This document shows, piece after piece, positions 1 through 64,000 of a stretch of 64,000 bases of DNA. Source of the DNA: Anaerolineaceae bacterium (GTDB lineage: Bacteria > Chloroflexota > Anaerolineae > Anaerolineales > Anaerolineaceae). Position numbers and translations under genes: made by a program. The DNA is taken from contig JAURZL010000014.1 of NCBI GenBank assembly GCA_030653365.1, positions 186,001 through 250,000 on the forward strand, written 5' to 3'. Within the stretch, counting starts at the first letter, position 1. Each line of letters opens with the position of its first letter. The notes under the pieces are model-generated. The model was given only the letters and a program-made list of their open reading frames with translations. It searched no databases and was not told where the DNA came from.

Positions 1-49
1 GCATATTTTCAGTGAACTTTATAAAAAAAATTTCAAATTTTAATTTTTA

Positions 50-80
50 TTGTAGTTTCATATCCCATTTATGCTACAAT
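50..80 (+). promoter_or_regulatory. Probable promoter of the type I RM operon
   Basis: A TTGTAG hexamer (50-55) and an extended -10 element, TGCTACAAT, with TACAAT at 75-80. The spacer of 19 bp is longer than ideal. The extended -10 (TG one base before the hexamer) may compensate. It lies about 40 bp ahead of hsdM in an AT-rich leader. Predicted from sequence only. Confidence 0.4.
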
Positions 81-121
81 AATTCCATCACTCCTCACTC
101 CAACCTCAAGGGGACACTCCA

Positions 122-1645
122 ATGCCAAACCATTCTCCCTCCCATCCGATCTCACAGGACGAGATTAACGCTATCCTTTGGAAAGCTTGCGATACCTTCC
201 GTGGTACCGTTGACCCCTCCGAATACAAAAATTACATCCTGGTGATGCTCTTCCTCAAATACATCTCGGATGTCTGGCAGGATCATTATGATCAGGTCAA
301 GCAGCAGTTCGGCGAGGACGAAGAGCGCATTATGCGCCGTATGGAACGCGAGCGCTTTGTTCTGCCCAAAGGAGCAGATTACTATTCGCTTTACGAACAG
401 CGCAACGCCGACAACCTCGGTGAGCTGATCGATATCGCCCTGGCGAAGATCGAAGAAGCCAACATCACCAAGTTGCAGGGTGTCTTCCGCAATATCAGCT
501 TCAACTCCGAATCCGCGCTCGGGCAGACCAAACAGCGCAATACCCGCCTGAAAAACTTACTAAGCGATTTCTCCGATCCTCGTCTGAATATGCGACCAAG
601 CCGTATCAATGGACTGGATGTGATTGGCAACGCTTATGAATACCTGATCGGCAAATTTGCTGCTACCGCTGGCAAAAAAGCCGGAGAATTCTACACTCCA
701 CCCCAAGTCTCACGCCTGCTGGCGAAACTGCTTGCCCCCCAGCCCGGCGAACGGATTTACGACCCTGCCTGTGGTTCTGGTTCGCTCTTGATCAAATGTG
801 CCGAGGAGGTTAGCGATAAGAATTACGCCATATATGGGCAGGAGAACAACGGTGCCACCTGGGCATTGGCGATGATGAACATGTTCCTGCATGATATCAA
901 CCAGCCCAAAATTGAGTGGGGCGACACCATCGACAACCCCATGCACGTGGAAGATAACCAGTTGATGCGTTTCAACGTGGTGACCGCCAATCCACCCTTC
1001 TCGTTGGATAAATGGGGTGCAGAGAACGCTGCCAACGACCCTTATAAACGCTTCTGGCGTGGGGTACCTCCCAAAAGCGTTGGGGACTACGCCTTCATTT
1101 CCCACATGATTGAAAGCACCTACCTCGAACCGTCACAGTATGGACGTGTCGGGGTCGTGGTACCACATGGTGTTCTCTTCCGGGGGGATGCGGAGGGAAA
1201 AATCCGTCAGAAGTTGATCGAAGAGAACCTGCTGGATGCTGTCATTGGCTTGCCCGCCAACCTCTTCTTCGGTACCGGCATCCCTGCAGCTATTTTGGTT
1301 TTTAAGCGCCAGCGAGGGGATCGAAAAGTGCTCTTTATCGACGCCAGCCGCGATTACCTACCCGGCACCAACCAGAACTACCTACGGCTTGAGGATCTCG
1401 AGAAGATTCTGTTTACCTATCAAGCACGCCAGACTGTCGATAAGTACGCCTATATGGCGGAGTTTGAAGAACTAGTCGAGAATGATTTCAATTTGAATAT
1501 TCCTAGATATGTGGATACTTTTGAACCTGAGCCCTTGGTGGATATGATCGAAATAAGTTTTGAGATAATAAAAATCAAGAGCGAATTACTTAATTTAGAA
1601 CAAAAAATGGAAAAATATTTTCTTGAGTTATTCAAAAATGAGTAA
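122..1645 (+). CDS. hsdM: Type I restriction-modification DNA methyltransferase subunit M
   Basis: Adenine-N6 methyltransferase subunit of a type I restriction enzyme. It acts with HsdS to methylate the recognition sequence and with HsdR to cleave unmodified DNA. The N-terminal helical HsdM domain spans about residues 8-140. The SAM-binding motif DPACGSGS is at 214-221 and the catalytic NPPF at 290-293. Length, 507 aa, is normal for the family. The start follows a GGGGAC-like stretch. It overlaps hsdS by 8 bp, so the two are probably translationally coupled. The body is GC-rich, but the last ~55 codons turn sharply AT-rich, like the first part of hsdS. This suggests the M-S junction was exchanged by recombination. 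Confidence 0.96.
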   Translation: MPNHSPSHPISQDEINAILWKACDTFRGTVDPSEYKNYILVMLFLKYISDVWQDHYDQVKQQFGEDEERIMRRMERERFVLPKGADYYSLYEQRNADNLGELIDIALAKIEEANITKLQGVFRNISFNSESALGQTKQRNTRLKNLLSDFSDPRLNMRPSRINGLDVIGNAYEYLIGKFAATAGKKAGEFYTPPQVSRLLAKLLAPQPGERIYDPACGSGSLLIKCAEEVSDKNYAIYGQENNGATWALAMMNMFLHDINQPKIEWGDTIDNPMHVEDNQLMRFNVVTANPPFSLDKWGAENAANDPYKRFWRGVPPKSVGDYAFISHMIESTYLEPSQYGRVGVVVPHGVLFRGDAEGKIRQKLIEENLLDAVIGLPANLFFGTGIPAAILVFKRQRGDRKVLFIDASRDYLPGTNQNYLRLEDLEKILFTYQARQTVDKYAYMAEFEELVENDFNLNIPRYVDTFEPEPLVDMIEISFEIIKIKSELLNLEQKMEKYFLELFKNE

Positions 1646-2837
1646 TAAATCTCCCAATTCCAAAAAATTCAGCCCCTTTCCTCAAGATTGGAAAGTAGTT
1701 AAGATTAGTGATTTACTTGAGAATCGAATTCTCATAAGTCACTTAGATGGAAATCATGGTGGAGAGTATCCACGTTCTGATGAATTTGTGAGTAATGGAA
1801 TTCCATATATTTCTGCAAACTCTATTCTTTCCGGTTATGTTGACTTTTCTAAATGTAAATTTTTATCTCCAAAACGAGCAGATAAAATTCGCAAAGGAAT
1901 TGCCAAAAATGGTGATGTTTTATTTGCTCATAATGCAACTGTTGGACCTGTAGCCTTATTAGAAACTGATGAACCTAGAGTTATTCTTAGCACCACACTA
2001 ACTTATTTCCGGTGCGATGAAAAGGTTTTACATAATTATTATCTTAAAGCTTTTTTGGAAACTGATTTTTTTAAGAGACAATACGAGCGAATAATGGCGC
2101 AATCGACGAGAAACCAAGTTCCTATCACAACACAGAGAAAATTTAACATAGCTTTTCCCCCTCTCCCAGAACAACGGAAAATCGCCAAAATCCTATCCAC
2201 CTGGGACGAAGCCATCGCCAAAACCGAACAGTTGATCGAAGCCCTCCGTAAGCGTAAAAAAGGTCTCATGCAGCGCCTCTTGACCGGTCAGGTCAGATTT
2301 CCTGGGTTTGAAGATGAGTGGAAACATAAAAAACTTGAAGAAATACTGGAACTCAATTATGGAAGATCTCCTAAGAAAATACAAGAAACAGAAGGAAATT
2401 ATGCAATTTTTGGAACTGGTGGAATAATTGGGAAGTCAAACAATTATTTATGTGATCAGCAATCATTAATAATTGGAAGAAAAGGTTCTATAGATCAGCC
2501 ACAGCTTGCCTTGGAACCTTTTTGGGCAACTGATACAACTTTCTATGGAACACCTGATTACCAGATAGATTTATTTTTTCTATATTATCTTTTATCTTTT
2601 AAAGGATTGTCTCAATACAATGAGGGCTCCACCCTTCCAAGCCTTTCTAGAACCACATTAAACAGTTTAATATTTCTCATCCCAGAGTTTAATGAACAAC
2701 AGAAAATTTCCTCAATATTGATAGAATCAGATAAAGCAATAGATTATCTTCATCAAATTGAATCTAATTATAAAATCCAAAAAAAAGCTTTAATGCAACG
2801 ATTGTTAACAGGTCAGGTAAGAGTAAAGGTGGAGTGA
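1638..2837 (+). CDS. hsdS: Type I restriction-modification specificity subunit S
   Basis: DNA recognition subunit of the type I enzyme, about 399 aa. It has two target-recognition domains, each followed by a conserved helical spacer. The central one contains PPLPEQRKIAKILSTWDEAI and ends KGLMQRLLTGQVR. The C-terminal one contains EQQKISSILIESDKAI and ends KALMQRLLTGQVR. The tandem TRD-spacer design fits recognition of a bipartite site. I chose ATG 1638 rather than the upstream TTG 1623, because it gives a short overlap with hsdM. Composition is mosaic: both TRDs are AT-rich while the central spacer (about 2155-2305) is GC-rich like hsdM and hsdR, as expected if TRDs were swapped in. Confidence 0.94.
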   Translation: MSNKSPNSKKFSPFPQDWKVVKISDLLENRILISHLDGNHGGEYPRSDEFVSNGIPYISANSILSGYVDFSKCKFLSPKRADKIRKGIAKNGDVLFAHNATVGPVALLETDEPRVILSTTLTYFRCDEKVLHNYYLKAFLETDFFKRQYERIMAQSTRNQVPITTQRKFNIAFPPLPEQRKIAKILSTWDEAIAKTEQLIEALRKRKKGLMQRLLTGQVRFPGFEDEWKHKKLEEILELNYGRSPKKIQETEGNYAIFGTGGIIGKSNNYLCDQQSLIIGRKGSIDQPQLALEPFWATDTTFYGTPDYQIDLFFLYYLLSFKGLSQYNEGSTLPSLSRTTLNSLIFLIPEFNEQQKISSILIESDKAIDYLHQIESNYKIQKKALMQRLLTGQVRVKVE

Positions 2838-3844
2838 TGAATGCAATTGATGCGAGTTATCAAGTATTATTACAGGCGAAGACGCCTTTACGCTACGAAG
2901 AAATAACAAAAAAGGTTCTTAATGGCAATTTGTGGTCAACAGGAGGGATAACTCCACATAGAACCATTTATTCCAAATTAGCGATGGATATAAAAATTCT
3001 CGGAGCAAAGTCACGATTTGTGCGAACAGCTCCGAGTACATTTGGTTTACGCGAGTGGGGGTTAATTGATTTCAATGTCGATGAAGTTGTTCCACCAGAG
3101 GAATCGGAAATAGAAAAACAGAAATATAGTTTTACTGATGCAGCTGAAATTGTTCTGGATACCTTGGCAGATAAAAAACCGATGCACTATAACGATATAG
3201 CCGATCAAATTTTGGAATTAGAACTGGTCAACACCCAGGGCAAAACACCAGAAGCTACACTTTACTCGATGATTTTAACTGAGATCAATCGCAATGAAAA
3301 AAGAGGTAAAGCTTCCAGGTTTGTAAAATATGGACAGGGAATTTTTGGTTTACGAAAGTGGTTAGGTGAAGGTCTTGCATATCAGATCGAAAGACAGAAT
3401 GAGCATGTTAAAAAAGAATTGTCAGAACGGATTAAAAAATTAAAACCACAAGAATTTGAATTGTTAATTGGCAGATTACTGATAAAAATGAATTTTGTAG
3501 ATGTAGAAGTTACCAAAATCAGTGGAGATGGAGGAATTGATATACGGGGCACTCTGGTTGTTGGTTATGTGATCCGAACAAAAATGGCAATTCAAGCTAA
3601 AAAATGGAAGAACAATGTGCAATCTCCTGTTGTACAACAAGTTCGAGGTAGCCTGGGTGCACATGAACAAGGCATGATTATTACCACAAGCGATTTCAGT
3701 AAAGGTGCGGTGGAGGAAGCAGCCCGAACCGATGCCGTTCCAGTGGCGTTGGTCAATGGGCAACAATTGGTGGAATTATTGATTGAGCATCAGATCATGG
3801 TGAAACGTCTTTCCTATGAGTTAATTTCCTTGGATGATGAGTAG
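2837..3844 (+). CDS. Mrr-type restriction endonuclease with two HARE-HTH domains
   Basis: Predicted nuclease of the Mrr_cat branch of the PD-(D/E)XK superfamily, about 335 aa. Two HARE-HTH winged-helix modules (about residues 1-75 and 95-175, both ending in FGLR.W) precede the catalytic domain (about 205-320). Visible catalytic elements are DGGID (231-235) and QAKKWK (253-258), the Q-x-K form typical of Mrr. Mrr-like enzymes often cut modified DNA; that role here is inference. ATG 2837 shares a base with the hsdS stop, so it is co-translated with the type I genes; GTG 2834 is an alternative start. AT-rich compared with hsdR. It may act as a type IV-like second layer in the operon. Confidence 0.88.
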   Translation: MNAIDASYQVLLQAKTPLRYEEITKKVLNGNLWSTGGITPHRTIYSKLAMDIKILGAKSRFVRTAPSTFGLREWGLIDFNVDEVVPPEESEIEKQKYSFTDAAEIVLDTLADKKPMHYNDIADQILELELVNTQGKTPEATLYSMILTEINRNEKRGKASRFVKYGQGIFGLRKWLGEGLAYQIERQNEHVKKELSERIKKLKPQEFELLIGRLLIKMNFVDVEVTKISGDGGIDIRGTLVVGYVIRTKMAIQAKKWKNNVQSPVVQQVRGSLGAHEQGMIITTSDFSKGAVEEAARTDAVPVALVNGQQLVELLIEHQIMVKRLSYELISLDDE

Positions 3845-3879
3845 GTTTCTAATAAATATGGCTACAGGTTGTTAAGATC

Positions 3880-4626
3880 ATGAATCAAATCTCTCCTACT
3901 CCCACAACAACCCTTGAATCCATTCAGAATTTTCTGGAAGGATTTCGTGAAATTCGCAAGAAACACAAACCATTCCTGACTGAAGAAGAATTCATGTCGG
4001 ATTTTCTGCGATTCCGAGATGAATATTTGGAAGTAAAAACCAAAAGTGACAGACGTCAATTGTCCGAAGCTCCACAATATAATATTTTTAATATTCTTGG
4101 TGTAACACGATCTGAGGTGAGAACACATTCCACTTTTTTATGTGATCTTCTATCACCTCGTGCCAGTCATGGCCAGGGGTTATTATTCCTTGAGTCTTTT
4201 TTGAAACATTGCGCCAATCGTTATCCCGATGAATTTCCCAAACTGCCGGAATTTGATGATCCCCAAAAATGGCTAGTTTTCGATGAAAGACATATAAGTA
4301 ACGGCCGCGTGGATATTCTCATTCTGAATCCACAAGAAGGGTTTATTTGTGTGATTGAAAATAAAGTGGATGCTTACGAAGGTTATGATCAATTAGCACG
4401 CTATGGAAAATGGATTGAAGACCGAAAAATTGAATACCCTAATTCAGCTCTATGTTATCTAACCATAAGAGGTGCTCGATCAATTACAGCAAATAATTAT
4501 AATTATTTTCGTCTTTCTTACCATAAGGATATCTTTGAATGGCTGGAAGATACAATTCATTTAATTCAAGCACCTGGTGTGAAAGCAGTCGTTCTCCAAT
4601 ATCAGGCAATTGCAACCAATCTATAG
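3880..4626 (+). CDS. PD-(D/E)XK nuclease family protein, N-terminal part (PDDEXK_4-like)
   Basis: 248 aa. The nuclease core shows GRVDI (D145) followed by IENKV (E160, K162), the D...ExK signature of the superfamily, and an upstream FLCDLL block typical of PDDEXK_4 proteins. As I recall the family, members usually continue past this point with a helical C-terminal half, and the next ORF (4635-5246) looks like that half. The TAG stop is followed 8 bases later by a new ATG with an AGGAGGG ribosome site, so the protein is either genuinely split or disrupted by a frameshift. It sits between the Mrr-like gene and hsdR in one transcription unit. Substrate unknown. Confidence 0.8.
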   Translation: MNQISPTPTTTLESIQNFLEGFREIRKKHKPFLTEEEFMSDFLRFRDEYLEVKTKSDRRQLSEAPQYNIFNILGVTRSEVRTHSTFLCDLLSPRASHGQGLLFLESFLKHCANRYPDEFPKLPEFDDPQKWLVFDERHISNGRVDILILNPQEGFICVIENKVDAYEGYDQLARYGKWIEDRKIEYPNSALCYLTIRGARSITANNYNYFRLSYHKDIFEWLEDTIHLIQAPGVKAVVLQYQAIATNL

Positions 4627-4634
4627 GAGGGTAA

Positions 4635-5246
4635 ATGAATAACTCAGAGATTTTAGACTTTATTACAAAAAAAGAAAACCTGCAAATAGCAATGGAAGTA
4701 TCCAAACAAATTGATGATTTAAAAGATAGTACTCACCATGATTTTTGGGTTGCGATGAATCAGGAAATTGCAAGGTTAGTTGAACAAAACTGTTCTGGAA
4801 AATGGGTTTATCATAAGTTCAATTTAAATGCACATAAGAAGCCCTGGAGTTTTGCAAATGTAAGAATGGTTCAACCTACGGAAAATATTCTTTCGCTATT
4901 AGTATTCAGGATTGGACAGGATAGCAAAGAAAAAAATTTCCAGATTTTATGTGGTGTTTTAAAACACAATACAATAAACCCTGATTTAACTACTTTAAGA
5001 GGTTTACTTGTTTCAATCAATCTTGATCGAAGTGATGAGTGGTGGGCTGGGCTTGGAATTTTGCCAATTGAACCATACACACCAGATTTTATACATGAAA
5101 TGTATAACAATAAGCATGAATACATTAAGAAATGTGCTAGCACATTTTGGGAGAAATTTATTATTCTACGCCCAGAATTAGAAAGGATAAACCACCAGCT
5201 TATTGAAGCTCATCAAAATATGGACATTTCAGAACAAACTGGTTGA
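4635..5246 (+). CDS. C-terminal half of a split PD-(D/E)XK nuclease family protein
   Basis: 203 aa with no catalytic motif of its own. It begins SEILDFITKKENLQIAMEVS and continues as a helical region with FWVAMNQEIARLVE. This resembles the region that normally follows the nuclease core in PDDEXK_4 family proteins, so I read it as the detached C-terminal half of the preceding gene. The reading frame is +2 relative to that gene and there is a strong AGGAGGG site 5 bases before the ATG, which argues for separate translation. It overlaps the TTG start of hsdR by 4 bp. Family assignment is from pattern memory, not from a search. Confidence 0.6.
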   Translation: MNNSEILDFITKKENLQIAMEVSKQIDDLKDSTHHDFWVAMNQEIARLVEQNCSGKWVYHKFNLNAHKKPWSFANVRMVQPTENILSLLVFRIGQDSKEKNFQILCGVLKHNTINPDLTTLRGLLVSINLDRSDEWWAGLGILPIEPYTPDFIHEMYNNKHEYIKKCASTFWEKFIILRPELERINHQLIEAHQNMDISEQTG

Positions 5247-8200
5247 GTAACCAACATAGTAAAAAAATGAACCAACTCCCCTCCTATCGTGAAGAACTCA
5301 TCTCCCAGATTCCAGCAGCCCGGCTGTTGATCGCCTTGGGGTATCAGTATCTCAACCCGGATTCGGTTTTGAGCTTGCGTGGGGGCAACCTACGCAATGT
5401 ACTCTTAACGGATATCCTACGAGAATGGCTGATCAACCATAATCAAATCAATATCCACGGGGAAAACCATCCTTTCAGCGATTCTGCCATCAACGAAGCC
5501 ATCCGGCGCATGAGCGATGTACAACTCAATGAAGGCTTGGTGCGTGCCAATGAACACATATACGAACTGCTCACCTTGGGTATCTCGCAGCCGCACACCC
5601 ACGATGGGGATACCCGTTTCTATTCCTTGAAATATATTGATTGGCAGCATCCTGAAAACAACGTCTTCCACGTCACCGAAGAGTTGGTGGTCGAACGCGA
5701 ACGCTCACACCAGACCCGCCGTCCCGATATTGTCTGTTTTGTGAACGGAATCCCTTTTGCGGTCGTCGAATGCAAACGTCCCGACCTGCAATTAGCCGAT
5801 GGTGGCTTGCCCTATGAAGAAGCTATCAGCCAGCATTTACGTAACCAGAAGGACGGTGAAATCCGGCAACTCTTCGCCTATTCTCAGCTTCTGCTGGCGC
5901 TCAGCACCAACCATGCTGCCTACGCCACCACCGCCACCGACAAAAAATTCTGGTCGATGTGGAAGGAGGAGGATTTCACTTCCCACGAATTGCAGGTGCA
6001 GGAACTGGTCAACCAGCATCTGCCGGCTGAATTGGACTCTGCTTTTTACGATTGGCGTGATTCTCCTTCCTGGACGCGTCGTCATTTTCCACCTGGTGCC
6101 ACCCGTTTGCCATCCGAGCAGGATCGTGCATTGGTTAGCTTGCTTTCTCCCAAACGCCTGCTCGAGATCAGCTACCAGTTCCTGGTCTTTGATGGTGGTA
6201 TCAAGAAGATCGCCCGTTATCAGCAGTATTTCGCTGTCAAAGCTACCGTTGAACGGGTAGCTTCCATCAACGTTCAAGGCGAACGCACTGGCGGTGTCAT
6301 CTGGCATACCACTGGCTCTGGCAAATCTCTCACCATGGTGATGCTGGCCAAAGCCCTCAGCCTGCATCCCAACGTACCAAACCCACGGGTGGTGCTGGTT
6401 ACCGATCGTATCAACCTGGATGCACAGATTTACCGCACTTTCCACAACTGCGGCAAGCCGGTGGTACAGGCAACTTCAGGAAAAAACCTGATCGAACTGG
6501 TGCAGTCTGAAAAAGCCGAGATTATTGCCACGGTAATCGATAAATTCGATACCGTCGCCAATGAAAAAGTACGCGATCAAAATCCGAATGTGTTTGTGCT
6601 GGTGGATGAGAGCCACCGCAGCCAATACGGCATGATCCACAGCAAAATGCGCCAGGTCTTCACTCGTGCTTGCTATATTGGTTTCACCGGCACTCCTTTG
6701 ACCAAAGGCGAAAAGAACACTGCCCTCAAATTTGGCAGCTTCATCCACAAATATCCTATGCGCCAGGCAGTTGAAGATAAAGCCGTCGTCCCGCTCCTGT
6801 ATGAAGGTCGCATGGTCGAACTGGAACCTAACCAGACGCAACTGGATCGTTGGTTCGAGCGTCACACCGCCAATCTGAACGATGACCAGAAGGTCGACCT
6901 TAAACACAAGATGAGCCGCGAGAATGTGGTCAGCGATGCTGATCGCCGCATCCAGGAGATCGCCTACAATCTCTCCGAACATTTTGTGCGTAATTTCAAA
7001 GACCGTCAGGTTGGGGTCAAAGCCATGCTGGCAACTTCCAGCAAACGAGTTGCCCTGCGTTATAAAAAATATCTGGATACCTGTGGTTTGCTCACTTCCG
7101 AGGTGGTTATTTCCGCCCCGGATACCCGCGAAGGCCACGAGGACACCGACAGCGATAACCTGCCCGAAGTCCAACAATTTTGGCGGCGTGTCATGGAGCG
7201 TTATGGTACGGATGAGAACTATAACCGCGAAATCATTATAGATTTTGGTCGTTCTGATGGCGTGGAAATGCTGATTGTGGTGGATAAACTGCTGGTCGGT
7301 TTCGACGAACCGCGAAACACCGTGCTGTACATTGATAAACCGCTCAAAGACCATGCCATCCTACAAGCCATCGCGCGCGTCAACCGCTTATTTGAAGGCA
7401 AAGAATTTGGCTATGTGATCGATTACCGCGGTATCTTAGGTGAACTCAACGAAGCCATTCAGACCTATGATGCTCTGGCTGATTTCGACAGTGAGGACGT
7501 CGCCGGAACAATCGCTGATATCAGTGCTGAAATCGAAAAACTGCCCCAACGTCATTCCGATCTGTGGGCGGTCTTTCATGGTGTCGATACCAGCGACAGT
7601 GAAGCCATGGAGCGTTTCCTCGAGCCTGAAGATCAACGACAGGTCTTTTACGATGCCCTGACCGCCTACGCACAAACACTCAAGGTGGCACTGACCTCGA
7701 CAAAATTTTACGAAACCACCTCTGAAAGACAGATTCAAACCTATAAAAACGACCTCAAGAAATTCCATAACCTGCGCATGGCAGTCAAAATCCGTTATGC
7801 AGAAGCCATCGACTTCCGCGACTATGAACAGAAAATCCGCAAGCTCCTGGATGATCATATCGATGCCCGAGGTGTGCGCCAGCTGACCGCTGAAGTAGAA
7901 ATCTTTAATGCCAAAGCCTTTGATGAAGTGGTGGAAAGTCTGGGAACTCCACGTGCCAGGGCTGAAGCCATCCTCAACCACCTCAAACGCACCTCTTTCG
8001 AACGCATGGAGCTAGATCCGGCTTATTACCTGGAATTTTCCAAACTGATTGAAGAAACCCTCAAAGAGATTGAAGAGGGTCGCATCAATGAACTGGAAGC
8101 ACTCGAAAAAGCAAAAAAATTGAAAGATCGCGAGACCAGTGGATATCGTCAGGATATCCCTGAAAACCTGCGCAATTTACGCGATGCCCCCGCTTATTAT

Positions 8201-8455
8201 GGGATTATTAAAACGACTATACCGCAACGCTTATCCGAAGATATGATGGCGGAGATTTCTGCCCAGGTTGAAATCATCATCGAAGACAACAAAATCCGCG
8301 ACTGGGAAAACAATCAGGATATCCTTAATCGCATGCGCAACGCCATCGAAGATTACCTTTACGATATCGAGACAAATCATGGTGTCCGTTTTAGCAATGT
8401 CGAACTGGATGAGATCATCGAACAGGTCATTGACATCGCCCGGAAACGCTCCTGA
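5243..8455 (+). CDS. hsdR: Type I restriction endonuclease subunit R
   Basis: Motor and nuclease subunit of the type I enzyme, 1070 aa from TTG 5243. ATG 5267 (8 residues shorter) is an equally possible start, and neither has a strong ribosome site. An N-terminal nuclease domain carries RRPDI and VVECKRPD (D...ExK). A superfamily 2 translocase follows, with Walker A GSGKS at about 358-362, VDESH as motif II and FTGTPLTKGE as motif III. The C-terminal region is helical and binds the M/S complex in known enzymes. GC-rich, with codon use like hsdM and the following metallopeptidase, unlike the AT-rich genes inserted upstream. The stop shares a base with the next start (TGATG). Confidence 0.96.
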   Translation: MSNQHSKKMNQLPSYREELISQIPAARLLIALGYQYLNPDSVLSLRGGNLRNVLLTDILREWLINHNQINIHGENHPFSDSAINEAIRRMSDVQLNEGLVRANEHIYELLTLGISQPHTHDGDTRFYSLKYIDWQHPENNVFHVTEELVVERERSHQTRRPDIVCFVNGIPFAVVECKRPDLQLADGGLPYEEAISQHLRNQKDGEIRQLFAYSQLLLALSTNHAAYATTATDKKFWSMWKEEDFTSHELQVQELVNQHLPAELDSAFYDWRDSPSWTRRHFPPGATRLPSEQDRALVSLLSPKRLLEISYQFLVFDGGIKKIARYQQYFAVKATVERVASINVQGERTGGVIWHTTGSGKSLTMVMLAKALSLHPNVPNPRVVLVTDRINLDAQIYRTFHNCGKPVVQATSGKNLIELVQSEKAEIIATVIDKFDTVANEKVRDQNPNVFVLVDESHRSQYGMIHSKMRQVFTRACYIGFTGTPLTKGEKNTALKFGSFIHKYPMRQAVEDKAVVPLLYEGRMVELEPNQTQLDRWFERHTANLNDDQKVDLKHKMSRENVVSDADRRIQEIAYNLSEHFVRNFKDRQVGVKAMLATSSKRVALRYKKYLDTCGLLTSEVVISAPDTREGHEDTDSDNLPEVQQFWRRVMERYGTDENYNREIIIDFGRSDGVEMLIVVDKLLVGFDEPRNTVLYIDKPLKDHAILQAIARVNRLFEGKEFGYVIDYRGILGELNEAIQTYDALADFDSEDVAGTIADISAEIEKLPQRHSDLWAVFHGVDTSDSEAMERFLEPEDQRQVFYDALTAYAQTLKVALTSTKFYETTSERQIQTYKNDLKKFHNLRMAVKIRYAEAIDFRDYEQKIRKLLDDHIDARGVRQLTAEVEIFNAKAFDEVVESLGTPRARAEAILNHLKRTSFERMELDPAYYLEFSKLIEETLKEIEEGRINELEALEKAKKLKDRETSGYRQDIPENLRNLRDAPAYYGIIKTTIPQRLSEDMMAEISAQVEIIIEDNKIRDWENNQDILNRMRNAIEDYLYDIETNHGVRFSNVELDEIIEQVIDIARKRS

Positions 8456-9168
8456 TGGAACCTCGGCACATCCTGAAGTTTGGCAACACCTCCATCCATT
8501 ATTCGTTGACCTATCGCGAGCGTGCCACTCTGGCGATTCACGTCCACCCGGATTTACGCGTGAGCGTCGAAGCGCCATTGGGCAGCGACCCAGCTGAAAT
8601 CGAAAAACGCTTGCAGAAACGCGCCCGTTGGATCGTACGCCAGCAGAACAACTTCCGCAAATACTCCCTCGACTTTCCACCGCGACAATACATCAGTGGT
8701 GAAACCCACCGCTACCTAGGGCAGCAATATCGTCTGAAAGTGGTCATGAATGATAACCAGCCGGATGCAGTCGTGCTGGATCGCGAGCAATTACAGGTCA
8801 ACGTACGTAAATCCAAAGAACGAGCCAGAAAATTGGTCGAGGGTTGGTACCGGGAGAGAGCCCACGAAGTCTTCCAGGAACGTCTCGCACTCTGGTACCC
8901 ACATTTCGAACGCTTCGGTTTTCCGCAGCCAGAATTAGCCGTCCGTCAGATGCGTTCCCGTTGGGGCAGCTGCTCACCACTGGGAAAAATTACACTCAAC
9001 CTCAAACTCATCATGGTGCCCAAACAATTGATTGACTATGTGATTGTGCATGAGCTATGTCACCGCGTGGAACATAACCACAGCAAAGGTTTTTACCAAC
9101 TGCTTGGGAGAATTATGCCGGATTGGGGGGAAAGGAAGGAGAAGCTGGAGAAATATGATTTTGGGTAG
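8455..9168 (+). CDS. YgjP-like (DUF45) M48-family metallopeptidase
   Basis: 237 aa. It contains the zinc motif HELCH (199-203) in HELCHRVEHNH, and MRSRWGSCSPLGKITLNL, the conserved block of the YgjP/WLM-like family. Members of this family commonly sit next to hsdR genes. Their role in restriction, perhaps proteolytic control of HsdR, is not established. It starts at ATG 8455, overlapping the hsdR stop by one base, so it is translationally coupled and is the last GC-rich gene of the operon. Composition drops sharply to AT-rich straight after it. Confidence 0.9.
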   Translation: MEPRHILKFGNTSIHYSLTYRERATLAIHVHPDLRVSVEAPLGSDPAEIEKRLQKRARWIVRQQNNFRKYSLDFPPRQYISGETHRYLGQQYRLKVVMNDNQPDAVVLDREQLQVNVRKSKERARKLVEGWYRERAHEVFQERLALWYPHFERFGFPQPELAVRQMRSRWGSCSPLGKITLNLKLIMVPKQLIDYVIVHELCHRVEHNHSKGFYQLLGRIMPDWGERKEKLEKYDFG

Positions 9169-9207
9169 GGGAATTTGATTAATTATGGAAAAGTAAAGGA
9201 GGGGTAA

Positions 9208-10446
9208 ATGTTAATAAATTGGAGAAAAAATTCTAAACCTGAAATTCTAATTGAGCTACTAAACTCATCTAGAATAAAAAATCCTAATGGGGAATATTCT
9301 TTTAGTGGTTTTGATTATCATTATAATTTTGATTTGTTATTTGGATTTATCGATTTTCCTGAGAGGATTCCGGAATATGATTTAAGAAATATCCTTCATA
9401 ACGTTTTACATGTTTTGGTAAAAAATAAATCAATAAAAAAAGATGAGTTGATAAGAGAAGTTGATAGAGAATGCAATTTTTTTATTCAAACTCCATCCAA
9501 AAGGTTTGTTTTATTTACTTCTCTCTCAATAAATAATACGGCTCAAATTAATTCATTAAAAATGAATAATTCAATTATTAATTTCTCATATAATTATGAA
9601 ATTTTTCTGAAAAGTACAGAAAATTCATTCAGAAGAGCCCAAATTAGCCATCAAGTCAGAATACCAGAAAATTATCTTTATATTAAAGTATTTGTTTCAG
9701 CGCGATCAATGTATGAAGCAGCTGATAAAGCATTAGATAATCTTGATTTAATCAGGTCTATTTGGAATTTTTATTTTAATCTTCAAAGGCAATGGCAAAT
9801 TTCATCCGCTAGTAATTCAAAACCTATTAATAAAATATTAACTGGGCCATTTCACACAATTCATACTCCTAACGGTAAACTAATTTCAGAAAATGTATGG
9901 TGGTTTGATCCATCTTTTCGAGTACCAATTAATTCAATTCTAATTGGAAAAGACTTAGAAAAACTTGACAAATTCACTAAATTAATTAGAAACCAAATTA
10001 AAAAAAGTAAATATTCTACCTCCCTCGAAGAAGCGTTAAGGAGATATGTGCGATCCTTAGATGAATGGGATTGGAACAATTCTTTCATCCAACTTTGGAG
10101 TATCCTCGAATATATTACCTACACTCAAAACGAATCATATGATGTGACGATTAAGCGAGCGGCTTTCATATATAAAGATCGTGAATATATAAAACAAATT
10201 CTAGAAAATCTTAGAGAATACAGAAATAGATATGTTCATCAGAATGTATCGGATTCTCGAGTAGAATCATATTTGTTTAAATTAAAGAATATTGTTGAAA
10301 CAATAATTAGTTTTCACCTAAAAAATCAATTCAAATTCAACTCCTTAAAAGAAGCTTCAGAGTTCTTGAGCTTACCATATAAGGTAGATGATCTAATTCA
10401 ACAAAAAAAAATGAGAGAAAAAGCGTTAGATTTATTTGGTAGTTGA
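9208..10446 (+). CDS. HEPN-like protein of unknown function
   Basis: 412 aa, very AT-rich. The N-terminal 280 residues match no family I recognise. The C-terminal third reads as an all-helical HEPN-type domain: WSILEYIT, then REYRNRYVHQN with the Rx4H signature R339-H344 and N340 next to the arginine. HEPN domains with this motif are usually metal-independent RNases or toxins; that activity is inferred. A good ribosome site (AGGAGGGG) precedes ATG 9208. It is convergent with the CBS-HEPN gene and about 40 bp downstream of the type I operon, so read-through transcription is possible. It resembles ApeA-like abortive-infection proteins in architecture only. Confidence 0.65.
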   Translation: MLINWRKNSKPEILIELLNSSRIKNPNGEYSFSGFDYHYNFDLLFGFIDFPERIPEYDLRNILHNVLHVLVKNKSIKKDELIREVDRECNFFIQTPSKRFVLFTSLSINNTAQINSLKMNNSIINFSYNYEIFLKSTENSFRRAQISHQVRIPENYLYIKVFVSARSMYEAADKALDNLDLIRSIWNFYFNLQRQWQISSASNSKPINKILTGPFHTIHTPNGKLISENVWWFDPSFRVPINSILIGKDLEKLDKFTKLIRNQIKKSKYSTSLEEALRRYVRSLDEWDWNNSFIQLWSILEYITYTQNESYDVTIKRAAFIYKDREYIKQILENLREYRNRYVHQNVSDSRVESYLFKLKNIVETIISFHLKNQFKFNSLKEASEFLSLPYKVDDLIQQKKMREKALDLFGS

Positions 10447-10508
10447 TTAATAAATAAAAGTTCTACTTTTAATAACCTTCACGAAAAAATGATAACTTTT
10501 GTTGTTTA

Positions 10509-12134
10509 TTATTGGGATAATACATTTAGTATTTCTTGTTCAGTAATTTCAGCAAGATTTCCATAAAACTTAATCATCGTCTCTACTGCCCAACTTCGCA
10601 ATTTTGCTAATTTGTCTTTATTATCTAAAACTGAACCATCATGATAAATAGCTATCCGGGAAGCTCGTTTTTCATTTAATCTTTCCCAGCTAATTGATCC
10701 TATTTTTTCTTCCAGTTCAATCTTTTGCTTACAAATTGCATCGTATACCTTTTTTGTTTTTTCTTTGTCATTTAGGTCAAGATATAGTTCAACTCGAAAG
10801 CTATTAATTCGAGAAAATGAGAAAACAAATAAACCATATTTTGGCCTATTTTTTGGAATGGCTGATATTACTATCCAGTTTGTCCCAGAAGGTGATAATT
10901 CTTTTATGGGGAATTCTGCTTTTTTGGCTAAATCTTTTAACAATTGTGAAAAGAAATCAATATAAGCAATTTCCCTTTCTTTGATTCTGGCAAATGTCAC
11001 ATGTTGTTCATTGAAATTAACTGATTTAACTTTCCAACCCGCTTCCAACCAGCTTATTGAATGTGGATGTCCAACTGTATCATTTGCCCACCAAGCACGA
11101 TGATTTCTCGCGGAATTTGGTAATTCTCCACTAATTATGGTTTCAATTTTCTCGAAAGGCAGATTTACAAAATCTATATTACCTGGTTGGCTAGTTAAAT
11201 AATCTATCAGAGGTGAGTAACGGCTTTCCTTCGGGCTGTAATCTTCAAATTTTATTGAATCATCGACTGAGAGAGTAGGTTTACTAATTTCTGGGGGAGA
11301 AGTAACAATTGAGGCTGCTTCCAAAGCCACACTTGTTTCAGCCTCTTGGTGTTGTTTGCTATTTTCCCAATCAGCGATTCTATTTGTTAACCAATTACCA
11401 CAAAATTTCAATTCAGAAATTTGATCCGAAGTGATTATAGTGCGAAAATGTGCCAAATCATTTCTGGTTGATCGCACTCCTTCAAACATTTTCCTTAAAT
11501 TTTTTTTGTCAAAATCTAAGATACTTCCTACAACTTTCCAGGTATTGTCATGGAAAAGGATATGAATATACTCATATAATGTTAATTCATCAAAACTATT
11601 CACTTTATTATTGTTTTTTTCTGATGAGCTTATTTGTCTTATCACGGATTTAATATTTTCATTATCTGGTTGATTTTCTTCTAAAGAATATGCGTGTCGA
11701 ATGAGCATTTTGATATTTGTCTCAATGTCTTCAACTATCATCAAATTTTCAGTTCGATTCCGAAAATATTCCATTGCATCATAACTAGTTACTATACCAG
11801 GCATTCTATTTTCAATCTTTTCTATTAAAACAGCATTTGTAGATTTTAAAAGATCCAAAACATCAAAAAGATCATCATCTTCATATGTGGTAGGTGGTTT
11901 GGTAATAACATCTCTTACATGAATTTCATCCATTGTAGAATTAAGATTCTTGATGCCTTTTAGAATTGATTCATGGGTGATCATTCCTATTGGGTGATTA
12001 TCATCGTCTAATACTGGTAATTGGCTGAAGTCATTTTCGATCATTAATTGATATGCCTTCGAAACAAGGTCATCTTTTTTTACACAAACCACATTCGATT
12101 GATTTTCAATTAGATTTTTTACTAAAAATGGCAT
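10509..12134 (-). CDS. CBS-CBS-HEPN-DUF7662-DUF4268 multidomain protein
   Basis: 541 aa, AT-rich. Two CBS domains (about 8-60 and 70-125) contain DFSQLPVLDDDNHPIGMIT and a weaker second copy. A helical HEPN-like domain (about 130-255) carries TRNDLAHFR, with R224 and H229 in Rx4H spacing. A DUF7662-like segment (about 305-385) has ARNHRAWWAND and WLEAGWKV. A DUF4268-like domain (about 395-535) has AYIDFFSQLL and RASRIAIYHDG. CBS pairs bind adenine nucleotides in known proteins. DUF4268 normally follows a nuclease, replaced here by CBS-HEPN. I infer a nucleotide-gated RNase or defence sensor. No cognate synthase is visible. The start ATG has GGAGG upstream on this strand. Confidence 0.7.
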   Translation of the reverse strand: MPFLVKNLIENQSNVVCVKKDDLVSKAYQLMIENDFSQLPVLDDDNHPIGMITHESILKGIKNLNSTMDEIHVRDVITKPPTTYEDDDLFDVLDLLKSTNAVLIEKIENRMPGIVTSYDAMEYFRNRTENLMIVEDIETNIKMLIRHAYSLEENQPDNENIKSVIRQISSSEKNNNKVNSFDELTLYEYIHILFHDNTWKVVGSILDFDKKNLRKMFEGVRSTRNDLAHFRTIITSDQISELKFCGNWLTNRIADWENSKQHQEAETSVALEAASIVTSPPEISKPTLSVDDSIKFEDYSPKESRYSPLIDYLTSQPGNIDFVNLPFEKIETIISGELPNSARNHRAWWANDTVGHPHSISWLEAGWKVKSVNFNEQHVTFARIKEREIAYIDFFSQLLKDLAKKAEFPIKELSPSGTNWIVISAIPKNRPKYGLFVFSFSRINSFRVELYLDLNDKEKTKKVYDAICKQKIELEEKIGSISWERLNEKRASRIAIYHDGSVLDNKDKLAKLRSWAVETMIKFYGNLAEITEQEILNVLSQ

Positions 12135-12311
12135 TCACTCCTCCAAAATGTGAGAAATGGAATTTTTATCTATCGTCTTTTATTATAGCATTCCAAAAAT
12201 CTATGAAATTATAAAATGTTATAAGTTCTTCATGCCAATCCCACCAAATCATAGTTCAAATTTCTTGCGAAGGAACCCGAGGCTTTGGCAATAGATGCAC
12301 CTTCTTTCCCC

Positions 12312-12340
12312 TTGACCTAATAGAACAATTATTCTATACT
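12312..12340 (+). promoter_or_regulatory. Near-consensus sigma-70 promoter with an inverted repeat between -35 and -10
   Basis: TTGACC (12312-12317), exactly 17 bp, then TATACT (12335-12340). The spacer holds ATAGAA and TTCTAT separated by 6 bp, an inverted repeat that could be an operator. No intact gene lies downstream on this strand before the convergent gene at 12710. It appears to be an orphan promoter in front of decayed sequence. Confidence 0.5.
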
Positions 12341-12709
12341 GTTTCAATCAAATTGCACATTAACAACCTTATATCACACCACCCAAAACTCCCTGTCCAC
12401 CCATCGAGGCATTTTCGCTTAACATCCCCCAACCCCAACCGAATTGTTTCTAATTGTTTTCGAGGATCAATTCATCCATGATGATTTGATCCGAAATGCC
12501 CCGCATTGGCAAATGAAATGGACGGGTATGAGGAACAAATCGCCTTGTTCGATGCGTTTCAAAATGCCCCCGAAGGGTAAGGGCACATCGGGTACAAGAA
12601 CCAAATCCACTTACCCATGGAGAATCAGACAGTTGAAACCTCTTCTCTTTTTCCCTTTCAACTACCGACTCTCAACTTTCAACCGCGTTCAGCTTTCAGC
12701 CTTGAGCGT
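12341..12709. other. Intergenic region with a possible decayed coding remnant
   Basis: No intact gene supported. One frame around 12505-12600 reads like protein (NEMDGYEEQIALFDAFQNA), then meets a stop and continues in frame as GHIGYKNQIHL, suggesting a degraded gene. The right end (about 12648-12718) is a run of TTCAACT/TTCAGCC-type heptamers, the same array class found at other gene ends here. The 12135-12311 stretch to the left shows only AT-rich upstream sequence of the CBS-HEPN gene. Confidence 0.35.
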
Positions 12710-13549
12710 TCAGCCTTGATCTATATCAAAATACCTCCCCAGCACCCTCATCGCCGCCTTTCTTGCTTCCACCGCCACCCGCAACGGTTCCCAGGCCCAA
12801 TATTCCGGCCGGAAGATCTCGATCGAAGTTGGTCCATCATACCGGATTTGTTTCAGACGCGCACAGATTTCGTCCAGCGGGATGACGCCTTCTCCGGGGA
12901 ACAGGCGCGTCGCATCGCTGATCGCTTCCTTGGGCGTATCCTCCACATCATTCAGATGAAAGGCAAATATCCGTCGCGGATCCAGCTGTTCGATTTCACT
13001 GAGCAGTCCACCGCCGTTATAGAAATGAGCAGCGTCCAGGGTTAGCCCGATATTATCGCAATCGGCTGCCTGCAGGATTTCATAGGCTGCCCGCGGGGTA
13101 CGCACGCTGCACCATCCAAACCCCAGGAATTCGAAGGTCAGCTTGATTTCGTACAGCTTCGCAATCTGACTCAGGGACTGTAGGACGCGCACATATTCTT
13201 CCTTCACGGCTTCCCAGGTGATCGTGCGACCCGGTAAGGGGCTGGCAACGATCACAATGGTCGCGCAGCCAATGGCCTGGGCAATTTTTCCCAGTTTGTG
13301 CAATTGCGCCTCGATTTTGTGAAATTCGTTCCCCTGGAAGGCAACAAACTCGATCGAGTTGATCGTCAGCGGCAGGACGTGCTGGTCCACGAACAATGCA
13401 TTCAGCTGCGTGAGGGAGTGGGTCGCCAGATAAACATCGATCTTCTCCGCCCATACTTCCAATGCCTGGTAGCCTGCCTGTGCGCTAATCATCACATCCG
13501 TTTCCAGACTGCTGGTTTTGGTCGTTGCTCCGTGAAAAGCCAGGATCAT
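12710..13549 (-). CDS. Sugar phosphate isomerase/epimerase (TIM-barrel, IolE/IolI-like)
   Basis: 279 aa, a full-length AP endonuclease 2-type TIM barrel. Visible elements include TFEFLGFGW, NIGLTLDAAHFYNGG with the conserved D and H of the metal site, AFHLNDVED, and a final GPTSIEIFRPEYW. Members isomerise or epimerise keto-sugars and inosose intermediates. The start overlaps the stop of the upstream inositol dehydrogenase by 4 bp (ATGA), so the two act in one pathway, most likely myo-inositol or a related cyclitol or sugar catabolism. The exact substrate cannot be read from sequence. The last codons and TGA stop lie inside a heptamer repeat array (CAAGGCTGAACGC). Confidence 0.85.
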   Translation of the reverse strand: MILAFHGATTKTSSLETDVMISAQAGYQALEVWAEKIDVYLATHSLTQLNALFVDQHVLPLTINSIEFVAFQGNEFHKIEAQLHKLGKIAQAIGCATIVIVASPLPGRTITWEAVKEEYVRVLQSLSQIAKLYEIKLTFEFLGFGWCSVRTPRAAYEILQAADCDNIGLTLDAAHFYNGGGLLSEIEQLDPRRIFAFHLNDVEDTPKEAISDATRLFPGEGVIPLDEICARLKQIRYDGPTSIEIFRPEYWAWEPLRVAVEARKAAMRVLGRYFDIDQG

Positions 13550-14577
13550 CGCGATCCTCCCTCTTGCTCAAACTGCTTCAGGTTGATAGAGCGCTTTTCG
13601 CGATACGATTCCCAGGCCGCGTGTCCCAGCAGCACCGCCAGGCGTCCATCTTCACCATTGGTAGGGGTTGGTTTGTCATCCCGCACGCAGGCAATAAACT
13701 GGCAAACTTCATCAATATAGCACTGGGCATAGCGCTGCATGAAAAAATCCGTCAGCCGGCTGGTATGGAATCCATCGCGATGGCCTTTGGTGATCATGTT
13801 CTCGCTCTCATTACCGACCGCCACAAATCCATCCGAAAATAAGATTTCAACCCGCTGGTCATACCCATAGACGGCATGGCGACTGTTATCGATACATCCG
13901 ACCATCCCATTGGCAAACTTGAGGTTGACCACACAGGTATCCAGATCGCCGATTTCGTTCAAAGCCGGGTCGATCAGCACATTCCCCATCACCTGCAGCT
14001 CTGCGATCTCACCCCCCAGGTAGCGCGCCATGTCAAAATCGTGGATGGTCATATCCAGAAAGATTCCCCCGGAGGCTCGTAAATAATCCATGGGTGGCAG
14101 GCCCGGGTCGCGACTGGAGATGCGCAAGAGGCAGGGGTGTCCCATTTCACCGTTGGCGACCGCCTCGTGGACTTGCCGGAAATTTTTATCGAAGCGGCGG
14201 TTGAATCCGACCTGCAGCTTGACCCCGGCTTTTTCGACAACTTCCAGCACAGAGTCAATTTTTTCCAGCTCAAGCGCCAGTGGTTTTTCACAGAAGATTT
14301 GTTTCCCGGCCAGCGCCGCGTCTTTGATGATGAAATCGTGTGCTGTCGTAGTGGTTGCGATCAATACCGCTTCGATTTCCGGATCCGCGAGCAGTTCGTG
14401 ATAGTCGCGCACCACCCTCTCGATGCCCAATTCCGCGGCAAGCTCCTGTGCGACCTCCAGGCGAATATCACACAGCGCCACCAGCTCCGCCTCTGGTATG
14501 GCCTGGACGATATTTCTACAGTGGACACTGCCCATTCTCCCGGTCCCAATCACCGCAATTTTTACACGTCTGCTCAT
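13546..14577 (-). CDS. iolG: Inositol 2-dehydrogenase, Gfo/Idh/MocA family
   Basis: 343 aa from ATG 14577. I prefer this start to the longer frame at 14622 because AGAGGAG stands just upstream and the Rossmann strand follows at once. It oxidises a cyclitol or sugar hydroxyl with NAD. The NAD-binding VIGTGRMGSVHCRN is at the N-terminus, then CEKPLAL (the EKP motif), FNRRFDKNF, and SGGIFLDMTIHDFDMARYLG, which holds the catalytic D and H. The SRDP, TIHDFD and DNSRHAVYGYDQR blocks match IolG proteins closely. It is first in a two-gene operon with the TIM-barrel isomerase. Another Gfo/Idh substrate is possible. Confidence 0.85.
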   Translation of the reverse strand: MSRRVKIAVIGTGRMGSVHCRNIVQAIPEAELVALCDIRLEVAQELAAELGIERVVRDYHELLADPEIEAVLIATTTTAHDFIIKDAALAGKQIFCEKPLALELEKIDSVLEVVEKAGVKLQVGFNRRFDKNFRQVHEAVANGEMGHPCLLRISSRDPGLPPMDYLRASGGIFLDMTIHDFDMARYLGGEIAELQVMGNVLIDPALNEIGDLDTCVVNLKFANGMVGCIDNSRHAVYGYDQRVEILFSDGFVAVGNESENMITKGHRDGFHTSRLTDFFMQRYAQCYIDEVCQFIACVRDDKPTPTNGEDGRLAVLLGHAAWESYREKRSINLKQFEQEGGSR

Positions 14578-14672
14578 TGCTCCTCTTTCATTGTTGCCTA
14601 ATGATATTTCTTCTATTATCATACTATTTTTAGATTTTTTTGAATGGAAATCGCGTGATTTTGTAGGGTATC

Positions 14673-14705
14673 AGCCGTCAACGAATAGGAAACGAATAAA
14701 CGAAT
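14673..14705 (+). repeat. Left inverted repeat of the GxxExxY element
   Basis: 33 bp beginning AGCCGTCAACGAAT and ending AACGAATAAACGAAT. It matches the reverse complement of 15375-15407 at 32 of 33 positions. A third copy, in the same orientation, lies at 50830-50862. The internal CGAAT units repeat about every 8-10 bp. Confidence 0.85.
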
Positions 14706-14873
14706 AAATGAATACCACAAGGGTACTTTGTAAACGAATACCAATTGGAATACTTTCGTTGATGATGGAATTCGAGAAATTAATTGGAAAAAATAACATA
14801 CCCTCTTTTTTGAATATTTGAATTTCTGCTATGATTATTTGGTAATAAATTATCAATCAGGAGTAACATCACA

Positions 14874-15323
14874 ATGAGTAAGCTTGTCATCGATGCAACG
14901 GGGAATGACCTGACATACCGGATTATTGGGGCTGCAATGAACGTTCACAACAAACTCGGACCTGGTTATAAGGAAGAGATTTATGAACGGGTTTTGAAAA
15001 ATGAGTTGATTAGCCAGGAAATTGAGGTTGCAGACCAATTTCCCTTACCGGTTGAGGTAGACGGGGAACAGGTAGGGATGTTTTACCTGGATTTGCTGGT
15101 TGAAGGGCAGGTGGTGGTTGAAATCAAGGCTTTCGCGCATCAATTAACAAACGATGAAATTGCCCAAGTATTGAATTATCTAAAGGCAACAGGATTGCAG
15201 GTGGGGTTGCTCCTCAATTTTGGTCGACGAAAATTAGAATATAGACGAATATTTCCCAGCAAAAATATTGTCTCTACCCAACGGATTGGCAGAGATGACG
15301 TCTGGAAATCAGAACGGAAATAA
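14874..15323 (+). CDS. GxxExxY protein
   Basis: 149 aa, full length. The family signature is clear: GAAMNVHNKLGPGYKEEIYE, with G-x-x-E-x-x-Y in GYKEEIY, followed by DLLVEGQVVVEIKAF, in which D...ExK residues suggest a PD-(D/E)XK-type fold. The function of the family is not established. The gene stands alone between two nearly perfect 33-bp inverted repeats, so the unit 14673-15407 (735 bp) could be a small mobile or transposed cassette. ATG 14874 follows CAGGAG. The product ends SERK shortly before the right repeat. Confidence 0.88.
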   Translation: MSKLVIDATGNDLTYRIIGAAMNVHNKLGPGYKEEIYERVLKNELISQEIEVADQFPLPVEVDGEQVGMFYLDLLVEGQVVVEIKAFAHQLTNDEIAQVLNYLKATGLQVGLLLNFGRRKLEYRRIFPSKNIVSTQRIGRDDVWKSERK

Positions 15324-15374
15324 ATAATTCTAAGTTTACCCAAACCTTAATTCACCAACGAATCACTGGCGAAC

Positions 15375-15407
15375 ATTCGTTTATTCGTTTCCAATTCGTT
15401 GACGGCT
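15375..15407 (-). repeat. Right inverted repeat of the GxxExxY element
   Basis: Reverse complement of the left repeat at 14673-14705 with a single mismatch. It is followed directly by a heptamer array (15408-15440) and a hairpin repeat (15448-15474). Confidence 0.85.
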
Positions 15408-15497
15408 CTTTTCAGCCTTGAGCGTTCAGCTTTCAGCCTTTCGCCACGAAGTACTCGAGCAAAGCGAGTGGTATAAGCCATCAGCCATCAGCTATGA
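15408..15497. repeat. Heptamer-type tandem repeat array with an embedded hairpin
   Basis: Successive imperfect 7-mers: TTCAGCC, TTGAGCG, TTCAGCT, TTCAGCC, then, after a hairpin repeat (15448-15474, TACTCG...CGAGTGGTA), CATCAGC units and CTATGAG. The array runs into the 3' end of the minus-strand DUF255 gene, whose TGA stop and last codons are made of repeat units. Similar arrays are at 12648-12718, 32655-32695, 47820-47875 and 52659-52685. Confidence 0.7.
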
Positions 15498-17520
15498 GCT
15501 GTTCTTTCAGTCCCTCCACCGTCCCCACCGGCATCCTACACACAAACCCCTCACACACATACGCCGTGACTTTCTCCTCGATCATCGGTCTCTCCGCCAG
15601 CAGCGCTGGGCTTCCATCAGGGATCGGCAAACCCGCAGCCGCCACCACCGTGTTCGGACGATACGTCCCCCGGATCTCCCTTAAGAATTCAACCATCTCC
15701 ACGCTTTCCAACTCCCCAATCAATGCAATCTGCAGGGTCTTGCTCAAATAAAAATCAGCAGCCGAGAGCCAGCGGCTGAAAGCAGTCGGATACTCGCCCA
15801 CCATCCTCGCCACCTGCGCCAGCGTTTCCTCTGCCAGCTGCAACCATTCCTCGTTCTCCGAGTAAGAAGCCATCTTCAACAGGGCTTCCACCGCCAGGGC
15901 ATTCCCGCAAGGTGTGGCATTGTTCTGGAGATCTTTCGGCCGCAGAAGGACGGTCTCGGCATCCCGGGTGGTATCGAAAAAGCCACCAGCCGGGTCATGG
16001 AACTGCTTGATCATCTCGCCGGTCAGCTTTTGGGCGGACGCGAACCAGAGCGGGTTGAAGTCCGCCTGATACAGGTCGAGCAAGCCCAGAATGAGAGCGG
16101 CGTAATCCTCCAGGAATACTTCCGGACTGGTCTGCCCCTGCCGCCAAGAGCGACGCAATCGTCCCTCTACCACCAATTCACGCAGGATGAAGTCAGCATT
16201 GCGTTGCGCAACCTGCAAATAGGTGTCATTCTCCAGGGCACGCGCAGCTTCAGCAAAAGCCGAGAGCATCCAACCATTCCAGGCGGTCAGCACCTTGTCG
16301 TCGGTACCAGGGCGGATGCGCAGGGAACGCGCTGTCAGCAATTGTACGTGACGTTCCGCCAGTCTCACAGGAAGTTCTTCGGCAGGTAATCCAAACCTAC
16401 CCGCCAGTTCGGCATCCGTCACAACCCGTTGCAGCACGATCTTGCCTTCCCAATTGCCGGTGGGGGTCAGTCCATAGGCTGCCTCGAAGAGTTCATCCGT
16501 CTCCCCCAGGGCTGCGCGAATTTCGTCCAGCGTCCAGACGTAGAATTTGCCCTCCACGCCCTCCGAGTCCGCGTCCAGGCTGGAGTAGAAGCCACCTTCC
16601 GGTCTCAGCAGCTCGCGTTGCACAAAGCCGAGCGTCTCTTCCACCACCCGGCGGTAGTGCGGCTCGCGGCTGATCTGCCAGGCATGCAGGTAGGCAATCG
16701 TCAGCTGGGCGTTGTCATACAGCATCTTCTCAAAATGCGGCACCAGCCAGTCCGCATCGGTCGAGTAGCGCGCGAACCCACCACCGACCACATCGTACAT
16801 CCCGCCGCGTGCCATTGCGTTCAGGGCGTGCTGCACAGTCTCCAGGGTTTTGGGATCCCCGGCCGTTTGGCGTCGCAATAGGAACTCGAGCGCCATCGGT
16901 TGCGGGAACTTGGGTGCTCTGCCCCAGCCGCCATGCTGCCAATCATAACTGCGGAGCAATGCCTGCGTGGCTTGCTGCAGGATCTCTGGCGTAAAGTTGC
17001 CGCTCAGATAATTACCGGCCTTCTGTTGCATCACAGCCTTGAGGATTTCACCCCCCGATCGCACCACCTCATCCCGTCGGTTCTGCCAGTAATCCGCCAG
17101 GGAGAGCAGCACATCCCGGAAGGAAGGCATTCCATAGCGTGGTCGTGGCGGGTAATAGGTGCCGCCATAAAATGGGATCAGGTCAGGCGTCAGGAAGACC
17201 GACATTGGCCAGCCGCCCTGCCCGGTCATCGCCGTCACCGCAGACATGTAGATACTGTCCAGGTCGGGACGTTCCTCGCGATCCACTTTGATATTGATGT
17301 AATTTTGATTCATGAGCGCTGCGATCTCCGGGTCTTCGAAAGATTCGTGCGCCATCACATGACACCAATGGCAGGCAGCATAGCCGATGCTCAGGAAGAT
17401 CGGTTTGTCCTCTTGTTTTGCTCGCTCCAGCGCTTCCGGACCCCACGGGTACCAGTCCACCGGGTTGTTGGCGTGCTGCAGCAGATAGGGAGAAGTGGTA
17501 TCAGCAAGTCGATTGGTCAT
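15481..17520 (-). CDS. Thioredoxin domain-containing protein, DUF255/YyaL type
   Basis: 679 aa, full length for the YyaL/SPATA20-like family. The N-terminal thioredoxin-like domain (DUF255) begins [20 protein letters not shown] and carries the CHWCH motif in [15 protein letters not shown]. The remainder is an alpha/alpha-toroid resembling glycosidases, with [12 protein letters not shown] and [12 protein letters not shown]. Its biochemical role is unproven; a redox or sugar-linked role is proposed for the family. It is monocistronic, with an AAAGGAA ribosome site before ATG 17520. The C-terminal residues come from the heptamer array, a sign that the array invaded or replaced the original 3' end. 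Confidence 0.93.
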
Positions 17521-17667
17521 AATTTCCTTTTGACCTTTAGCTTACCAGCTTGCTCGCCTATTTGCAAAAAAGATTCTAACGTCCTGTCTTATTTGATGCG
17601 GTTTGGGGGAGGGATTGAGATAATAGGGTTTCTGGTATGGACTACTGGATTTTTTAGAAAACTTTAC

Positions 17668-17673
17668 TATACT
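17668..17673 (+). promoter_or_regulatory. Probable -10 element of the LRR gene
   Basis: TATACT at 17668-17673, about 30 bp before ATG 17705. No good -35 is visible at 16-18 bp spacing. Confidence 0.3.
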
Positions 17674-17704
17674 TGTTTATACATCGACTTCAGATTTTCT
17701 TCCC

Positions 17705-18664
17705 ATGAAAAGAATTTTATTATTATTCACCGTACTGTCCTTTTTAGCTTCTCTGTTATTGCCAACCGTAACCACTCAGGCAAATGACGGGGGTGAGTAT
17801 TCGCCACCCTCAGCGGATATCATTGCCCAAACCCTCGCAGATGTCAAATCCTTCAGTTGTGATGAGGTCAGCGATGTCCCTGTGAGTGAGTGCGAGGCAC
17901 TTGTGGCATTTTATTTGAGCACAAATGGGGCGGGGTGGTCATATAGTACCAATTGGCTGGAGAGCTACAATGTCGGCACCTGGTTAGGGGTGACAGTTTC
18001 TGAAGGACATGTCACCATTCTATCTTTATATAGTAAGCAATTATCTGGTACTATCCCGGATGAGATCGGTCAGTTACCCTATCTAAAATTATTAGAGTTA
18101 GCTGGAAACCAATTGACCGGCTCAATTCCGGAATCCTTGGGGTTGCTCACTTATCTTGAAGAAGCTTGCTTAACAAATAATTTAATGTCTGGACCTATCC
18201 CCGATACTTTGGATGGAATGTCATCCCTGCTTAAGCTGTCATTTAATGAGAACCAATTATCCGGAGAAATTCCTGCGTCTTTAGGAAATTTAACTGCCTT
18301 AACAAAATTTTCTTTAGGTAATAACCAATTAACCGGGTCAATTCCGGACTCGTTAGGACAATTAATAAACCTGGACCGGTTTGAGGTATATAAAAATAAT
18401 TTAAGTGGCGAGCTTCCCGAGTCCCTGGGAAACCTATCACTCCTTAAAGAGTTAATCATTTTTGAAAATTCGTTTAGTGGCAGCATTCCTCTACGTTATA
18501 CCAATCTGACGAATGTGACCGATTTTTACTTCTTCGGCACCCAACTGTGTGAACCAACCGCCCCTGAATTTCTTGCCTGGAAAGCCCTGGTTGGCGCTGG
18601 CTGGCACGGCACAGGCCAGATCTGCATGGATTTTCACAATTATCTGCCAATTGTGTATAAATAA
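17705..18664 (+). CDS. Secreted leucine-rich repeat protein
   Basis: 319 aa. It has a signal peptide (KRILLLFTVLSFLASLLLPT) and then a non-repeat cap with C-terminal-type cysteines (FSCDEVSDVPVSECEALVAFY). About seven plant-type LRRs of 24 residues follow, with the pattern NQLTGSIPxSLGxLxxL. Such extracellular LRRs usually mediate protein or surface binding. The protein ends DFHNYLPIVYK; a short hydrophobic-basic tail of this kind recurs at the ends of exported Chloroflexota proteins and may be a sorting or anchoring signal (from memory, not searched). Monocistronic, convergent with the anti-sigma gene, and separated from it by a shared terminator. Confidence 0.88.
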   Translation: MKRILLLFTVLSFLASLLLPTVTTQANDGGEYSPPSADIIAQTLADVKSFSCDEVSDVPVSECEALVAFYLSTNGAGWSYSTNWLESYNVGTWLGVTVSEGHVTILSLYSKQLSGTIPDEIGQLPYLKLLELAGNQLTGSIPESLGLLTYLEEACLTNNLMSGPIPDTLDGMSSLLKLSFNENQLSGEIPASLGNLTALTKFSLGNNQLTGSIPDSLGQLINLDRFEVYKNNLSGELPESLGNLSLLKELIIFENSFSGSIPLRYTNLTNVTDFYFFGTQLCEPTAPEFLAWKALVGAGWHGTGQICMDFHNYLPIVYK

Positions 18665-18665
18665 A

Positions 18666-18692
18666 AAGGGTCAGGCAAAAAGCCTGACCCTT
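18666..18692. terminator. Bidirectional rho-independent terminator
   Basis: Perfect 11-bp stem AAGGGTCAGGC / GCCTGACCCTT with an AAAAA loop, between the convergent LRR and anti-sigma genes. T-runs are weak, but the position and the stem are typical. Confidence 0.8.
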
Positions 18693-18705
18693 CAGTCGCT
18701 ATAAC

Positions 18706-20751
18706 CTAAAAGCCTGCACACTGGTCTTCCATGTTACCATCAACCACATTACTTCCCCCAGTTGGAGCCGGGTAATTCTCTTTACACTGCAAATTTCCAC
18801 CTATGGTGTTGCCCTGCACATAAACCCCACCACGATTGTCAAAGGATTGCAAATCACCACCGATATAGTTACTGGTAAATGACTGGTTGCCCCAGTTCTC
18901 GAAACTTTGCAGGTTACCATCCATTCTCACTGAGTTCACCACTGCTACACCGCTGTATTTTAGCTGAATATCACCATTCACATAAGACCCCGGATGTACT
19001 TCCACCCGATTGGCACCTTCTGCCTGGATGTTTCCTTCCACACTGACACCATACGCATACAGGGTTGCCCCGCTCTGAACTTTGATATTACCTTTCACGT
19101 AAGTGCCGTTCAGGGTACAAATGGTATTCATGGGAACTATCAGCTCGGAGACGGTCACTGCACCGATACTACCTGTGCAGTATCCATCATCATTGGTGTC
19201 TTCTCCGCCCATGGGTTTGGGGGTAAGGCTGGGGATTATCGTTGGCATAGGTAAGGCAGTTGTACTTGGCCCCAGAGTCGGAGTTCCACTTTGTGCTGTG
19301 CCATCCAGATCTTTACATTGGTCTTCTTTGTTTCCGTCCACAGTATTCATGCCGCCGGTAGGTACCGGATAATTTTCTTTACACTGCAAATTTCCATCAA
19401 TGTCGTTACCCTGAACAGTAACCCCGCCACTGTTTTCAAAAGCCTGTAAATCGCCACCAATTCCATTGCTGTTAAAGGTTTGGCTGCCCCAGTTTTTTAC
19501 GCTTTGCAGATTTCCACCAATCCATACCGTATTTACGACCACCACGCCGCTGGTATCAACCTGGATATCACCACCCACGCGGGAATTGGGATGCACTTCC
19601 ACCCGGCTGGCATTTTCAGCCTGGATGTTTCCATCCACCTGAACAGCATAAGCAAACAAGGTTGCGTTACTTTCCACCTTGATGTTTCCCTGAACGCTGG
19701 TGCCATTTAATGTACAGGTGGCGTTCTGCGGGACGATCAAATCAGAGACGGTCACAGCTCCGATATCGCCTGAGCAATACCCATCCCAATAATTCTGTGT
19801 GTTTCCAGGGCTGCTGTCATCTTCACTATAATCGTTGTTTTTATCATCATCCGTTAATATCGGTTTTACTTCGCTCAGGTAAAGCACGCCTTCGCCATCT
19901 GAGTAAGCTTTCACATCAACCCAATCCCCCGCTTTGATAGCATTGCTAATTTCCGAAGCAGCAGTAACCGTCAGGGTATGTCCACTGATGACCCAATTTT
20001 CAGTTGTGATTTTCTCAACATAGCCTTTGAATTCCATTTCATTTTGGAAGCCACCGGCTTTCTCCGAAAACTGGATGGCTTCTTTCACCTTGCCAAGATC
20101 TTGCTCGGGTAGGGAAGCCGATAATCGAATCAAAATTAACGCGTATTCTTTAAGTGACTCGGAAATCATGACAGAGAGCTTGCTGGCCGTTTGTGGATCA
20201 CTTACTGAAACAGATTCAAGTGCCAGAAGTGCGTTTTGAATATGGATTTCATACTGATTGATTATAGGAGCAATTTGATTGATGCGTCCTTTGTCAATCA
20301 ACCCTTTTATTTCTTCCAGGCGTGTACCGGCATAGCGCAGGTGCAATAAAAACTTATTTTCATCTGCTCTTGTTAGAATAATGCGAGTTTGTTCAGCTCT
20401 TGTTTTTATGCTATACAGCCCGTCACCCGGCAAGGATCTGGACGCAGCAACAGCTGTAACGCCAAGGCTGCCAAACAGAAAGGTAATTAATACAATCAGC
20501 GTTGCGCCAATTGCGATTGCTTTTTTAAATTTAGGTGTTGCCATTGAAAAATACTCCTTTAATTGATCGAATTTATTTATTGGTTCTTTTGCCAGCTTTC
20601 CAGCAACCATATCGTCTATTTCCGCTAGATATCGTGCTGTGCTCCTATCAACCCTGTTTGGATCCCGTTCAGGAACCGGTTGCATCTGATTAAGCATTTC
20701 TATAAGATCCGCTTCTATTTTTGATTGTTCTGAGTTCTTATTACTATTCAT
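18706..20751 (-). CDS. Membrane anti-sigma-like protein (DUF5667) with duplicated beta-helix domains
   Basis: 681 aa. A short cytoplasmic N-terminus holds NQMQPVPERDPNRVDRSTA. One transmembrane helix follows at about 75-105, and then a DUF5667-like helical region starting at SRSLPGDGLYSIKTRAEQTR. Next comes a DUF5666-like beta unit with FKGYVEKITTENWVISG. Two tandem copies of a ~155-residue domain complete the protein, each starting GYC[ST]G.IGAVTVS.LIVP and ending GGNLQCKENYP. Their regular GNIQ/GDIQ/GNLQ turns suggest right-handed beta-helices outside the membrane. The gene begins 17 bp after the sigma factor, so the pair is a sigma/anti-sigma unit in which the beta-helices may sense the envelope. 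That role is inferred. Confidence 0.8.
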   Translation of the reverse strand: MNSNKNSEQSKIEADLIEMLNQMQPVPERDPNRVDRSTARYLAEIDDMVAGKLAKEPINKFDQLKEYFSMATPKFKKAIAIGATLIVLITFLFGSLGVTAVAASRSLPGDGLYSIKTRAEQTRIILTRADENKFLLHLRYAGTRLEEIKGLIDKGRINQIAPIINQYEIHIQNALLALESVSVSDPQTASKLSVMISESLKEYALILIRLSASLPEQDLGKVKEAIQFSEKAGGFQNEMEFKGYVEKITTENWVISGHTLTVTAASEISNAIKAGDWVDVKAYSDGEGVLYLSEVKPILTDDDKNNDYSEDDSSPGNTQNYWDGYCSGDIGAVTVSDLIVPQNATCTLNGTSVQGNIKVESNATLFAYAVQVDGNIQAENASRVEVHPNSRVGGDIQVDTSGVVVVNTVWIGGNLQSVKNWGSQTFNSNGIGGDLQAFENSGGVTVQGNDIDGNLQCKENYPVPTGGMNTVDGNKEDQCKDLDGTAQSGTPTLGPSTTALPMPTIIPSLTPKPMGGEDTNDDGYCTGSIGAVTVSELIVPMNTICTLNGTYVKGNIKVQSGATLYAYGVSVEGNIQAEGANRVEVHPGSYVNGDIQLKYSGVAVVNSVRMDGNLQSFENWGNQSFTSNYIGGDLQSFDNRGGVYVQGNTIGGNLQCKENYPAPTGGSNVVDGNMEDQCAGF

Positions 20752-20768
20752 CCTTATCGCTCCTGATC

Positions 20769-21293
20769 CTATGAGAACCTTTTTCGCAAATTGACCAATG
20801 CACGATATTGCAATGCTCTGGTAGACTCAATCGATTTGCCTAGAAATTCTGCAACCCGATCATGAGACCACTCTTCTAAAAATCGCAGGGCAATCACCAT
20901 TCTTTGCTCTTCAGGTAATTTAATCAATGCTTTTCTCAGTTTTTCTTGCTGTTGTTTTGCCAGTATGTGGTTCTCGGCATGTTCACCTGGATCCGACAGG
21001 GTGTGGTCCAACAAAGTATCTTCTGGTTTTTCTTTACGGTAATAATCCACAATCCAGTTATGTGCCATGCGGTACAGGTAAGCCTTTATATTGCCATCCA
21101 GTTTTTTTCCTCTTTGAACAACTTTTAAAAATCTTGTAAACGTCTCCGAAACACATTCTTCTGCCAACTCCCGGTTACCAAGTAGTCGATAGGCATAGCG
21201 ATACATACCTGCATTATTCTCTTCGTAAAGACTCCGCAACCTGTTTCTATCCATTTGTGTATTTTTGTTAACTTGTTGAGTTCTCATGCGCAT
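20769..21293 (-). CDS. RNA polymerase sigma factor, sigma-70 family (ECF-like)
   Basis: 174 aa. Region 2 is visible as ENNAGMYRYAYRLLGNRELA and AYLYRMAHNWIVDYYRKEKP. Region 4 is LPEEQRMVIALRFLEEWSHD followed by VAEFLGKSIESTRALQYRAL, a helix-turn-helix for -35 recognition. Without regions 1 and 3 this is an ECF-sized factor. It directs polymerase to a small regulon under control of the downstream membrane anti-sigma protein. Start uncertain: ATG 21293, 21287 and 21254 are all possible, and none has a strong ribosome site. The first 13 residues before MDRNRLRSLY look non-conserved. Confidence 0.88.
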   Translation of the reverse strand: MRMRTQQVNKNTQMDRNRLRSLYEENNAGMYRYAYRLLGNRELAEECVSETFTRFLKVVQRGKKLDGNIKAYLYRMAHNWIVDYYRKEKPEDTLLDHTLSDPGEHAENHILAKQQQEKLRKALIKLPEEQRMVIALRFLEEWSHDRVAEFLGKSIESTRALQYRALVNLRKRFS

Positions 21294-21355
21294 TGATTCT
21301 CACTATCTATAACGTAATAAGCTAAGAAACATGACGATGATAAAATTTATGGTTC

Positions 21356-21400
21356 ATCTCAATAAAACGGGGCTGGCAGGTGTTTTTGGCGGAAGAGTCC
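21356..21400 (+). repeat. Partial copy of a hairpin (MITE-like) repeat
   Basis: About 38 bp (CATCTCAATAAAACGGGGCT onward, to TTTTTGGCGGA) match the element at 21574-21650 with one mismatch; the right half diverges. The rest of 21294-21808 shows no gene. Confidence 0.65.
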
Positions 21401-21573
21401 GCCATTTCCTGTTGATTGTTTGCCAGGGATTTTTAGTTGAGGACGTCATTCAGTTTGCATCCCATCTTCGTTCCGTTCGATTAAAATGTCTTTTCCTCCA
21501 CTACTATCCTAAAAGAAAAGGGCTACCAATGTCCCGAATTAAGTCTGTAAAATCTATTAATGTATTTATATCA

Positions 21574-21650
21574 TCTCAATAAAACGGGGCTGGCGGGTGT
21601 TTTTGGCGGATTCCTCCACCAAAAAACACCCTGGCCACTAATTATTGATA
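21574..21650. repeat. MITE-like hairpin element, copy 2
   Basis: 77 bp bounded by TCTCAATAA and TTATTGATA (near-perfect inverted termini). It has an internal stem GGGTGTTTTTGG (21595-21606) / CCAAAAAACACCC (21619-21631). A related element with different stem sequence but the same termini is at 43678-43757. Confidence 0.7.
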
Positions 21651-21808
21651 AGACATAAATTTACGCTACTCTTATTATACGAAGGGTGAATTTCACTCAT
21701 TTTCTATTGCAAAAAAAATAAATTTAGTAGACAATAAGGTATCGCTTTGCCAGGTGCCGGGCTGGATCGTCCGTGTTGTCTGGTTTTGTTTTTTGAAAAG
21801 ATAACATC

Positions 21809-24193
21809 ATGGCTCGCATTTCCCATAAACTGAAAAATCCCTTTGAAGGGGCACTCGCCGGTGGAGGAGACCCTGCAACCTCCCCGCTGTATGTATTTGG
21901 TCCCTTCTTAAGCCTTGTTGTGGTCTCGGGTGCAGCCCGAGTTGTTTTCGGTGGGGCGGTGTGGCTGGCTGTGCTGACCATCGCCGTGGTGTCTGCCATG
22001 TACCGTCTGGTGATGCAATGGGTCACCGATGGTTCCGGTGGCAGCGGCCTGAGTGAAGAAGAATTTGGCGGCTGGGCAGTCAAAGTCAATGCGGGCATCA
22101 CCTTCATCGAATACACCCTCACCTTCCTGGTCAGCATGGCAGCCATGGTGACCTTCATCGCAGACCGTTTTCCTGCTCTCAATGGAGACCTGCTAGGTCT
22201 TCCTCTGCGAACGCTGACTGCCATTGGTTTGTCTCTGTTAATTGGATGGCTTGTGAATCGTGGTCCCAAAATGGCGGCACGCACTTTTGGACCAGCGACC
22301 GCTGCGGTTTTAATTCTGCTCTGGATTATGATCTTTTCCACGATAATTCGCACGGGGTTTCATCTGCCTGTGTTTTCCTTCGAAGCCTTTACCCCGCCCA
22401 ATTTGCACTTCACCATCGGGGGCTTTGTGCGCATTCTGGCGGTGATGACCGGTATTGAGGTCTTTGCCAACCTGGTGGCTGCTTTTGATGGCACGCCAAA
22501 ACAAAAGAGTCGCAAAGCCTTTCAGAGCATGCTCATCATCATGAGCACTACCGCTGCGACCATGTTGATTGTGGGCCCTGCGATCTTTTCTCTCTCCGAT
22601 CCATCCATCCGCGAAGTTTCCGTCTTCACCCAGACGATGGATCAACTTCTGCCTGATCCACTGCCTTACCTTGGTTCCCTGGTGGGTATTTTTGTTCTGA
22701 TGTCTGCTTCTGCCGCCAGCGCGCAGGGCTTACAAAACCTGGCATTGGGACTCAAAGAGCGCCATTACATCCCGCCTGTTCTGGGAAAACTGAATCAATT
22801 CGAAGTGGCAGATAAACCGGTCTGGATTGAGATTGGCGTAGTCATTTTTTGTTTTTTGTTGTTCGGTACGCATGAAGAAACCTACCTGGCGCTTTATGCC
22901 GCCGGGGTCTTTATCCTCCTGAGCATGACAGGCTGGGCTGTTACCCATCGCCTGGTCAATCAGGTGCGTGACAAATTCTCCCTTCGCAAGACGGGGCTGA
23001 TCATCGGAACAACCATTGCTGCCATTTTAACCACCAGTGCCACCCTGATTATTTTCGAAGAACGCTTGTTAGAAGGTGCCTGGGTGTACTTCATTTTAAT
23101 TCCGATCCTGTATTTCGCCTTCTCATACTTCCGTAAACGCATTGGCGCGCCTTCTCCCGAGATGGATTACCTGGGTCAAATCAACTCAACCCTGCTGGCC
23201 GGCTTTGGGTTTGGTCAGACTTCTTCTCCCGCTGGTAGAAATGGAAATGGGGTAACCGTCCCGCTCCAATTGGGTTGGATGCCGGAATCGATCTTTACGC
23301 AAAACCGCCTGAATGGAAAAACGAAGCTGCGGCATATTCTCGTATTGCTGGATGGATCCAGTTATGCTGCCCAGGCATTGCCCTATGCTCAATTTTATTG
23401 TGAAACAACTGGTGCTCAATTGACGCTGCTGTCTGCTTCCAAAAAATTTAGGTCGGATCCTGTAAAACTCGAGGAAGCTGAAAACTATCTTGTTTCAGTT
23501 GCGGAAAAAATCCACGCAGCCGGTATTAAAGTCAACAGTCTTGTGATACCTGATTCACCCGCTGAAGCTGCTCGCACATTTGTAACTGAAAAAGAAGTAG
23601 ATCTTGTCGTAATCACCACCCACGGAACGTCCGGAGGAAAGAACTGGCTGCGCGAAGGCTTAACCAGCAAGCTGGTCCATTTATTGGATATTCCTGTACT
23701 GCTGGTGCAGGTTTTTGAGAGTGGTGCTTCTGAAGCACCAATTTTGAATCGCATTCTGGTTTCGTTGGACGGCTCTGTCTTTGCTGAGCAGCTTTTGCCT
23801 TTTGCGCGCCTGATAGGCAAGCTGTTTGATTGCGAGCTGATGCTGATATCCGTCCCCTCTGTGCCCGAGAGCGAAAAATATCGTGCTCCTGCCAGTGTCA
23901 TCCAGGCAATCCGCAAACAGGCTATCAACAGCATGCAGAAGTACCTGGATTCTGTGGCAGAACGATTGCTTGCTGAGGAATTATCCGTGCGAACCATCGT
24001 CACCGGTTCCTATCCGGCTCGTACCATTGTGGATGTGGGCAAGCGCGAAGGGGTGGATCTGATCATGATCACCTCACAAGGGCGTGGTGGTCTCGATCTG
24101 GTCTTCATGGGCAGCGTCGCCCAGCAGGTGGTGCAGTTGACCGACAGCCCGGTCTTCATTCTACCGATTATCAGAGAGCTGTCAGCTGATTGA
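21809..24193 (+). CDS. APC-family permease fused to two universal stress protein domains
   Basis: 794 aa. Residues 1-~450 form an amino acid/polyamine-type permease with about 12 hydrophobic helices; the start reads NPFEGALAGGGDPATSPLYVFGPF. A linker leads to two UspA-like domains (about 505-640 and 645-790). The first contains HILVLLDGSSYAAQALPYA and VVITTHGTSG. The second contains RILVSLDGSVFAEQLLPFA and ITSQGRGGLDLVFMGSVAQQ, the ATP-binding G-rich motif. The Usp domains probably bind nucleotide and gate or signal transport. The substrate is not identifiable. Monocistronic; the start lacks a strong ribosome site. The gene is GC-rich and looks native. Confidence 0.88.
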   Translation: MARISHKLKNPFEGALAGGGDPATSPLYVFGPFLSLVVVSGAARVVFGGAVWLAVLTIAVVSAMYRLVMQWVTDGSGGSGLSEEEFGGWAVKVNAGITFIEYTLTFLVSMAAMVTFIADRFPALNGDLLGLPLRTLTAIGLSLLIGWLVNRGPKMAARTFGPATAAVLILLWIMIFSTIIRTGFHLPVFSFEAFTPPNLHFTIGGFVRILAVMTGIEVFANLVAAFDGTPKQKSRKAFQSMLIIMSTTAATMLIVGPAIFSLSDPSIREVSVFTQTMDQLLPDPLPYLGSLVGIFVLMSASAASAQGLQNLALGLKERHYIPPVLGKLNQFEVADKPVWIEIGVVIFCFLLFGTHEETYLALYAAGVFILLSMTGWAVTHRLVNQVRDKFSLRKTGLIIGTTIAAILTTSATLIIFEERLLEGAWVYFILIPILYFAFSYFRKRIGAPSPEMDYLGQINSTLLAGFGFGQTSSPAGRNGNGVTVPLQLGWMPESIFTQNRLNGKTKLRHILVLLDGSSYAAQALPYAQFYCETTGAQLTLLSASKKFRSDPVKLEEAENYLVSVAEKIHAAGIKVNSLVIPDSPAEAARTFVTEKEVDLVVITTHGTSGGKNWLREGLTSKLVHLLDIPVLLVQVFESGASEAPILNRILVSLDGSVFAEQLLPFARLIGKLFDCELMLISVPSVPESEKYRAPASVIQAIRKQAINSMQKYLDSVAERLLAEELSVRTIVTGSYPARTIVDVGKREGVDLIMITSQGRGGLDLVFMGSVAQQVVQLTDSPVFILPIIRELSAD

Positions 24194-24440
24194 TTCCACA
24201 GTCAAGAAAGCTTCTCCAGTTTCAAAAAAACGATGAAATTCATCTACCGCAACGCTTTGTGTAGTAAGTAGGATCTCGCTTATTCACCAGATTGGATGAT
24301 CCTCCCCACCACGGGTTAAAACCCGTCCGTAATTATCAAACCGATTAAAATCTGTTATTCACCCCGCCTATATTGGTAATCACGATATCGAAAAGGTTTG
24401 TCCTTACCCCTATTTTTGTCTCCTCTCAACTTTCCCCTGC

Positions 24441-24530
24441 GAAGTACGCGTATGAAGCGAGAGCTATCAACTTTTTTCATTTACCCCGTCCCCGGTCTTC
24501 CGCAAAGTACCCGAACTAAGTGAGCGGTAT
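24441..24530. repeat. Two copies of the GAAGTAC...GGTAT hairpin repeat
   Basis: Copies at 24441-24467 (GAAGTACGCG...GCGAGAGCTAT) and 24502-24530 (CAAAGTACCCG...GAGCGGTAT). Relatives lie at 15448-15474 and 37474-37499. Each can fold on a TAC(T/C)CG / CGAGTGGTA-like stem. The space 24194-24653 otherwise holds no gene, apart from the promoter/operator region of the TetR operon. Confidence 0.55.
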
Positions 24531-24615
24531 CTCCGATCAGCCGTCTGCTGTATCATGCCCTTTGGGTATGCGTTGTCAGCCAATTTGTACAACCTTTTAA
24601 TTTGAATATTTCTAA

Positions 24616-24636
24616 AAAACTAATATTATTAGTTTT
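24616..24636. promoter_or_regulatory. Palindromic operator candidate for the TetR-family regulator
   Basis: Perfect 21-bp palindrome made of AAAACTAATA, one central T, then TATTAGTTTT. It sits 18 bp ahead of the TetR gene start. Position and symmetry are typical of a TetR autoregulatory operator. Confidence 0.65.
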
Positions 24637-24653
24637 ATTAACAAAAGGCGCTT

Positions 24654-25289
24654 ATGACCAAAACTAACTCCCCCCTTCTCCATCAAAAACGTGCAGCCAT
24701 GAAATCACGAATTTTAGATACCGCCCGCGAGATCATGCGAAAGGATGGTGTCGCAGCCCTCTCAATACAGGAACTTGCCCGCCGCATGAACATGCGAGCC
24801 CCTTCTCTCTATAATTACTTTGTCTCTAAGACCGAGATCTACGATGCGCTCTTCCGATTTGGTTATCAATGCTTCGATCAGTATAATAATCAATTGGTTC
24901 TCTCGGGTGATGATTGGCAGAATGACCTCTCAATCCTCATGGAAGGCTACATGACTTTTGCCATCCAGAACCCAGAACTCTACCAGCTATGTTTCGAGCG
25001 CCCAGTGCCCGGGTTTGTGCCATCTGAAGAGAGCCTACAACTTAGCTTTGGAATTTTGCAGCGCTATTATGACCACGTACGGGACTGGCTACCCCAGTTG
25101 AACACTGATCTGAATGAGCAACAACTGTCCGATTTGCTGATCGCGATCACTCACGGTCTAACCGCCCTTCATCTGGCGAATCAGCCCGACCTGCCGTCTG
25201 GTGAGGGCCGCTTCGGATCCCTGATTCCAGCAGTGATTCCAATACTCGGCAAAGCCTGGCAAAATAACCTTCGAGCCCATAAGGAGTAA
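24654..25289 (+). CDS. TetR/AcrR family transcriptional regulator
   Basis: 211 aa. The N-terminal helix-turn-helix is clear: ILDTAREIMRKDGVAALSIQ, then LARRMNMRAPSLYNYFVSKT. The C-terminal ligand domain resembles the WHG/TetR_C_13-type group (FAIQNPELYQLCFERPVPGF). It likely represses its own operon through the palindrome at 24616-24636 and responds to a small ligand, unknown. The next gene starts 3 bp after the stop, so it is probably co-transcribed and may be the detoxifying or thiol-dependent partner. Confidence 0.9.
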   Translation: MTKTNSPLLHQKRAAMKSRILDTAREIMRKDGVAALSIQELARRMNMRAPSLYNYFVSKTEIYDALFRFGYQCFDQYNNQLVLSGDDWQNDLSILMEGYMTFAIQNPELYQLCFERPVPGFVPSEESLQLSFGILQRYYDHVRDWLPQLNTDLNEQQLSDLLIAITHGLTALHLANQPDLPSGEGRFGSLIPAVIPILGKAWQNNLRAHKE

Positions 25290-25292
25290 AAA

Positions 25293-26141
25293 ATGATTAC
25301 CGGTACAACAAACCAAACCAGCATTCAAACAATCCCTAACGCACTCAATATCGCCTACGTCACAGCCGACGAAGCCTTCCGACTTTTGGAAACTGAATTC
25401 CATCGTTTCAGACAGCTACTCGATAAACTCAATGATAACGATTGGCACAAACCAACCGCCTGTACTACCTGGAGCGTTAAGGATATACTGGCTCACCAGG
25501 CTGGCGGCTATGCCAGTGGTACTGGATACCGCGAGATGATCCGCCAATACACAAGCAAGCCAAAACCTGGTCAGCTGCCTGAAGATGCAATCAATGATTT
25601 ACAGGTAAACGAACGCAAACATAACTCACCTGCTGAATTAATTAAGGAGCTTCACTCGGTTGGGCATATAGCCATCCGGAAATGGGCGTACCGATTCCAT
25701 ATTGCCAAAATTGCCACCGATCTGATCAAGGTTCCACACCCGATATCCGGGAAAATGTCCATCAGATATCTGATGTGGATCATTCACAGCCGTGATACCT
25801 GGATGCATCGCCTGGATATCTGCCGCGCGACCGGTAACCTTTTTGAGCAAAGCGCTGAGCACGATGGACGAATAGCAGCCCTCGTGATGCTGGATGTTGC
25901 CCGTCAACTCTCCAATAAACTGGATGGTAAGGCTATCACAATCGAACTTAAAGGTATTGCCGGTGGCATTTGGAAGGCGGGCAATGGTAATGAAGTTGCC
26001 AGATTGCGCATGGATGTCCTCGATTTTAACATCTTCGTCTCCGGGAGATATTCCTATGAAGAAGGGCTTTCCCGCGCCACACTTTCCGGTGATAACGATT
26101 TTCTGAAGGTTATCCTCAAAGACCTTTTGATCCTTTTTTAA
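25293..26141 (+). CDS. DinB/maleylpyruvate isomerase-like (MDMPI_N) family protein
   Basis: 282 aa. An N-terminal four-helix DinB-fold domain shows FRQLLDKLNDNDWHKPTACT and WSVKDILAHQAGG, with the metal-ligand histidine region typical of mycothiol- or thiol-dependent enzymes. A later IHSRDTWMHRLDICRATG supplies further histidines. A C-terminal SCP2-like segment follows. Known relatives are thiol-dependent isomerases or S-transferases; the substrate is unknown. The AAGGAG site before ATG 25293 overlaps the end of the TetR gene, so the two form an operon. Confidence 0.75.
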   Translation: MITGTTNQTSIQTIPNALNIAYVTADEAFRLLETEFHRFRQLLDKLNDNDWHKPTACTTWSVKDILAHQAGGYASGTGYREMIRQYTSKPKPGQLPEDAINDLQVNERKHNSPAELIKELHSVGHIAIRKWAYRFHIAKIATDLIKVPHPISGKMSIRYLMWIIHSRDTWMHRLDICRATGNLFEQSAEHDGRIAALVMLDVARQLSNKLDGKAITIELKGIAGGIWKAGNGNEVARLRMDVLDFNIFVSGRYSYEEGLSRATLSGDNDFLKVILKDLLILF

Positions 26142-26294
26142 TTTACCATTTTTCCCCAACAATTCGGGGATTGGGTAACCAGAAGGAATTGGGATTCTGA
26201 TCTTAAGAATATACATTCACTTTTGAAACCTCTTTTTGTATTGATAATTATTATCAAACAGACGTCAAAATTTTTTTTATAAAAAGGCAACCAT

Positions 26295-26660
26295 ATGGAA
26301 AAACCAACCAACATCACCGATTACATCCATGCAGCCCCCGAAGCGTCGCAACCAAAATTGTGGGAATTACTGGAAATCCTGCGTAAAGCTGCCCCTGGCG
26401 CTGAGGAAAACCTTAAATGGGGACAACCAGCTCTGTCCTTCCAATGGATACTCTTCCAGTTTGCTGGTTTTAAAAAGCACGTGGGGGTATATCCTCATCC
26501 TGATGTGGTCAAAGCCTTTGAAGATCGATTGACAGACTACAAAACCTCCAGCAGTACCATCCAATTTCCGCTGGATAAGCCTTTACCATCCGACCTCATC
26601 TACGAAATTGCTAAATATCGTGTGCGTGAAAGCAAGGAAAAAGGCGTGAAATGGAAGTAA
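26295..26660 (+). CDS. DUF1801 (YdhG-like) domain protein
   Basis: 121 aa, full length for small DUF1801 proteins. Visible motifs: TDYIHAAPEASQPKLWELLE, EENLKWGQPALSF, KKHVGVYPHP, and IQFPLDKPLPSDLI near the C-terminus. A relative, B. subtilis YdhG/FrataxinL, is proposed as an iron chaperone; a role here is not shown. It is separate from the TetR operon by 153 bp, with AAAAAGGC before its ATG. Confidence 0.85.
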   Translation: MEKPTNITDYIHAAPEASQPKLWELLEILRKAAPGAEENLKWGQPALSFQWILFQFAGFKKHVGVYPHPDVVKAFEDRLTDYKTSSSTIQFPLDKPLPSDLIYEIAKYRVRESKEKGVKWK

Positions 26661-26670
26661 TCTCGTGTAG

Positions 26671-26689
26671 GGTGCATCGCTGATGCACC
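26671..26689. repeat. Hairpin repeat GGTGCATC-GCT-GATGCACC
   Basis: Perfect 8-bp inverted repeat with a 3-base loop just after the DUF1801 gene. A related hairpin with the same GTAGGGTGC lead is at 50775-50794. No T-run follows, so it is more likely a dispersed repeat than a terminator. Confidence 0.55.
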
Positions 26690-27018
26690 ATTCTTTCGGT
26701 TTGACATTTATGCTGCATCAGTGACGCTACCGCTGCTCGATTTTTCAATGTCTGGATGGATCGACTCAATGCCTACCAGGGAACTGCTTGCATTAATTAA
26801 TATGGTCGATATTGACCACTTTTTAACCCTCTTCCAGGACCAGGTCTACATGCCAGCCTTATCTCAAGCCTGCTATTAAGGCTCTCTGATGGCCCCGGAT
26901 CAAAGCCTGGCTTTCACCCGAGACCTTCTACAATAAGCAGACATTATGGTGATTCAGATGTGGGCTGGAAAAACTCCACACACACCTCGTTTCGATTCTG
27001 ACGTTTGTATGATCGAAA

Positions 27019-27051
27019 AAATGATACAGAAATGATAACGACGATGTAAAG
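27019..27051 (+). promoter_or_regulatory. 11-bp-period direct repeats upstream of the Kelch gene (SARP/BTAD-type site)
   Basis: AAATGATACAG, AAATGATAACG and a weaker ACGATGTAAAG in tandem with an 11-bp step. TATTTA at 27054-27059 may be the -10. A near-identical pair is at 32018-32039. Heptamer direct repeats spaced one helical turn apart near the -35 are the known target of SARP regulators. The rest of 26690-27018 shows no gene. Confidence 0.5.
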
Positions 27052-27177
27052 TGTATTTAACCTTGGCGCAATATCGTCTTGCATCATTTTAAAACAGGTA
27101 AACCAGGTTTAGATTGAATCATTCGATGATCAGCCTGGAATCGTCAACCTATGATATTTAGTAAAGGAGAGAATAAA

Positions 27178-28230
27178 ATGAAACAAAAAAAACGGATTTC
27201 CTTCGTGGTTGCTTTTTTAATGATCGGGGTCATGATGGCTGGCTCTGTCGCAGCAGAAAGTTTGCTCCCTTCTCCGAGGGGGTATGTTTCGATAGCTTAT
27301 GATCAACAATCTAAGCAGGTCGTCTTGTTTGGCGGACAGACCGGGCCGTGGCCTCTTAGAACCTCCATCAATGGGGAAACCTGGGCTTATGACGTGGAAT
27401 GCAATACATGGGAGCAGCTGTTTCCAAAGAAGAAACCAAATGATAAAGCTGCACCTGCATTGGCGTATGATGAAAAATCAGACCGGGTCATCATGTTCGG
27501 CGGGGGCAATACAGGATTTTTGGGGTTTATGGCGAGTGAAACATGGGCTTATAACTACAATGCCAACACCTGGAAAAAAATGGTGTATGGGCCACGAGAT
27601 TATCTCGGTGCCCGTCTGGTTTATGATTCAGAATCGGATCGAATGATCCTGTTTGGTGGATTGAATGTGTTGGATTGGTTCCTTCAAGATGGCACCTGGG
27701 CTTATGACGATGACACGAATATCTGGACGGAAATGAACCCGGTGGTCAGCCCTCCAGGACGAAACTACCAGGCCATGACCTATGACTCCAAAGCAGACCG
27801 GGTGCTCACCTGGGGAGGAATGTATATTGATGAATCTCCACTGCCTGAAAGTATGTGGGCTTATGATTACAACTCAGATACCTGGACGGAGTTCCCGGCG
27901 GTGGAGCCCTATCCACAAAGCAGGGATTATGCCGCCATGGTTTATGATGCAGAGTCGGACCGCACAATCCTGTTTGGAGGAGTATCCATTGCCGATCCTG
28001 AAGGAGAGGTTGGAACATGGGCTTATGACTACAACACCCACACCTGGCAAGAGATGAAGCCCGCAATAGAACCTCCCTTTGTCTCACGTCATGCGATGGC
28101 GTACAGTGTGGCAACCGATCGGGTGATCCTTTTTGGAGGTGAGCTGGACGATGACGTCCTATTCACTTACACAAATGAGATCTGGGCTTACGACTACAAC
28201 TCCAATACGTGGGAGAATCTGACTCCTTAA
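27178..28230 (+). CDS. Secreted Kelch-repeat beta-propeller protein
   Basis: 350 aa from ATG 27178, preceded by AAAGGAGAG; the in-frame ATG 27151 lies upstream of that site and is rejected. The signal peptide is KKRISFVVAFLMIGVMMAGS, cut near VAAES. Six or seven Kelch units follow, each with YDxxSDRVILFGG and ending W.YDYN.NTW. They form a beta-propeller that usually binds proteins or carbohydrates. It is monocistronic. The direct repeats at 27019-27051 suggest control by a neighbouring BTAD regulator. Confidence 0.9.
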   Translation: MKQKKRISFVVAFLMIGVMMAGSVAAESLLPSPRGYVSIAYDQQSKQVVLFGGQTGPWPLRTSINGETWAYDVECNTWEQLFPKKKPNDKAAPALAYDEKSDRVIMFGGGNTGFLGFMASETWAYNYNANTWKKMVYGPRDYLGARLVYDSESDRMILFGGLNVLDWFLQDGTWAYDDDTNIWTEMNPVVSPPGRNYQAMTYDSKADRVLTWGGMYIDESPLPESMWAYDYNSDTWTEFPAVEPYPQSRDYAAMVYDAESDRTILFGGVSIADPEGEVGTWAYDYNTHTWQEMKPAIEPPFVSRHAMAYSVATDRVILFGGELDDDVLFTYTNEIWAYDYNSNTWENLTP

Positions 28231-28571
28231 CTCGATCACATATCCCTCACAGATCAAATTGTTCCATTTGGGTTGGTTCCTGAAGGTGATCAATTTACTC
28301 CCCACAGATAAGATCACCTGAAAATCATATTCAAGCCTGCCACCGAGTTATTCAAACCAACTTGGTGGCTTTGCCATAGAATACAGGGTTAGCAGAGTGG
28401 TGCGTCGGCGACAGCTCATTTGCTTGCATGCTTCCCCCTTTGGTCTGAGCAATTTTAACATTTTTTTTCACTGTGAGCTGTAATAAGTCTCCTGTCAGCC
28501 ACTCGTCTTTACCCCTTATCACGTTTTGTTTTTTTACATTTCGACATGCGCCTTTTGTCTTTTTTTCCCTC

Positions 28572-28599
28572 TTTACCTTTTTTTCATTCTTGCTATACT
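28572..28599 (+). promoter_or_regulatory. Promoter of the first BTAD regulator (conserved module)
   Basis: TTTACC (28572-28577), 16 bp, TATACT (28594-28599) with an extended TGC before the -10. The region from here to the gene start (about 200 bp) is clearly similar to 32705-32931 ahead of the paralogue. It shares AAGGTTCATAAG and CCTGATGA.CCTT-type blocks. 28231-28560 shows no gene. Confidence 0.6.
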
Positions 28600-28794
28600 A
28601 AAATTTAAATGATTTTCTCGCCTTACTGCCGGATTTCTGATTTCATTCAATGTCCGGAACCTAAGGTTCATAAGTTGTTGAGACGCTAATTCACCCATCC
28701 TCTACTGAAGTAAATCCTGATGAACCTTGGAAAGGATGGGTTGTGTTCACCGGTTTTGGATTTTTCTGGTGCTTTTGGTTTGGGGATGGTTATC

Positions 28795-31700
28795 ATGAAT
28801 AATCATGCCCGTACTGCTCTGCAAATTGAAAAAGGTCTTTCATCCCGTTCTCCAACAATATTGCGTATCTCTTTGTTGGGCAGGTTCCACCTTCAGTGTG
28901 GAAAAAATGCACTCACAGCCGAACAAATCCATCTGCGTAAAGCCCGTGATCTGCTCAAGCTGTTAGCCCTGGCACCCAACCACCGGCTGCATCGTGAAGA
29001 GGTTCTGGATTTGTTGTGGTCAGAACAGTCTCCCCAGCAGGCAGCCCATAATCTCAGCCAGACCCTGTATACTTTGCGACCTAAACTATCAACGTTGGAT
29101 ACTTCGATCTGTCTGGAATTTGAGGATGAATGTCTCATCCTTAAAACACCTTTTGGAATTTTAACCGATGTGAAAGATTTTCAGCAGGCTGCGCGATCCG
29201 TGCTCAATTATTCCGGTCGCAGCACATCCCAGGCAGTTGCCAGCTGCCAGCAAGCCATCATAGCTTACACCGGCGATCTGCTCCCGGATGATGGTCCCTC
29301 CGACCTCTTTTACCAGCACCGCGAGCAATTACGCCAGATGCACATCGATTTACTGCTGTGTTTGGCACATTATAATCTGGAATTAAAAGATTATCTCCCG
29401 GCTATTGATGCACTACAGCAAGTGATTGCTGCTGATCCTGCCCACGAAGAAGCACATATGCGCTTGATGCGCGCTTATGCCCTCAATGGTCAGCGTCAGG
29501 CAGCTCTGCGCCAATATCAGTTGTTGGCAGATGCACTCCGCCGCGAATTGGATGTGGAGCCATCAACAGAAAGTACAACGATTCGTGATCAAATTCTCAA
29601 TGGAGAGCTAGCCGCAAAGCACAGCCCTGTTCTTCAGGAGTGGCTTGTTCGTCCACGCCATAATCTGCCTTCTATTGTGAGCAGTTTCATTGGGCGCGAT
29701 GCGGAAATCCTGCAACTACTCGATCTGGTCCAATCGCATCGCCTGGTTACTCTAACCGGCGCTGGAGGGGTTGGCAAAACCCGCCTGGCATTCAAGGTCG
29801 CAGAAGGCTTACTGGAGGAATTTCAACAGGGTGTGTATTGGGTGGGATTGGCTTCCCTCTCCAATCCGGATCTGGTAGCGAACGCAGTTCTGGATGCATT
29901 TCATCTGCCCGAGCAAGCTGGATGCAACGTGACAGATCTACTGCTAAATTTTCTGCGGGATCGGGATCTGCTGCTGCTCCTGGATAATTGCGAGCATCTA
30001 CTCAGTGGTTGTGTTTCTCTTGTGGATTTACTCCTGAATGCCTCCCCCTCTTTACACATTCTTGTTACCAGTCGGGTTCGTTTCAATCTGCCGGGTGAAG
30101 TTAATTTTTATGTTCCTTCTCTGGCTTCCCCCGAGGACTCTCAGTCTTTATTATTAACAGAAATCGCCCAATACGACGCAGTACAATTATTTGTTGAGCG
30201 CTCTGCCGGTTATTCCCCAGGGTTCACACTTTCCACTACTAATACCCCCTCAGTGGTGCAAATCTGTCAGCGACTGGATGGCATCCCCCTGGCGCTGGAA
30301 CTGGCTGCTGCCCGCACGCGTATGTTGACGGTGGAACAGATTGCATCCAAACTCGATGATGTGTTTCGCCTGTTGGCTGGTGGCAGCCAGGCTGCTCTGC
30401 CGCGTCATCGCACCCTGCAGGCTTCCATTGAGTGGAGCTATGCTTTGCTCTCCAGGCAGGAACAACTTATATTACAACGCTTTTCCGTGTTTGCCGGGGG
30501 ATGTACCCTGGAAGCTGCTGAAGCCGTTTGTGCTGGAGAAGAGATTGGGGTAATTGAGATTTTGGATTTATTATCCAGTCTGGTGGATCAATCGTTATTG
30601 TATGTCAAACAACTCTCCGAAGGAGAGGCGCGTTACTATCTGCTGGAAACCATCCACCAGTTTGCCCATCAACGCCTGCTGGAAAGCGGTGCGGTACCCA
30701 TGCTGCATAAGCGTCACCTGGCATACTTTCTCCAATTGGCGGAGGAGGGAGATCGGCGGATTCGTGGACCACTGCAGTTAATATGGACGAAACGACTGGA
30801 GAAGGAGAAAAATAATTTTACCATTGCCATCAATCGAGCTTTCGAGTCTTCAACCAATGTTGAGTTGGGGGTGCTGCTGGTTTGTGCGTTGGATTGGTTT
30901 TGGGGATTTATTGGAGAGTTTATTACTGGAGAACGTCTTCTTAGAAAGGCATTGGTAAAAAGCGAATTGTTTGGTCGTATACAAACCAGAGCAAAGGTTC
31001 TGTTTCTTGCAGGTCATTTTTTAATAGCAAGTGATAATTTACTAACAGCGGAAGAAGGTATGGTTTGCCTTGAAGAAAGCCTGTCCATTTGGAGAGAGTT
31101 AGGGCAAGATTATTATTTAGAAGAAGCGAAATGTCTGTTTATTCAAGGTTTTATTCAACAACGTTATTTATCTGAAGTGCCGGGAAATGAAGAATTGGGT
31201 TATCAATTAATGAGTGAAAGTATAAAAATTTTTCAGAAAGCAGGAAATCTTTGGTGGCACGCGTGGGCTGTAAATCTGACTACTTATTATGAAGAAAAAC
31301 ACAAAGACATGCACGCTTATCGAGAGTTGCTCAGGGAAGAAATTCTCCTTTGGCAAAAAACTGGAAATCCTTGGGGTGCGGCGATGCCCATCATGGACTG
31401 GGGGCATTATGCGTTGAAACATGGTCTCTTCATGGAAGCACAAGAGTATCTTATTAAAAGTCTGGCAATTTTCCAGGACCTCGACTCGGCCGGTATGATC
31501 TTTCAAATCCTTAGAGATCTTGGCCACATTGCACGTGCCTTTCAGAAGTATGATCAGGCAGAGCAATATCTGGATCAATGTGTGAAAATATGTTGCGAAC
31601 TTGGTTTGGATGATCCTGTAAATCGAACACGCTGTGCACGTGGTTTTATTGCATTGCATAGATGTAATCAACAAGCAGCAGAAACTTTCTTTAAAGAAAC

Positions 31701-32034
31701 CCTACAAAAAGCTCAGGAAATGAACTTTATGGATGTGGTTGTGCTGTGTATTGCTGGTTTCGCTGGATTAAGCTTTCTGAAGGATAATCAGGAAATAGCT
31801 ATTCGGCTGTTTGCTGCCTGTAATGCTCATTGGAATCACGATCAGGATATTATGGCACCGTATAAAGTAGTCGATATTGATCCATTCATTGACCGCTGTC
31901 GTAAAGAGACTGAACCGGGCGTCTTCGATCAAGCTTGGGCAGAAGGCAGTGCCTTGTCCCTTGATCAAGCCATACAAATCGCTCAGGAATCATTAAATAT
32001 CATTCCCTCTGATCAAAAAATGATACAAAAATGA
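28795..32034 (+). CDS. BTAD transcriptional regulator with STAND ATPase and TPR-like repeats
   Basis: 1079 aa from ATG 28795. I moved the start 25 codons downstream of the longest frame because the paralogue starts at the same aligned position and GGGGATG precedes both. The winged-helix domain starts LRISLLGRFHLQCG. A BTAD domain follows (to about residue 255) with DPAHEEAHMRLMRAYALNG. The STAND/NB-ARC ATPase (about 280-560) has FIGRDAEI and Walker A GAGGVGKTRL, then DLLLLLDNCEHLL. The C-terminus is TPR-like helices. This is a one-polypeptide sensor-regulator, where ATP-driven switching controls DNA binding. Its target may be the repeats at 32018 and 27019. Confidence 0.9.
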   Translation: MNNHARTALQIEKGLSSRSPTILRISLLGRFHLQCGKNALTAEQIHLRKARDLLKLLALAPNHRLHREEVLDLLWSEQSPQQAAHNLSQTLYTLRPKLSTLDTSICLEFEDECLILKTPFGILTDVKDFQQAARSVLNYSGRSTSQAVASCQQAIIAYTGDLLPDDGPSDLFYQHREQLRQMHIDLLLCLAHYNLELKDYLPAIDALQQVIAADPAHEEAHMRLMRAYALNGQRQAALRQYQLLADALRRELDVEPSTESTTIRDQILNGELAAKHSPVLQEWLVRPRHNLPSIVSSFIGRDAEILQLLDLVQSHRLVTLTGAGGVGKTRLAFKVAEGLLEEFQQGVYWVGLASLSNPDLVANAVLDAFHLPEQAGCNVTDLLLNFLRDRDLLLLLDNCEHLLSGCVSLVDLLLNASPSLHILVTSRVRFNLPGEVNFYVPSLASPEDSQSLLLTEIAQYDAVQLFVERSAGYSPGFTLSTTNTPSVVQICQRLDGIPLALELAAARTRMLTVEQIASKLDDVFRLLAGGSQAALPRHRTLQASIEWSYALLSRQEQLILQRFSVFAGGCTLEAAEAVCAGEEIGVIEILDLLSSLVDQSLLYVKQLSEGEARYYLLETIHQFAHQRLLESGAVPMLHKRHLAYFLQLAEEGDRRIRGPLQLIWTKRLEKEKNNFTIAINRAFESSTNVELGVLLVCALDWFWGFIGEFITGERLLRKALVKSELFGRIQTRAKVLFLAGHFLIASDNLLTAEEGMVCLEESLSIWRELGQDYYLEEAKCLFIQGFIQQRYLSEVPGNEELGYQLMSESIKIFQKAGNLWWHAWAVNLTTYYEEKHKDMHAYRELLREEILLWQKTGNPWGAAMPIMDWGHYALKHGLFMEAQEYLIKSLAIFQDLDSAGMIFQILRDLGHIARAFQKYDQAEQYLDQCVKICCELGLDDPVNRTRCARGFIALHRCNQQAAETFFKETLQKAQEMNFMDVVVLCIAGFAGLSFLKDNQEIAIRLFAACNAHWNHDQDIMAPYKVVDIDPFIDRCRKETEPGVFDQAWAEGSALSLDQAIQIAQESLNIIPSDQKMIQK

Positions 32035-32039
32035 TAGCG
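32018..32039 (+). promoter_or_regulatory. 11-bp direct repeats of the SARP/BTAD type at the end of the first regulator
   Basis: AAATGATACAA followed directly by AAATGATAGCG, overlapping the last codons and stop of the regulator gene. TATAAA at 32051-32056 could be the -10. This would drive the small ORF at 32287. The same pair occurs upstream of the Kelch gene. Confidence 0.5.
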
Positions 32040-32286
32040 TATCAGTAGAATATAAATAGTTACAAACCATCACTGACATACGCTTCATCCATTGTACTGC
32101 AAACATCAAATGGATCACCAGTCTCACTACATGTCTCTAATCTGAATCAATCTGTCTCAATCTCCCACCAACAATGGACGCGGAGGTTTCCTGTTCTATT
32201 TTCATCCATAAATCTATCTCCCCGGTAGAACAGAAAAAAATGGCAACAAGTTTGTGTCATTCTCTCTACCCTAAAAGGAGGTCGTT

Positions 32287-32508
32287 ATGTTCAACCCACT
32301 CAATAATATTGAAACCAGTTGGAAAATTTCAAACATGGATGATGAACATTTTTACAAAATGGGATCCTGGGTACCTCAAAAAAAGCAAAATCTCTTCGAT
32401 CTATGTCTGCTAGGATCATGCAAATTTTTTAAACTACTCGCAAAAATACTCGAAACTCGTTATGAATTGCGTTATCAGGTCCGCCAACATAAGTACACTC
32501 ATCAATGA
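32287..32508 (+). CDS. Small protein of unknown function
   Basis: 73 aa, recognised mainly by its excellent ribosome site (AAAAGGAGG, 5 bases before ATG). It starts MFNPLNNIETSWKISNMDDE and ends with a basic QVRQHKYTHQ. There is no signal peptide or membrane helix, and the central LFDLCLLGSCKFFKLLAKIL is amphipathic. No family recognised. It lies alone between the two BTAD regulators, about 230 bp downstream of the direct repeats at 32018-32039. A short regulated peptide is the simplest reading. The long AT-rich leader could hold further control elements. Confidence 0.55.
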   Translation: MFNPLNNIETSWKISNMDDEHFYKMGSWVPQKKQNLFDLCLLGSCKFFKLLAKILETRYELRYQVRQHKYTHQ

Positions 32509-32654
32509 ATGCTGCCAATTTATGTACTTTTTTCACAAGGCACGAAGCATGCGAACAGATCCCCGCTCATCAACGGGCTTATTTGCTCGCATGCTTCCCC
32601 TTGCGACACAACTACAATCTGGGGTTTTCTCTCTTTGTCTTTACGCCTTCGTAT

Positions 32655-32695
32655 AAATCAATCAGCTATCAGCCATGAGCTATCAGCTAAAAGCA
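32655..32695. repeat. Heptamer array (CTATCAG/CCATGAG units)
   Basis: Imperfect 7-mers AATCAGC, TATCAGC, CATGAGC, TATCAGC upstream of the second BTAD promoter. Same class as 15408-15497 and 47820-47875. Confidence 0.6.
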
Positions 32696-32704
32696 ATTCC
32701 CCTC

Positions 32705-32732
32705 TTTACCTTTTTTTCATTTTTGCTATACT
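32705..32732 (+). promoter_or_regulatory. Promoter of the second BTAD regulator (conserved module)
   Basis: TTTACC (32705-32710), 16 bp, extended -10 TGCTATACT ending at 32732. The layout and much of the 200-bp leader match 28572-28794, so the promoter was duplicated with the gene. Confidence 0.6.
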
Positions 32733-32931
32733 GGAAAGTAGAAATTCTTTTTCTCACCTTATTACCTGGTGCCTGCATTCTCTCATGGGTTTGGGAAATA
32801 AGGTTCATAAGCTGCAGAATCACAATTTCATCCTTGCTCTGTCGTGGTAAAACCTGATGAGCCTTAAAAAGGATTTGATCCATTGATCCACTTTTGGTCA
32901 TGGCTGTTCCTTTGCTTTAGGGATGTTTATC

Positions 32932-35900
32932 ATGAACAAACAATCTCTTTTTCCTGAGCAGGTTTTTGATGTGCCTGCTGTTTCTGTGCGTTTTATTCTG
33001 CTGGGTGGATTTTGCCTGCAGTGTGGAGAACAATCTCTCACGGAAGATCAAATCCATCTGCGTAAAGCCCGTGACCTGCTCAAGCTTTTAGCCCTGGTAC
33101 CCAACCACCGCCTGCACCGTGAAGAGGTGCTGGATTTGCTGTGGCCAGAGCACTCTACCCAGCAGGCCGCTCATAATCTCAGCCAGACCCTGTATACTTT
33201 GCGACCCAAACTGACTGAGCTGGACCCTCGCATCCGTCTGGAGTTTGATGAGGACTGTCTGTTCCTGCTGCCTGCGGATGGCATCTCCACGTCCGTGGAG
33301 GAGTTTGAGAAAGCTGCCCGATCTGCGCTCAGTCGCGCTGGTCAGATCAACAACCAGACCGTCACCTGCTGTCAGGATACCATCCGGTTATACACAGGTG
33401 CTCTTCTCCCGGACGATGGCCCTTCCGATCTCTTTTATCAACAGCGTGAGCAATTGCGCCAGTTGTACGTCGATTTGCTTTTGGCTTTTGCGCATGCCAA
33501 TCTGGAGTTATCTGCATTTGTCCCAGCCATTCAAGCGCTCCAACAGGTAATTGAAATTGATCCTGCTCATGAGGAAGCTCATTTCCAGTTAATACGTGCT
33601 TATGCGCTCAATGATCAGCGCCAGGCGGCTTTACGTCAGTATCAGTTGTTGACGGATGCCCTGCGTTGCGAGCTGGGCGTGGAACCTTCCCAGGAAAGTA
33701 TGCAATTACGCGATCAGATCCAGAAGGGGGAATCGATCGTTGCCCGCCGACGGATGGCCAGAAAAATTGGGAAGTGTCCTTATCGGGGTTTATTCGCCTT
33801 TCAGGAGGTGGATGCTCCTTTTTATTTTGGTCGCACGGCTTTTGTCGATGCGCTGGAGGAGGCTATTCAGGCAAGGAAACTGGTGGTTGCAATTGTAGGT
33901 TCATCGGGATCTGGTAAATCTTCTGCTGTGTATGCCGGGTTGTTTCCGCGTTTACGCAAGACGGGAGGGTTCCAGTTTGTCTCCTTCCGCCCGGGTAACC
34001 ATCCCTTTTATGCCCTGGCGGATGCGCTCATTCCCATCCTCCACCCGGATTTAGGGATAACTTTCTACCTGGCTGAGACCATGGCTCTGGCTCAACAGTT
34101 GCAAAATAGTGAAACTGCTCTCCAACAGATCTTCAAACAGTACTCGGAGAAAGTCGCTAACCCTCAACAATTTCTGCTGGTGATCGATCAGTTTGAGGAG
34201 CTCTACACTCTCTGTCAAGATGTCGATCAGCAGAAAGCCTTTGTCGATGAACTGCTGGCTTGTGTGGAAACAGAATCCTCTAACCTGGTCATTCTGATCG
34301 CGCTGCGAGCCGACTTCATGGGGCAGGCGTTAGCACATCGTCCTTTTGCGGATACCCTGCAGGAGGCTTCCTTATTAATGGGTCCAATGACCCGCGAGGA
34401 ATTGCGCCTGGCGATTGAGAAACCAGCCGTGTTGCAGGGGGCAGCCTTTGAACCCGGTCTGGTGGAGCGTATTCTGGATGATGTCGGTGAAAAACCAGGT
34501 AATCTGCCACTCCTGGAGTTCACGCTGACGCAGTTATGGGAACGGCAAATAGATGGCTGGTTGACCCACCATGATTACGATGCCATAGGTGGTGTGGAAG
34601 GTGCGCTGGCTGCCTACGCAGACCAGGTCTTTGTTGACCTGCAGGACAAGCAGCGCGAACAGGCACGCCACGCGTTGGTACAGCTGGTCCAACCCGGTGA
34701 GGGTACTGAGGACACCCGTCGTATTGCCGCCCGCGAAGAGTTGGGTGACGAAAGCTGGCAGCTCATCCAGTATCTGGCAAACCGGCGGTTGGTGGTAACC
34801 GGGCGGGATGCGCAGGGACGCGAGACCGCCGAGGTGGTGCATGAAGCTTTGATCCGTAAATGGGGACAGTTCCAGGAGTGGATGGAGAGTGACCGAGCGT
34901 TTCGTGCCTGGCAGGAGCAGTTGCGTGCGCATGTACGGGATTGGCAAGAGAGCCACCAGGACGAAGGCGCTTTGTTACATGGCGTCCCGCTGGGGGTGGC
35001 GCAGACCTGGTTGGGTGAACGCGGGGATCAGGTCAGCCCAACAGAAAAGGAATACATAGACGCCGGCCTGGCATTACAAGAAAGACTGCAGAAAGAACGC
35101 CAACAACGACGCCAGCGGACGGTGATGGGACTGGTAGGGAGCCTGGTGGTTGCTTTGATCCTGGCCTTTATCGCCTTTCAACAGCGTCAGGCAGCCAAAG
35201 TCCAGGCAGGAGTCTTACTTGCATCACAAGCTGAATCCGAACTGGAGAACGGTAAAAGCGATCTGGCAATACTATTAGCCCTGGCTGCGTTGCAAGAATA
35301 TCCTTATACGGCTCAGGCTGAACATGCATTAGGTCAGGCAGTCACTTACAACCGATCATTGAATATATATGAAGGTCATTCAGCAGCTGTTACTGGCGCT
35401 GATTGGTCTTCTGATGGCAAACGAGTCGCTACCATCAGCACAGATAATAGTGTTCATATCTGGGATGCATCCACCGGAGAACTCATCCGGCAGATTCGTC
35501 TGCCGAAGGGAATCACCGGTAATATTTATGATTGGGGATTGACGGTTAAATGGACTCCTGATAATCAATATCTGTTGACCATATCAGGGGATCGATATTT
35601 AACAGGTAGTCAGGAATATGATCTATTCCTATGGAATGTTCAAACTGGTGAGCAAGTTGCCTCAGTGGAAATTCAAAATTCAGCACCTTCCCCTTCAGCC
35701 GATTTGGGAACTTCTTTTCAACATTTCATGACTGGCGCTGGTGCATCATTTGCCAGCGATGGCAGGGTGGCAACCCAGGGAGGAGATAACACCGCCTTGA
35801 TATGGGATCCGATGCTGACCTCCCAACATATAGTCCTCAACGGGCATACACAAGGCATCAATGCCGTTGGCTGGTCTCCCGATTTCACCCACCTGGCAAC

Positions 35901-37434
35901 CGCCAGCGAGGATGGCACAGCCAGAATTTGGGACGCGCAGAATGGTCAGGAATTAGTGCAACTGGCCGGACACAATGGTGGTGTGAACCAGGTTGCCTGG
36001 GGACCACACAACAATCTGATCGCTACAACTGGAGATGATGGTAATTTAATTGTTTGGGATGCCATTACGGGTGAAAAAATAATCGTCATCCAGATAACCC
36101 CAATCAACGCCAATATGACCAGTACAGATCGGATTGTCTGGTCATTAACCTGGTCTCCTGATGGAAGTTCCATCGCAACCGGAAGCGGGGATGGTTTTAT
36201 CCGAATATTGGATGTGGATAATGGCGAGATGATCATAGAAATAAAAGGCCACGACCAGTTTATTACCTATTTGGACTGGGCGCCAAACGAGGAACGGTTG
36301 ATAAGTACCAGTACTGACGGAAAGGCAAGGACTTGGAGTGTCACCCGTGATAATATGCTATTCAGCCTTCCGTATGGATTTGCATATGTAGATTGGTCTC
36401 CCGACGGAAACCATTTTGCTGTTGGCAATTTAACTAATCCTATGGAATTACCCCCAACCGATTTGGAGGAAGGTATTATCACCGTTTGGAATTTTGAAAC
36501 TGTGAAGCCAATTTTTGAAACTTTTGCTGATAAGGATGAAAATTGGGGGTGGGGATGGGTGGAATATTCACCAGATGGAAGGTATCTGCTTTCCAGAACC
36601 ATGTTACAGTGGCCAGATAGAACTGATGCAAATAAGTATTATATATTTGACAGTCAGACTGGCGAGATAATTCGGAAATTAGAAACCAATAAGGACACTT
36701 TATTATTAATGGGTGGTTGGTCTCCGGATGGTCAATTGGTTACGGCAGGGGATTACGAAGGAACTGTCTATTCTTGGGAAGTGAATTCCGGAGAGCTCGT
36801 TAGAACCATGAATTGTTTATCTTGGGCACACATTGTCCAATGGTCTCCGGATGGCAGCAAGATTGCTGCGCTGTGCATGGATTTTGAAAATAGCAGGAAC
36901 GCAATCCAGGTGGTCGATACAAACACATATGAACTGCTTTTCTCTATTGATCGGGATATTATGTTGGACTATTTTCAATGGATTCGTTGGTCGCCGGATA
37001 GTACCCGCATAGCTGCCAGTGGGGGGAGTGATGAAATGGGTCAGATTACCAACCCGGTCTATGTTTTTGATGCCAATACCGGGGAAGAACTCCTCAATAT
37101 CAACAGGCATACATCCATGGTTATGGGAATTGGTTGGTCGCCAGACGGGAAACGTCTGGTAAGTGGCAGTTCGGATGATACCACCCGCATCTGGGATGCA
37201 GAGACAGGGGATGAATTGCTAACCCTTTCTACGCCAGGTGATTGGTACACAATCCCTGATTGGTCTCCTAATGGCAAGTATTTGTTTGTTTCGATTCAAA
37301 ATTTAATTAGCCCGGGGAAATCCGGTGTTTTTCGTGTCTGGCAGACCACCGAGGAGCTGATCGAATATGCCAAAGAATGCTGCGTCTTCCGTGAGCTGAC
37401 GGACGCAGAGCGATTGCAGTTTGGATTGGATTGA
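32932..37434 (+). CDS. BTAD regulator with nSTAND1 ATPase, membrane helix and WD40 repeats
   Basis: 1500 aa from ATG 32932; an in-frame ATG lies 9 bp upstream. The first ~270 residues (winged helix plus BTAD) are strongly similar to the preceding regulator. An nSTAND1-type NTPase follows, from CPYRGLFAFQEVDAPFYFGR, with Walker A GSSGSGKSS and LLVIDQFEELYTL. A single hydrophobic helix (VMGLVGSLVVALILAFIAF) comes next. About a dozen WD40 units with WSPDG and IWDA.TGE motifs form one or two beta-propellers. It ends FRELTDAERLQFGLD, a tail common in Chloroflexota WD40-STAND proteins. I infer a membrane-tethered signal-responsive regulator with the propeller as ligand sensor. Confidence 0.9.
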   Translation: MNKQSLFPEQVFDVPAVSVRFILLGGFCLQCGEQSLTEDQIHLRKARDLLKLLALVPNHRLHREEVLDLLWPEHSTQQAAHNLSQTLYTLRPKLTELDPRIRLEFDEDCLFLLPADGISTSVEEFEKAARSALSRAGQINNQTVTCCQDTIRLYTGALLPDDGPSDLFYQQREQLRQLYVDLLLAFAHANLELSAFVPAIQALQQVIEIDPAHEEAHFQLIRAYALNDQRQAALRQYQLLTDALRCELGVEPSQESMQLRDQIQKGESIVARRRMARKIGKCPYRGLFAFQEVDAPFYFGRTAFVDALEEAIQARKLVVAIVGSSGSGKSSAVYAGLFPRLRKTGGFQFVSFRPGNHPFYALADALIPILHPDLGITFYLAETMALAQQLQNSETALQQIFKQYSEKVANPQQFLLVIDQFEELYTLCQDVDQQKAFVDELLACVETESSNLVILIALRADFMGQALAHRPFADTLQEASLLMGPMTREELRLAIEKPAVLQGAAFEPGLVERILDDVGEKPGNLPLLEFTLTQLWERQIDGWLTHHDYDAIGGVEGALAAYADQVFVDLQDKQREQARHALVQLVQPGEGTEDTRRIAAREELGDESWQLIQYLANRRLVVTGRDAQGRETAEVVHEALIRKWGQFQEWMESDRAFRAWQEQLRAHVRDWQESHQDEGALLHGVPLGVAQTWLGERGDQVSPTEKEYIDAGLALQERLQKERQQRRQRTVMGLVGSLVVALILAFIAFQQRQAAKVQAGVLLASQAESELENGKSDLAILLALAALQEYPYTAQAEHALGQAVTYNRSLNIYEGHSAAVTGADWSSDGKRVATISTDNSVHIWDASTGELIRQIRLPKGITGNIYDWGLTVKWTPDNQYLLTISGDRYLTGSQEYDLFLWNVQTGEQVASVEIQNSAPSPSADLGTSFQHFMTGAGASFASDGRVATQGGDNTALIWDPMLTSQHIVLNGHTQGINAVGWSPDFTHLATASEDGTARIWDAQNGQELVQLAGHNGGVNQVAWGPHNNLIATTGDDGNLIVWDAITGEKIIVIQITPINANMTSTDRIVWSLTWSPDGSSIATGSGDGFIRILDVDNGEMIIEIKGHDQFITYLDWAPNEERLISTSTDGKARTWSVTRDNMLFSLPYGFAYVDWSPDGNHFAVGNLTNPMELPPTDLEEGIITVWNFETVKPIFETFADKDENWGWGWVEYSPDGRYLLSRTMLQWPDRTDANKYYIFDSQTGEIIRKLETNKDTLLLMGGWSPDGQLVTAGDYEGTVYSWEVNSGELVRTMNCLSWAHIVQWSPDGSKIAALCMDFENSRNAIQVVDTNTYELLFSIDRDIMLDYFQWIRWSPDSTRIAASGGSDEMGQITNPVYVFDANTGEELLNINRHTSMVMGIGWSPDGKRLVSGSSDDTTRIWDAETGDELLTLSTPGDWYTIPDWSPNGKYLFVSIQNLISPGKSGVFRVWQTTEELIEYAKECCVFRELTDAERLQFGLD

Positions 37435-37473
37435 GTGAATGTTGGGTTCGTCAGCGACGCTACCTTCTCACTG

Positions 37474-37499
37474 TGTAGTACCCGCGAAGTGAGAGGTAT
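37474..37499. repeat. Hairpin repeat (GTAGTACCCG...GAGAGGTAT)
   Basis: Same family as 15448-15474 and 24441-24530; TACC and GGTA arms flank a short loop. Confidence 0.5.
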
Positions 37500-37545
37500 T
37501 TTCTGTCACCTTTTATTCTTTTACTTTTAAACTTGCGCCTTCAGC

Positions 37546-39819
37546 CTATCTCTTCTTCCCCATCATCCACATCTGCTTTCCATCCGTCACAATCTCAATC
37601 CTTCCCGTCTGTTCTGTACTGATTTTTCCGTACTCATCGCCATCAACAAACTCATGATGAAGATACAGCTGCGGTTGCCAGACGAATCCTTCCAAAGAAT
37701 CCTTCAATCCCGGGCTAGCAAGAACCACGGCGCCATCAATGAGCTGGTTTCCTTCCATCGATATCATTGCCTCTTCCTGCCAGATGAACCGAAACTCTCC
37801 ATAGGTCAGCAGCAAGGAAAATCCATTATCTTCGACTGCAAGCTTTTCAAACCTGACGCCATCTCCACAATCCACCAATTCTCCTGGTTGAAGAATACCA
37901 ATATCCACCTTTTTATATTTCAGTTCTTTGATCACTTCCTGCGCGGTTACCGTGTCAGGAATCGAATATCCCCACAGAAATTTGCCCATCTTATAGCGTT
38001 CCAATAGTACCTGAAAAGATTGATATGAATCCGTTTTCGGTCGGGTCACAATCGCCAGATCAAGTGATCGATCCAATGTTGGTATATGCTGATTCAGTTC
38101 ACTGCTGAGGTGGTTGGCTGAATCCCCAGAATTGACCAGAATTCTTTTTCCACCCGGCGTTTGAACCAGCACAACTCCTTCATTTGGCTCATCCAGTATC
38201 CAGAGATGCAACATACCGTCTGGTTTGAGCAACACCGCATTCCACACCAGAAAAATGGAAGCCACCAGTGTGCTAGTTAAAATGGCAGGTGTTTTCAGTT
38301 TTTGTAAGTTTTGTTGCTCTTTCTTGTGGGTAAAAAAGAAAATCAATAAATACAGGGCCACGACGGTGACAATACTCACTTCACCTAATTCCAACACACC
38401 GCCGGAGAAACCAGCCAGCCAGGTCACAACCTGATTGGTGTAGAAGAGTGGTGCCCAAACCAAATAAGACAACAACTGACCCAGCGGAGAGATCAACAGT
38501 CCTACTAATACAGCAATCCCTCCCAGAATCATCACCAATGGCTGCACCGGCAAAATCAACGGGTTGGCAAGCAGGGTTGTTAACGACAATTGTTCAAAGT
38601 GGTATAACACAACCGGCAAGGTCATCACCTGTGCTGCCAACGTAAATAGAAAATAATCGCTTACCGGTCCAGTAACCCGTTCAACGATTGATTCCGGTAA
38701 ATACCTGCCCGCCAGATTGCGGAACCAGTTCATCATTCGATCTGAATATAATACCAATCCGAGCGTGGCTGTCGCTGAAAGTTGAAAACCTGGATCCCAC
38801 ACCAGCAGTGGATTGAACAGGCACATCACCGCAGCGGTCAGCGATAAGGTATAAATACCGGACTGCCCACGCCCGATCAGGCCAGCACTCATCGCCAGAC
38901 AGCTCATCAAAGCCGCTCGAATCACCGCAGGGTTTGCCCCCACCAGGATGGTGTAAAGGCTGATGACCACTATCGCCAGCAGGGCAGCCCACCAGATCGA
39001 CAACCATTTTCGAAAGCCCTTGAGGAAGATGCCTGCCAGGATGGTCATATTGAATCCGGAAATTGCGACGATATGGGCGGTACCGGTATCCTGAAAAGCA
39101 CGTTTTAAATCGGACGGGATATCTGTCTCAATTCCCAATAAAATGCCGGAGAGTAGCCCGGCTTCCGGTTGTAGAAAAAATGTTTGTATTCGCTGGTATG
39201 CCGTTTGCCGTAAAGCAAACAATCCGGTTTTTACCCAACCTGCCTGCCCTCTCTCCAACCATTGTACATATGGATACACCATCATGGAATGAATACCGCG
39301 TTGTGCCAGATAGTCCTTATAGGAAAACGCTTCATTCTCATCCGGTGTCAGTACTTGCCCACGAATATTTACCCTATCCCCATATTTCCATTCCCCCGTC
39401 CTTTGGATCACCAGTATTTTACCCTCGAGATTTCTGTCAATCGGGGCGAGCAACCTGTCGACACAAACAATCAGGCGTGTATGCCGCTCATACTGTTGTG
39501 GATCAGCACAAACAACGCCAGTAATTTTGAGTTCTTGCTGTTCATTATAGAAAGCTACATCATTGGGGGTAAATGGTTTCTGCTGGAGAGCTGTATAGCG
39601 CAAACCACCACCCATCAACACTGCCAGCACCAGGAACACTGGCAGGCAAATGATCCGCAAAGACCTCCATCTTTTTCTTGCCAGCCATTCAATTGCCGAC
39701 AATCCCAAACTAATCCAGAAGGATATTCTCCAATAACCAATAGGAACAGACAGTACGTCCGCCAATGGAATACTGATCAGAAAAGCGGAAGATATCCAGA
39801 ATAATGGGATTCTTCTCAT
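37546..39819 (-). CDS. comEC: ComEC/Rec2-family DNA uptake channel, degenerate beta-lactamase domain
   Basis: 757 aa. N-terminal membrane helices and an OB-like DUF4131 domain (LKITGVVCADPQQYERHTRL, KYGDRVNIRGQV) precede the Competence domain: SGILLGIETDIPSDLKRAFQ, then TGTAHIVAISGFNMTIL. About 10 helices form the channel. The C-terminal metallo-beta-lactamase domain keeps its shape but not its metal site. Where active proteins have DVGQGD and THxxxDH, this one has DEPNEG and VTRPKTDSY. Uptake may therefore work without, or with separate, strand degradation. Its stop lies in a TAGGCTGAAGGC repeat unit. It stands next to ssb, which fits DNA uptake. Confidence 0.88.
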   Translation of the reverse strand: MRRIPLFWISSAFLISIPLADVLSVPIGYWRISFWISLGLSAIEWLARKRWRSLRIICLPVFLVLAVLMGGGLRYTALQQKPFTPNDVAFYNEQQELKITGVVCADPQQYERHTRLIVCVDRLLAPIDRNLEGKILVIQRTGEWKYGDRVNIRGQVLTPDENEAFSYKDYLAQRGIHSMMVYPYVQWLERGQAGWVKTGLFALRQTAYQRIQTFFLQPEAGLLSGILLGIETDIPSDLKRAFQDTGTAHIVAISGFNMTILAGIFLKGFRKWLSIWWAALLAIVVISLYTILVGANPAVIRAALMSCLAMSAGLIGRGQSGIYTLSLTAAVMCLFNPLLVWDPGFQLSATATLGLVLYSDRMMNWFRNLAGRYLPESIVERVTGPVSDYFLFTLAAQVMTLPVVLYHFEQLSLTTLLANPLILPVQPLVMILGGIAVLVGLLISPLGQLLSYLVWAPLFYTNQVVTWLAGFSGGVLELGEVSIVTVVALYLLIFFFTHKKEQQNLQKLKTPAILTSTLVASIFLVWNAVLLKPDGMLHLWILDEPNEGVVLVQTPGGKRILVNSGDSANHLSSELNQHIPTLDRSLDLAIVTRPKTDSYQSFQVLLERYKMGKFLWGYSIPDTVTAQEVIKELKYKKVDIGILQPGELVDCGDGVRFEKLAVEDNGFSLLLTYGEFRFIWQEEAMISMEGNQLIDGAVVLASPGLKDSLEGFVWQPQLYLHHEFVDGDEYGKISTEQTGRIEIVTDGKQMWMMGKKR

Positions 39820-39864
39820 GGTTTATGCTGACGTTTGAATGCTTAATTTTCTGGTTGATTGAAT

Positions 39865-40233
39865 TTATTCGATTTCTTCAACCACATCCAAATCTGTTTC
39901 TTCTCCTCGCCATTCAAAAAGTTGGATCTGATCCAGAATGATCTTCGTGAAGGTGCGATTCTCTCCGTTGCTCTCATATTTCTGGGTGCGTAACTGTCCC
40001 TCCAGATAAACCAACTCTCCTTTGTGGACATATTTTTCACAGAATTCTGCTGTTTTTCCCCAGGCTTCAATATTGAACCAATCAGTTTCTTTCTTTACTT
40101 CTCCCGATTTATCTTTCCAGCGTCGATCAACTGCCAGAGAAAAAGTACACACTGTCCGATCATTAGGTGTTTTTTTTGTTTCTGGTTCTTTACCCAAACG
40201 CCCAATTAACTGCACACGATTCAACGATGCCAT
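39865..40233 (-). CDS. ssb: Single-stranded DNA-binding protein
   Basis: 122 aa. OB-fold with NRVQLIGRLGKEPETKKTPN, CTFSLAVDRRWKDKSG, DWFNIEAWGKTAEFCEKYV and KGELVYLEGQLRTQKYE, all standard SSB landmarks. The acidic end (EETDLDVVEEIE) stands in for the usual DDDIPF protein-interaction tail, so this short form may be a secondary, competence-type Ssb. A strong AGGAGG precedes ATG 40233. Divergent from the kinase gene at 40416. Confidence 0.94.
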   Translation of the reverse strand: MASLNRVQLIGRLGKEPETKKTPNDRTVCTFSLAVDRRWKDKSGEVKKETDWFNIEAWGKTAEFCEKYVHKGELVYLEGQLRTQKYESNGENRTFTKIILDQIQLFEWRGEETDLDVVEEIE

Positions 40234-40358
40234 TCCAACCTCCTGGTTTAATAGTGTTATTTTGTTTTTGCGATTCTTACTGGGACGAGGCTGCGATCAA
40301 TCGGATGATTATTCAACCCCAATCGGTGTTCATTTTTTAATCATGAAAACCTTAAAAT

Positions 40359-40386
40359 AGTTTATATTTAATTATCTGACTGTCAA
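40359..40386 (-). promoter_or_regulatory. Promoter of ssb
   Basis: On the minus strand: TTGACA (40386-40381), 16 bp, TAAACT (40364-40359). Consensus -35 and reasonable -10, about 125 bp ahead of ssb. Confidence 0.5.
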
Positions 40387-40415
40387 GCAAAAAATTGTCA
40401 TAATTAGGAGTAAGC

Positions 40416-41048
40416 ATGTATATTTCGATTGAAGGCGTGATTGGCGTGGGCAAGACAACGCTGGCACGCATGTTACAGCCAGCCTTTGAAGCTAATTTGC
40501 TATTAGAGGTCTTTGAAGAAAATCCCTTCCTCAGTAATTTTTATGCCAACCGTGCGCTCTATGCCTTCCAGACCCAGATGTTCTTTCTGCTTTCGCGATA
40601 CCGCCAGCAAAATCAGCGTGTGCCTGAATTGCTGTCCAGCGATCAACATCTGATCAGTGACTACACCTTCGATAAAGACTCGCTCTTCGCCAGAATCAAT
40701 CTTAAAGGTGATGAGTTAGATATGTATTTTAAGATTCACGAAGCCCTGGCGGAGAAGATTCCTCCCCCCGACCTGATGGTCTATTTGCGTGCTGACACCG
40801 ATGTTCTCATGCAACGCATCGCCATGCGCGACCGCACCTATGAGCGCACCATGGAGCGCGATTATATTCACCAGCTGAATCATGCCTATGATGATTACTT
40901 TATTAATAACCCTCACAAATCCAAGATTCTAATTCTTGAGTGTAACGAAATTGACTTTGTCCGTTTTCCGGAACAACTTGACTGGATTGAAAACCGCATT
41001 CGTCAGGTTCTGCAACTCTCTCCCTATCAACCCCAACTGCCTATTTAA
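40416..41048 (+). CDS. Deoxynucleoside kinase (Dgk-like)
   Basis: 210 aa. It phosphorylates a deoxynucleoside in the salvage pathway. The P-loop EGVIGVGKTTL is at 6-16. SDYTFDKDSLFARINL replaces the DRS form seen in the second kinase and resembles the Dgk branch. A lid segment, MRDRTYERTMERDYIHQLN, is intact. It pairs with the related gene at 42987, as Dgk/Dck pairs do in Bacillus and Deinococcus. AGGAG precedes ATG 40416. The following gene starts 30 bp downstream and may be co-transcribed. Exact base preference is inferred only from motif type. Confidence 0.88.
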   Translation: MYISIEGVIGVGKTTLARMLQPAFEANLLLEVFEENPFLSNFYANRALYAFQTQMFFLLSRYRQQNQRVPELLSSDQHLISDYTFDKDSLFARINLKGDELDMYFKIHEALAEKIPPPDLMVYLRADTDVLMQRIAMRDRTYERTMERDYIHQLNHAYDDYFINNPHKSKILILECNEIDFVRFPEQLDWIENRIRQVLQLSPYQPQLPI

Positions 41049-41077
41049 TTTTTCTCAATCTGGAAAGGATTCGTTTC

Positions 41078-42100
41078 ATGCGCATCACCCGCGATATTTT
41101 ACTCAAAGCAGCCAGAACCGTCGTTCAACAACGCACTATGCGTGACAAACACATTTTGTGTGTCTATCTGACCGGCTCCGTCATCGACGATCTTCCTCTT
41201 CTCGGTGGTACTGCCGATATCGACCTGGTCTTCGTACACGATCAACCACCTTCCCAACCTCGCGAAATCATCCGTCTAACTCCAGATGTCCACCTTGATC
41301 TGGCACATCATGACCAATCAATTTACAATCAGCCTCGTGAATTGCGTATCGATCCCTGGATTGGTTCTTTTTTGCTAAAAGATCCAATAACTTTATATGG
41401 TACCCAACACTGGTTTGAATATATTCAATCCACCGTGAGTGCCACTTTCTACCAGCCAGAAACGGTATTAAAACGTGCTTTACCTCTGGCAGAAAAAGCC
41501 CGCCAGGTCTGGTTGGATTTTCAACTTGATCCTCAGAATCCCGATCCGGAGCGAGTCTGGGCATACTTGCAAGCACTGGAAATGGCAGCCAATTCTCTGG
41601 CTGTGCTGGAAGGTGTTCCTTTAACCGAACGGCGGTTTCTGCTTCAATTTCCTCAACGCGTCGCCGATCTCGGTTATCCTGGAATGGCAGCCGGACTCAT
41701 TGATTTAATTGCCCCTCAAATGCCTTCCACTGAAACAATTGAAAAGTGGATTGGTGACTGGAAATCAAACCTGACAAGAATCGGCCAGAACCCGGATTAT
41801 CCTATCCATCTCAGCCCAATCCGACATGGCTATTACATCCGGGCTGTCGAAGCCCTGATCACCGATGAACCTGCTTCTGCTCTCTGGATTCTCCTTCATA
41901 CCTGGACACGTGCTATCCTCAGTTGCCAAACCGATCAGGAATCTTTGGAAAAATGGAGTACCTGTCTGACTGAATTGGGTATTTATGGCGAGCATTTCCA
42001 GAATTGTATGAACAATTTTGATCAATTTTTAGATCAGGTAGAAGAAATAATCGAAAAATGGGCAGATCAAAACGGAATTGACCTGTCTACTCTTCAATAA
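41078..42100 (+). CDS. Nucleotidyltransferase-fold protein of unknown function
   Basis: 340 aa. The N-terminal Pol-beta-type nucleotidyltransferase core shows TGSV (G33-S34) and ADIDLVFVHD with D47 and D49. A third acidic residue is likely in HLDLAHHD. The remaining ~240 residues are helical, rich in W, and match no family I recognise. They could be a substrate-binding domain, as in aminoglycoside nucleotidyltransferases. The gene is probably co-transcribed with the deoxynucleoside kinase and ends at the edge of the candidate origin region. It could modify a nucleotide, RNA or small molecule. Confidence 0.65.
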   Translation: MRITRDILLKAARTVVQQRTMRDKHILCVYLTGSVIDDLPLLGGTADIDLVFVHDQPPSQPREIIRLTPDVHLDLAHHDQSIYNQPRELRIDPWIGSFLLKDPITLYGTQHWFEYIQSTVSATFYQPETVLKRALPLAEKARQVWLDFQLDPQNPDPERVWAYLQALEMAANSLAVLEGVPLTERRFLLQFPQRVADLGYPGMAAGLIDLIAPQMPSTETIEKWIGDWKSNLTRIGQNPDYPIHLSPIRHGYYIRAVEALITDEPASALWILLHTWTRAILSCQTDQESLEKWSTCLTELGIYGEHFQNCMNNFDQFLDQVEEIIEKWADQNGIDLSTLQ

Positions 42101-42715
42101 AATGCTGAATAGCCAGTGGAACCATCCTGGGAATATCATCCCCTGTGAATATTATCCTGTCGATATCATGGATATAATACTGTGTGGATAACCCTTTATA
42201 TATTGTGGATAAAATAGTATAACTTTTCGATTTATTTCTGGATCTTTTTGAAAATAAACACTATATCTGGCGGTTTAAACAAATTTTTGTCCATATATAC
42301 TGTTTGCCTCTCTTTTTACTGTATCCGTCATTAAAAAGTTTTCACTACTTTTCCTTTTTTTATATACAGCTGCTATGTATAAAATCATCACTTTTACCAC
42401 CATATACAGGTTATTTTTAATATGTTATCTACATATAGTGATTTTTATTGATTTCTCCACAAATCCACAGCCCCTACTATTAATACGACTCTATTTAAAT
42501 ACCTAATAATAAGCATCATATTAATAACACCGTGAGCACCAGGAAGGAAAGAAAAAATAATTATCTTATCTTGTTTAACATGTCTGGTCATCTACGCTTG
42601 TTATTTGAGTTTTTTTCCTGTACAATCAATTTAAATTATTGATAGGGTTACTATTAAGTTTGCTTATCGTTGACCGCCACAAGTAAAAAGAGAGATTAAA
42701 CAAGGGAGAATAACA
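42101..42715. other. AT-rich intergenic region with DnaA-box matches (candidate oriC part 1)
   Basis: No gene. Two perfect TGTGGATAA boxes at 42183-42191 and 42204-42212. One-mismatch TTATCTACA at 42425-42433 and TTCTCCACA at 42453-42461, and a two-mismatch AAATCCACA at 42461-42469. About 300 bp in between and after are very AT-rich with repeated TATATAC/TAATAA runs, suitable as an unwinding element. The right end carries the spoVS promoter. It pairs with the box cluster at 43863-44082. Confidence 0.5.
42598..42626 (+). promoter_or_regulatory. Promoter of spoVS
   Basis: TTGTTA (42598-42603), 17 bp, TACAAT (42621-42626), about 90 bp before the gene. Confidence 0.5.
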
Positions 42716-42976
42716 ATGGATGTCATTAAAGTAAAAGCAAACTCACGTACAGCAGCAGTCGCGGGAGCTATTGCCGGTGTGGTACGTGAACATCATCGCG
42801 CAGAAGTACAGGCAATTGGAGCAGGTGCCATTAATCAGGCAGTTAAAGCGCTGGTATTGGCAACAGGATACCTGGCCGAAGACGGTATCGCGGTGGTTTG
42901 TATTCCACAATTTGTCGATGTAGATATTGATGGAAAGGTACGCACAGCGATCAAGTTAAACGTAGAACCCCGTTAA
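42716..42976 (+). CDS. spoVS: Stage V sporulation protein S
   Basis: 86 aa, full length. The sequence MDVIKVKANSRTAAVAGAIA, GAGAINQAVKALVLATGYL and FVDVDIDGKVRTAIKL is the highly conserved SpoVS family. These small Alba-like proteins bind nucleic acid and affect sporulation or septation in Bacillus. They are also kept by non-sporulating phyla such as Chloroflexota and Deinococcota, where the role is regulatory or nucleoid-related and not settled. AAGGGAG precedes the ATG. It sits between the two DnaA-box clusters. Confidence 0.95.
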   Translation: MDVIKVKANSRTAAVAGAIAGVVREHHRAEVQAIGAGAINQAVKALVLATGYLAEDGIAVVCIPQFVDVDIDGKVRTAIKLNVEPR

Positions 42977-42986
42977 CTTTCTTTTT

Positions 42987-43649
42987 TCATTCAGAAGTCT
43001 GAAAGACTTCATCAGGGTAAAAAATTACTTCTTCTTTGCCTGTTAATTTATCCTGTACTTTTTGAATGATCAGGGTCAGATGTCGGGGGTGTTTGACATA
43101 ATCAAGCGAGTCCGCCGGAACGGTGAGCACCGGACAGAATGTGAAATTTGCGATCCAGCTTTCATATAAAGTATTCAATTGTTCAAGGTAATCTTCCGGC
43201 ATTGTCTGTTCATAGGTTCGGTCACGTTGTTTGATGCGCCGGATCAGAGTATCTACTGAAGCTCGCAGATAAATGACAAGATCCGGAGGGGTCAGAAATT
43301 CCGTCAGGGTCTGGTACAGGGCATGATACGTCTGATAATCACGTTCATCCATCTTCCCCTGCAGGAAAAGGTTGCGTGCAAAAATCTCCGCGTCTTCATA
43401 AATACTGCGATCCTGAATGACTGATCCAGGGGAGAGGGTCAGTTGCTGGTGGAGCCGAATTCTGTGTGTAAGAAAGAAAATTTGTGAATGGAAACTCCAG
43501 GTATTCATATCTGCATAAAAATCCGCCAGATAAGGATTTTCTGTCACTGGTTCGTAGAAAGGTTGAAATCCGATCCTTTGACAAATCATCTCCACCAGCG
43601 TTGATTTACCAACACCAATGTTTCCGGCAATCGCAATATATTTTTTCAT
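42987..43649 (-). CDS. Deoxynucleoside kinase (Dck/dAK-like)
   Basis: 220 aa. P-loop GNIGVGKSTL at 8-17, FYEPVTENPYLADFYADMNT, the catalytic DRSIYEDAEIF, and the lid IKQRDRTYEQTMPEDYLEQL. All hallmarks of the deoxynucleoside kinase family are present; the DRS motif places it in the Dck/dAK-like branch. With the Dgk-like kinase 2.5 kb away it probably covers all deoxynucleosides for salvage. AAAGGAG before ATG 43649. It is convergent with spoVS, 10 bp apart. Confidence 0.9.
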   Translation of the reverse strand: MKKYIAIAGNIGVGKSTLVEMICQRIGFQPFYEPVTENPYLADFYADMNTWSFHSQIFFLTHRIRLHQQLTLSPGSVIQDRSIYEDAEIFARNLFLQGKMDERDYQTYHALYQTLTEFLTPPDLVIYLRASVDTLIRRIKQRDRTYEQTMPEDYLEQLNTLYESWIANFTFCPVLTVPADSLDYVKHPRHLTLIIQKVQDKLTGKEEVIFYPDEVFQTSE

Positions 43650-43677
43650 TGATTCTCCTTTTGGTGTTGGTTTGTCA

Positions 43678-43757
43678 TTTCAATAAAAAGGGGTTGAGGA
43701 AAGATTTTTAGGTGGGCTATAGCCCACCTAAAAACTCTCTACTGCTAATTATTGAAA
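43678..43757. repeat. MITE-like hairpin element with perfect 30-bp core palindrome
   Basis: 80 bp with perfect 9-bp terminal inverted repeats TTTCAATAA (43678-43686) and TTATTGAAA (43749-43757). The core palindrome is at 43705-43734, arm TTTTTAGGTGGGCTA. No gene ends here, so it is not a simple terminator. It shares termini and overall plan with 21574-21650. Confidence 0.75.
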
Positions 43758-43862
43758 AGATACATTGGTTTGATAAAAAAAATTTACTTGAGGAAGTTCT
43801 CTAAGCTCTTCTATTTAATTAAACCATCGATTCAGAAATTTGCATCCTTAAAACATACTGAA

Positions 43863-44082
43863 TGTGGAATAATCTGTGGATAATTGATACTGGAATCTTT
43901 CAACTTGTTGAATACCTGTTGATAACACTGTGGAAAAGTACCATAAACTGTGAATAACTGCCTAAAAATGGTGGAGAAATAATGATTCCGTTGATTCATA
44001 AAGAAGAAAGAAATCAATATTATGTTGTATCTGTGGATAACTACCCCTAAATCTGTGGATAAACACGATTAATTGTGGAAAA
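43863..44082. other. DnaA-box cluster (candidate oriC part 2)
   Basis: All in the same orientation: perfect TGTGGATAA at 43875-43883, 44032-44040 and 44054-44062. One-mismatch boxes are TGTTGATAA (43917), TGTGGAAAA (43929 and 44074) and TGTGAATAA (43949). The region is AT-rich and gene-free (43758-44095). With the pair at 42183 and 42204, five perfect boxes fall within 1.9 kb; chance expectation for a 9-mer on both strands of 64 kb is about 0.5. It could be oriC or a DnaA titration/reactivation site. Confidence 0.6.
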
Positions 44083-44098
44083 CTCGTTCTAAAATGAA

Positions 44099-44122
44099 AA
44101 GAGACTGGAAAGCCAGTCTCTT
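44099..44122 (-). terminator. Rho-independent terminator of the ferredoxin gene
   Basis: 10-bp stem AAGAGACTGG / CCAGTCTCTT with a 4-base loop. Read on the minus strand it is followed by TTTTCATTTT. It stands 22 bp past the ferredoxin stop. Confidence 0.8.
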
Positions 44123-44143
44123 CCATAGTATATTTCCTGTCTG

Positions 44144-44317
44144 TTATGCCGGGCGAATTGCTTCGTTAGGACAAACTTCCACACAGTCGCCACAATCTTC
44201 GCAAAGAGCTGCATCAATTACAAAGTAACCGTCACCTTCAGAGATTGCGCCTTGTGGGCATTCTGGTTCGCAAGCGCCGCACATTAAACATTCATCTGCA
44301 ATAATTACGTGAGCCAT
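44144..44317 (-). CDS. 2[4Fe-4S] ferredoxin
   Basis: 57 aa from the ATG at 44317, chosen because GAAAGGAAG precedes it; a longer frame from 44338 adds seven residues that include the ribosome site. Two clusters are bound by CLMCGACEPECP and CEDCGDCVEVCP, each CxxCxxCxxxCP. This is the clostridial-type low-potential electron carrier of the cytoplasm, serving oxidoreductases or hydrogenases in an anaerobe. Monocistronic, with its own terminator. Confidence 0.95.
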   Translation of the reverse strand: MAHVIIADECLMCGACEPECPQGAISEGDGYFVIDAALCEDCGDCVEVCPNEAIRPA

Positions 44318-44487
44318 CTTAACTTCCTTTCGATCCATGGATAAAATTTGTCAATGTTTTTTCTGTTGCAAAGAATAGCACATATTTGCTCTCTATGTAG
44401 CGGTCTTTTGTCATGAATTGCGCTGACAATTGACAAAAATTTTATCTGTCAGTTTATGTAACCTTTGATGAAATTTCTTGCGGTAAC

Positions 44488-45504
44488 TCAGTCCCAATGC
44501 AGAATCTGTTGCCGTAACTCACCCCATTTGAGGGCATCGGCAATCCCCTGCTCAATCGGGAGGTCCGCCTTCCACCCCAACAAACGCAACGCTATATCTG
44601 CATTCGCATACGCACCCGGGACATCACCTAACCGTGGCGGCATTTCGCGCTTATTAATCGTTTGACCATACACCTTCTCAAAAGCAGTTACCAACTCACG
44701 AACAGTCACCCCCAGCCCGGTTCCCAGATTGATCACCAGATAATTTTCTGATGGATTTCCAGCACGTTCAAAAACAGCATCAAAATCGGTCAGTCCAGTC
44801 ACATGTGCACGGGCAAGATCCCAGATGTGAATGTAGTCGCGAATACCGGTACCATCGCGGGTTTCATACTCGGTGCCAGTAATGTGAAACTCCGGGTTGA
44901 TCCCCAGTGCAGTCTCCACCAACTTACCCAACACGTGACTTGGATTCTTTATATGAACACCGGAGCGCATTTTCGGGTCGGCACCGATCGGGTTGAAATA
45001 GCGTAAAGCAATTCCCTTCATGCCATACGCCTGGCAGAAATCGCGCAGGACCATCTCCATCATATATTTGGTGCGTGCATAAGGGCAATTCGGATCAAGC
45101 GGAGATTCTTCCGTAACCATGAAGCCCCCCGCTACCGGCGCATAGATTGCAGCGGAAGAGCTGAACACCACCTTATCACAACCCATCCGGTGTAGAATCA
45201 TGAACAATTCCAGTGATTTGGCAACATTCTCGCGGTAATAAAGGTATGGCTGCTCCACCGACTCCGGTACCACAATCAACGCAGCACAATGAAGGCAGGC
45301 TTCAATATCCGGGTGATCAGCAAAGACCCGCTCCAACGCCGAGGCGTCGGCTATATCCGCCTGATAGAAAATGCGATCTTTGGTAAATTCAACCCGGCCA
45401 GTGACCAGTGAATCCAGGATGATGGGGGTATGTCCTTCGTCTTCCAGCGCAGAGGCGACCGTGCTGCCGATATAACCGGCTCCTCCAGTGATTAAGAATT
45501 TCAT
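44488..45504 (-). CDS. galE: UDP-glucose 4-epimerase
   Basis: 338 aa, extended SDR family. NAD-binding GGAGYIGS is at 7-14, followed by the catalytic S-S-A segment (VVFSSSAAIYAP) and YARTKYMME with the Y-x-x-x-K pair. ALRYFNPIGAD and RDYIHIWDLARAH are typical GalE blocks. It interconverts UDP-glucose and UDP-galactose for polysaccharide or galactose metabolism. It starts 9 bp after the end of the large membrane protein gene upstream, with AAGGAG before ATG, so the two probably form an operon for surface glycan assembly. Confidence 0.93.
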   Translation of the reverse strand: MKFLITGGAGYIGSTVASALEDEGHTPIILDSLVTGRVEFTKDRIFYQADIADASALERVFADHPDIEACLHCAALIVVPESVEQPYLYYRENVAKSLELFMILHRMGCDKVVFSSSAAIYAPVAGGFMVTEESPLDPNCPYARTKYMMEMVLRDFCQAYGMKGIALRYFNPIGADPKMRSGVHIKNPSHVLGKLVETALGINPEFHITGTEYETRDGTGIRDYIHIWDLARAHVTGLTDFDAVFERAGNPSENYLVINLGTGLGVTVRELVTAFEKVYGQTINKREMPPRLGDVPGAYANADIALRLLGWKADLPIEQGIADALKWGELRQQILHWD

Positions 45505-45513
45505 AAGGCTCCT

Positions 45514-47631
45514 TTATGGTTGCATTTCACATTGTAATAGATCATTCATGCTTTGCATAGCAATAGATTTTTCATTCGAGTCCGGTGTCTCGCGCTCAAT
45601 ACGCTGCCACAAGCGGCACATCGCCGGGTGGATCACAGGGGTGATAGCAGCGCTTTTCCCGCTCATCTCCACAGCCTCTGTCCACAATTCCTGATGGGTG
45701 TAGCCTTCTATAAACGGAAAGCGCTCTGCAGGGTCATTGGGCTGGTCATCCAGGTTGAAGGCAATCTCACCCAGGCGCACGACCTCTTCCCAATCGCGGT
45801 ACTGTCTGGCAAGGTCAGCCTTCTGGAAATAATAGCACCATTGATGATCCGGTTCGGGAGAGTAAATTGAAGGGAGAACATGTTGGGGGGAATCTAAAAT
45901 CACATTCCAATCGGTCAGGTGGATCGTCTCACGCACCTGCAGCGGGACCATCCAGTTGTCCGTTTCCAGTTCCGGATCGAGAACACGCAGACAGGCTGGC
46001 GGCTGGTAGAAAAGCGCAATCGATTGACTGGTATTTCCCTCGAAGTCACCCACCAGCAGATTCTGTTTCACCGCTTCATCCGGATTCAATGACTTGACCG
46101 CCAGACCAACCCGCACAGTTGGATAATAGAGCACATACGGAATAGAGTCGTCCAACATCTGTGGCTCAGCATAGATCCAGTTCAAGCCACCGGTCAGGGA
46201 GTTGTCACTGAAGTAGCGCAGCGGTAGTTCGTGTGCGAAAATGATGGTATCCTTCTCCAGCGCAGGAATTCGCCAGACCATTTGCCAGAAGAAACGGCTC
46301 TGTTGTTCCCAATCCCGTTGGAACAGGATGCCAGAGCGCAGCTGGTACCCTGCAGAGAGGGACACCAGCAGAATCAGAAAAGCATACTGAATCCAACGTT
46401 TCACAGGAATCAGCATCACAACGCTCACCCAGAAGATCGCCACGCCGATAACGAACGGCAGCGTAAAACGGTCATTGGGGAAGGACAGTCCGATAGGAAT
46501 CTGTGTCAGCCAGAAAGGAACCCCCGCCAGCAGACCGGCCACCAGTGCGATCCAGAGACTGTTGCCAAAGATGCTTTTGCCATACTTTGAATCATCCTTC
46601 TTGTGAGTCCAGAAAATCACCACAGCGCTGAAAACCAGCACAGCCAGGCTGAAAATGATCACAATCAGCCAGGCACGTTGACCGAAATCCGCACCCGGGA
46701 ACTGAACCACCAACTGCCATACACCCAGAAAAGTTGTCCACAGATCTTTGAACACGGTGCCGGCCAGGGTTAAGACTGCATTCAAGGGGTTTTCACGCAG
46801 CAGGTCCAACAAGCCAACCTCGTAATTGGTGGTCTGATAGTCAAACAGCAAGGTGCGCCAGATGACCGCTGCCAGAAAGACCAGCAAATAAGGCCACCAA
46901 CGCCGCAATACTAACAAAAGCCGCTGCCGGTTTGATCGTGTCTCGTTTGAATTTTGCAATACCATCCACAACAGCAACGGCCGCAGCAGTTCGAGCATGA
47001 AGAAGTACTCCATGCTGAAGAGATTTACCGCCGACAGTACCAGCGCTGCACCTGTGAGCAGCCAGAAACGTTTACGATTTTGTGAAAGCGCCGCCTTCAA
47101 ACTGAAGAATAAGGAGAAGAAGAACGCACTCAGCACCAGGAAGAAGTGACTATAGATCGTGGCGATGAACTGCTGGGCAAAACCGGGATAAGAGAGAAAT
47201 ATAAGCCCGGCCAGCAGAGCCGGAGTCTTGTCCTTCCACAACTCTTTGCATACGCAATAGAACCCATAAGCTGCGAGCCAGCGCCAGAAAATGGCAAAGA
47301 CCTGCCAGCGCCAAGGTTCATCCCCGACCAGGGAGGTGGTTAACGGATAAAGAAAACCCATCACCGGACGATTGGTGGAGAAATAATTAACCAGACCGGT
47401 TTTCCCCAACACCTGGGCAATCCACTGGATCATCAAATCATCCCAATAGAAGCCCAAAAAGGGTATGAAAAAACCGTATATCAGAAGCGCAGCAATCAAC
47501 AGCGCAATAATAGGCTCGCTGAAGAAGCTAATTATTCTATGAAAACACCAGGAAATCTTTTGTTTATACCCGGCATTCCTTGTGATGGGATCGTTGGTAA
47601 CCTTATGTGAGTTTGTCTCGGGCATCGGCAT
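45514..47631 (-). CDS. Polytopic membrane protein, GT-C glycosyltransferase-like
   Basis: About 705 aa from ATG 47631; ATG 47625 and TTG 47637 are alternatives. About 11-12 hydrophobic helices fill residues 35-430. The first luminal loop has FIPFLGFYWDDLMIQW, with a D-D pair typical of GT-C (PMT/ArnT-like) catalytic loops. A soluble C-terminal domain follows, with YRDWEEVVRLGEIAFNLDDQ, a TPR-like stretch. Function is likely glycosyl transfer from a lipid-linked sugar, or a related envelope role; no specific family is certain. It precedes galE by 9 bp in the same operon. Confidence 0.7.
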   Translation of the reverse strand: MPMPETNSHKVTNDPITRNAGYKQKISWCFHRIISFFSEPIIALLIAALLIYGFFIPFLGFYWDDLMIQWIAQVLGKTGLVNYFSTNRPVMGFLYPLTTSLVGDEPWRWQVFAIFWRWLAAYGFYCVCKELWKDKTPALLAGLIFLSYPGFAQQFIATIYSHFFLVLSAFFFSLFFSLKAALSQNRKRFWLLTGAALVLSAVNLFSMEYFFMLELLRPLLLWMVLQNSNETRSNRQRLLLVLRRWWPYLLVFLAAVIWRTLLFDYQTTNYEVGLLDLLRENPLNAVLTLAGTVFKDLWTTFLGVWQLVVQFPGADFGQRAWLIVIIFSLAVLVFSAVVIFWTHKKDDSKYGKSIFGNSLWIALVAGLLAGVPFWLTQIPIGLSFPNDRFTLPFVIGVAIFWVSVVMLIPVKRWIQYAFLILLVSLSAGYQLRSGILFQRDWEQQSRFFWQMVWRIPALEKDTIIFAHELPLRYFSDNSLTGGLNWIYAEPQMLDDSIPYVLYYPTVRVGLAVKSLNPDEAVKQNLLVGDFEGNTSQSIALFYQPPACLRVLDPELETDNWMVPLQVRETIHLTDWNVILDSPQHVLPSIYSPEPDHQWCYYFQKADLARQYRDWEEVVRLGEIAFNLDDQPNDPAERFPFIEGYTHQELWTEAVEMSGKSAAITPVIHPAMCRLWQRIERETPDSNEKSIAMQSMNDLLQCEMQP

Positions 47632-47819
47632 GATCAAATTATCAGAATGCCTTAATCATACTTGTTTTTCACACTTTTGAACAACATAAAAGCCCAACCA
47701 GGAATTATTCTATAATGAACTTCGCGGAATCGTAACCCCCGCAAGCGAGCATTCCACCGCAAGACCCCCCATCCATTTCACTGTCAACTCTCGACTGTAA
47801 ACTAATTTTCTTTAGCCTT

Positions 47820-47875
47820 TCGCCTTTTTCCTACAGGCTACCAGCTACCGGCTACTAGCTACTAGCTATCACTTC
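47820..47875. repeat. Heptamer array (CTACCAG/CTACTAG units)
   Basis: TACCAGC, TACCGGC, TACTAGC, TACTAGC, TATCACT in direct succession. The array crosses the stop codon and last codons of the adjacent inositol monophosphatase gene (GCTAGTAGCTAG). Confidence 0.75.
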
Positions 47876-48634
47876 CATCATCTGCGCATGAATAGCCGGA
47901 TTGGACGCCACAATACTATACGGCGGTTCCAACACAATCGGCTTGCCATCCATCGTGCTCGTGACACCGCCAGCCTCTTCCACCATCAGCACGCCCGCAG
48001 CAATGTCCCAGGCATTCAGCGACAGTTCCCAGAAACCATCCAACCTCCCAGCCGCGACATAACACAGATCCAGCGCAGCCGATCCCAGACGGCGCACCGC
48101 CTGCGCTTTAAGCACAAAATTGGTGAAGTAATTCAGGTTGTTCTCCAGGGTGGTGTGAACATCGTAAGGAAAGCCGGTACACAGCATAGCACCAACCATC
48201 TGATCGACTGCGGAAACCTGCAGTTTACGCCCATTCAGAAAAGCTCCCTTACCACGTTCTGCACTGAAGCATTCATTCTGCATCGGGTCGAATACCACCC
48301 CCTGCACTATGATTCCATCGAAAGCATAAGCGATCGAGACAGTGAAGATCGGGATGCCGTGCGCATAATTTAGCGTGCCATCCAATGGATCAATCAGCCA
48401 TTGTCCCCCACCGCTTTTACCATTGTGGACACCGCTCTCCTCGCCCGTGATCATATCACTCGGGTGCATGTTGTGAATTTTGGAAATCAGATAATCCTCA
48501 GCCTGCTTATCAACCTCAGTGACCAGGTCAATGATACCTTTCATCTTGATCTCGTGTTGTTTGCCAAAACCATCCCGCAGGATCGTCCCCGCGCCTTTTG
48601 CCAGGCGAATAAGCTCATCAATTGCTGGTTTCAT
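47855..48634 (-). CDS. Inositol monophosphatase family protein
   Basis: 259 aa. Metal-binding motifs: GEESG, then WLIDPLDGTLNYAHGIP, and WDIAAGVLMVEEAGG near the C-terminus, all intact. It removes phosphate from inositol monophosphate or a similar sugar phosphate; SuhB-type members also act in RNA processing. Given an iolG locus elsewhere in the window, inositol metabolism is plausible. GAGGGAA precedes ATG 48634. The final residues are encoded by the heptamer array, so the natural C-terminus has been altered. Confidence 0.93.
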   Translation of the reverse strand: MKPAIDELIRLAKGAGTILRDGFGKQHEIKMKGIIDLVTEVDKQAEDYLISKIHNMHPSDMITGEESGVHNGKSGGGQWLIDPLDGTLNYAHGIPIFTVSIAYAFDGIIVQGVVFDPMQNECFSAERGKGAFLNGRKLQVSAVDQMVGAMLCTGFPYDVHTTLENNLNYFTNFVLKAQAVRRLGSAALDLCYVAAGRLDGFWELSLNAWDIAAGVLMVEEAGGVTSTMDGKPIVLEPPYSIVASNPAIHAQMMEVIASS

Positions 48635-48853
48635 GTTGTTCCCTCATGTTTGTGATGAGTTGATTGTAAGACGATAACAACGGATTGTCCAGCAGGTCAC
48701 CCTGGAATCCAGCAAAGGAAAAGACCTGAGGATAAAATTTAAATGAAGAGCGTTACCGATCCATTGGATGGTGTGTTACGGAGCTGTTTTTAAGAAACGA
48801 TGTTACACTATCATGAATAAGCAAAAGCATTCTTAAAAGGTTGAGAGAATAAT

Positions 48854-49600
48854 TTGAAAAAGTTATCCAATGAAGAATTTGACGCGTATGAATCCAAAAT
48901 AGACACGCAATTTTTTGGAGTCTCTTCAGCAAAAGTCGTATTAAAAAATCCATGTAGCTCTGAACTTAAACAAGATGAGCTGATCCATTTTATGCACGAA
49001 TTCGAATTTATTATGATCATTAACAAAAACAATAATTCGATCAACAATCAATGGATTGGAAGAAAAACCCGATCCTTCCTCGTTGACATCAATACACAGC
49101 TCCAAAAACAAGTGAAGGATGTCCATCAGGACAAAAATCAAACTATCACAATAATTGATTCTTACCCAAAAAATGACCAGATCATTCAAATAGCAAAAAC
49201 CGCCTTTTTAGCCTCACGCTTTCTAAAAGACCCCTTTTTATCCGCAGAAAAAGCACCGCACATCTACGCAGATATCGTCAACAATGCATTTGAGAAAAAA
49301 GGAAGATTTTTTGCAATCCAATCCACAAATGAAAAAATACTGGGATTCATCCTTTTTTCAATCAACCATCCAGCGTCGTCGTTGACCATCGAGTTATTTG
49401 CGGTGGACGAACAATTCGTTGGTCAAGGATTGGGAAAACAGCTATTGGATGCTGTAGAATCCTACGCTTTCCATCAGGGAATTGAAACAATTATTGTGGG
49501 AACACAATTAGAGAATTTTGACGCGATTAAATCCTACATAAAAAAAGGATTCAAAATATTTGAATGCAATTCCGTATACCATTACTGGCCATTGAAATGA
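48854..49600 (+). CDS. GNAT family N-acetyltransferase
   Basis: 248 aa from TTG 48854, which I keep because no ATG appears before residue 47 and the N-terminal region looks structured. The C-terminal GNAT domain shows GFILFSI, ELFAVDEQFVGQGLGKQLLD (the Q/R-x-x-G-x-G/A acetyl-CoA loop) and AIKSYIKKGFKIFECNSVYH. The overall size and VYHYW end resemble TDP-sugar amine acetyltransferases such as WecD-like proteins. It lies 65 bp before a glycosyltransferase, fitting a surface-sugar role. AT-rich. Confidence 0.8.
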   Translation: MKKLSNEEFDAYESKIDTQFFGVSSAKVVLKNPCSSELKQDELIHFMHEFEFIMIINKNNNSINNQWIGRKTRSFLVDINTQLQKQVKDVHQDKNQTITIIDSYPKNDQIIQIAKTAFLASRFLKDPFLSAEKAPHIYADIVNNAFEKKGRFFAIQSTNEKILGFILFSINHPASSLTIELFAVDEQFVGQGLGKQLLDAVESYAFHQGIETIIVGTQLENFDAIKSYIKKGFKIFECNSVYHYWPLK

Positions 49601-49664
49601 TTACAGAAACCGTAAATCCAACAGCCTTTGATAAACCTGTGGATAAAAGCGAGGAGGTTTTTAA

Positions 49665-50597
49665 ATGGTAGAAATATCAACAATAATCCCTGTAAGAGAT
49701 GAAGAGAAAAACCTTAACATCCTGGTTGATCGCTTGATGGCTACCTATGAAAAAATGAAGGTGTCTTTTGAAGTCATCTTTGTTACCGATATTAATGTAG
49801 ACAATACACAGCTTATCCTGGAAGACCTATCAGAAAAAAACAAGAATATCAAAGCAATAAAACTTTCCAACAGATTTGGACAACACGTTGCGGTGTTGGC
49901 TGGCCTGGACCATGGCCAGGGGAAATACACCGTCATCATGGATGGTGATTTACAGGATCTTCCCGAGGACATTCCCGTATTGTATGAAAAAATCTGTGAG
50001 GGCTATGACGTTGTCTATGCTGTGAAAGAAACCAAGAATGACAATTACTTTCGCAACATGAGTTCAAAGAGTTTTAATAAAATCATGAACTTTTTGTCGG
50101 ATGTAAAGGTTGACAACAATACCAGCATGTTCAGAATTATTAGCCGACGGATGCAAAATGAAATCATTCGATACCGGGAATTTGAACCAAGCCTGACCTA
50201 TATATTCAACTTGATCAATTTTCCAACCACAAAAGTTCTGGTGTCCTCAGGAAAAAGAGAGCACGGGGATTCCAAATACAATCTTGGCAGGCTCATAAAT
50301 TTTGCAATTTCGACGCTTTTATCTTTTTCCAGAAAACCACTAAGAATGATCTCCGGGATTGGCTCATTCATTGCGTTATTAAGTTTTACCTATCTGATTA
50401 TTGTACTGATTCAATACTTTTTCTTTGAAATTGAAATAGTGGGCTGGGCAACCCTAATCGTGATCATTTTATTCACCAGCGGTGTGCAGCTATTAGGTCT
50501 GGGCGTGATTGGCGAATATATCGGCAGAATATTCATTCAAACAAAGAACCGCCCCCTGTATGTCATCGACAAAAAAATCGGGAAATTTGATTCTTAA
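49665..50597 (+). CDS. Family 2 glycosyltransferase, polyprenyl-phosphate sugar type
   Basis: 310 aa. A GT-A domain starts VEISTIIPVRDEEKNLNILV. It has AVLAGLDHGQGKYTVIMDGD with DLQDLPE, the acidic metal-binding region of DPM1/GtrB-like enzymes. Two C-terminal transmembrane helices (about 232-255 and 268-292) anchor it. Members transfer a sugar from a nucleotide to undecaprenyl phosphate on the cytoplasmic face. GGAGG precedes ATG 49665. It is probably co-transcribed with the GNAT. A single perfect DnaA-box match (49638-49646) lies in its leader. Confidence 0.9.
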   Translation: MVEISTIIPVRDEEKNLNILVDRLMATYEKMKVSFEVIFVTDINVDNTQLILEDLSEKNKNIKAIKLSNRFGQHVAVLAGLDHGQGKYTVIMDGDLQDLPEDIPVLYEKICEGYDVVYAVKETKNDNYFRNMSSKSFNKIMNFLSDVKVDNNTSMFRIISRRMQNEIIRYREFEPSLTYIFNLINFPTTKVLVSSGKREHGDSKYNLGRLINFAISTLLSFSRKPLRMISGIGSFIALLSFTYLIIVLIQYFFFEIEIVGWATLIVIILFTSGVQLLGLGVIGEYIGRIFIQTKNRPLYVIDKKIGKFDS

Positions 50598-51142
50598 GTC
50601 GGTTACAGCAGATAGGATGAGAATCTAAGGGAAAATCGGGAAAGGGGAGATTAGTTGACGCCATGAATATGTTCGTCAACTTTAACCTTGCGAAGCACCT
50701 CCGAGGCGTTTTAGGAGGAGGTAGACTAATTCCGTACGGCGCGGGTCCTCGACCCGCCCAGAAACAATTCGTAGGGTGCTGTCAATGACGCACCAAACCC
50801 TTCACCGCTTCTAATACTCAAATGCATTGCCGTCAACGAATGAAAAAACGAATAAACGAATTTACGAATAAAGTGATCTTGTTCAGAATGATTAATTTCC
50901 AACCTTCTAAGTGAAGGGTTTCATACAAAACCTTTAAGCTATATTTTTCAATCAACTTTTTAGGATCAATCCCTTTGCCTTTGCGAAGCACCTCCGATCT
51001 ATTTCGAGGAGGTAGACTATTTTCGTACGGCGCGGGTCCGAGACCCGCCCAGCCCTTTGCAATCATTTGTTTCGCCCCCTCAATCCTTCCGAAGGACTCC
51101 GCATGCACTTAGCGGAGCTAATACTAAAACCTCAACATCTTC
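50598..51142. repeat. Repeat-dense intergenic region
   Basis: No supported gene. It holds two copies (about 50687-50760 and 50981-51055) of a ~75-bp repeat running GCGAAGCACCTCCGA...GGAGGTAGACTA...CGTACGGCGCGGGTCC. A GGTGC/GCACC hairpin lies at 50775-50794. A third copy of the GxxExxY-element end is at 50830-50862. A CTTCCGAAGGACTCCGC repeat is at about 51084-51120. Confidence 0.6.
50830..50862 (+). repeat. Solo copy of the GxxExxY-element terminal repeat
   Basis: GCCGTCAACGAAT followed by AACGAATAAACGAAT. It matches 14674-14705 except for one indel and two or so substitutions. No opposite-orientation partner was seen nearby, so this may be an excision scar or a solo end. Confidence 0.7.
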
Positions 51143-51442
51143 TCATAAAGGAACTGCTTCTCTTTCGATATTACTCACAAAATCGCGATCTTTTGTCTGA
51201 GGTAATACCGACTTAGGAACGACATCCACCTGAATTCCTAACAATTGCTGTGCTTCATACCCAAAGCCTCCCACCCCGAACAAAGAGGATTCCGCTTCCA
51301 TTTCTACCAGAAAATCAACATCGCTCTGGATTTGACTCTCTCCACGGGCAATAGAACCAAAAACATACAGCTTCTTAATACCGTATTTTCTGGCTAAGCG
51401 CTTTAATTGTGGTTTATATAGGCGAAGTTGAGCAAAATTCAT
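51143..51442 (-). CDS. MNT-type minimal nucleotidyltransferase
   Basis: 99 aa. A Pol-beta-fold core with VFGSIARGE (G29-S30) and SDVDFLVE (D41, D43), and a third acid in IQVDVVP. In most genomes such proteins are antitoxins that AMPylate a HEPN toxin encoded beside them (MntA/HepT). No HEPN gene adjoins this one, so it is either solo, a remnant, or acts on a distant partner; the HEPN proteins at 9.2-12.1 kb are 40 kb away. AAGGAAC before ATG 51442. Surrounded by repeats, which fits an accessory region. Confidence 0.85.
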   Translation of the reverse strand: MNFAQLRLYKPQLKRLARKYGIKKLYVFGSIARGESQIQSDVDFLVEMEAESSLFGVGGFGYEAQQLLGIQVDVVPKSVLPQTKDRDFVSNIEREAVPL

Positions 51443-51536
51443 TATCGTTCCTTACCAATAAATTATACATGAATGAACCCTGCTTCGGTGATTTTTCAAC
51501 AGAAATTAAACTTCTGCTGTAAAACGCTCGCTTCCT

Positions 51537-51585
51537 CAATCCTTCCGAAGGACTCCGCATGCACTTAGCGGAGCTAATCCTAAAT
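51537..51585. repeat. CTTCCGAAGGACTCCGC dispersed repeat
   Basis: Contains CCGAAGGACTCCGCATGCA, a stem CTCCGC...GCGGAG, and the palindrome CTTCCGAAG. Other copies are at about 51084, 52553 (with an insertion), 52615 and 63702. Confidence 0.7.
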
Positions 51586-52440
51586 CCTAAATATCTTCCG
51601 AAATGGTCCAATAAACCGGTAATCACTCGACCAATCTGTAATCGCAAAAATCACATTCTCAAACGCACCCACAAAATTATCATCGAGTGCTCGTTTGAAC
51701 AATCCAGCAATCTCATATCCATCATTTCCAAAAGCACCGCACCCCCATGCACCCAGTACAATCGATGTATGTCCCTGCTGGATCGCCACCGCCAGCACCT
51801 TGAGAATTCGTGACCACATCACCGCTCCAATTTGGTCTTCTTTCTCTGGCATAGTTCGTCGTACTGCATTCGCTAGAACAGCAGGTGATGTCAGGATTGC
51901 ACAGGTGTATGGAATAGATATAAGCGCTCCATCATCATCCCGAAATACAACTACTTCCGGAGAGTAGATCACATAATCCGAATAAAAAGGATCAAACAGC
52001 GATTCATGGTATGCATACATGGGATTGTTCTGCAGGCAGGCAAACAGTGTCGAGGAGCGTGCCAGATATTCCTCCTGGGCACGCGCACCGCGCAAAAAAC
52101 CTCCCCCAGGCTCTACAGCAGACGCAAAATTAAGCGCAACGGGACGTGTTCCGAGAGTGAGTAGTTGCTGAACAGCTGTGAGCGTGGTGCAATTCTGAAT
52201 CTCGATCCGTGTGTTTTGATTGCCATGCGCGATCTGTGGCAACAGTATCTCCGGAGGATAATTCACCGTACCATCAACAGATTTCTCCATTTTTTCACGA
52301 ATTTCTATGCGTGATCCATCCGCCAGATCGTAATATCCATTTCGGATGATCCTTATCGCTTCCTTCCCCAGCTGAATGGCCTGGTCGCGGTTGATCTCCA
52401 GCTGGCGACGGAGTATTTCTTTCGATTCAAACTGGTACAC
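51580..52440 (-). CDS. Microbial-type PARG (TIGR02452 family, macro-domain fold)
   Basis: 286 aa from GTG 52440. I prefer this start because AAAGGAGG lies 7 bases ahead of it; the upstream ATG (52467) and its in-frame neighbour overlap that site. The poly(ADP-ribose) glycohydrolase signature is present: GGG at about 111-113 and QEE at 122-124 (VEPGGGFLRGARAQEEYLAR). An internal VLGAWGCGAFGND is the conserved macro-fold phosphate loop. It removes ADP-ribose from proteins or nucleic acids, and may counter ADP-ribosylating toxins. Monocistronic. Confidence 0.9.
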   Translation of the reverse strand: MYQFESKEILRRQLEINRDQAIQLGKEAIRIIRNGYYDLADGSRIEIREKMEKSVDGTVNYPPEILLPQIAHGNQNTRIEIQNCTTLTAVQQLLTLGTRPVALNFASAVEPGGGFLRGARAQEEYLARSSTLFACLQNNPMYAYHESLFDPFYSDYVIYSPEVVVFRDDDGALISIPYTCAILTSPAVLANAVRRTMPEKEDQIGAVMWSRILKVLAVAIQQGHTSIVLGAWGCGAFGNDGYEIAGLFKRALDDNFVGAFENVIFAITDWSSDYRFIGPFRKIFRI

Positions 52441-52552
52441 GGATTTGCCTCCTTTCATAAAGCACAACCCTTATCGATTGTTTTCTACATTATAGAATAA
52501 CAGAACTTATACTCCCTGGACAACATCTTTATCTTGAGCCTTGCGAAGCCCC

Positions 52553-52685
52553 TCCAATTTTTCCGAAGGACTCCGTATCATGCCCTTTGGGTAAATGCAC
52601 TTAGCGGAGCTAATCCTTCCGAAGGACTCCACATGCACTAAGCGGAGCTAATCCTAATTTCTAACCCCTAACCCCTAACCCCTAA
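52553..52685. repeat. Dispersed repeats ending in a CCCCTAA heptamer run
   Basis: Two copies of the CTTCCGAAGGACTCC repeat (52553-52613, carrying an insert with ATCATGCCCTTTGGGTA also seen at 24552, and 52615-52655). Then three CCCTAAC-type heptamers at 52659-52685, which contain the stop codon of the following minus-strand gene. Confidence 0.65.
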
Positions 52686-53436
52686 AAACTAATCCCTTCA
52701 CCCTCTCCAAACTCTTCCTCCGATATTCCCTATACTCCTTATCATATCGCCAGCCAGTCGGATACGTCAGAAAAATCGGAACTTCTCTCCCCACATTCCT
52801 AACCTGACTTTGAATCACCTCCCCCGCTTTCAAGCGCTCAATGTACTTACCCACCGATTCCGTGGACACCAGATTAAACACACCCTTATTGAAAGTGACC
52901 ACAGCAGCCGGTGCTTCCTGTTGCATAATCCTTAGAAACTCTTCACGGGCTTCTTGCTCAATCACTTCCTCAAAAAAGTCCTTTCCAAATAGCTTCACAA
53001 TATCAACCGGATATCGGGTAGGAAAAGAATAATAACAATAAAAAAGCAACTCAAACGGACTCTCATAATTGAGTTTGAAAAAGGTTTCTGCCAGGCACTT
53101 TGGGCAAGGGTTCTCCTCCGGCAAACTGAACCAGCCAGCATCCTCCATCCCCTGCCAGAAAAGACTCAGCCTCCCGTTGATCGATGGCGACAGAAACATC
53201 CCTTGCTGGATCGAATGTGGATGAGGATTCGAAAACAATAGCAGAACCCGCTGCCTGGCGCTACGTACTTCCGGGATCAAGCGCTCGGAGGTAAATGTCA
53301 GTGTTTTCTCCTGGTCGTTGAAGTTGTAGATTTTTGTGTCTGCAATAAATTTACCCAGGATTTTCGGGGCACGGGATTTGATGGCATCGTATTGGTGAGA
53401 TAATGAGTAGGTAGTTTGAAAATGGATTGGGGACAT
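52675..53436 (-). CDS. Uncharacterised protein, possibly uracil-DNA glycosylase fold
   Basis: 253 aa. I do not recognise a family with confidence. RQRVLLLFSNPHPHSIQQGM resembles the NP-containing active-site motif of UDG-like enzymes, and AAVVTFNKGVFNLV and EVPIFLTYPTGWRYDKEYRE fall where UDG-like proteins carry their central strand and C-terminal motif. The spacing is compatible, but this is a weak, motif-level inference. A CPKC pair (around residue 112) could bind metal. No strong ribosome site. The end of the frame (LVFRG) reads through a CCCCTAA heptamer run. Confidence 0.5.
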   Translation of the reverse strand: MSPIHFQTTYSLSHQYDAIKSRAPKILGKFIADTKIYNFNDQEKTLTFTSERLIPEVRSARQRVLLLFSNPHPHSIQQGMFLSPSINGRLSLFWQGMEDAGWFSLPEENPCPKCLAETFFKLNYESPFELLFYCYYSFPTRYPVDIVKLFGKDFFEEVIEQEAREEFLRIMQQEAPAAVVTFNKGVFNLVSTESVGKYIERLKAGEVIQSQVRNVGREVPIFLTYPTGWRYDKEYREYRRKSLERVKGLVFRG

Positions 53437-53553
53437 AATAAGGCATTAATAAAATCAGAGAACATTACTGAATTCATTAAAAGGAGATTTTCTCGTTAAT
53501 ACTTATTTTACCCACAATATTGATAATTTATATTCTCTACAAATAAATAATGC

Positions 53554-53559
53554 TATACT
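53554..53559 (+). promoter_or_regulatory. Extended -10 of the ParB-SNF2-DUF3883-MTase operon
   Basis: TGCTATACT with TATACT at 53554-53559, about 115 bp before ATG 53676. No convincing -35 was found. The intergenic space is strongly AT-rich. Confidence 0.4.
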
Positions 53560-53675
53560 AACTTATTGAAAAAATAAATTTTTATATAAATTACAGAAAT
53601 TTACTATTAATAAAATTCCTTGAAACAATTAACATAACTTAATATTTCCTTATCACATTTATGAAGAGGGGAGAA

Positions 53676-55064
53676 ATGCAAACTAGAAATCCAATTACAA
53701 ATGATGTTACAAGAAAGATTATTGAAGATTTCGCACAGGAAATCAAAGAGAAAAAAGAGCCCGGTCCAAAACCATCCAAAACGGTCGTTTTCTTTAGAAA
53801 TGAACGAGAAAACAATATTGAACGAGATGTTTATGAATTGCCTATTAATCTTTTGCGATTTAGAAAAGATAATGGCCGAATAGCATCTGATGTTATAAGT
53901 TATGAAAAAGATAAAGGCGTACTCCTAGAAGAAGAAGAGAGTACTCAGAAACTTTTACGAAAATTCCTTGAAGATAAAGATCCTGAAAAAACTAAGGAAT
54001 TAGTTCAATCTTTACGACAGCATGGTCAATTAGATCCTGCAATTATTACAGCTGATGGCTTTCTAATTAATGGGAATCGAAGAAAAGCGGCTCTCCACAT
54101 TCTCTATGAAAAAGAAAAAAATCCAAAATGGAACCGAATGAAGGTTGTTATTTTACCTGGAAAAGGAGATCCAGGTGGACCTCCCACTCTTAGAGAGATT
54201 GAGCAAATCGAGAATAGATATCAACTTCATAGCGAAGGAAAATCTGAATACACATTATTTGATAGAGCATTAACTATTCGAAGAAAAATAAAAATAGGTA
54301 TTCCATTAGAAGAGCAGTTGAAAGATGATCCAAAATTCTCAGCATTAGAAAACCGTGAATTCACACAAGCCGCAAGAAAATTTAAACAAGAATATCTTGA
54401 TCCATTAGAAAAAATTGACACCTATTTATTTTATTTGGGAAGAGAAAATTTATATTCAACCATATCAACTGGACCTGGTGATAGAGAAGGCAGATGGCAA
54501 GCATTCCTGGATTATAGCAAAATTTATCGAAATATATCAGATTCAAAATATCGTCAAAAGAATAATATTTTAATTTTAGAAAACGAGATAGGAAGTTTTG
54601 AAGAAATTGTTTTTAAACTAATTAGAAAGAGACATTTTCCAAGATTAAATAAAGTTCATAAAATTATTCGAGATTTACCGAGGTATTTAAAGAATTCTGA
54701 AGCAAAAGAAGAATTATTCAAGCTTAGTGAAATTGATTTGGTCTTACCTGATTCAGAAAGCTTTGATGTGGATGGAAATGAATATGATGAAAGGACAAAG
54801 GATTCCCTTTGGGGAGAAAAACATCAAACAACAATAATTAGACATGTCAAAAAAGCAAGAGATTTAATAGAATGGGAAAAAGAAAAAGAAACACCAATAA
54901 GATTATTAGAGGACGCATTAAGTAAGTTAGATGATGAAAATTTGATACCAGAACTAGTGCCCAAATCTGAAATGAAAAACGCGTTAAGATTATCAGAAAG
55001 TATAGAGAAACGCGCAAAAGAACTAAGATGTGAATTTTATAATCTCCAAAAAAACAAAGCATAA
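53676..55064 (+). CDS. ParB/Srx-like domain protein, first gene of a restriction-like cassette
   Basis: 462 aa from ATG 53676, preceded by AGAGGGGAGAA; the in-frame ATG 53661 overlaps that site. The N-terminal ParB-like fold includes VYELPINLLRFRKDNGR and LVQSLRQHGQLDPAIITADG, then LINGNRRKAAL (NGNRR at 132-136), the nucleotide-binding GxxR-type motif of ParB/Srx proteins. The rest is helical and charged, with no HNH motif. In related systems ParB-like proteins are CTP- or ATP-dependent nucleases or DNA clamps. Very AT-rich. It stands 25 bp before the helicase gene. Confidence 0.75.
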   Translation: MQTRNPITNDVTRKIIEDFAQEIKEKKEPGPKPSKTVVFFRNERENNIERDVYELPINLLRFRKDNGRIASDVISYEKDKGVLLEEEESTQKLLRKFLEDKDPEKTKELVQSLRQHGQLDPAIITADGFLINGNRRKAALHILYEKEKNPKWNRMKVVILPGKGDPGGPPTLREIEQIENRYQLHSEGKSEYTLFDRALTIRRKIKIGIPLEEQLKDDPKFSALENREFTQAARKFKQEYLDPLEKIDTYLFYLGRENLYSTISTGPGDREGRWQAFLDYSKIYRNISDSKYRQKNNILILENEIGSFEEIVFKLIRKRHFPRLNKVHKIIRDLPRYLKNSEAKEELFKLSEIDLVLPDSESFDVDGNEYDERTKDSLWGEKHQTTIIRHVKKARDLIEWEKEKETPIRLLEDALSKLDDENLIPELVPKSEMKNALRLSESIEKRAKELRCEFYNLQKNKA

Positions 55065-55089
55065 TTTTCACACGTAAACCGGTTTATTT

Positions 55090-56991
55090 ATGATAATTGA
55101 TATTCAAAACAACAAAATCAGAATAACAGAATACGAAAATGTATTAAAACCTCGCCACAAAAGCCAATTATTTTATTGGGGTTTTAAAGTTGAAGTTGGT
55201 GGAATTTTAATTTATCCAAATAATGATTTAAAAGAGTATTTAATAGATCTTATTGAATATTTAAACGATGCCAAAATTGATTTTGTTCTTTCAGATTCAT
55301 GTAAAAAAGAAATAAATTCCATTCAATATGAAAAAGAAATATTTTCTGAAACAATAAAAGAGGCAAAAGAATTTAAAGATGGTTTTCTTGATAAAAAAAA
55401 CTGGTCAATCCAACAAAAATTTTTGAATGAATCAATAGTTAGACCACTAAAGGAACATCAAATAAAGGCTTTTTTGCACCTTTCAATTCTTGGAAATGGT
55501 GCAAATTTTTCTGTGCCAGGAAGTGGAAAAACAACAGTGGTGTTAGCTCATTACGAAATGCTAAGGAAAAAAGGTGATGTAAATTTACTGTTTGTTGTAG
55601 GTCCTGCAGCATGCTTTGCTCCTTGGAAAAGTGAATTTAATTTAGTGTTGAACAGAGCTCCAAATTGTGTAATACTTGCAGGAGGAGATAAAACCCAAAG
55701 AAAAAGTAAATATTATAAAACAGACAAAATACCTGAATTATATTTAACTACCTTCCAAACACTATTAAATGACAAAGAAGAGATTACATTCTTTTTAAAA
55801 AACAGAAAAGTTAAGGCATATTTTGTTGTTGATGAGGCACATTATTTAAAAAGAATAGATGGGCAATGGGCTTCAGCTGTTTTAGAAATTGCCAAGTATG
55901 CTAAATCTCGGTGTGCTCTTACAGGTACTCCAATACCACATAGTTATAGTGACTTGTTTAATTTATTTGATTTCCTTTGGCCTGAACAAAAACCGATTAA
56001 TAAAAATGACCGCGCATTAATCGTATCGCTTGAAGAACAAAACAGGTTCGAAGAAGCTCAGGTAATCTTAGATAAAGAAATTGGCCCCCTTTTTTATAGG
56101 GTAAGAAAATCAGAATTAAATCTTAAACCACAGATTTTCCATGAACCTATTTTGATTGATATGAATCCCATTGAACGTCAAATTTATGATGCAATTATTT
56201 ATAAGATTCGAGATTATGCCAAGGATGATTACCTTAGGAATATAGAAATTGTTCGAAGGTTAAGAAAAGGCAGGATGATGAGGGTTAGACAATGTTTATC
56301 ATTTTCTCAACTTCTTTCTACTGCAATAGGGGATTATGACGGATATGAAAGTTTCTTCTCCCACGATTCGGATCTTGAAAAATTAATTTTAGAATATGGA
56401 GTAAATGAAATTCCAGCTAAAATAAATAAGCTCACTTCATTAGTCCATAATTTTCAAACCCAAAGAAAAAAAACAGTAATTTGGTCTAACTTTATTGGAA
56501 CAGTAAATCTAATAGAAAAAGAAATAAAGAATAGAGGCTGGAGCTGTAAGAAAATTATTGGAGAAATACCTATTGAAAAAGTTGGAATGGAAGAGGAGGA
56601 AACACGTGAAAAAATCATAGAAAAATTTACCGATTCAGATAGTGGATTAGATATTCTGATTGCAAATCCAGCAGCTTGTGCTGAATCGATATCACTTCAT
56701 AAAACGTGTCACAATGCAATATATTATGATCTTTCTTATAATGCCGCTCAATATTTACAATCCCTAGATAGAATTCATAGGGTTGGGGGATCAGAATTCA
56801 TAGAAGCAAATTATTATTTTCTACAATATAACAATTCAATTGATTCAGATATTTTGAACAACCTGCTCAATAAAGCAAAAAAAATGTATGATGTAATAGA
56901 AGGTGATTACAATATTTACTCTCTAGATATGGATGAATTTGAAGAAAATAGTGATTTTGAAGCTTATCAAACTATATTTGGAAAAATATGA
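55090..56991 (+). CDS. SNF2-type superfamily 2 helicase/translocase
   Basis: 633 aa. It has a distinctive N-terminal ~130 residues of unknown fold and then an SF2 core. Walker A is VPGSGKTT with GSGKT at 144-148. Motif II is VVDEAHYLKR (DEAH 248-251) and motif III is ALTGTPIPHSYSDLF. The C-terminal RecA domain has NPAACAESISLHKTCHNAIY and QSLDRIHRVGG (motif VI with R). This is the SNF2-like translocase arrangement. It would move on DNA to activate or restrict. The stop overlaps the next gene's start by 4 bp (ATGA). Confidence 0.85.
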   Translation: MIIDIQNNKIRITEYENVLKPRHKSQLFYWGFKVEVGGILIYPNNDLKEYLIDLIEYLNDAKIDFVLSDSCKKEINSIQYEKEIFSETIKEAKEFKDGFLDKKNWSIQQKFLNESIVRPLKEHQIKAFLHLSILGNGANFSVPGSGKTTVVLAHYEMLRKKGDVNLLFVVGPAACFAPWKSEFNLVLNRAPNCVILAGGDKTQRKSKYYKTDKIPELYLTTFQTLLNDKEEITFFLKNRKVKAYFVVDEAHYLKRIDGQWASAVLEIAKYAKSRCALTGTPIPHSYSDLFNLFDFLWPEQKPINKNDRALIVSLEEQNRFEEAQVILDKEIGPLFYRVRKSELNLKPQIFHEPILIDMNPIERQIYDAIIYKIRDYAKDDYLRNIEIVRRLRKGRMMRVRQCLSFSQLLSTAIGDYDGYESFFSHDSDLEKLILEYGVNEIPAKINKLTSLVHNFQTQRKKTVIWSNFIGTVNLIEKEIKNRGWSCKKIIGEIPIEKVGMEEEETREKIIEKFTDSDSGLDILIANPAACAESISLHKTCHNAIYYDLSYNAAQYLQSLDRIHRVGGSEFIEANYYFLQYNNSIDSDILNNLLNKAKKMYDVIEGDYNIYSLDMDEFEENSDFEAYQTIFGKI

Positions 56992-57938
56992 GCTCAGAAA
57001 TTATTTTTCCGAATTTACAAGGGATAAAACAGCTAATTTCCTTATTGAACACAACAAAAATTAAAAAAACAGAGTATCTAAAGAGAAGATTTGAGAGTAC
57101 TTCAAAAAACTTTTATGAAACCATAACTTTCCTTGAAAAATTAGAATTAATTGAGGTCAGATCAGATTCTATAGAATGTACTTATACCTTTCAAAAGTTT
57201 GTAAATTTTCCTAATGATAAACTAAAATTCCAAAAAGCATTTCTAATTCAAATTCTGCAGTCAAAAAAACAAGACTTTAAAATTTTTAATGAGTACTTTT
57301 CCAAATTTCAGTTGAATGAAGATAAATTAGTTTATAAACCAACTACCAAACAAAGACTTCAAGACAGCGGGGTAAGAAATCTTCTAATGGAATTAGATAT
57401 TATTGAGTTTATGGAATTTGAAAAAACTTACCGTATTTCAAACGAATTCCAGTATTTTTTTATTGAGAATAAAGATAAGCACAGCATAACACCAGAAGAA
57501 TTCGAAAAGAGAAGTAAGAAACAAAATAAGATTGGCTATTTAGCAGAATTAACAATATTGGATTATGAAAAAAACCGTTTGAATTCTAAACTAAATATAA
57601 TTCATAGTATTATACACGTTGCACTTGAGAACATTTCAGCGGGATACGATATTTTAAGTTATGAAATGGATAATAAGGGATCAATTTTTATAGAGAGACA
57701 TATAGAGGTGAAGGCTGTGTCAATTATTGACTACAAATTTTATTGGAGTAGAAACGAAATTGAAACAGCAAAAATAGATGGATTACAATATTATTTATAT
57801 TTGTTGCCAGTTGTTGGAAACAGTAAATTTGATATTAATAATTTAAAGATAATACCAAACGCATTTGAAAATGTATTTTTAAAAAATAAAGAATGGAATA
57901 AACAGGAAGAATTATTTAGTTTTTGGAAAATGAATTAA
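56988..57938 (+). CDS. DUF3883-like nuclease domain protein
   Basis: 316 aa. The N-terminal half (about 1-170) is helical and unrecognised. The C-terminal half resembles DUF3883: KIGYLAELTILDYEKNRLNS, then a PD-(D/E)XK-type site with SAGYDI (D221) and HIEVKAV (E240, K242), and a later YYLYLLPVV. I infer the effector nuclease of the cassette. It overlaps the helicase gene by 4 bp and ends 2 bp before ATG 57941 of the methyltransferase. Substrate and cut specificity are unknown. Confidence 0.75.
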   Translation: MSSEIIFPNLQGIKQLISLLNTTKIKKTEYLKRRFESTSKNFYETITFLEKLELIEVRSDSIECTYTFQKFVNFPNDKLKFQKAFLIQILQSKKQDFKIFNEYFSKFQLNEDKLVYKPTTKQRLQDSGVRNLLMELDIIEFMEFEKTYRISNEFQYFFIENKDKHSITPEEFEKRSKKQNKIGYLAELTILDYEKNRLNSKLNIIHSIIHVALENISAGYDILSYEMDNKGSIFIERHIEVKAVSIIDYKFYWSRNEIETAKIDGLQYYLYLLPVVGNSKFDINNLKIIPNAFENVFLKNKEWNKQEELFSFWKMN

Positions 57939-57940
57939 TA

Positions 57941-58840
57941 ATGATTTCGAAAAAAGTCACCAAAAAAATTTTTATGCCTGTAGATGTCATCTATCAAGGA
58001 GAATCGGAAAAAATTCTTACTAATATGTATTTATTTCCAGATAATTCTGTAGATTTTATAATAACATCACCTCCCTATGCAGATAAACGGAAAAAATTTT
58101 ACAACAGCATTCATCCTGATGATTATGTAGATTGGTTCTTGCCAATAAGTAAAGAATTATTAAGGATATTAAAACCAAACGGGTCTTTTGTTTTAAACAT
58201 AAAAGAACACCCAAGGAATGGTCAACGCGAAACGTATGTTTTAAAATTAATCCTTGCTCTAAAAGACCAGGGCTGGTGTTGGATTGAAGAATATGTTTGG
58301 TATAAAAAGAATTCATTTCCTGGAAAATGGCCAAATAGATTTAGAGATGCATGGGAAAGATGCTTCCATTTAACAAAAAACGAAAAATTTAAAATGTATC
58401 AAGACTCAGTTAAAGTGCCAATTGGTGATTGGGCTGAAAAAAGATTTAAATCGATGTCAGATAACGATTTCAAACGACATTTATCGCAAACTAATAGCTC
58501 ATTAGGTCGAAATGTATCAAATTGGTTGAATAGAAAAAAAGTATATCCTCATAATGTAATTGTTTTTGAAGAAGAGCATTATGTTTCTAACGTTTTAGAA
58601 TTTGCAACAGAGTGCAGTAATCGAAACCATAGTGCAGCATTTCCTCTAGAACTCCCAACTTGGTTCATAAAGCTTTTTACAAGAAAAGGAGATATTGTTC
58701 TCGATCCGTTTTTGGGCTCCGGCACCACTGCTTATGCAGCCTTAGCTTTAAATCGACATTATGTGGGGGTTGAAAAAGATCAAGAATATATTGAATTAAT
58801 TAATAAACAAATTGACAAACTAAATAAGACCGAAAACTAA
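57941..58840 (+). CDS. DNA methyltransferase, beta class (N6-adenine or N4-cytosine)
   Basis: 300 aa from ATG 57941; TTG 57923 would overlap the upstream gene. Catalytic TSPPYADKRK (42-46 for TSPPY) comes before the SAM-binding motif DPFLGSGTT (255-263), so the motif order is IV-X-I, the beta class. VGVEKDQEYIELI ends the SAM fold. ELPTWFIKLF is motif X. Serine in the SPPY form occurs in both N4-cytosine and some N6-adenine enzymes, so the base is undecided. As last gene of the AT-rich operon it probably protects self DNA from the helicase-nuclease pair. Confidence 0.9.
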   Translation: MISKKVTKKIFMPVDVIYQGESEKILTNMYLFPDNSVDFIITSPPYADKRKKFYNSIHPDDYVDWFLPISKELLRILKPNGSFVLNIKEHPRNGQRETYVLKLILALKDQGWCWIEEYVWYKKNSFPGKWPNRFRDAWERCFHLTKNEKFKMYQDSVKVPIGDWAEKRFKSMSDNDFKRHLSQTNSSLGRNVSNWLNRKKVYPHNVIVFEEEHYVSNVLEFATECSNRNHSAAFPLELPTWFIKLFTRKGDIVLDPFLGSGTTAYAALALNRHYVGVEKDQEYIELINKQIDKLNKTEN

Positions 58841-58960
58841 CTACATATCAGATTCCACAAATATCAAATATTCAAAAAATACTTACCCAATGTTTGGCAT
58901 CAGAAGATTTCACAATCTCTTCCCATATAATTTAGGACAAACAAGCTCAAAAATTCAAGG

Positions 58961-59256
58961 ATGGATATTAAGAAAAGATCTAAACAAATTATTGAATTTC
59001 GAGAGATAAGAAAATGTGAATAATTTTTTAAAATTAAAGATTTGTTACTTGGTCTTGATAACAAAGTATCAGGACTAATGGAATTGTTTTTATGGAAATA
59101 AATAATGAGATTGATGAGACCCCAAATGAAAAGAGTTAACGCGAATTAGCCGATACTTTCATCAATCTTGCTTATTTTGCCGAAAAATTTAATATTGATT
59201 TAGAAGAAGCAATTGTTGAAAAAATTGAACTCAATGGAAAAAATATCCAGTGTTGA
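58961..59256 (+). pseudogene. Decayed MazG-like nucleotide pyrophosphohydrolase
   Basis: Three frames together rebuild a RS21-C6/MazG-like protein. The first is MDIKKRSKQIIEFREIRKCE then stop. The second is DLLLGLDNKVSGLMELFLWK then stop. The third is NNEIDETPNEKS, stop, then RELADTFINLAYFAEKFNID continuing EEAIVEKIELNGK. The ELAD of the metal-binding ExxD remains, but the first EExxE is lost. At least two frameshifts and two or more stops show it is not functional. Intact relatives hydrolyse abnormal or phage dNTPs. The rest of 58841-59446 shows no gene. Reconstruction is by eye. Confidence 0.7.
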
Positions 59257-59446
59257 AGAGCTTTGGCTCGCAATAATGGATTATTTTTCGAAATTTTTAA
59301 ATGAAATTAATGATTGATTAATCTTTTTTCTTGCCTTCTATAAAGTAATTTCCAAACTTGGTTAAATTTATAAATTATTAAAAAAAATAATCGCAAAAAT
59401 TGTATAAATAGTATTCTTAACTAGATCCAAGAAAAATAAGGAAGAA

Positions 59447-62275
59447 CTACATTTCTAAAGATGTTGATAAATATGAACATGAATACTCTTTTGATTTCTC
59501 ATCGAAAAGCAATTTAATGTGATTATCCATTGTAAAATAAATTATTTGCCAGCCCTCAATCGCAAGATCAAACACATAATTTATTAAATTATTTCGCCTA
59601 TTCCAATCAGAATGTTGGAAAGCATCATCAAGGAGAAGAAACATTTTTTCGGTTTTTAGTAGATTTGCGGCAAAACCAAGTCTTAAACTTAACAGAATTT
59701 GCTCTCTCGTGCCTGTGCTGATATTTTTTATTGGAAAAATATTAAAATCATCTTTTACACAAAGGCCCGTTTCATCAAGAAAATAATTTTTATATCGCCC
59801 AGTAAGTTTAAAAAGAGGCTTAGTAATTAATGGTGAGTTCAATGTTAATTTAATAGTTTCTCTTTCATTATTAGCCAATTCGCAAATAGTCTGATTTACA
59901 AGTATTCCTGCAATTATTTGCGAATTAATTTTGTCTAATTCATTAGATAATAATTGTTTCTTGTTCATTAATATATCAATTAGCTTTTCAAATGAATCAG
60001 AAATTCTTCCATTTACTGCTCCAATTAATTTTAACCTTAGGTTCTCTACTTCTTGTTCTTCAGCTTTTATATGTTCAGAAAGAGATACCATTTCTTCATT
60101 AATTTTTTTCAAGGATTCAATTTCAAAGTTAATGGTTTCAGAATCCTGACAAACCACATAATCAACCTCATTGACATTTAATTCTGCCAGCTTAATTAAA
60201 TTTTGATTTATTTCTTCATCATATTTCTTAATTAGATTTTGCGCATAGAAAATTTTTTGTTTTATCGAATTAAAATCAAATTCAGAAACATCATAATCGA
60301 AAACCTCATTATTGCTATTTTCCTTCTTTATATCAGATATAAAATTTTCCAAAACATTAATTTCATTGGTTTGTTCTTGAAGTTTATTTTTTAATTCGTG
60401 ATATTCGTCTTGCCATTTTTGAAAAACCTGTATTTCATTTTTGTCTATTATTGGAAATACTTTAATATCTATGCCTTCTTGGTTTAAAAATAGATGCCTC
60501 TTATCAATTTCCGAGGAAAGATCTTTAATTTTAATTTGAATATTTGAATATTGAGTTGTCAGAACTTCATAAGAATCAGACACATATTCAGAATAAATAA
60601 ATGAATCTTTATTAATTTGTAGTGAATCGTAAAAGGCGTTTATTTTGTTGTAATCATTGATAAATTGATTGGCTTTTTCACTTAGTAAGGAAATTCCATT
60701 ATTCCAATCACTTGAGGAGGAAGTGTGAATATTGTTCTTTATGAAATTTGTTTCAATTGTGTTCTTGATTTTTTCCAATTCCTCTGACTTTGTTAATAAT
60801 TCTTGTTCTATGTTCTTCTTAAGAATTTCCAATTCTCTTAATTTGTCTCTTTTTGCTCTTAATAACGGCAAATCCACTTGTGATACATTAATATCCATTA
60901 ATTCAGAATAATGTTGCCTAATAGCATCAATTTCATGTAGCGCGGTGTTACTAAGAATTTTCTCCTGTAGATTCTTTTTAGTTTTACTTTCCATTATTGT
61001 GTTGAAAGTTATTAATATTCCAATTAAAAGAAAAGCTGTAAATAATAAAAATTGGGCTGTTGATTGCGTATTAATAAAAAACAAAAGAATAATTGATAGG
61101 AAAATGAGACAATAAATTATTATTGGTAATAGCCAAGAAGGCCAAAGCTTCTTGTTTATCTCTTTTTCATCTTTATTGCCCAAACATTGCTGATAAATTT
61201 CTATCGAATCGTCAATCCATTTATACGAAGCCAATTGAATTTCCAATTCATCGTTATCAATTTGATGATTTTCAATTTTTTTATTTATCTCAATATATTT
61301 ATTTGCTTCAGCGGTTAAATGTTCGACTAATTGCAAATTGACTATCTTTAAATTTTCTTCAAGCTTCTTTTTTTTATTATCGAGAGCAAAAGCAATCTTT
61401 CCAATTTTTTCTTTTTCATTTTCGATTTCTCTATTTAAAAAAGAGATTTCACTATGTAAACAGGCCAATATACTTGATTGTTCTTGTTTAATTTTTATGT
61501 TTTGGCTTTGTAAATGATATATATAATTCCTAATATGCTTATAATGATTTGCAATTTCGTCTTTCAGTTTTTGATCAATGGAGAAAAGTTCACAGTTTCT
61601 ATTGTTTGTTTTATACGCCAATTTGCAACTATTTTCGTAATAAGTTTTATATAATTTTTCTTTTTCAACAAAAATAGTTCTTAATGTTTGAATTTCACCT
61701 TCAGAATATAATAAATTAACTTCATTCAACAATTCTAATGTTGCCCTAAACTCATTTTCTATTTCATTCTTCTTTTTGATTTCTCCAGTTTTTTTGCCAT
61801 TAATTTCACCGTTTTCAAAACTAGCTGATTTGATTGAGGCAGAGAAATTGTTTCTAATCTGATCTAGGACAAATTCATTTGATAAATATTTCTTTATGAT
61901 ATTTTCACCAACACCATCCGGGGAATCGTCGAATTCTAATTCGCCAGCTCTAACAACAAGCAATTTGCTTAAATCTTTAGGTAATTTAGTTTTATCTGAG
62001 GATATAAAATCTTCTAATCTTTTATTCTTACTATCCGGTGAAAAGTCTCTACTATTATCATCAAATCCATCAACCTCAATCAAACCATTACCTGGAAAGC
62101 TTCTTAAATTAAATCCCCTAGTATCCTTAAATAAAGATTTAATCAGAAATTCTATAAGAAATGTTTTGCCACTTTCATTTACACCAAATATTAAATTTAC
62201 ATCTTTAAAAGATAGGTTTAATTTTTCAATTGGTCCTAAATTATAGACACTCAATTTATTAATTCTAATAGCCAT
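59447..62275 (-). CDS. Rad50/SbcC-like (YhaN-type) ATPase with mid-protein membrane helices
   Basis: 942 aa from ATG 62275; TTG 62278 is 3 bp upstream. The N-terminal Walker A GVNESGKT (31-38) sits in a Rad50-type start, NKLSVYNLGPIEKLNLSF. Long coiled coils follow. Two hydrophobic helices lie at about 381-421 (IIIYCLIFLSIILLFFINT and FLLFTAFLLIGILITFNTI), as in B. subtilis YhaN. The C-terminal signature is NISTGTREQILLSLRLG and Walker B is MFLLLDDAF (about 880). It should bind DNA ends and ATP with its phosphoesterase partner. The gene overlaps the partner's stop by one base. Very AT-rich. Confidence 0.85.
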   Translation of the reverse strand: MAIRINKLSVYNLGPIEKLNLSFKDVNLIFGVNESGKTFLIEFLIKSLFKDTRGFNLRSFPGNGLIEVDGFDDNSRDFSPDSKNKRLEDFISSDKTKLPKDLSKLLVVRAGELEFDDSPDGVGENIIKKYLSNEFVLDQIRNNFSASIKSASFENGEINGKKTGEIKKKNEIENEFRATLELLNEVNLLYSEGEIQTLRTIFVEKEKLYKTYYENSCKLAYKTNNRNCELFSIDQKLKDEIANHYKHIRNYIYHLQSQNIKIKQEQSSILACLHSEISFLNREIENEKEKIGKIAFALDNKKKKLEENLKIVNLQLVEHLTAEANKYIEINKKIENHQIDNDELEIQLASYKWIDDSIEIYQQCLGNKDEKEINKKLWPSWLLPIIIYCLIFLSIILLFFINTQSTAQFLLFTAFLLIGILITFNTIMESKTKKNLQEKILSNTALHEIDAIRQHYSELMDINVSQVDLPLLRAKRDKLRELEILKKNIEQELLTKSEELEKIKNTIETNFIKNNIHTSSSSDWNNGISLLSEKANQFINDYNKINAFYDSLQINKDSFIYSEYVSDSYEVLTTQYSNIQIKIKDLSSEIDKRHLFLNQEGIDIKVFPIIDKNEIQVFQKWQDEYHELKNKLQEQTNEINVLENFISDIKKENSNNEVFDYDVSEFDFNSIKQKIFYAQNLIKKYDEEINQNLIKLAELNVNEVDYVVCQDSETINFEIESLKKINEEMVSLSEHIKAEEQEVENLRLKLIGAVNGRISDSFEKLIDILMNKKQLLSNELDKINSQIIAGILVNQTICELANNERETIKLTLNSPLITKPLFKLTGRYKNYFLDETGLCVKDDFNIFPIKNISTGTREQILLSLRLGFAANLLKTEKMFLLLDDAFQHSDWNRRNNLINYVFDLAIEGWQIIYFTMDNHIKLLFDEKSKEYSCSYLSTSLEM

Positions 62276-63327
62276 CAAAACCTCCCAAAAATCAAATTCA
62301 TAATTTCTTGGGTGATAAGCTCCTTTATCTCACTATAATTTCCAAAGTTAATATTTGAAGCATTCTCGAGAACTCTTTCTGATATTGACAATCGAACTTG
62401 ATCAGAGTTTGCTGGTAAAAGGTCTAAAATTTTTAATTCGTAGAACAGGATATTTGGGTCTTTTTCTAAATATCCTTTCACATAGGTTTCAGTTATATTA
62501 CGATCAAAACTATAACCAGCTAAAGTTATTCTAACAATCTTTTTCATCTCTTGAGAATTCGCAAAATTAAAGAAGATGTGATCTAATTTATTCTTTAAAT
62601 ATTCCTCTTCTTTATCTGTAGGATATATCAAAATTCTCTCATTTATATATATATAATCTGTAGTTATATTGTGGGATTCGACCTTAAAATTAAAGGTATC
62701 GAACACTAAAAACCTTCTATGACCAGTTTCTGTTATATCTAAACCACAAGGTGATCCGGAGTAATATATATTATTTAGTGAGGTTTGCGCATGAATATGA
62801 CCAAGGAAAACCATATTTGGTTGAAACAACTCTATATCCTTAATTGAGAGTGGCATGTAAATTCCCTTTTCATACTCTGATTTGACATTAATATTTGATA
62901 AAAGATCTCCATGTCCAACTAATACCCATTTAAGATCTTTAATGTTTTCTGACCACTTTCCGACTTCAGACCCCATTGAATTATTATCTTTATAAGGGAC
63001 AAAAAGAAAATTTATTCCACCTATTTCAATTAATTGAGTATCCTCAATTACAAAAATTTTACTTTTGGAAAACATAGATTGATTTATGAATGGGTCGTGA
63101 TTTCCAGGCAATAAATAAACTTGAAGATCCAAAATTTGTGATTGGTCGATGGCTACTTCAAGTAAATTAAAATCAGAGTTTTCATAATCGAAACAATCTC
63201 CTGCGATTATTAAGACTTTTATATCCTCTTCTTGTAATTTTCTTAGGACATCAACCAAAGCGTTAAATCGACTAGTGTAATTTTTGCCATTACGTAAATG
63301 TATATCTGCTGTTATTGCAATCTTCAT
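62275..63327 (-). CDS. Mre11/SbcD-like (YhaO-type) metallophosphoesterase
   Basis: 350 aa. All five phosphoesterase motifs are present: D8-x-H10 (ADIH), GD at 43-44, GNHD at 75-78, GH at 138-139 and GHIH at 176-179. It is a DNA exo/endonuclease that works with the Rad50-like ATPase encoded directly downstream. AAAGGGGTGAC precedes ATG 63327. The pair is first-order syntenic with YhaO-YhaN/SbcD-SbcC operons. Its convergent position to the restriction-like cassette and matching AT-richness suggest it belongs to the same accessory block. Confidence 0.9.
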   Translation of the reverse strand: MKIAITADIHLRNGKNYTSRFNALVDVLRKLQEEDIKVLIIAGDCFDYENSDFNLLEVAIDQSQILDLQVYLLPGNHDPFINQSMFSKSKIFVIEDTQLIEIGGINFLFVPYKDNNSMGSEVGKWSENIKDLKWVLVGHGDLLSNINVKSEYEKGIYMPLSIKDIELFQPNMVFLGHIHAQTSLNNIYYSGSPCGLDITETGHRRFLVFDTFNFKVESHNITTDYIYINERILIYPTDKEEEYLKNKLDHIFFNFANSQEMKKIVRITLAGYSFDRNITETYVKGYLEKDPNILFYELKILDLLPANSDQVRLSISERVLENASNINFGNYSEIKELITQEIMNLIFGRF

Positions 63328-63501
63328 GTCACCCCTTTCACCGTATAACCAAAAAATTTATTTTATCAAATGGCCGGGAAAATAAGTTATAAAAAAAACC
63401 ATACTTGTTAATATTATACATTGGGGCAATATTGTATGAACAAGTTATCGAAAATTAAAATAGTCTATAATTTAGTGAATTGAAGAAGAATAATAAATAA
63501 T

Positions 63502-63663
63502 ATGTTCCCCTCCAACGAATCCTCAGAAGAACACCCCGACAGCCTCTACCAGGACGGCCCCTTCGATGAAGACGAAGGTTCCAACCATCCAACCGGCAAA
63601 GGCTGCCTGATAGCCATGGCAATCATCCTCATCCTCTCCCTCCTCCTCAGATACCTGCAATAA
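63502..63663 (+). CDS. Small single-pass membrane protein
   Basis: 53 aa. The acidic N-terminus (NESSEEHPDSLYQDGPFDED) is followed by a positive GKG and one hydrophobic helix, CLIAMAIILILSLLLRYLQ. The codon use is GC-rich with many TCC/CTC codons, unlike the AT-rich block upstream and like the native genes. No clear ribosome site before ATG 63502, only AATAA runs. Function unknown; the frame is too regular to dismiss. It is a native-looking gene marking the right edge of the AT-rich island. Confidence 0.6.
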   Translation: MFPSNESSEEHPDSLYQDGPFDEDEGSNHPTGKGCLIAMAIILILSLLLRYLQ

Positions 63664-63701
63664 TCCCCCATCCATCCGCGCCTTCCGTTTTTTCCTTAAG
63701 A

Positions 63702-63784
63702 ACTTCCGCAGGACTCCGCACGCACTTAGCGGAGCAACAGCTCAACAGCTTCCGAAGGACTCCAAATGTTCTTGTTGGAGCAAC
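63702..63784. repeat. CTTCCGAAGGACTCCGC dispersed repeats (two copies)
   Basis: CTTCCGCAGGACTCCGCACG...GCGGAGCAACAG, and CTTCCGAAGGACTCC...TTGGAGCAACAG, the family described at 51537. They lie at the 3' end of the aldo/keto reductase. Confidence 0.65.
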
Positions 63785-63786
63785 AG

Positions 63787-64000
63787 CTACCGCTCTTCAG
63801 AGCGGTCTGTCGCCACGCCCGGCTTCGGCGTCAACGCACAGATCTGCTCATACAGCTCCTCCGTCATCTCCACCTCCACCGATTTCAACGAGTCCTCCAG
63901 CTGCCCCAGGTTACGTGCCCCAATGATCGGAGCCGTCACCGCGGGGTGATGCCCTACCCAGGCAACCGCCAGAGACGCTGGGGAATAGCCCAGGCTCTGG
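63787..64000 (-). CDS. Aldo/keto reductase, C-terminal end (partial)
   Basis: Runs off the window. The visible 70 codons read QSLGYSPASLAVAWVGHHPA then VTAPIIGARNLGQLEDSL, the classic C-terminal NADPH-binding block of aldo/keto reductases (the APIIGARN form of the PIxGxR motif). The start is outside. It reduces aldehydes or ketones with NADPH; substrate unknown. GC-rich, so it is part of the native backbone. Confidence 0.9.
   Translation of the reverse strand, partial: QSLGYSPASLAVAWVGHHPAVTAPIIGARNLGQLEDSLKSVEVEMTEELYEQICALTPKPGVATDRSEER

Follow-up and report, generated by a model that had tools for sequence, protein, structure and literature searches.

A four-gene operon at positions 53676–58840 of the window (the whole stretch of 64,000 nucleotides analysed here) likely encodes an ATP-dependent, restriction-modification-like (R-M-like) defence system with a ParB–SNF2 core; its defence activity is inferred, and no activity data are available. 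Comparison with related loci showed that the constant unit is ParB–SNF2, spread across phyla, and that the nuclease and the methyltransferase are exchanged around it; the four-gene set is therefore one arrangement of a larger family.

The operon and its AT-rich island

Four intact ORFs on the same strand encode, in order, a ParB-fold protein, an SNF2-family ATPase, a NOV_C/DUF3883 protein and a PvuII-like methyltransferase (Table 1), and their junctions measure 25 bp, a 4-bp overlap and 2 bp. For the first gene, the start at 53676 was favoured over 53661 because of a GGGGAG Shine–Dalgarno-like sequence. The first-pass annotation, made from sequence alone, had described four AT-rich genes running in one direction with these junctions, flanked by a decayed MazG-like gene and an Mre11/Rad50-like pair. 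Direction, junctions and coordinates held, as did the AT-richness, with a GC content of 29% across 53560–63400 versus 45% across 1–53559. Short, mutually similar repeats lie outside both island ends (52556–52655 and 63695–63786). Since no close copy of the operon was found among 60 relatives (E 1e-20) and its GC content is odd, the four genes were probably acquired.

Table 1. Positions of the operon genes and of the surrounding island in the window
Feature	Position	Strand	Remarks
ParB-fold protein	53676..55064	+	462 aa; ORF open from 53661
SNF2-family ATPase, probable translocase	55090..56991	+	633 aa; PF00176, Helicase_C
NOV_C/DUF3883 probable nuclease	56988..57938	+	316 aa; PF13020
Beta-class DNA methyltransferase	57941..58840	+	299 aa; PF01555
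AT-rich island: operon and convergent Mre11/Rad50-like pair	53560..63400	.	GC, repeats

The proposed flanking genes fared unevenly. The Mre11-like gene is supported by a match to Metallophos above the cut-off (PF00149, 9.1e-14) and by one to SbcD that was yet under its cut-off (TIGR00619, 4.4e-14), while the Rad50-like gene (AAA_27, 0.0065; Rad50_Sulf, 0.0049) and the MazG-like remnant (fragment 59140–59256; PF12643, E 0.03, under the cut-off) have only weak support. Blastp at E 1e-5 found no relative of the Mre11/Rad50-like pair in the ORFs of related loci, and the pair is probably a passenger outside the system; the PARG-like, nucleotidyltransferase, 91-aa and 253-aa neighbours were excluded for the same lack of relatives at the same threshold. 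An Rfam scan of 48–64 kb gave no match, a promoter scan stayed at chance level (34 found vs 32.1 expected), and scans for terminators and tRNAs found none.

Identities and conserved motifs of the four proteins

The gene identities proposed in the first-pass annotation all held, as judged by Pfam, AlphaFold/Foldseek and motifs. The ParB-like protein has no Pfam match, and its sequence-profile support is weak (Spo0J 1vz0, E 0.0052). Its AlphaFold (AF2) model (pLDDT 92.1, pTM 0.87) was compared with the PDB by Foldseek, and the nine best chains all came from the ParB-family entries 1vz0 and 5k5d, the best match having a probability of 1.0 and a weak E-value of 0.011; as predicted by the model, the protein has the ParB/Srx fold. 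Alignment of 62 sequences (A4) showed that R73, Q123, G133, N139, R141, E184 and Y197 are invariant and that G138, L165, Q188 and R337 are kept at ≥90%. The GNRR and E(x3)Q motifs, which are linked to CTP binding, are conserved; nucleotide use, CTP binding and clamp closure by this protein remain inferences. Since nuclease activity is known among ParB/Srx proteins (PMC5512222), the clamp role is insecure, and assignment as a nucleotide-dependent clamp or adaptor on DNA, as opposed to a nuclease, is only a possibility.

The second protein matched SNF2 (PF00176, 6.2e-18) and Helicase_C (3.4e-9), with ResIII merely its second match. The Walker A motif GSGKT and the DEAH box are intact, and G144, G146, K147, T148, D248, E249 and H251 are invariant in 45 sequences. 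It is likely a translocase, translocation being inferred.

The third protein matched NOV_C (PF13020, 1.4e-12) and consists of a helical N-terminal part and a PD-(D/E)XK-like domain (E187..D221..E240-x-K242), with E187, G219, D221, E240 and K242 invariant in 50/50 sequences. Support for the motif is thus plain and support for the fold weak: Foldseek with the AF2 model (pLDDT 91.0, pTM 0.67) returned R.SwaI (E 0.045) and an Hjc resolvase (E 0.061), followed lower down the list by wHTH proteins. Among PADLOC defence proteins, it matched PDC-S36 (2.1e-10), PD-T4-1 (1.5e-7) and TmtA (1.3e-4). We consider it likely that this protein is a DNA-cutting nuclease, although cleavage is inferred. The methyltransferase (N6_N4_Mtase, PF01555, 1.6e-45) carries the SPPY and DPFLGSGTT motifs, its closest solved relative is M.PvuII (1boo; 1.7e-28 over residues 18–285), and it probably belongs to the N4-cytosine (m4C) type.

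ParB–SNF2 is constant and its partners are exchanged

We inspected the best 80 of at least 414 SNF2-anchored genome loci and found ParB directly upstream of SNF2 on the same strand in 78; the other two (L026 and L055) begin close to the edge of a contig, and a broader profile recovered a partial ParB in each, giving 80/80. By comparison, none of 11 other SNF2 genes, drawn from the window's genome and ten relatives with ≥2.5 kb of upstream DNA each, had a ParB or NOV_C relative nearby, so the pairing exceeds chance. This control is narrow, since its 11 genes come from those genomes alone and encode larger proteins (~1000 aa or more). In ParB-anchored viral-contig loci, SNF2 came next in 18/21, the other three contigs ending there, and all four ParB matches among 400 genomes of the phylum, the window's own included, were paired with SNF2. 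The gap between the two genes is ≤25 bp in 105/107 loci, counted after removing L061 (ORF overlap) and L113, L114 and L127 (contig ends) from 111; the ParB of L061 was nonetheless detected. One ParB-matching record (H7) lay outside the examined loci.

Plasmids and viral contigs both carry ParB–SNF2 loci; six plasmid loci are no test of co-occurrence because they were chosen for matching both queries. The same four genes in the same order and strand occur in L009, L018 and L044, and this exact arrangement is present in Chloroflexota, Bacillota and a thaumarchaeon. The expectation that the genes co-occur held for ParB–SNF2, while the claim of a system with exactly this set had to be amended. The methyltransferases swapped around the core are C5, PF01555-type, D12, DUF1156, Eco57I or a type III pair, and the nucleases are NOV_C, PLD, NaeI-like and Sau3AI-like. 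On the tree, from which L123 (interrupted SNF2, <450 aa) was left out, the 12 methyltransferase changes may be 11, because the methyltransferase label of L112 is probably an artefact. A methyltransferase lies ≤5 genes away in 88/107 loci; none was recognised in the other 19, several of which are cut by contig ends. In six loci one PF01555 family recurs at 53–73% identity, next to cores as distant as ~30%. Vsr was found in 23/51 C5 loci versus 0/37 loci whose methyltransferases are all of other classes, the pattern that active 5mC modification would be expected to produce.

Some neighbouring nucleases keep their catalytic motifs (NaeI-like 7/7, type III Res 5/5, Sau3AI/MutH-like 5/8); a type III Res gene adjoins the core in L122–L125, an McrBC-like pair follows SNF2 in L007, and a YhcG-type nuclease gene lies 2 bp past the methyltransferase in L018. 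Of the 14 loci in which a neighbouring classical nuclease is intact, 12 lack NOV_C, and the two look like alternatives. Across 106 loci, 73 had NOV_C only, 2 both, 17 another nuclease only and 14 neither (Fisher p 1.7e-9, kinship ignored); however, once phylogeny was taken into account, the choice between NOV_C and another nuclease did not reach significance (median p 0.125 over 9 independent pairs). ParB, SNF2 and a methyltransferase without any of the profiled nucleases occur in five Bacteroidota loci (L010, L011, L013, L014 and L015). In NOV_C loci, BglII-like partners have lost a catalytic glutamate and BanI/DpnII-like partners have lost catalytic acidic residues, suggesting that dead restriction enzymes may be reused as recognition subunits in some of them; this is a possibility only, site recognition being inferred. 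A PDB search with the BanI-like alignment gave no match.

Proposed mechanism, rival explanations and known systems

The operon encodes a methyltransferase together with a probable nuclease, a general criterion of R-M systems; restriction and protection by methylation are inferred. In the model we propose, the methyltransferase would mark the cell's own DNA, probably with m4C, and the restriction side would act on unmarked foreign DNA: the ParB-fold protein may clamp DNA under nucleotide control or serve as an adaptor, SNF2 would translocate on DNA and the NOV_C protein would cut, ParB and SNF2 serving an exchangeable nuclease in a putative complex. The sequence reader of the four-gene form is perhaps the methyltransferase itself or the N-terminal part of NOV_C. 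The first-pass annotation had the methyltransferase protecting self, which is supported as an interpretation, and ParB, SNF2 and the nuclease supplying restriction, which is supported with the amendment that ParB may be a clamp or adaptor.

A bolder reading, which on balance we do not quite favour, takes ParB–SNF2 as a general ATP-driven restriction engine docking R-M cassettes of many classes, with recognition and cutting both outsourced. Dead BglII/BamHI-like and BanI/DpnII-like relatives travelling with the methyltransferase would be specificity subunits, the methyltransferase itself would recognise the site in the four-gene form, and NOV_C, a PLD domain or a still-active restriction enzyme would cut. 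If the interpretation is right, an ATP-dependent restriction engine that is widespread has escaped naming, since its components carry separate annotations: 'ParB', 'DEAD/DEAH box helicase', 'DUF3883' and a lone methyltransferase. It might account for some seemingly orphan type II methyltransferases, would be the second pairing of SNF2, after MORC, with a protein presumed to grip DNA in a nucleotide-dependent manner, and would illustrate how R-M evolution can separate and recombine specificity and cutting, with dead restriction enzymes reused.

The core could instead be an accessory or backup module attached to complete R-M systems and not the restriction machine itself; it might, for instance, attack DNA that the partner enzyme has already cut or has let through. 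The apparently complete systems beside it whose nucleases are motif-intact speak for this, as do the McrBC-like pair and the YhcG-type nuclease gene; however, the ten genes scanned in the window include no further recognised endonuclease, the BglII-like partners have lost a catalytic glutamate and most intact classical-nuclease loci lack NOV_C, so we consider it unlikely. We give still less credit to a type IV-like system in which ParB–SNF2–NOV_C attacks modified DNA and the methyltransferase is incidental: the PADLOC matches of NOV_C would fit, but a methyltransferase is near in most loci and a single PF01555 family stays with distant cores. A role in the partition or maintenance of a mobile element, rather than in defence, is equally improbable. 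The ParB fold, carriage on plasmids and viral contigs and a ParA-family gene near the L005 plasmid locus favour it, and R-M systems can serve as addiction modules. Against it, no ParA was found among the window's scanned neighbours, the core is accompanied by restriction enzymes, Vsr and many classes of methyltransferase, and the contig holding this copy is 296 kb long, with genes after the copy that by eye look chromosomal.

That the operon is a divergent form of DISARM, BREX or Zorya is all but excluded. SNF2 matched the PADLOC models ZorD (7.4e-29) and DrmD (4.2e-13), but fell far below the NCBIfam cut-offs (DrmD 47.6 of 610 bits; ZorD 36.2 of 1500), and no defining partner gene is among the four: the operon has no match to DUF1998 (DrmB), PglZ or BrxC/PglY, and the scanned proteins none to ZorA/ZorB. 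Type I and type III R-M were rejected because the four proteins include no HsdS and no Mod with a Res subunit. Classical type II R-M uses an NTP-independent endonuclease that recognises the site of its methyltransferase; this operon carries an SNF2 ATPase, and its recognition site is undetermined. In PADLOC and NCBIfam no system model unites all four proteins, and the set was not found described in the open-access literature searched (subscription papers and REBASE were outside the scope). A whole-cassette match to a named system or a lack of conserved co-occurrence would have refuted the original proposal; both were checked, and neither occurred, the first as judged by PADLOC and NCBIfam.

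Among described systems, CglI/NgoAVII resembles the operon in having separate genes for methyltransferase, nuclease and helicase-like ATPase and in its NTP-dependent cleavage (PMC4267653, PMC5737866). However, its motor is a DEAD-family ATPase, whereas ours best matches SNF2 PF00176, and ParB is not in those abstracts; the CglI/NgoAVII nuclease is a PLD with a B3 domain, as against NOV_C here, and membership was rejected. The MORC/paraMORC operons with SWI2/SNF2 (Iyer et al. 2008, PMC2292703) combine SNF2 with a second ATPase, presumed to act on DNA looping, in the company of C5 methyltransferases, Vsr and various nucleases, but have a GHKL MORC where this operon has ParB, a word with no occurrence in that text (figures excluded). 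DUF3883 as a restriction nuclease has precedents in R-M operons with an SNF2 helicase fused to DUF3883, termed a novel REase domain (PMC3710099), and in an archaeal R-M survey, where it is a presumed type II REase group (PMC10609329); the former operon differs in including a DUF499 AAA/HEPN protein, and the relevant passages of both papers do not describe ParB–SNF2–DUF3883–methyltransferase. A published plasmid three-gene operon pairs a PLD–SNF2 protein with a methyltransferase in the domain order of our PLD–SNF2 loci, but its authors name no ParB, and relatedness to those loci is unproved. ParB/Spo0J partition proteins (1vz0, 5k5d) share the fold and short motifs, but partner with ParA, in place of the SNF2 and methyltransferase neighbours seen in the window. 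R-M-type defence with SNF2 or DUF3883 is thus already known, and what is likely new is the arrangement based on ParB–SNF2, whose defence activity is inferred.

The operon and its AT-rich island

When the sequence was re-examined, the first-pass annotation's gene positions, single strand and junctions of 25 bp, -4 bp and 2 bp all held. A start at 53676 was preferred to 53661 for the ParB-like gene, because GGGGAG lies directly 5' of 53676. The AT-rich island around the operon spans 9.8 kb (29% GC versus 45%) and also carries an Mre11/Rad50-like pair, which has no blastp relatives among the ORFs of ParB–SNF2 loci. Short, similar repeats (up to about 46 nt, TTCCGAAGGACTCC...) lie outside both island ends, at 52556-52655 and 63695-63786, and pieces of the upstream flank are found again elsewhere in four other genomes of the genus.

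Features neighbouring the operon (window coordinates)
Feature	Position	Location	Remarks
Nucleotidyltransferase gene	51143-51442	just upstream of island	PF01909 3.2e-14; MntA model below its cut-off
Microbial PARG-like gene	51580-52467	just upstream of island	PF10021 4.1e-44
Remnant with MazG-like fragment	58841-59317	between operon and Rad50-like gene	fragment at 59140-59256, PF12643 E 0.03
Rad50-like gene, weak	59447-62278	same AT-rich island	pair convergent with operon
Mre11-like gene	62275-63327	same AT-rich island	pair convergent with operon

Pfam gave clear matches for the SNF2, NOV_C and N6_N4_Mtase domains, and no Pfam family matched the window's ParB-like protein. Among 62 aligned ParB proteins, any PADLOC family matched at most three, and the commonest Pfam family, ddrB-ParB, gave five weak matches. 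The AlphaFold model of the ParB-like protein is confident (pLDDT 92.1, pTM 0.87), and its top nine PDB matches, none better than E 0.011, are all chains from two ParB-family entries. R73, GNRR (138-141) and E184/Q188, conserved in the alignment, occupy what we take to be the ParB nucleotide pocket; nucleotide use is inferred. All 50 NOV_C sequences compared share E187, G219, D221, E240 and K242, and the model of the window's protein (pLDDT 91.0, pTM 0.67) showed weak likeness to R.SwaI and Hjc resolvases; wHTH proteins appear lower in the match list. The closest solved relative of the methyltransferase is M.PvuII, an N4-cytosine enzyme, matched over nearly the whole length (1.7e-28).

None of the four proteins matched an NCBIfam model at that model's cut-off. 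The top PADLOC matches were PDC-M38A for the ParB-like protein (7.5e-4), ZorD for SNF2 (7.4e-29), PDC-S36 for NOV_C (2.1e-10) and the generic MTase_II for the methyltransferase (4e-47), and no single PADLOC system joins the four.

A conserved ParB–SNF2 pair with exchangeable parts

Scanning genome contigs with the SNF2 alignment matched at least 587 stretches, at least 414 of which were relatives; the best 80 were retained, so this survey is biased to close kin. In 78 of the 80 loci a same-strand ParB gene precedes SNF2; in L026 and L055, where SNF2 starts near the contig end, a partial ParB was found with a wider profile. Anchoring on ParB agreed with this result. SNF2 came next in 18 of 21 viral-contig loci (interrupted by a 353-aa ORF in one of them, L123), the remaining three contigs ending there, and in all four ParB matches, the window's included, among 400 genomes of its phylum. 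The gap is at most 25 bp in 105 of 107 loci, a set that combines the window with loci from plasmids, genomes and viral contigs. As a control, 11 further SNF2 genes were taken from the window's genome and ten related ones, each with at least 2.5 kb of upstream DNA; none had a ParB or NOV_C relative nearby. Where a phylum is named, the loci belong to Actinomycetota, Bacteroidota, Bacillota, Pseudomonadota and others; four are archaeal. None of 60 genomes related to the window's at genus, family or order level has a close copy; the ten that match at E 1e-20 do so with SNF2 frames of 1008-1140 aa.

NOV_C occurs in 75 of the 107 loci. The strict motif is matched by 62 of 76 NOV_C ORFs; read individually, 11 of the other 14 keep the D..ExK residues and three are truncated or fragments. 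Loci without NOV_C often have another nuclease. A PLD-like domain was present at the SNF2 N-terminus in all six long SNF2 proteins tested (four over the Pfam cut-off), and motifs were intact in NaeI-like (7/7), Sau3AI/MutH-like (5/8) and type III Res (5/5) proteins. With these profiles, 14 of 106 loci showed neither NOV_C nor another nuclease; in one of them, L007, SNF2 is followed by a McrBC-like pair, and another, L081, has an intact NaeI-like gene further away.

Several neighbouring genes were also observed. In four viral-contig loci (L122-L125) a type III Res gene directly precedes the pair, and in L122-L124 Res is itself preceded by a Mod-like methyltransferase gene. A YhcG-type PD-(D/E)XK nuclease gene (L018:13678-14850, PF06250 1.9e-43) lies 2 bp past the methyltransferase. 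In L013, which lacks NOV_C, ParB is directly preceded by an AbiEii (PF08843) gene (L013:6266-8110) with its DUF6577 partner. A PNP_UDP_1 phosphorylase-superfamily gene stands upstream of ParB in two loci without NOV_C (L010:7833-8606, 3 bp; L011:7745-8518, 17 bp), where it might be an alternative effector.

A methyltransferase was recognised at most five genes away in 88 of the 107 loci: C5 in 51, and PF01555-type, D12, DUF1156 or Eco57I types in the others, with representatives confirmed by Pfam. Vsr accompanies 23 of the 51 C5 loci, none of the 37 whose methyltransferases are all of other classes, and 4 of the 19 in which no methyltransferase was recognised. A quick SNF2 tree with 106 rows implies a minimum of 12 switches of methyltransferase class and of 10 changes in the presence of NOV_C. 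In local alignments, the window's methyltransferase is 64% identical to that of L044 and 60% to that of L106, whereas identity to these loci is no more than 30-34% for ParB and SNF2. The simplest reading is exchange of methyltransferases between distant cores, although slower methyltransferase evolution is not excluded.

Probably inactive restriction-enzyme relatives

Seven NOV_C loci (L060, L067, L072, L076, L082, L119 and L126) encode a BglII/BamHI/BstYI-family protein, of just 152-154 aa in six. Pfam placed that of L060 over its cut-off and those of L072 and L082 just below; a profile built from five matched BstYI (4.7e-7) and BamHI (8.4e-6). The catalytic Glu of BamHI is E111. At this position all seven carry Cys or Gln, versus Glu or Asp in all 22 BglII-family ORFs from 20 comparison loci of the window's phylum (the family was found in 37 of 400 phylum genomes). 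The BglII-type catalytic Asp is likewise absent in all seven and retained in 20 of the 22. However, an invariant Asp (D65 in A8, the alignment of these partners) lies near the spacing of BamHI D94, so only the Glu loss is secure.

Bona fide BanI and DpnII proteins have two acidic residues, and none of the 13 BanI/DpnII-like proteins of alignable length keeps both: the first is gone in 12, and the one keeping it has Asn at the second. This is an alignment of distant proteins that includes several near-duplicates and two rows (L113, L114) whose contigs end at ParB. A weak DpnII-family protein at the comparison locus L131, from a genome without a ParB match, also lacks the second residue, which speaks against the loss being exclusive to ParB–SNF2 loci. 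Both groups of partners may be recognition subunits, an inference from sequence alone that rests on few independent origins.

In seven loci, mostly of Bacillota (L007, L068, L070, L073, L077, L078 and L084), large proteins of one family (642-915 aa) are encoded directly upstream of ParB. Two of three scanned have sigma-70 region 4 domains, one of these also RNA polymerase alpha-CTD-like domains, and the family is a candidate source of DNA-recognition subunits.

Proposed mechanism and precedents

Restriction, itself inferred, would most likely be supplied by ParB, SNF2 and NOV_C together, because no further endonuclease was recognised among the window's ten scanned genes, and the methyltransferase would protect. 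Where no REase-fold partner exists, the methyltransferase itself may read the DNA sequence, a possibility raised because methyltransferases have apparently been exchanged between distant cores; site recognition too is inferred.

The open-access literature searched held only partial precedents for the four-gene set: DUF3883 together with SNF2 (PMC3710099), DUF3883 as a presumed type II REase (PMC10609329) and a PLD-SNF2-methyltransferase operon (PMC6098607). We therefore judge the operon a variant of known R-M themes. Within that literature, the DUF3883-SNF2, PLD-SNF2-methyltransferase and MORC-SNF2 combinations were already known, and the ParB-SNF2-NOV_C-methyltransferase set is probably new. 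In MORC R-M operons, SNF2 is joined by a second ATPase with a proposed role in DNA looping (PMC2292703), a theme that the ParB–SNF2 pair may share.
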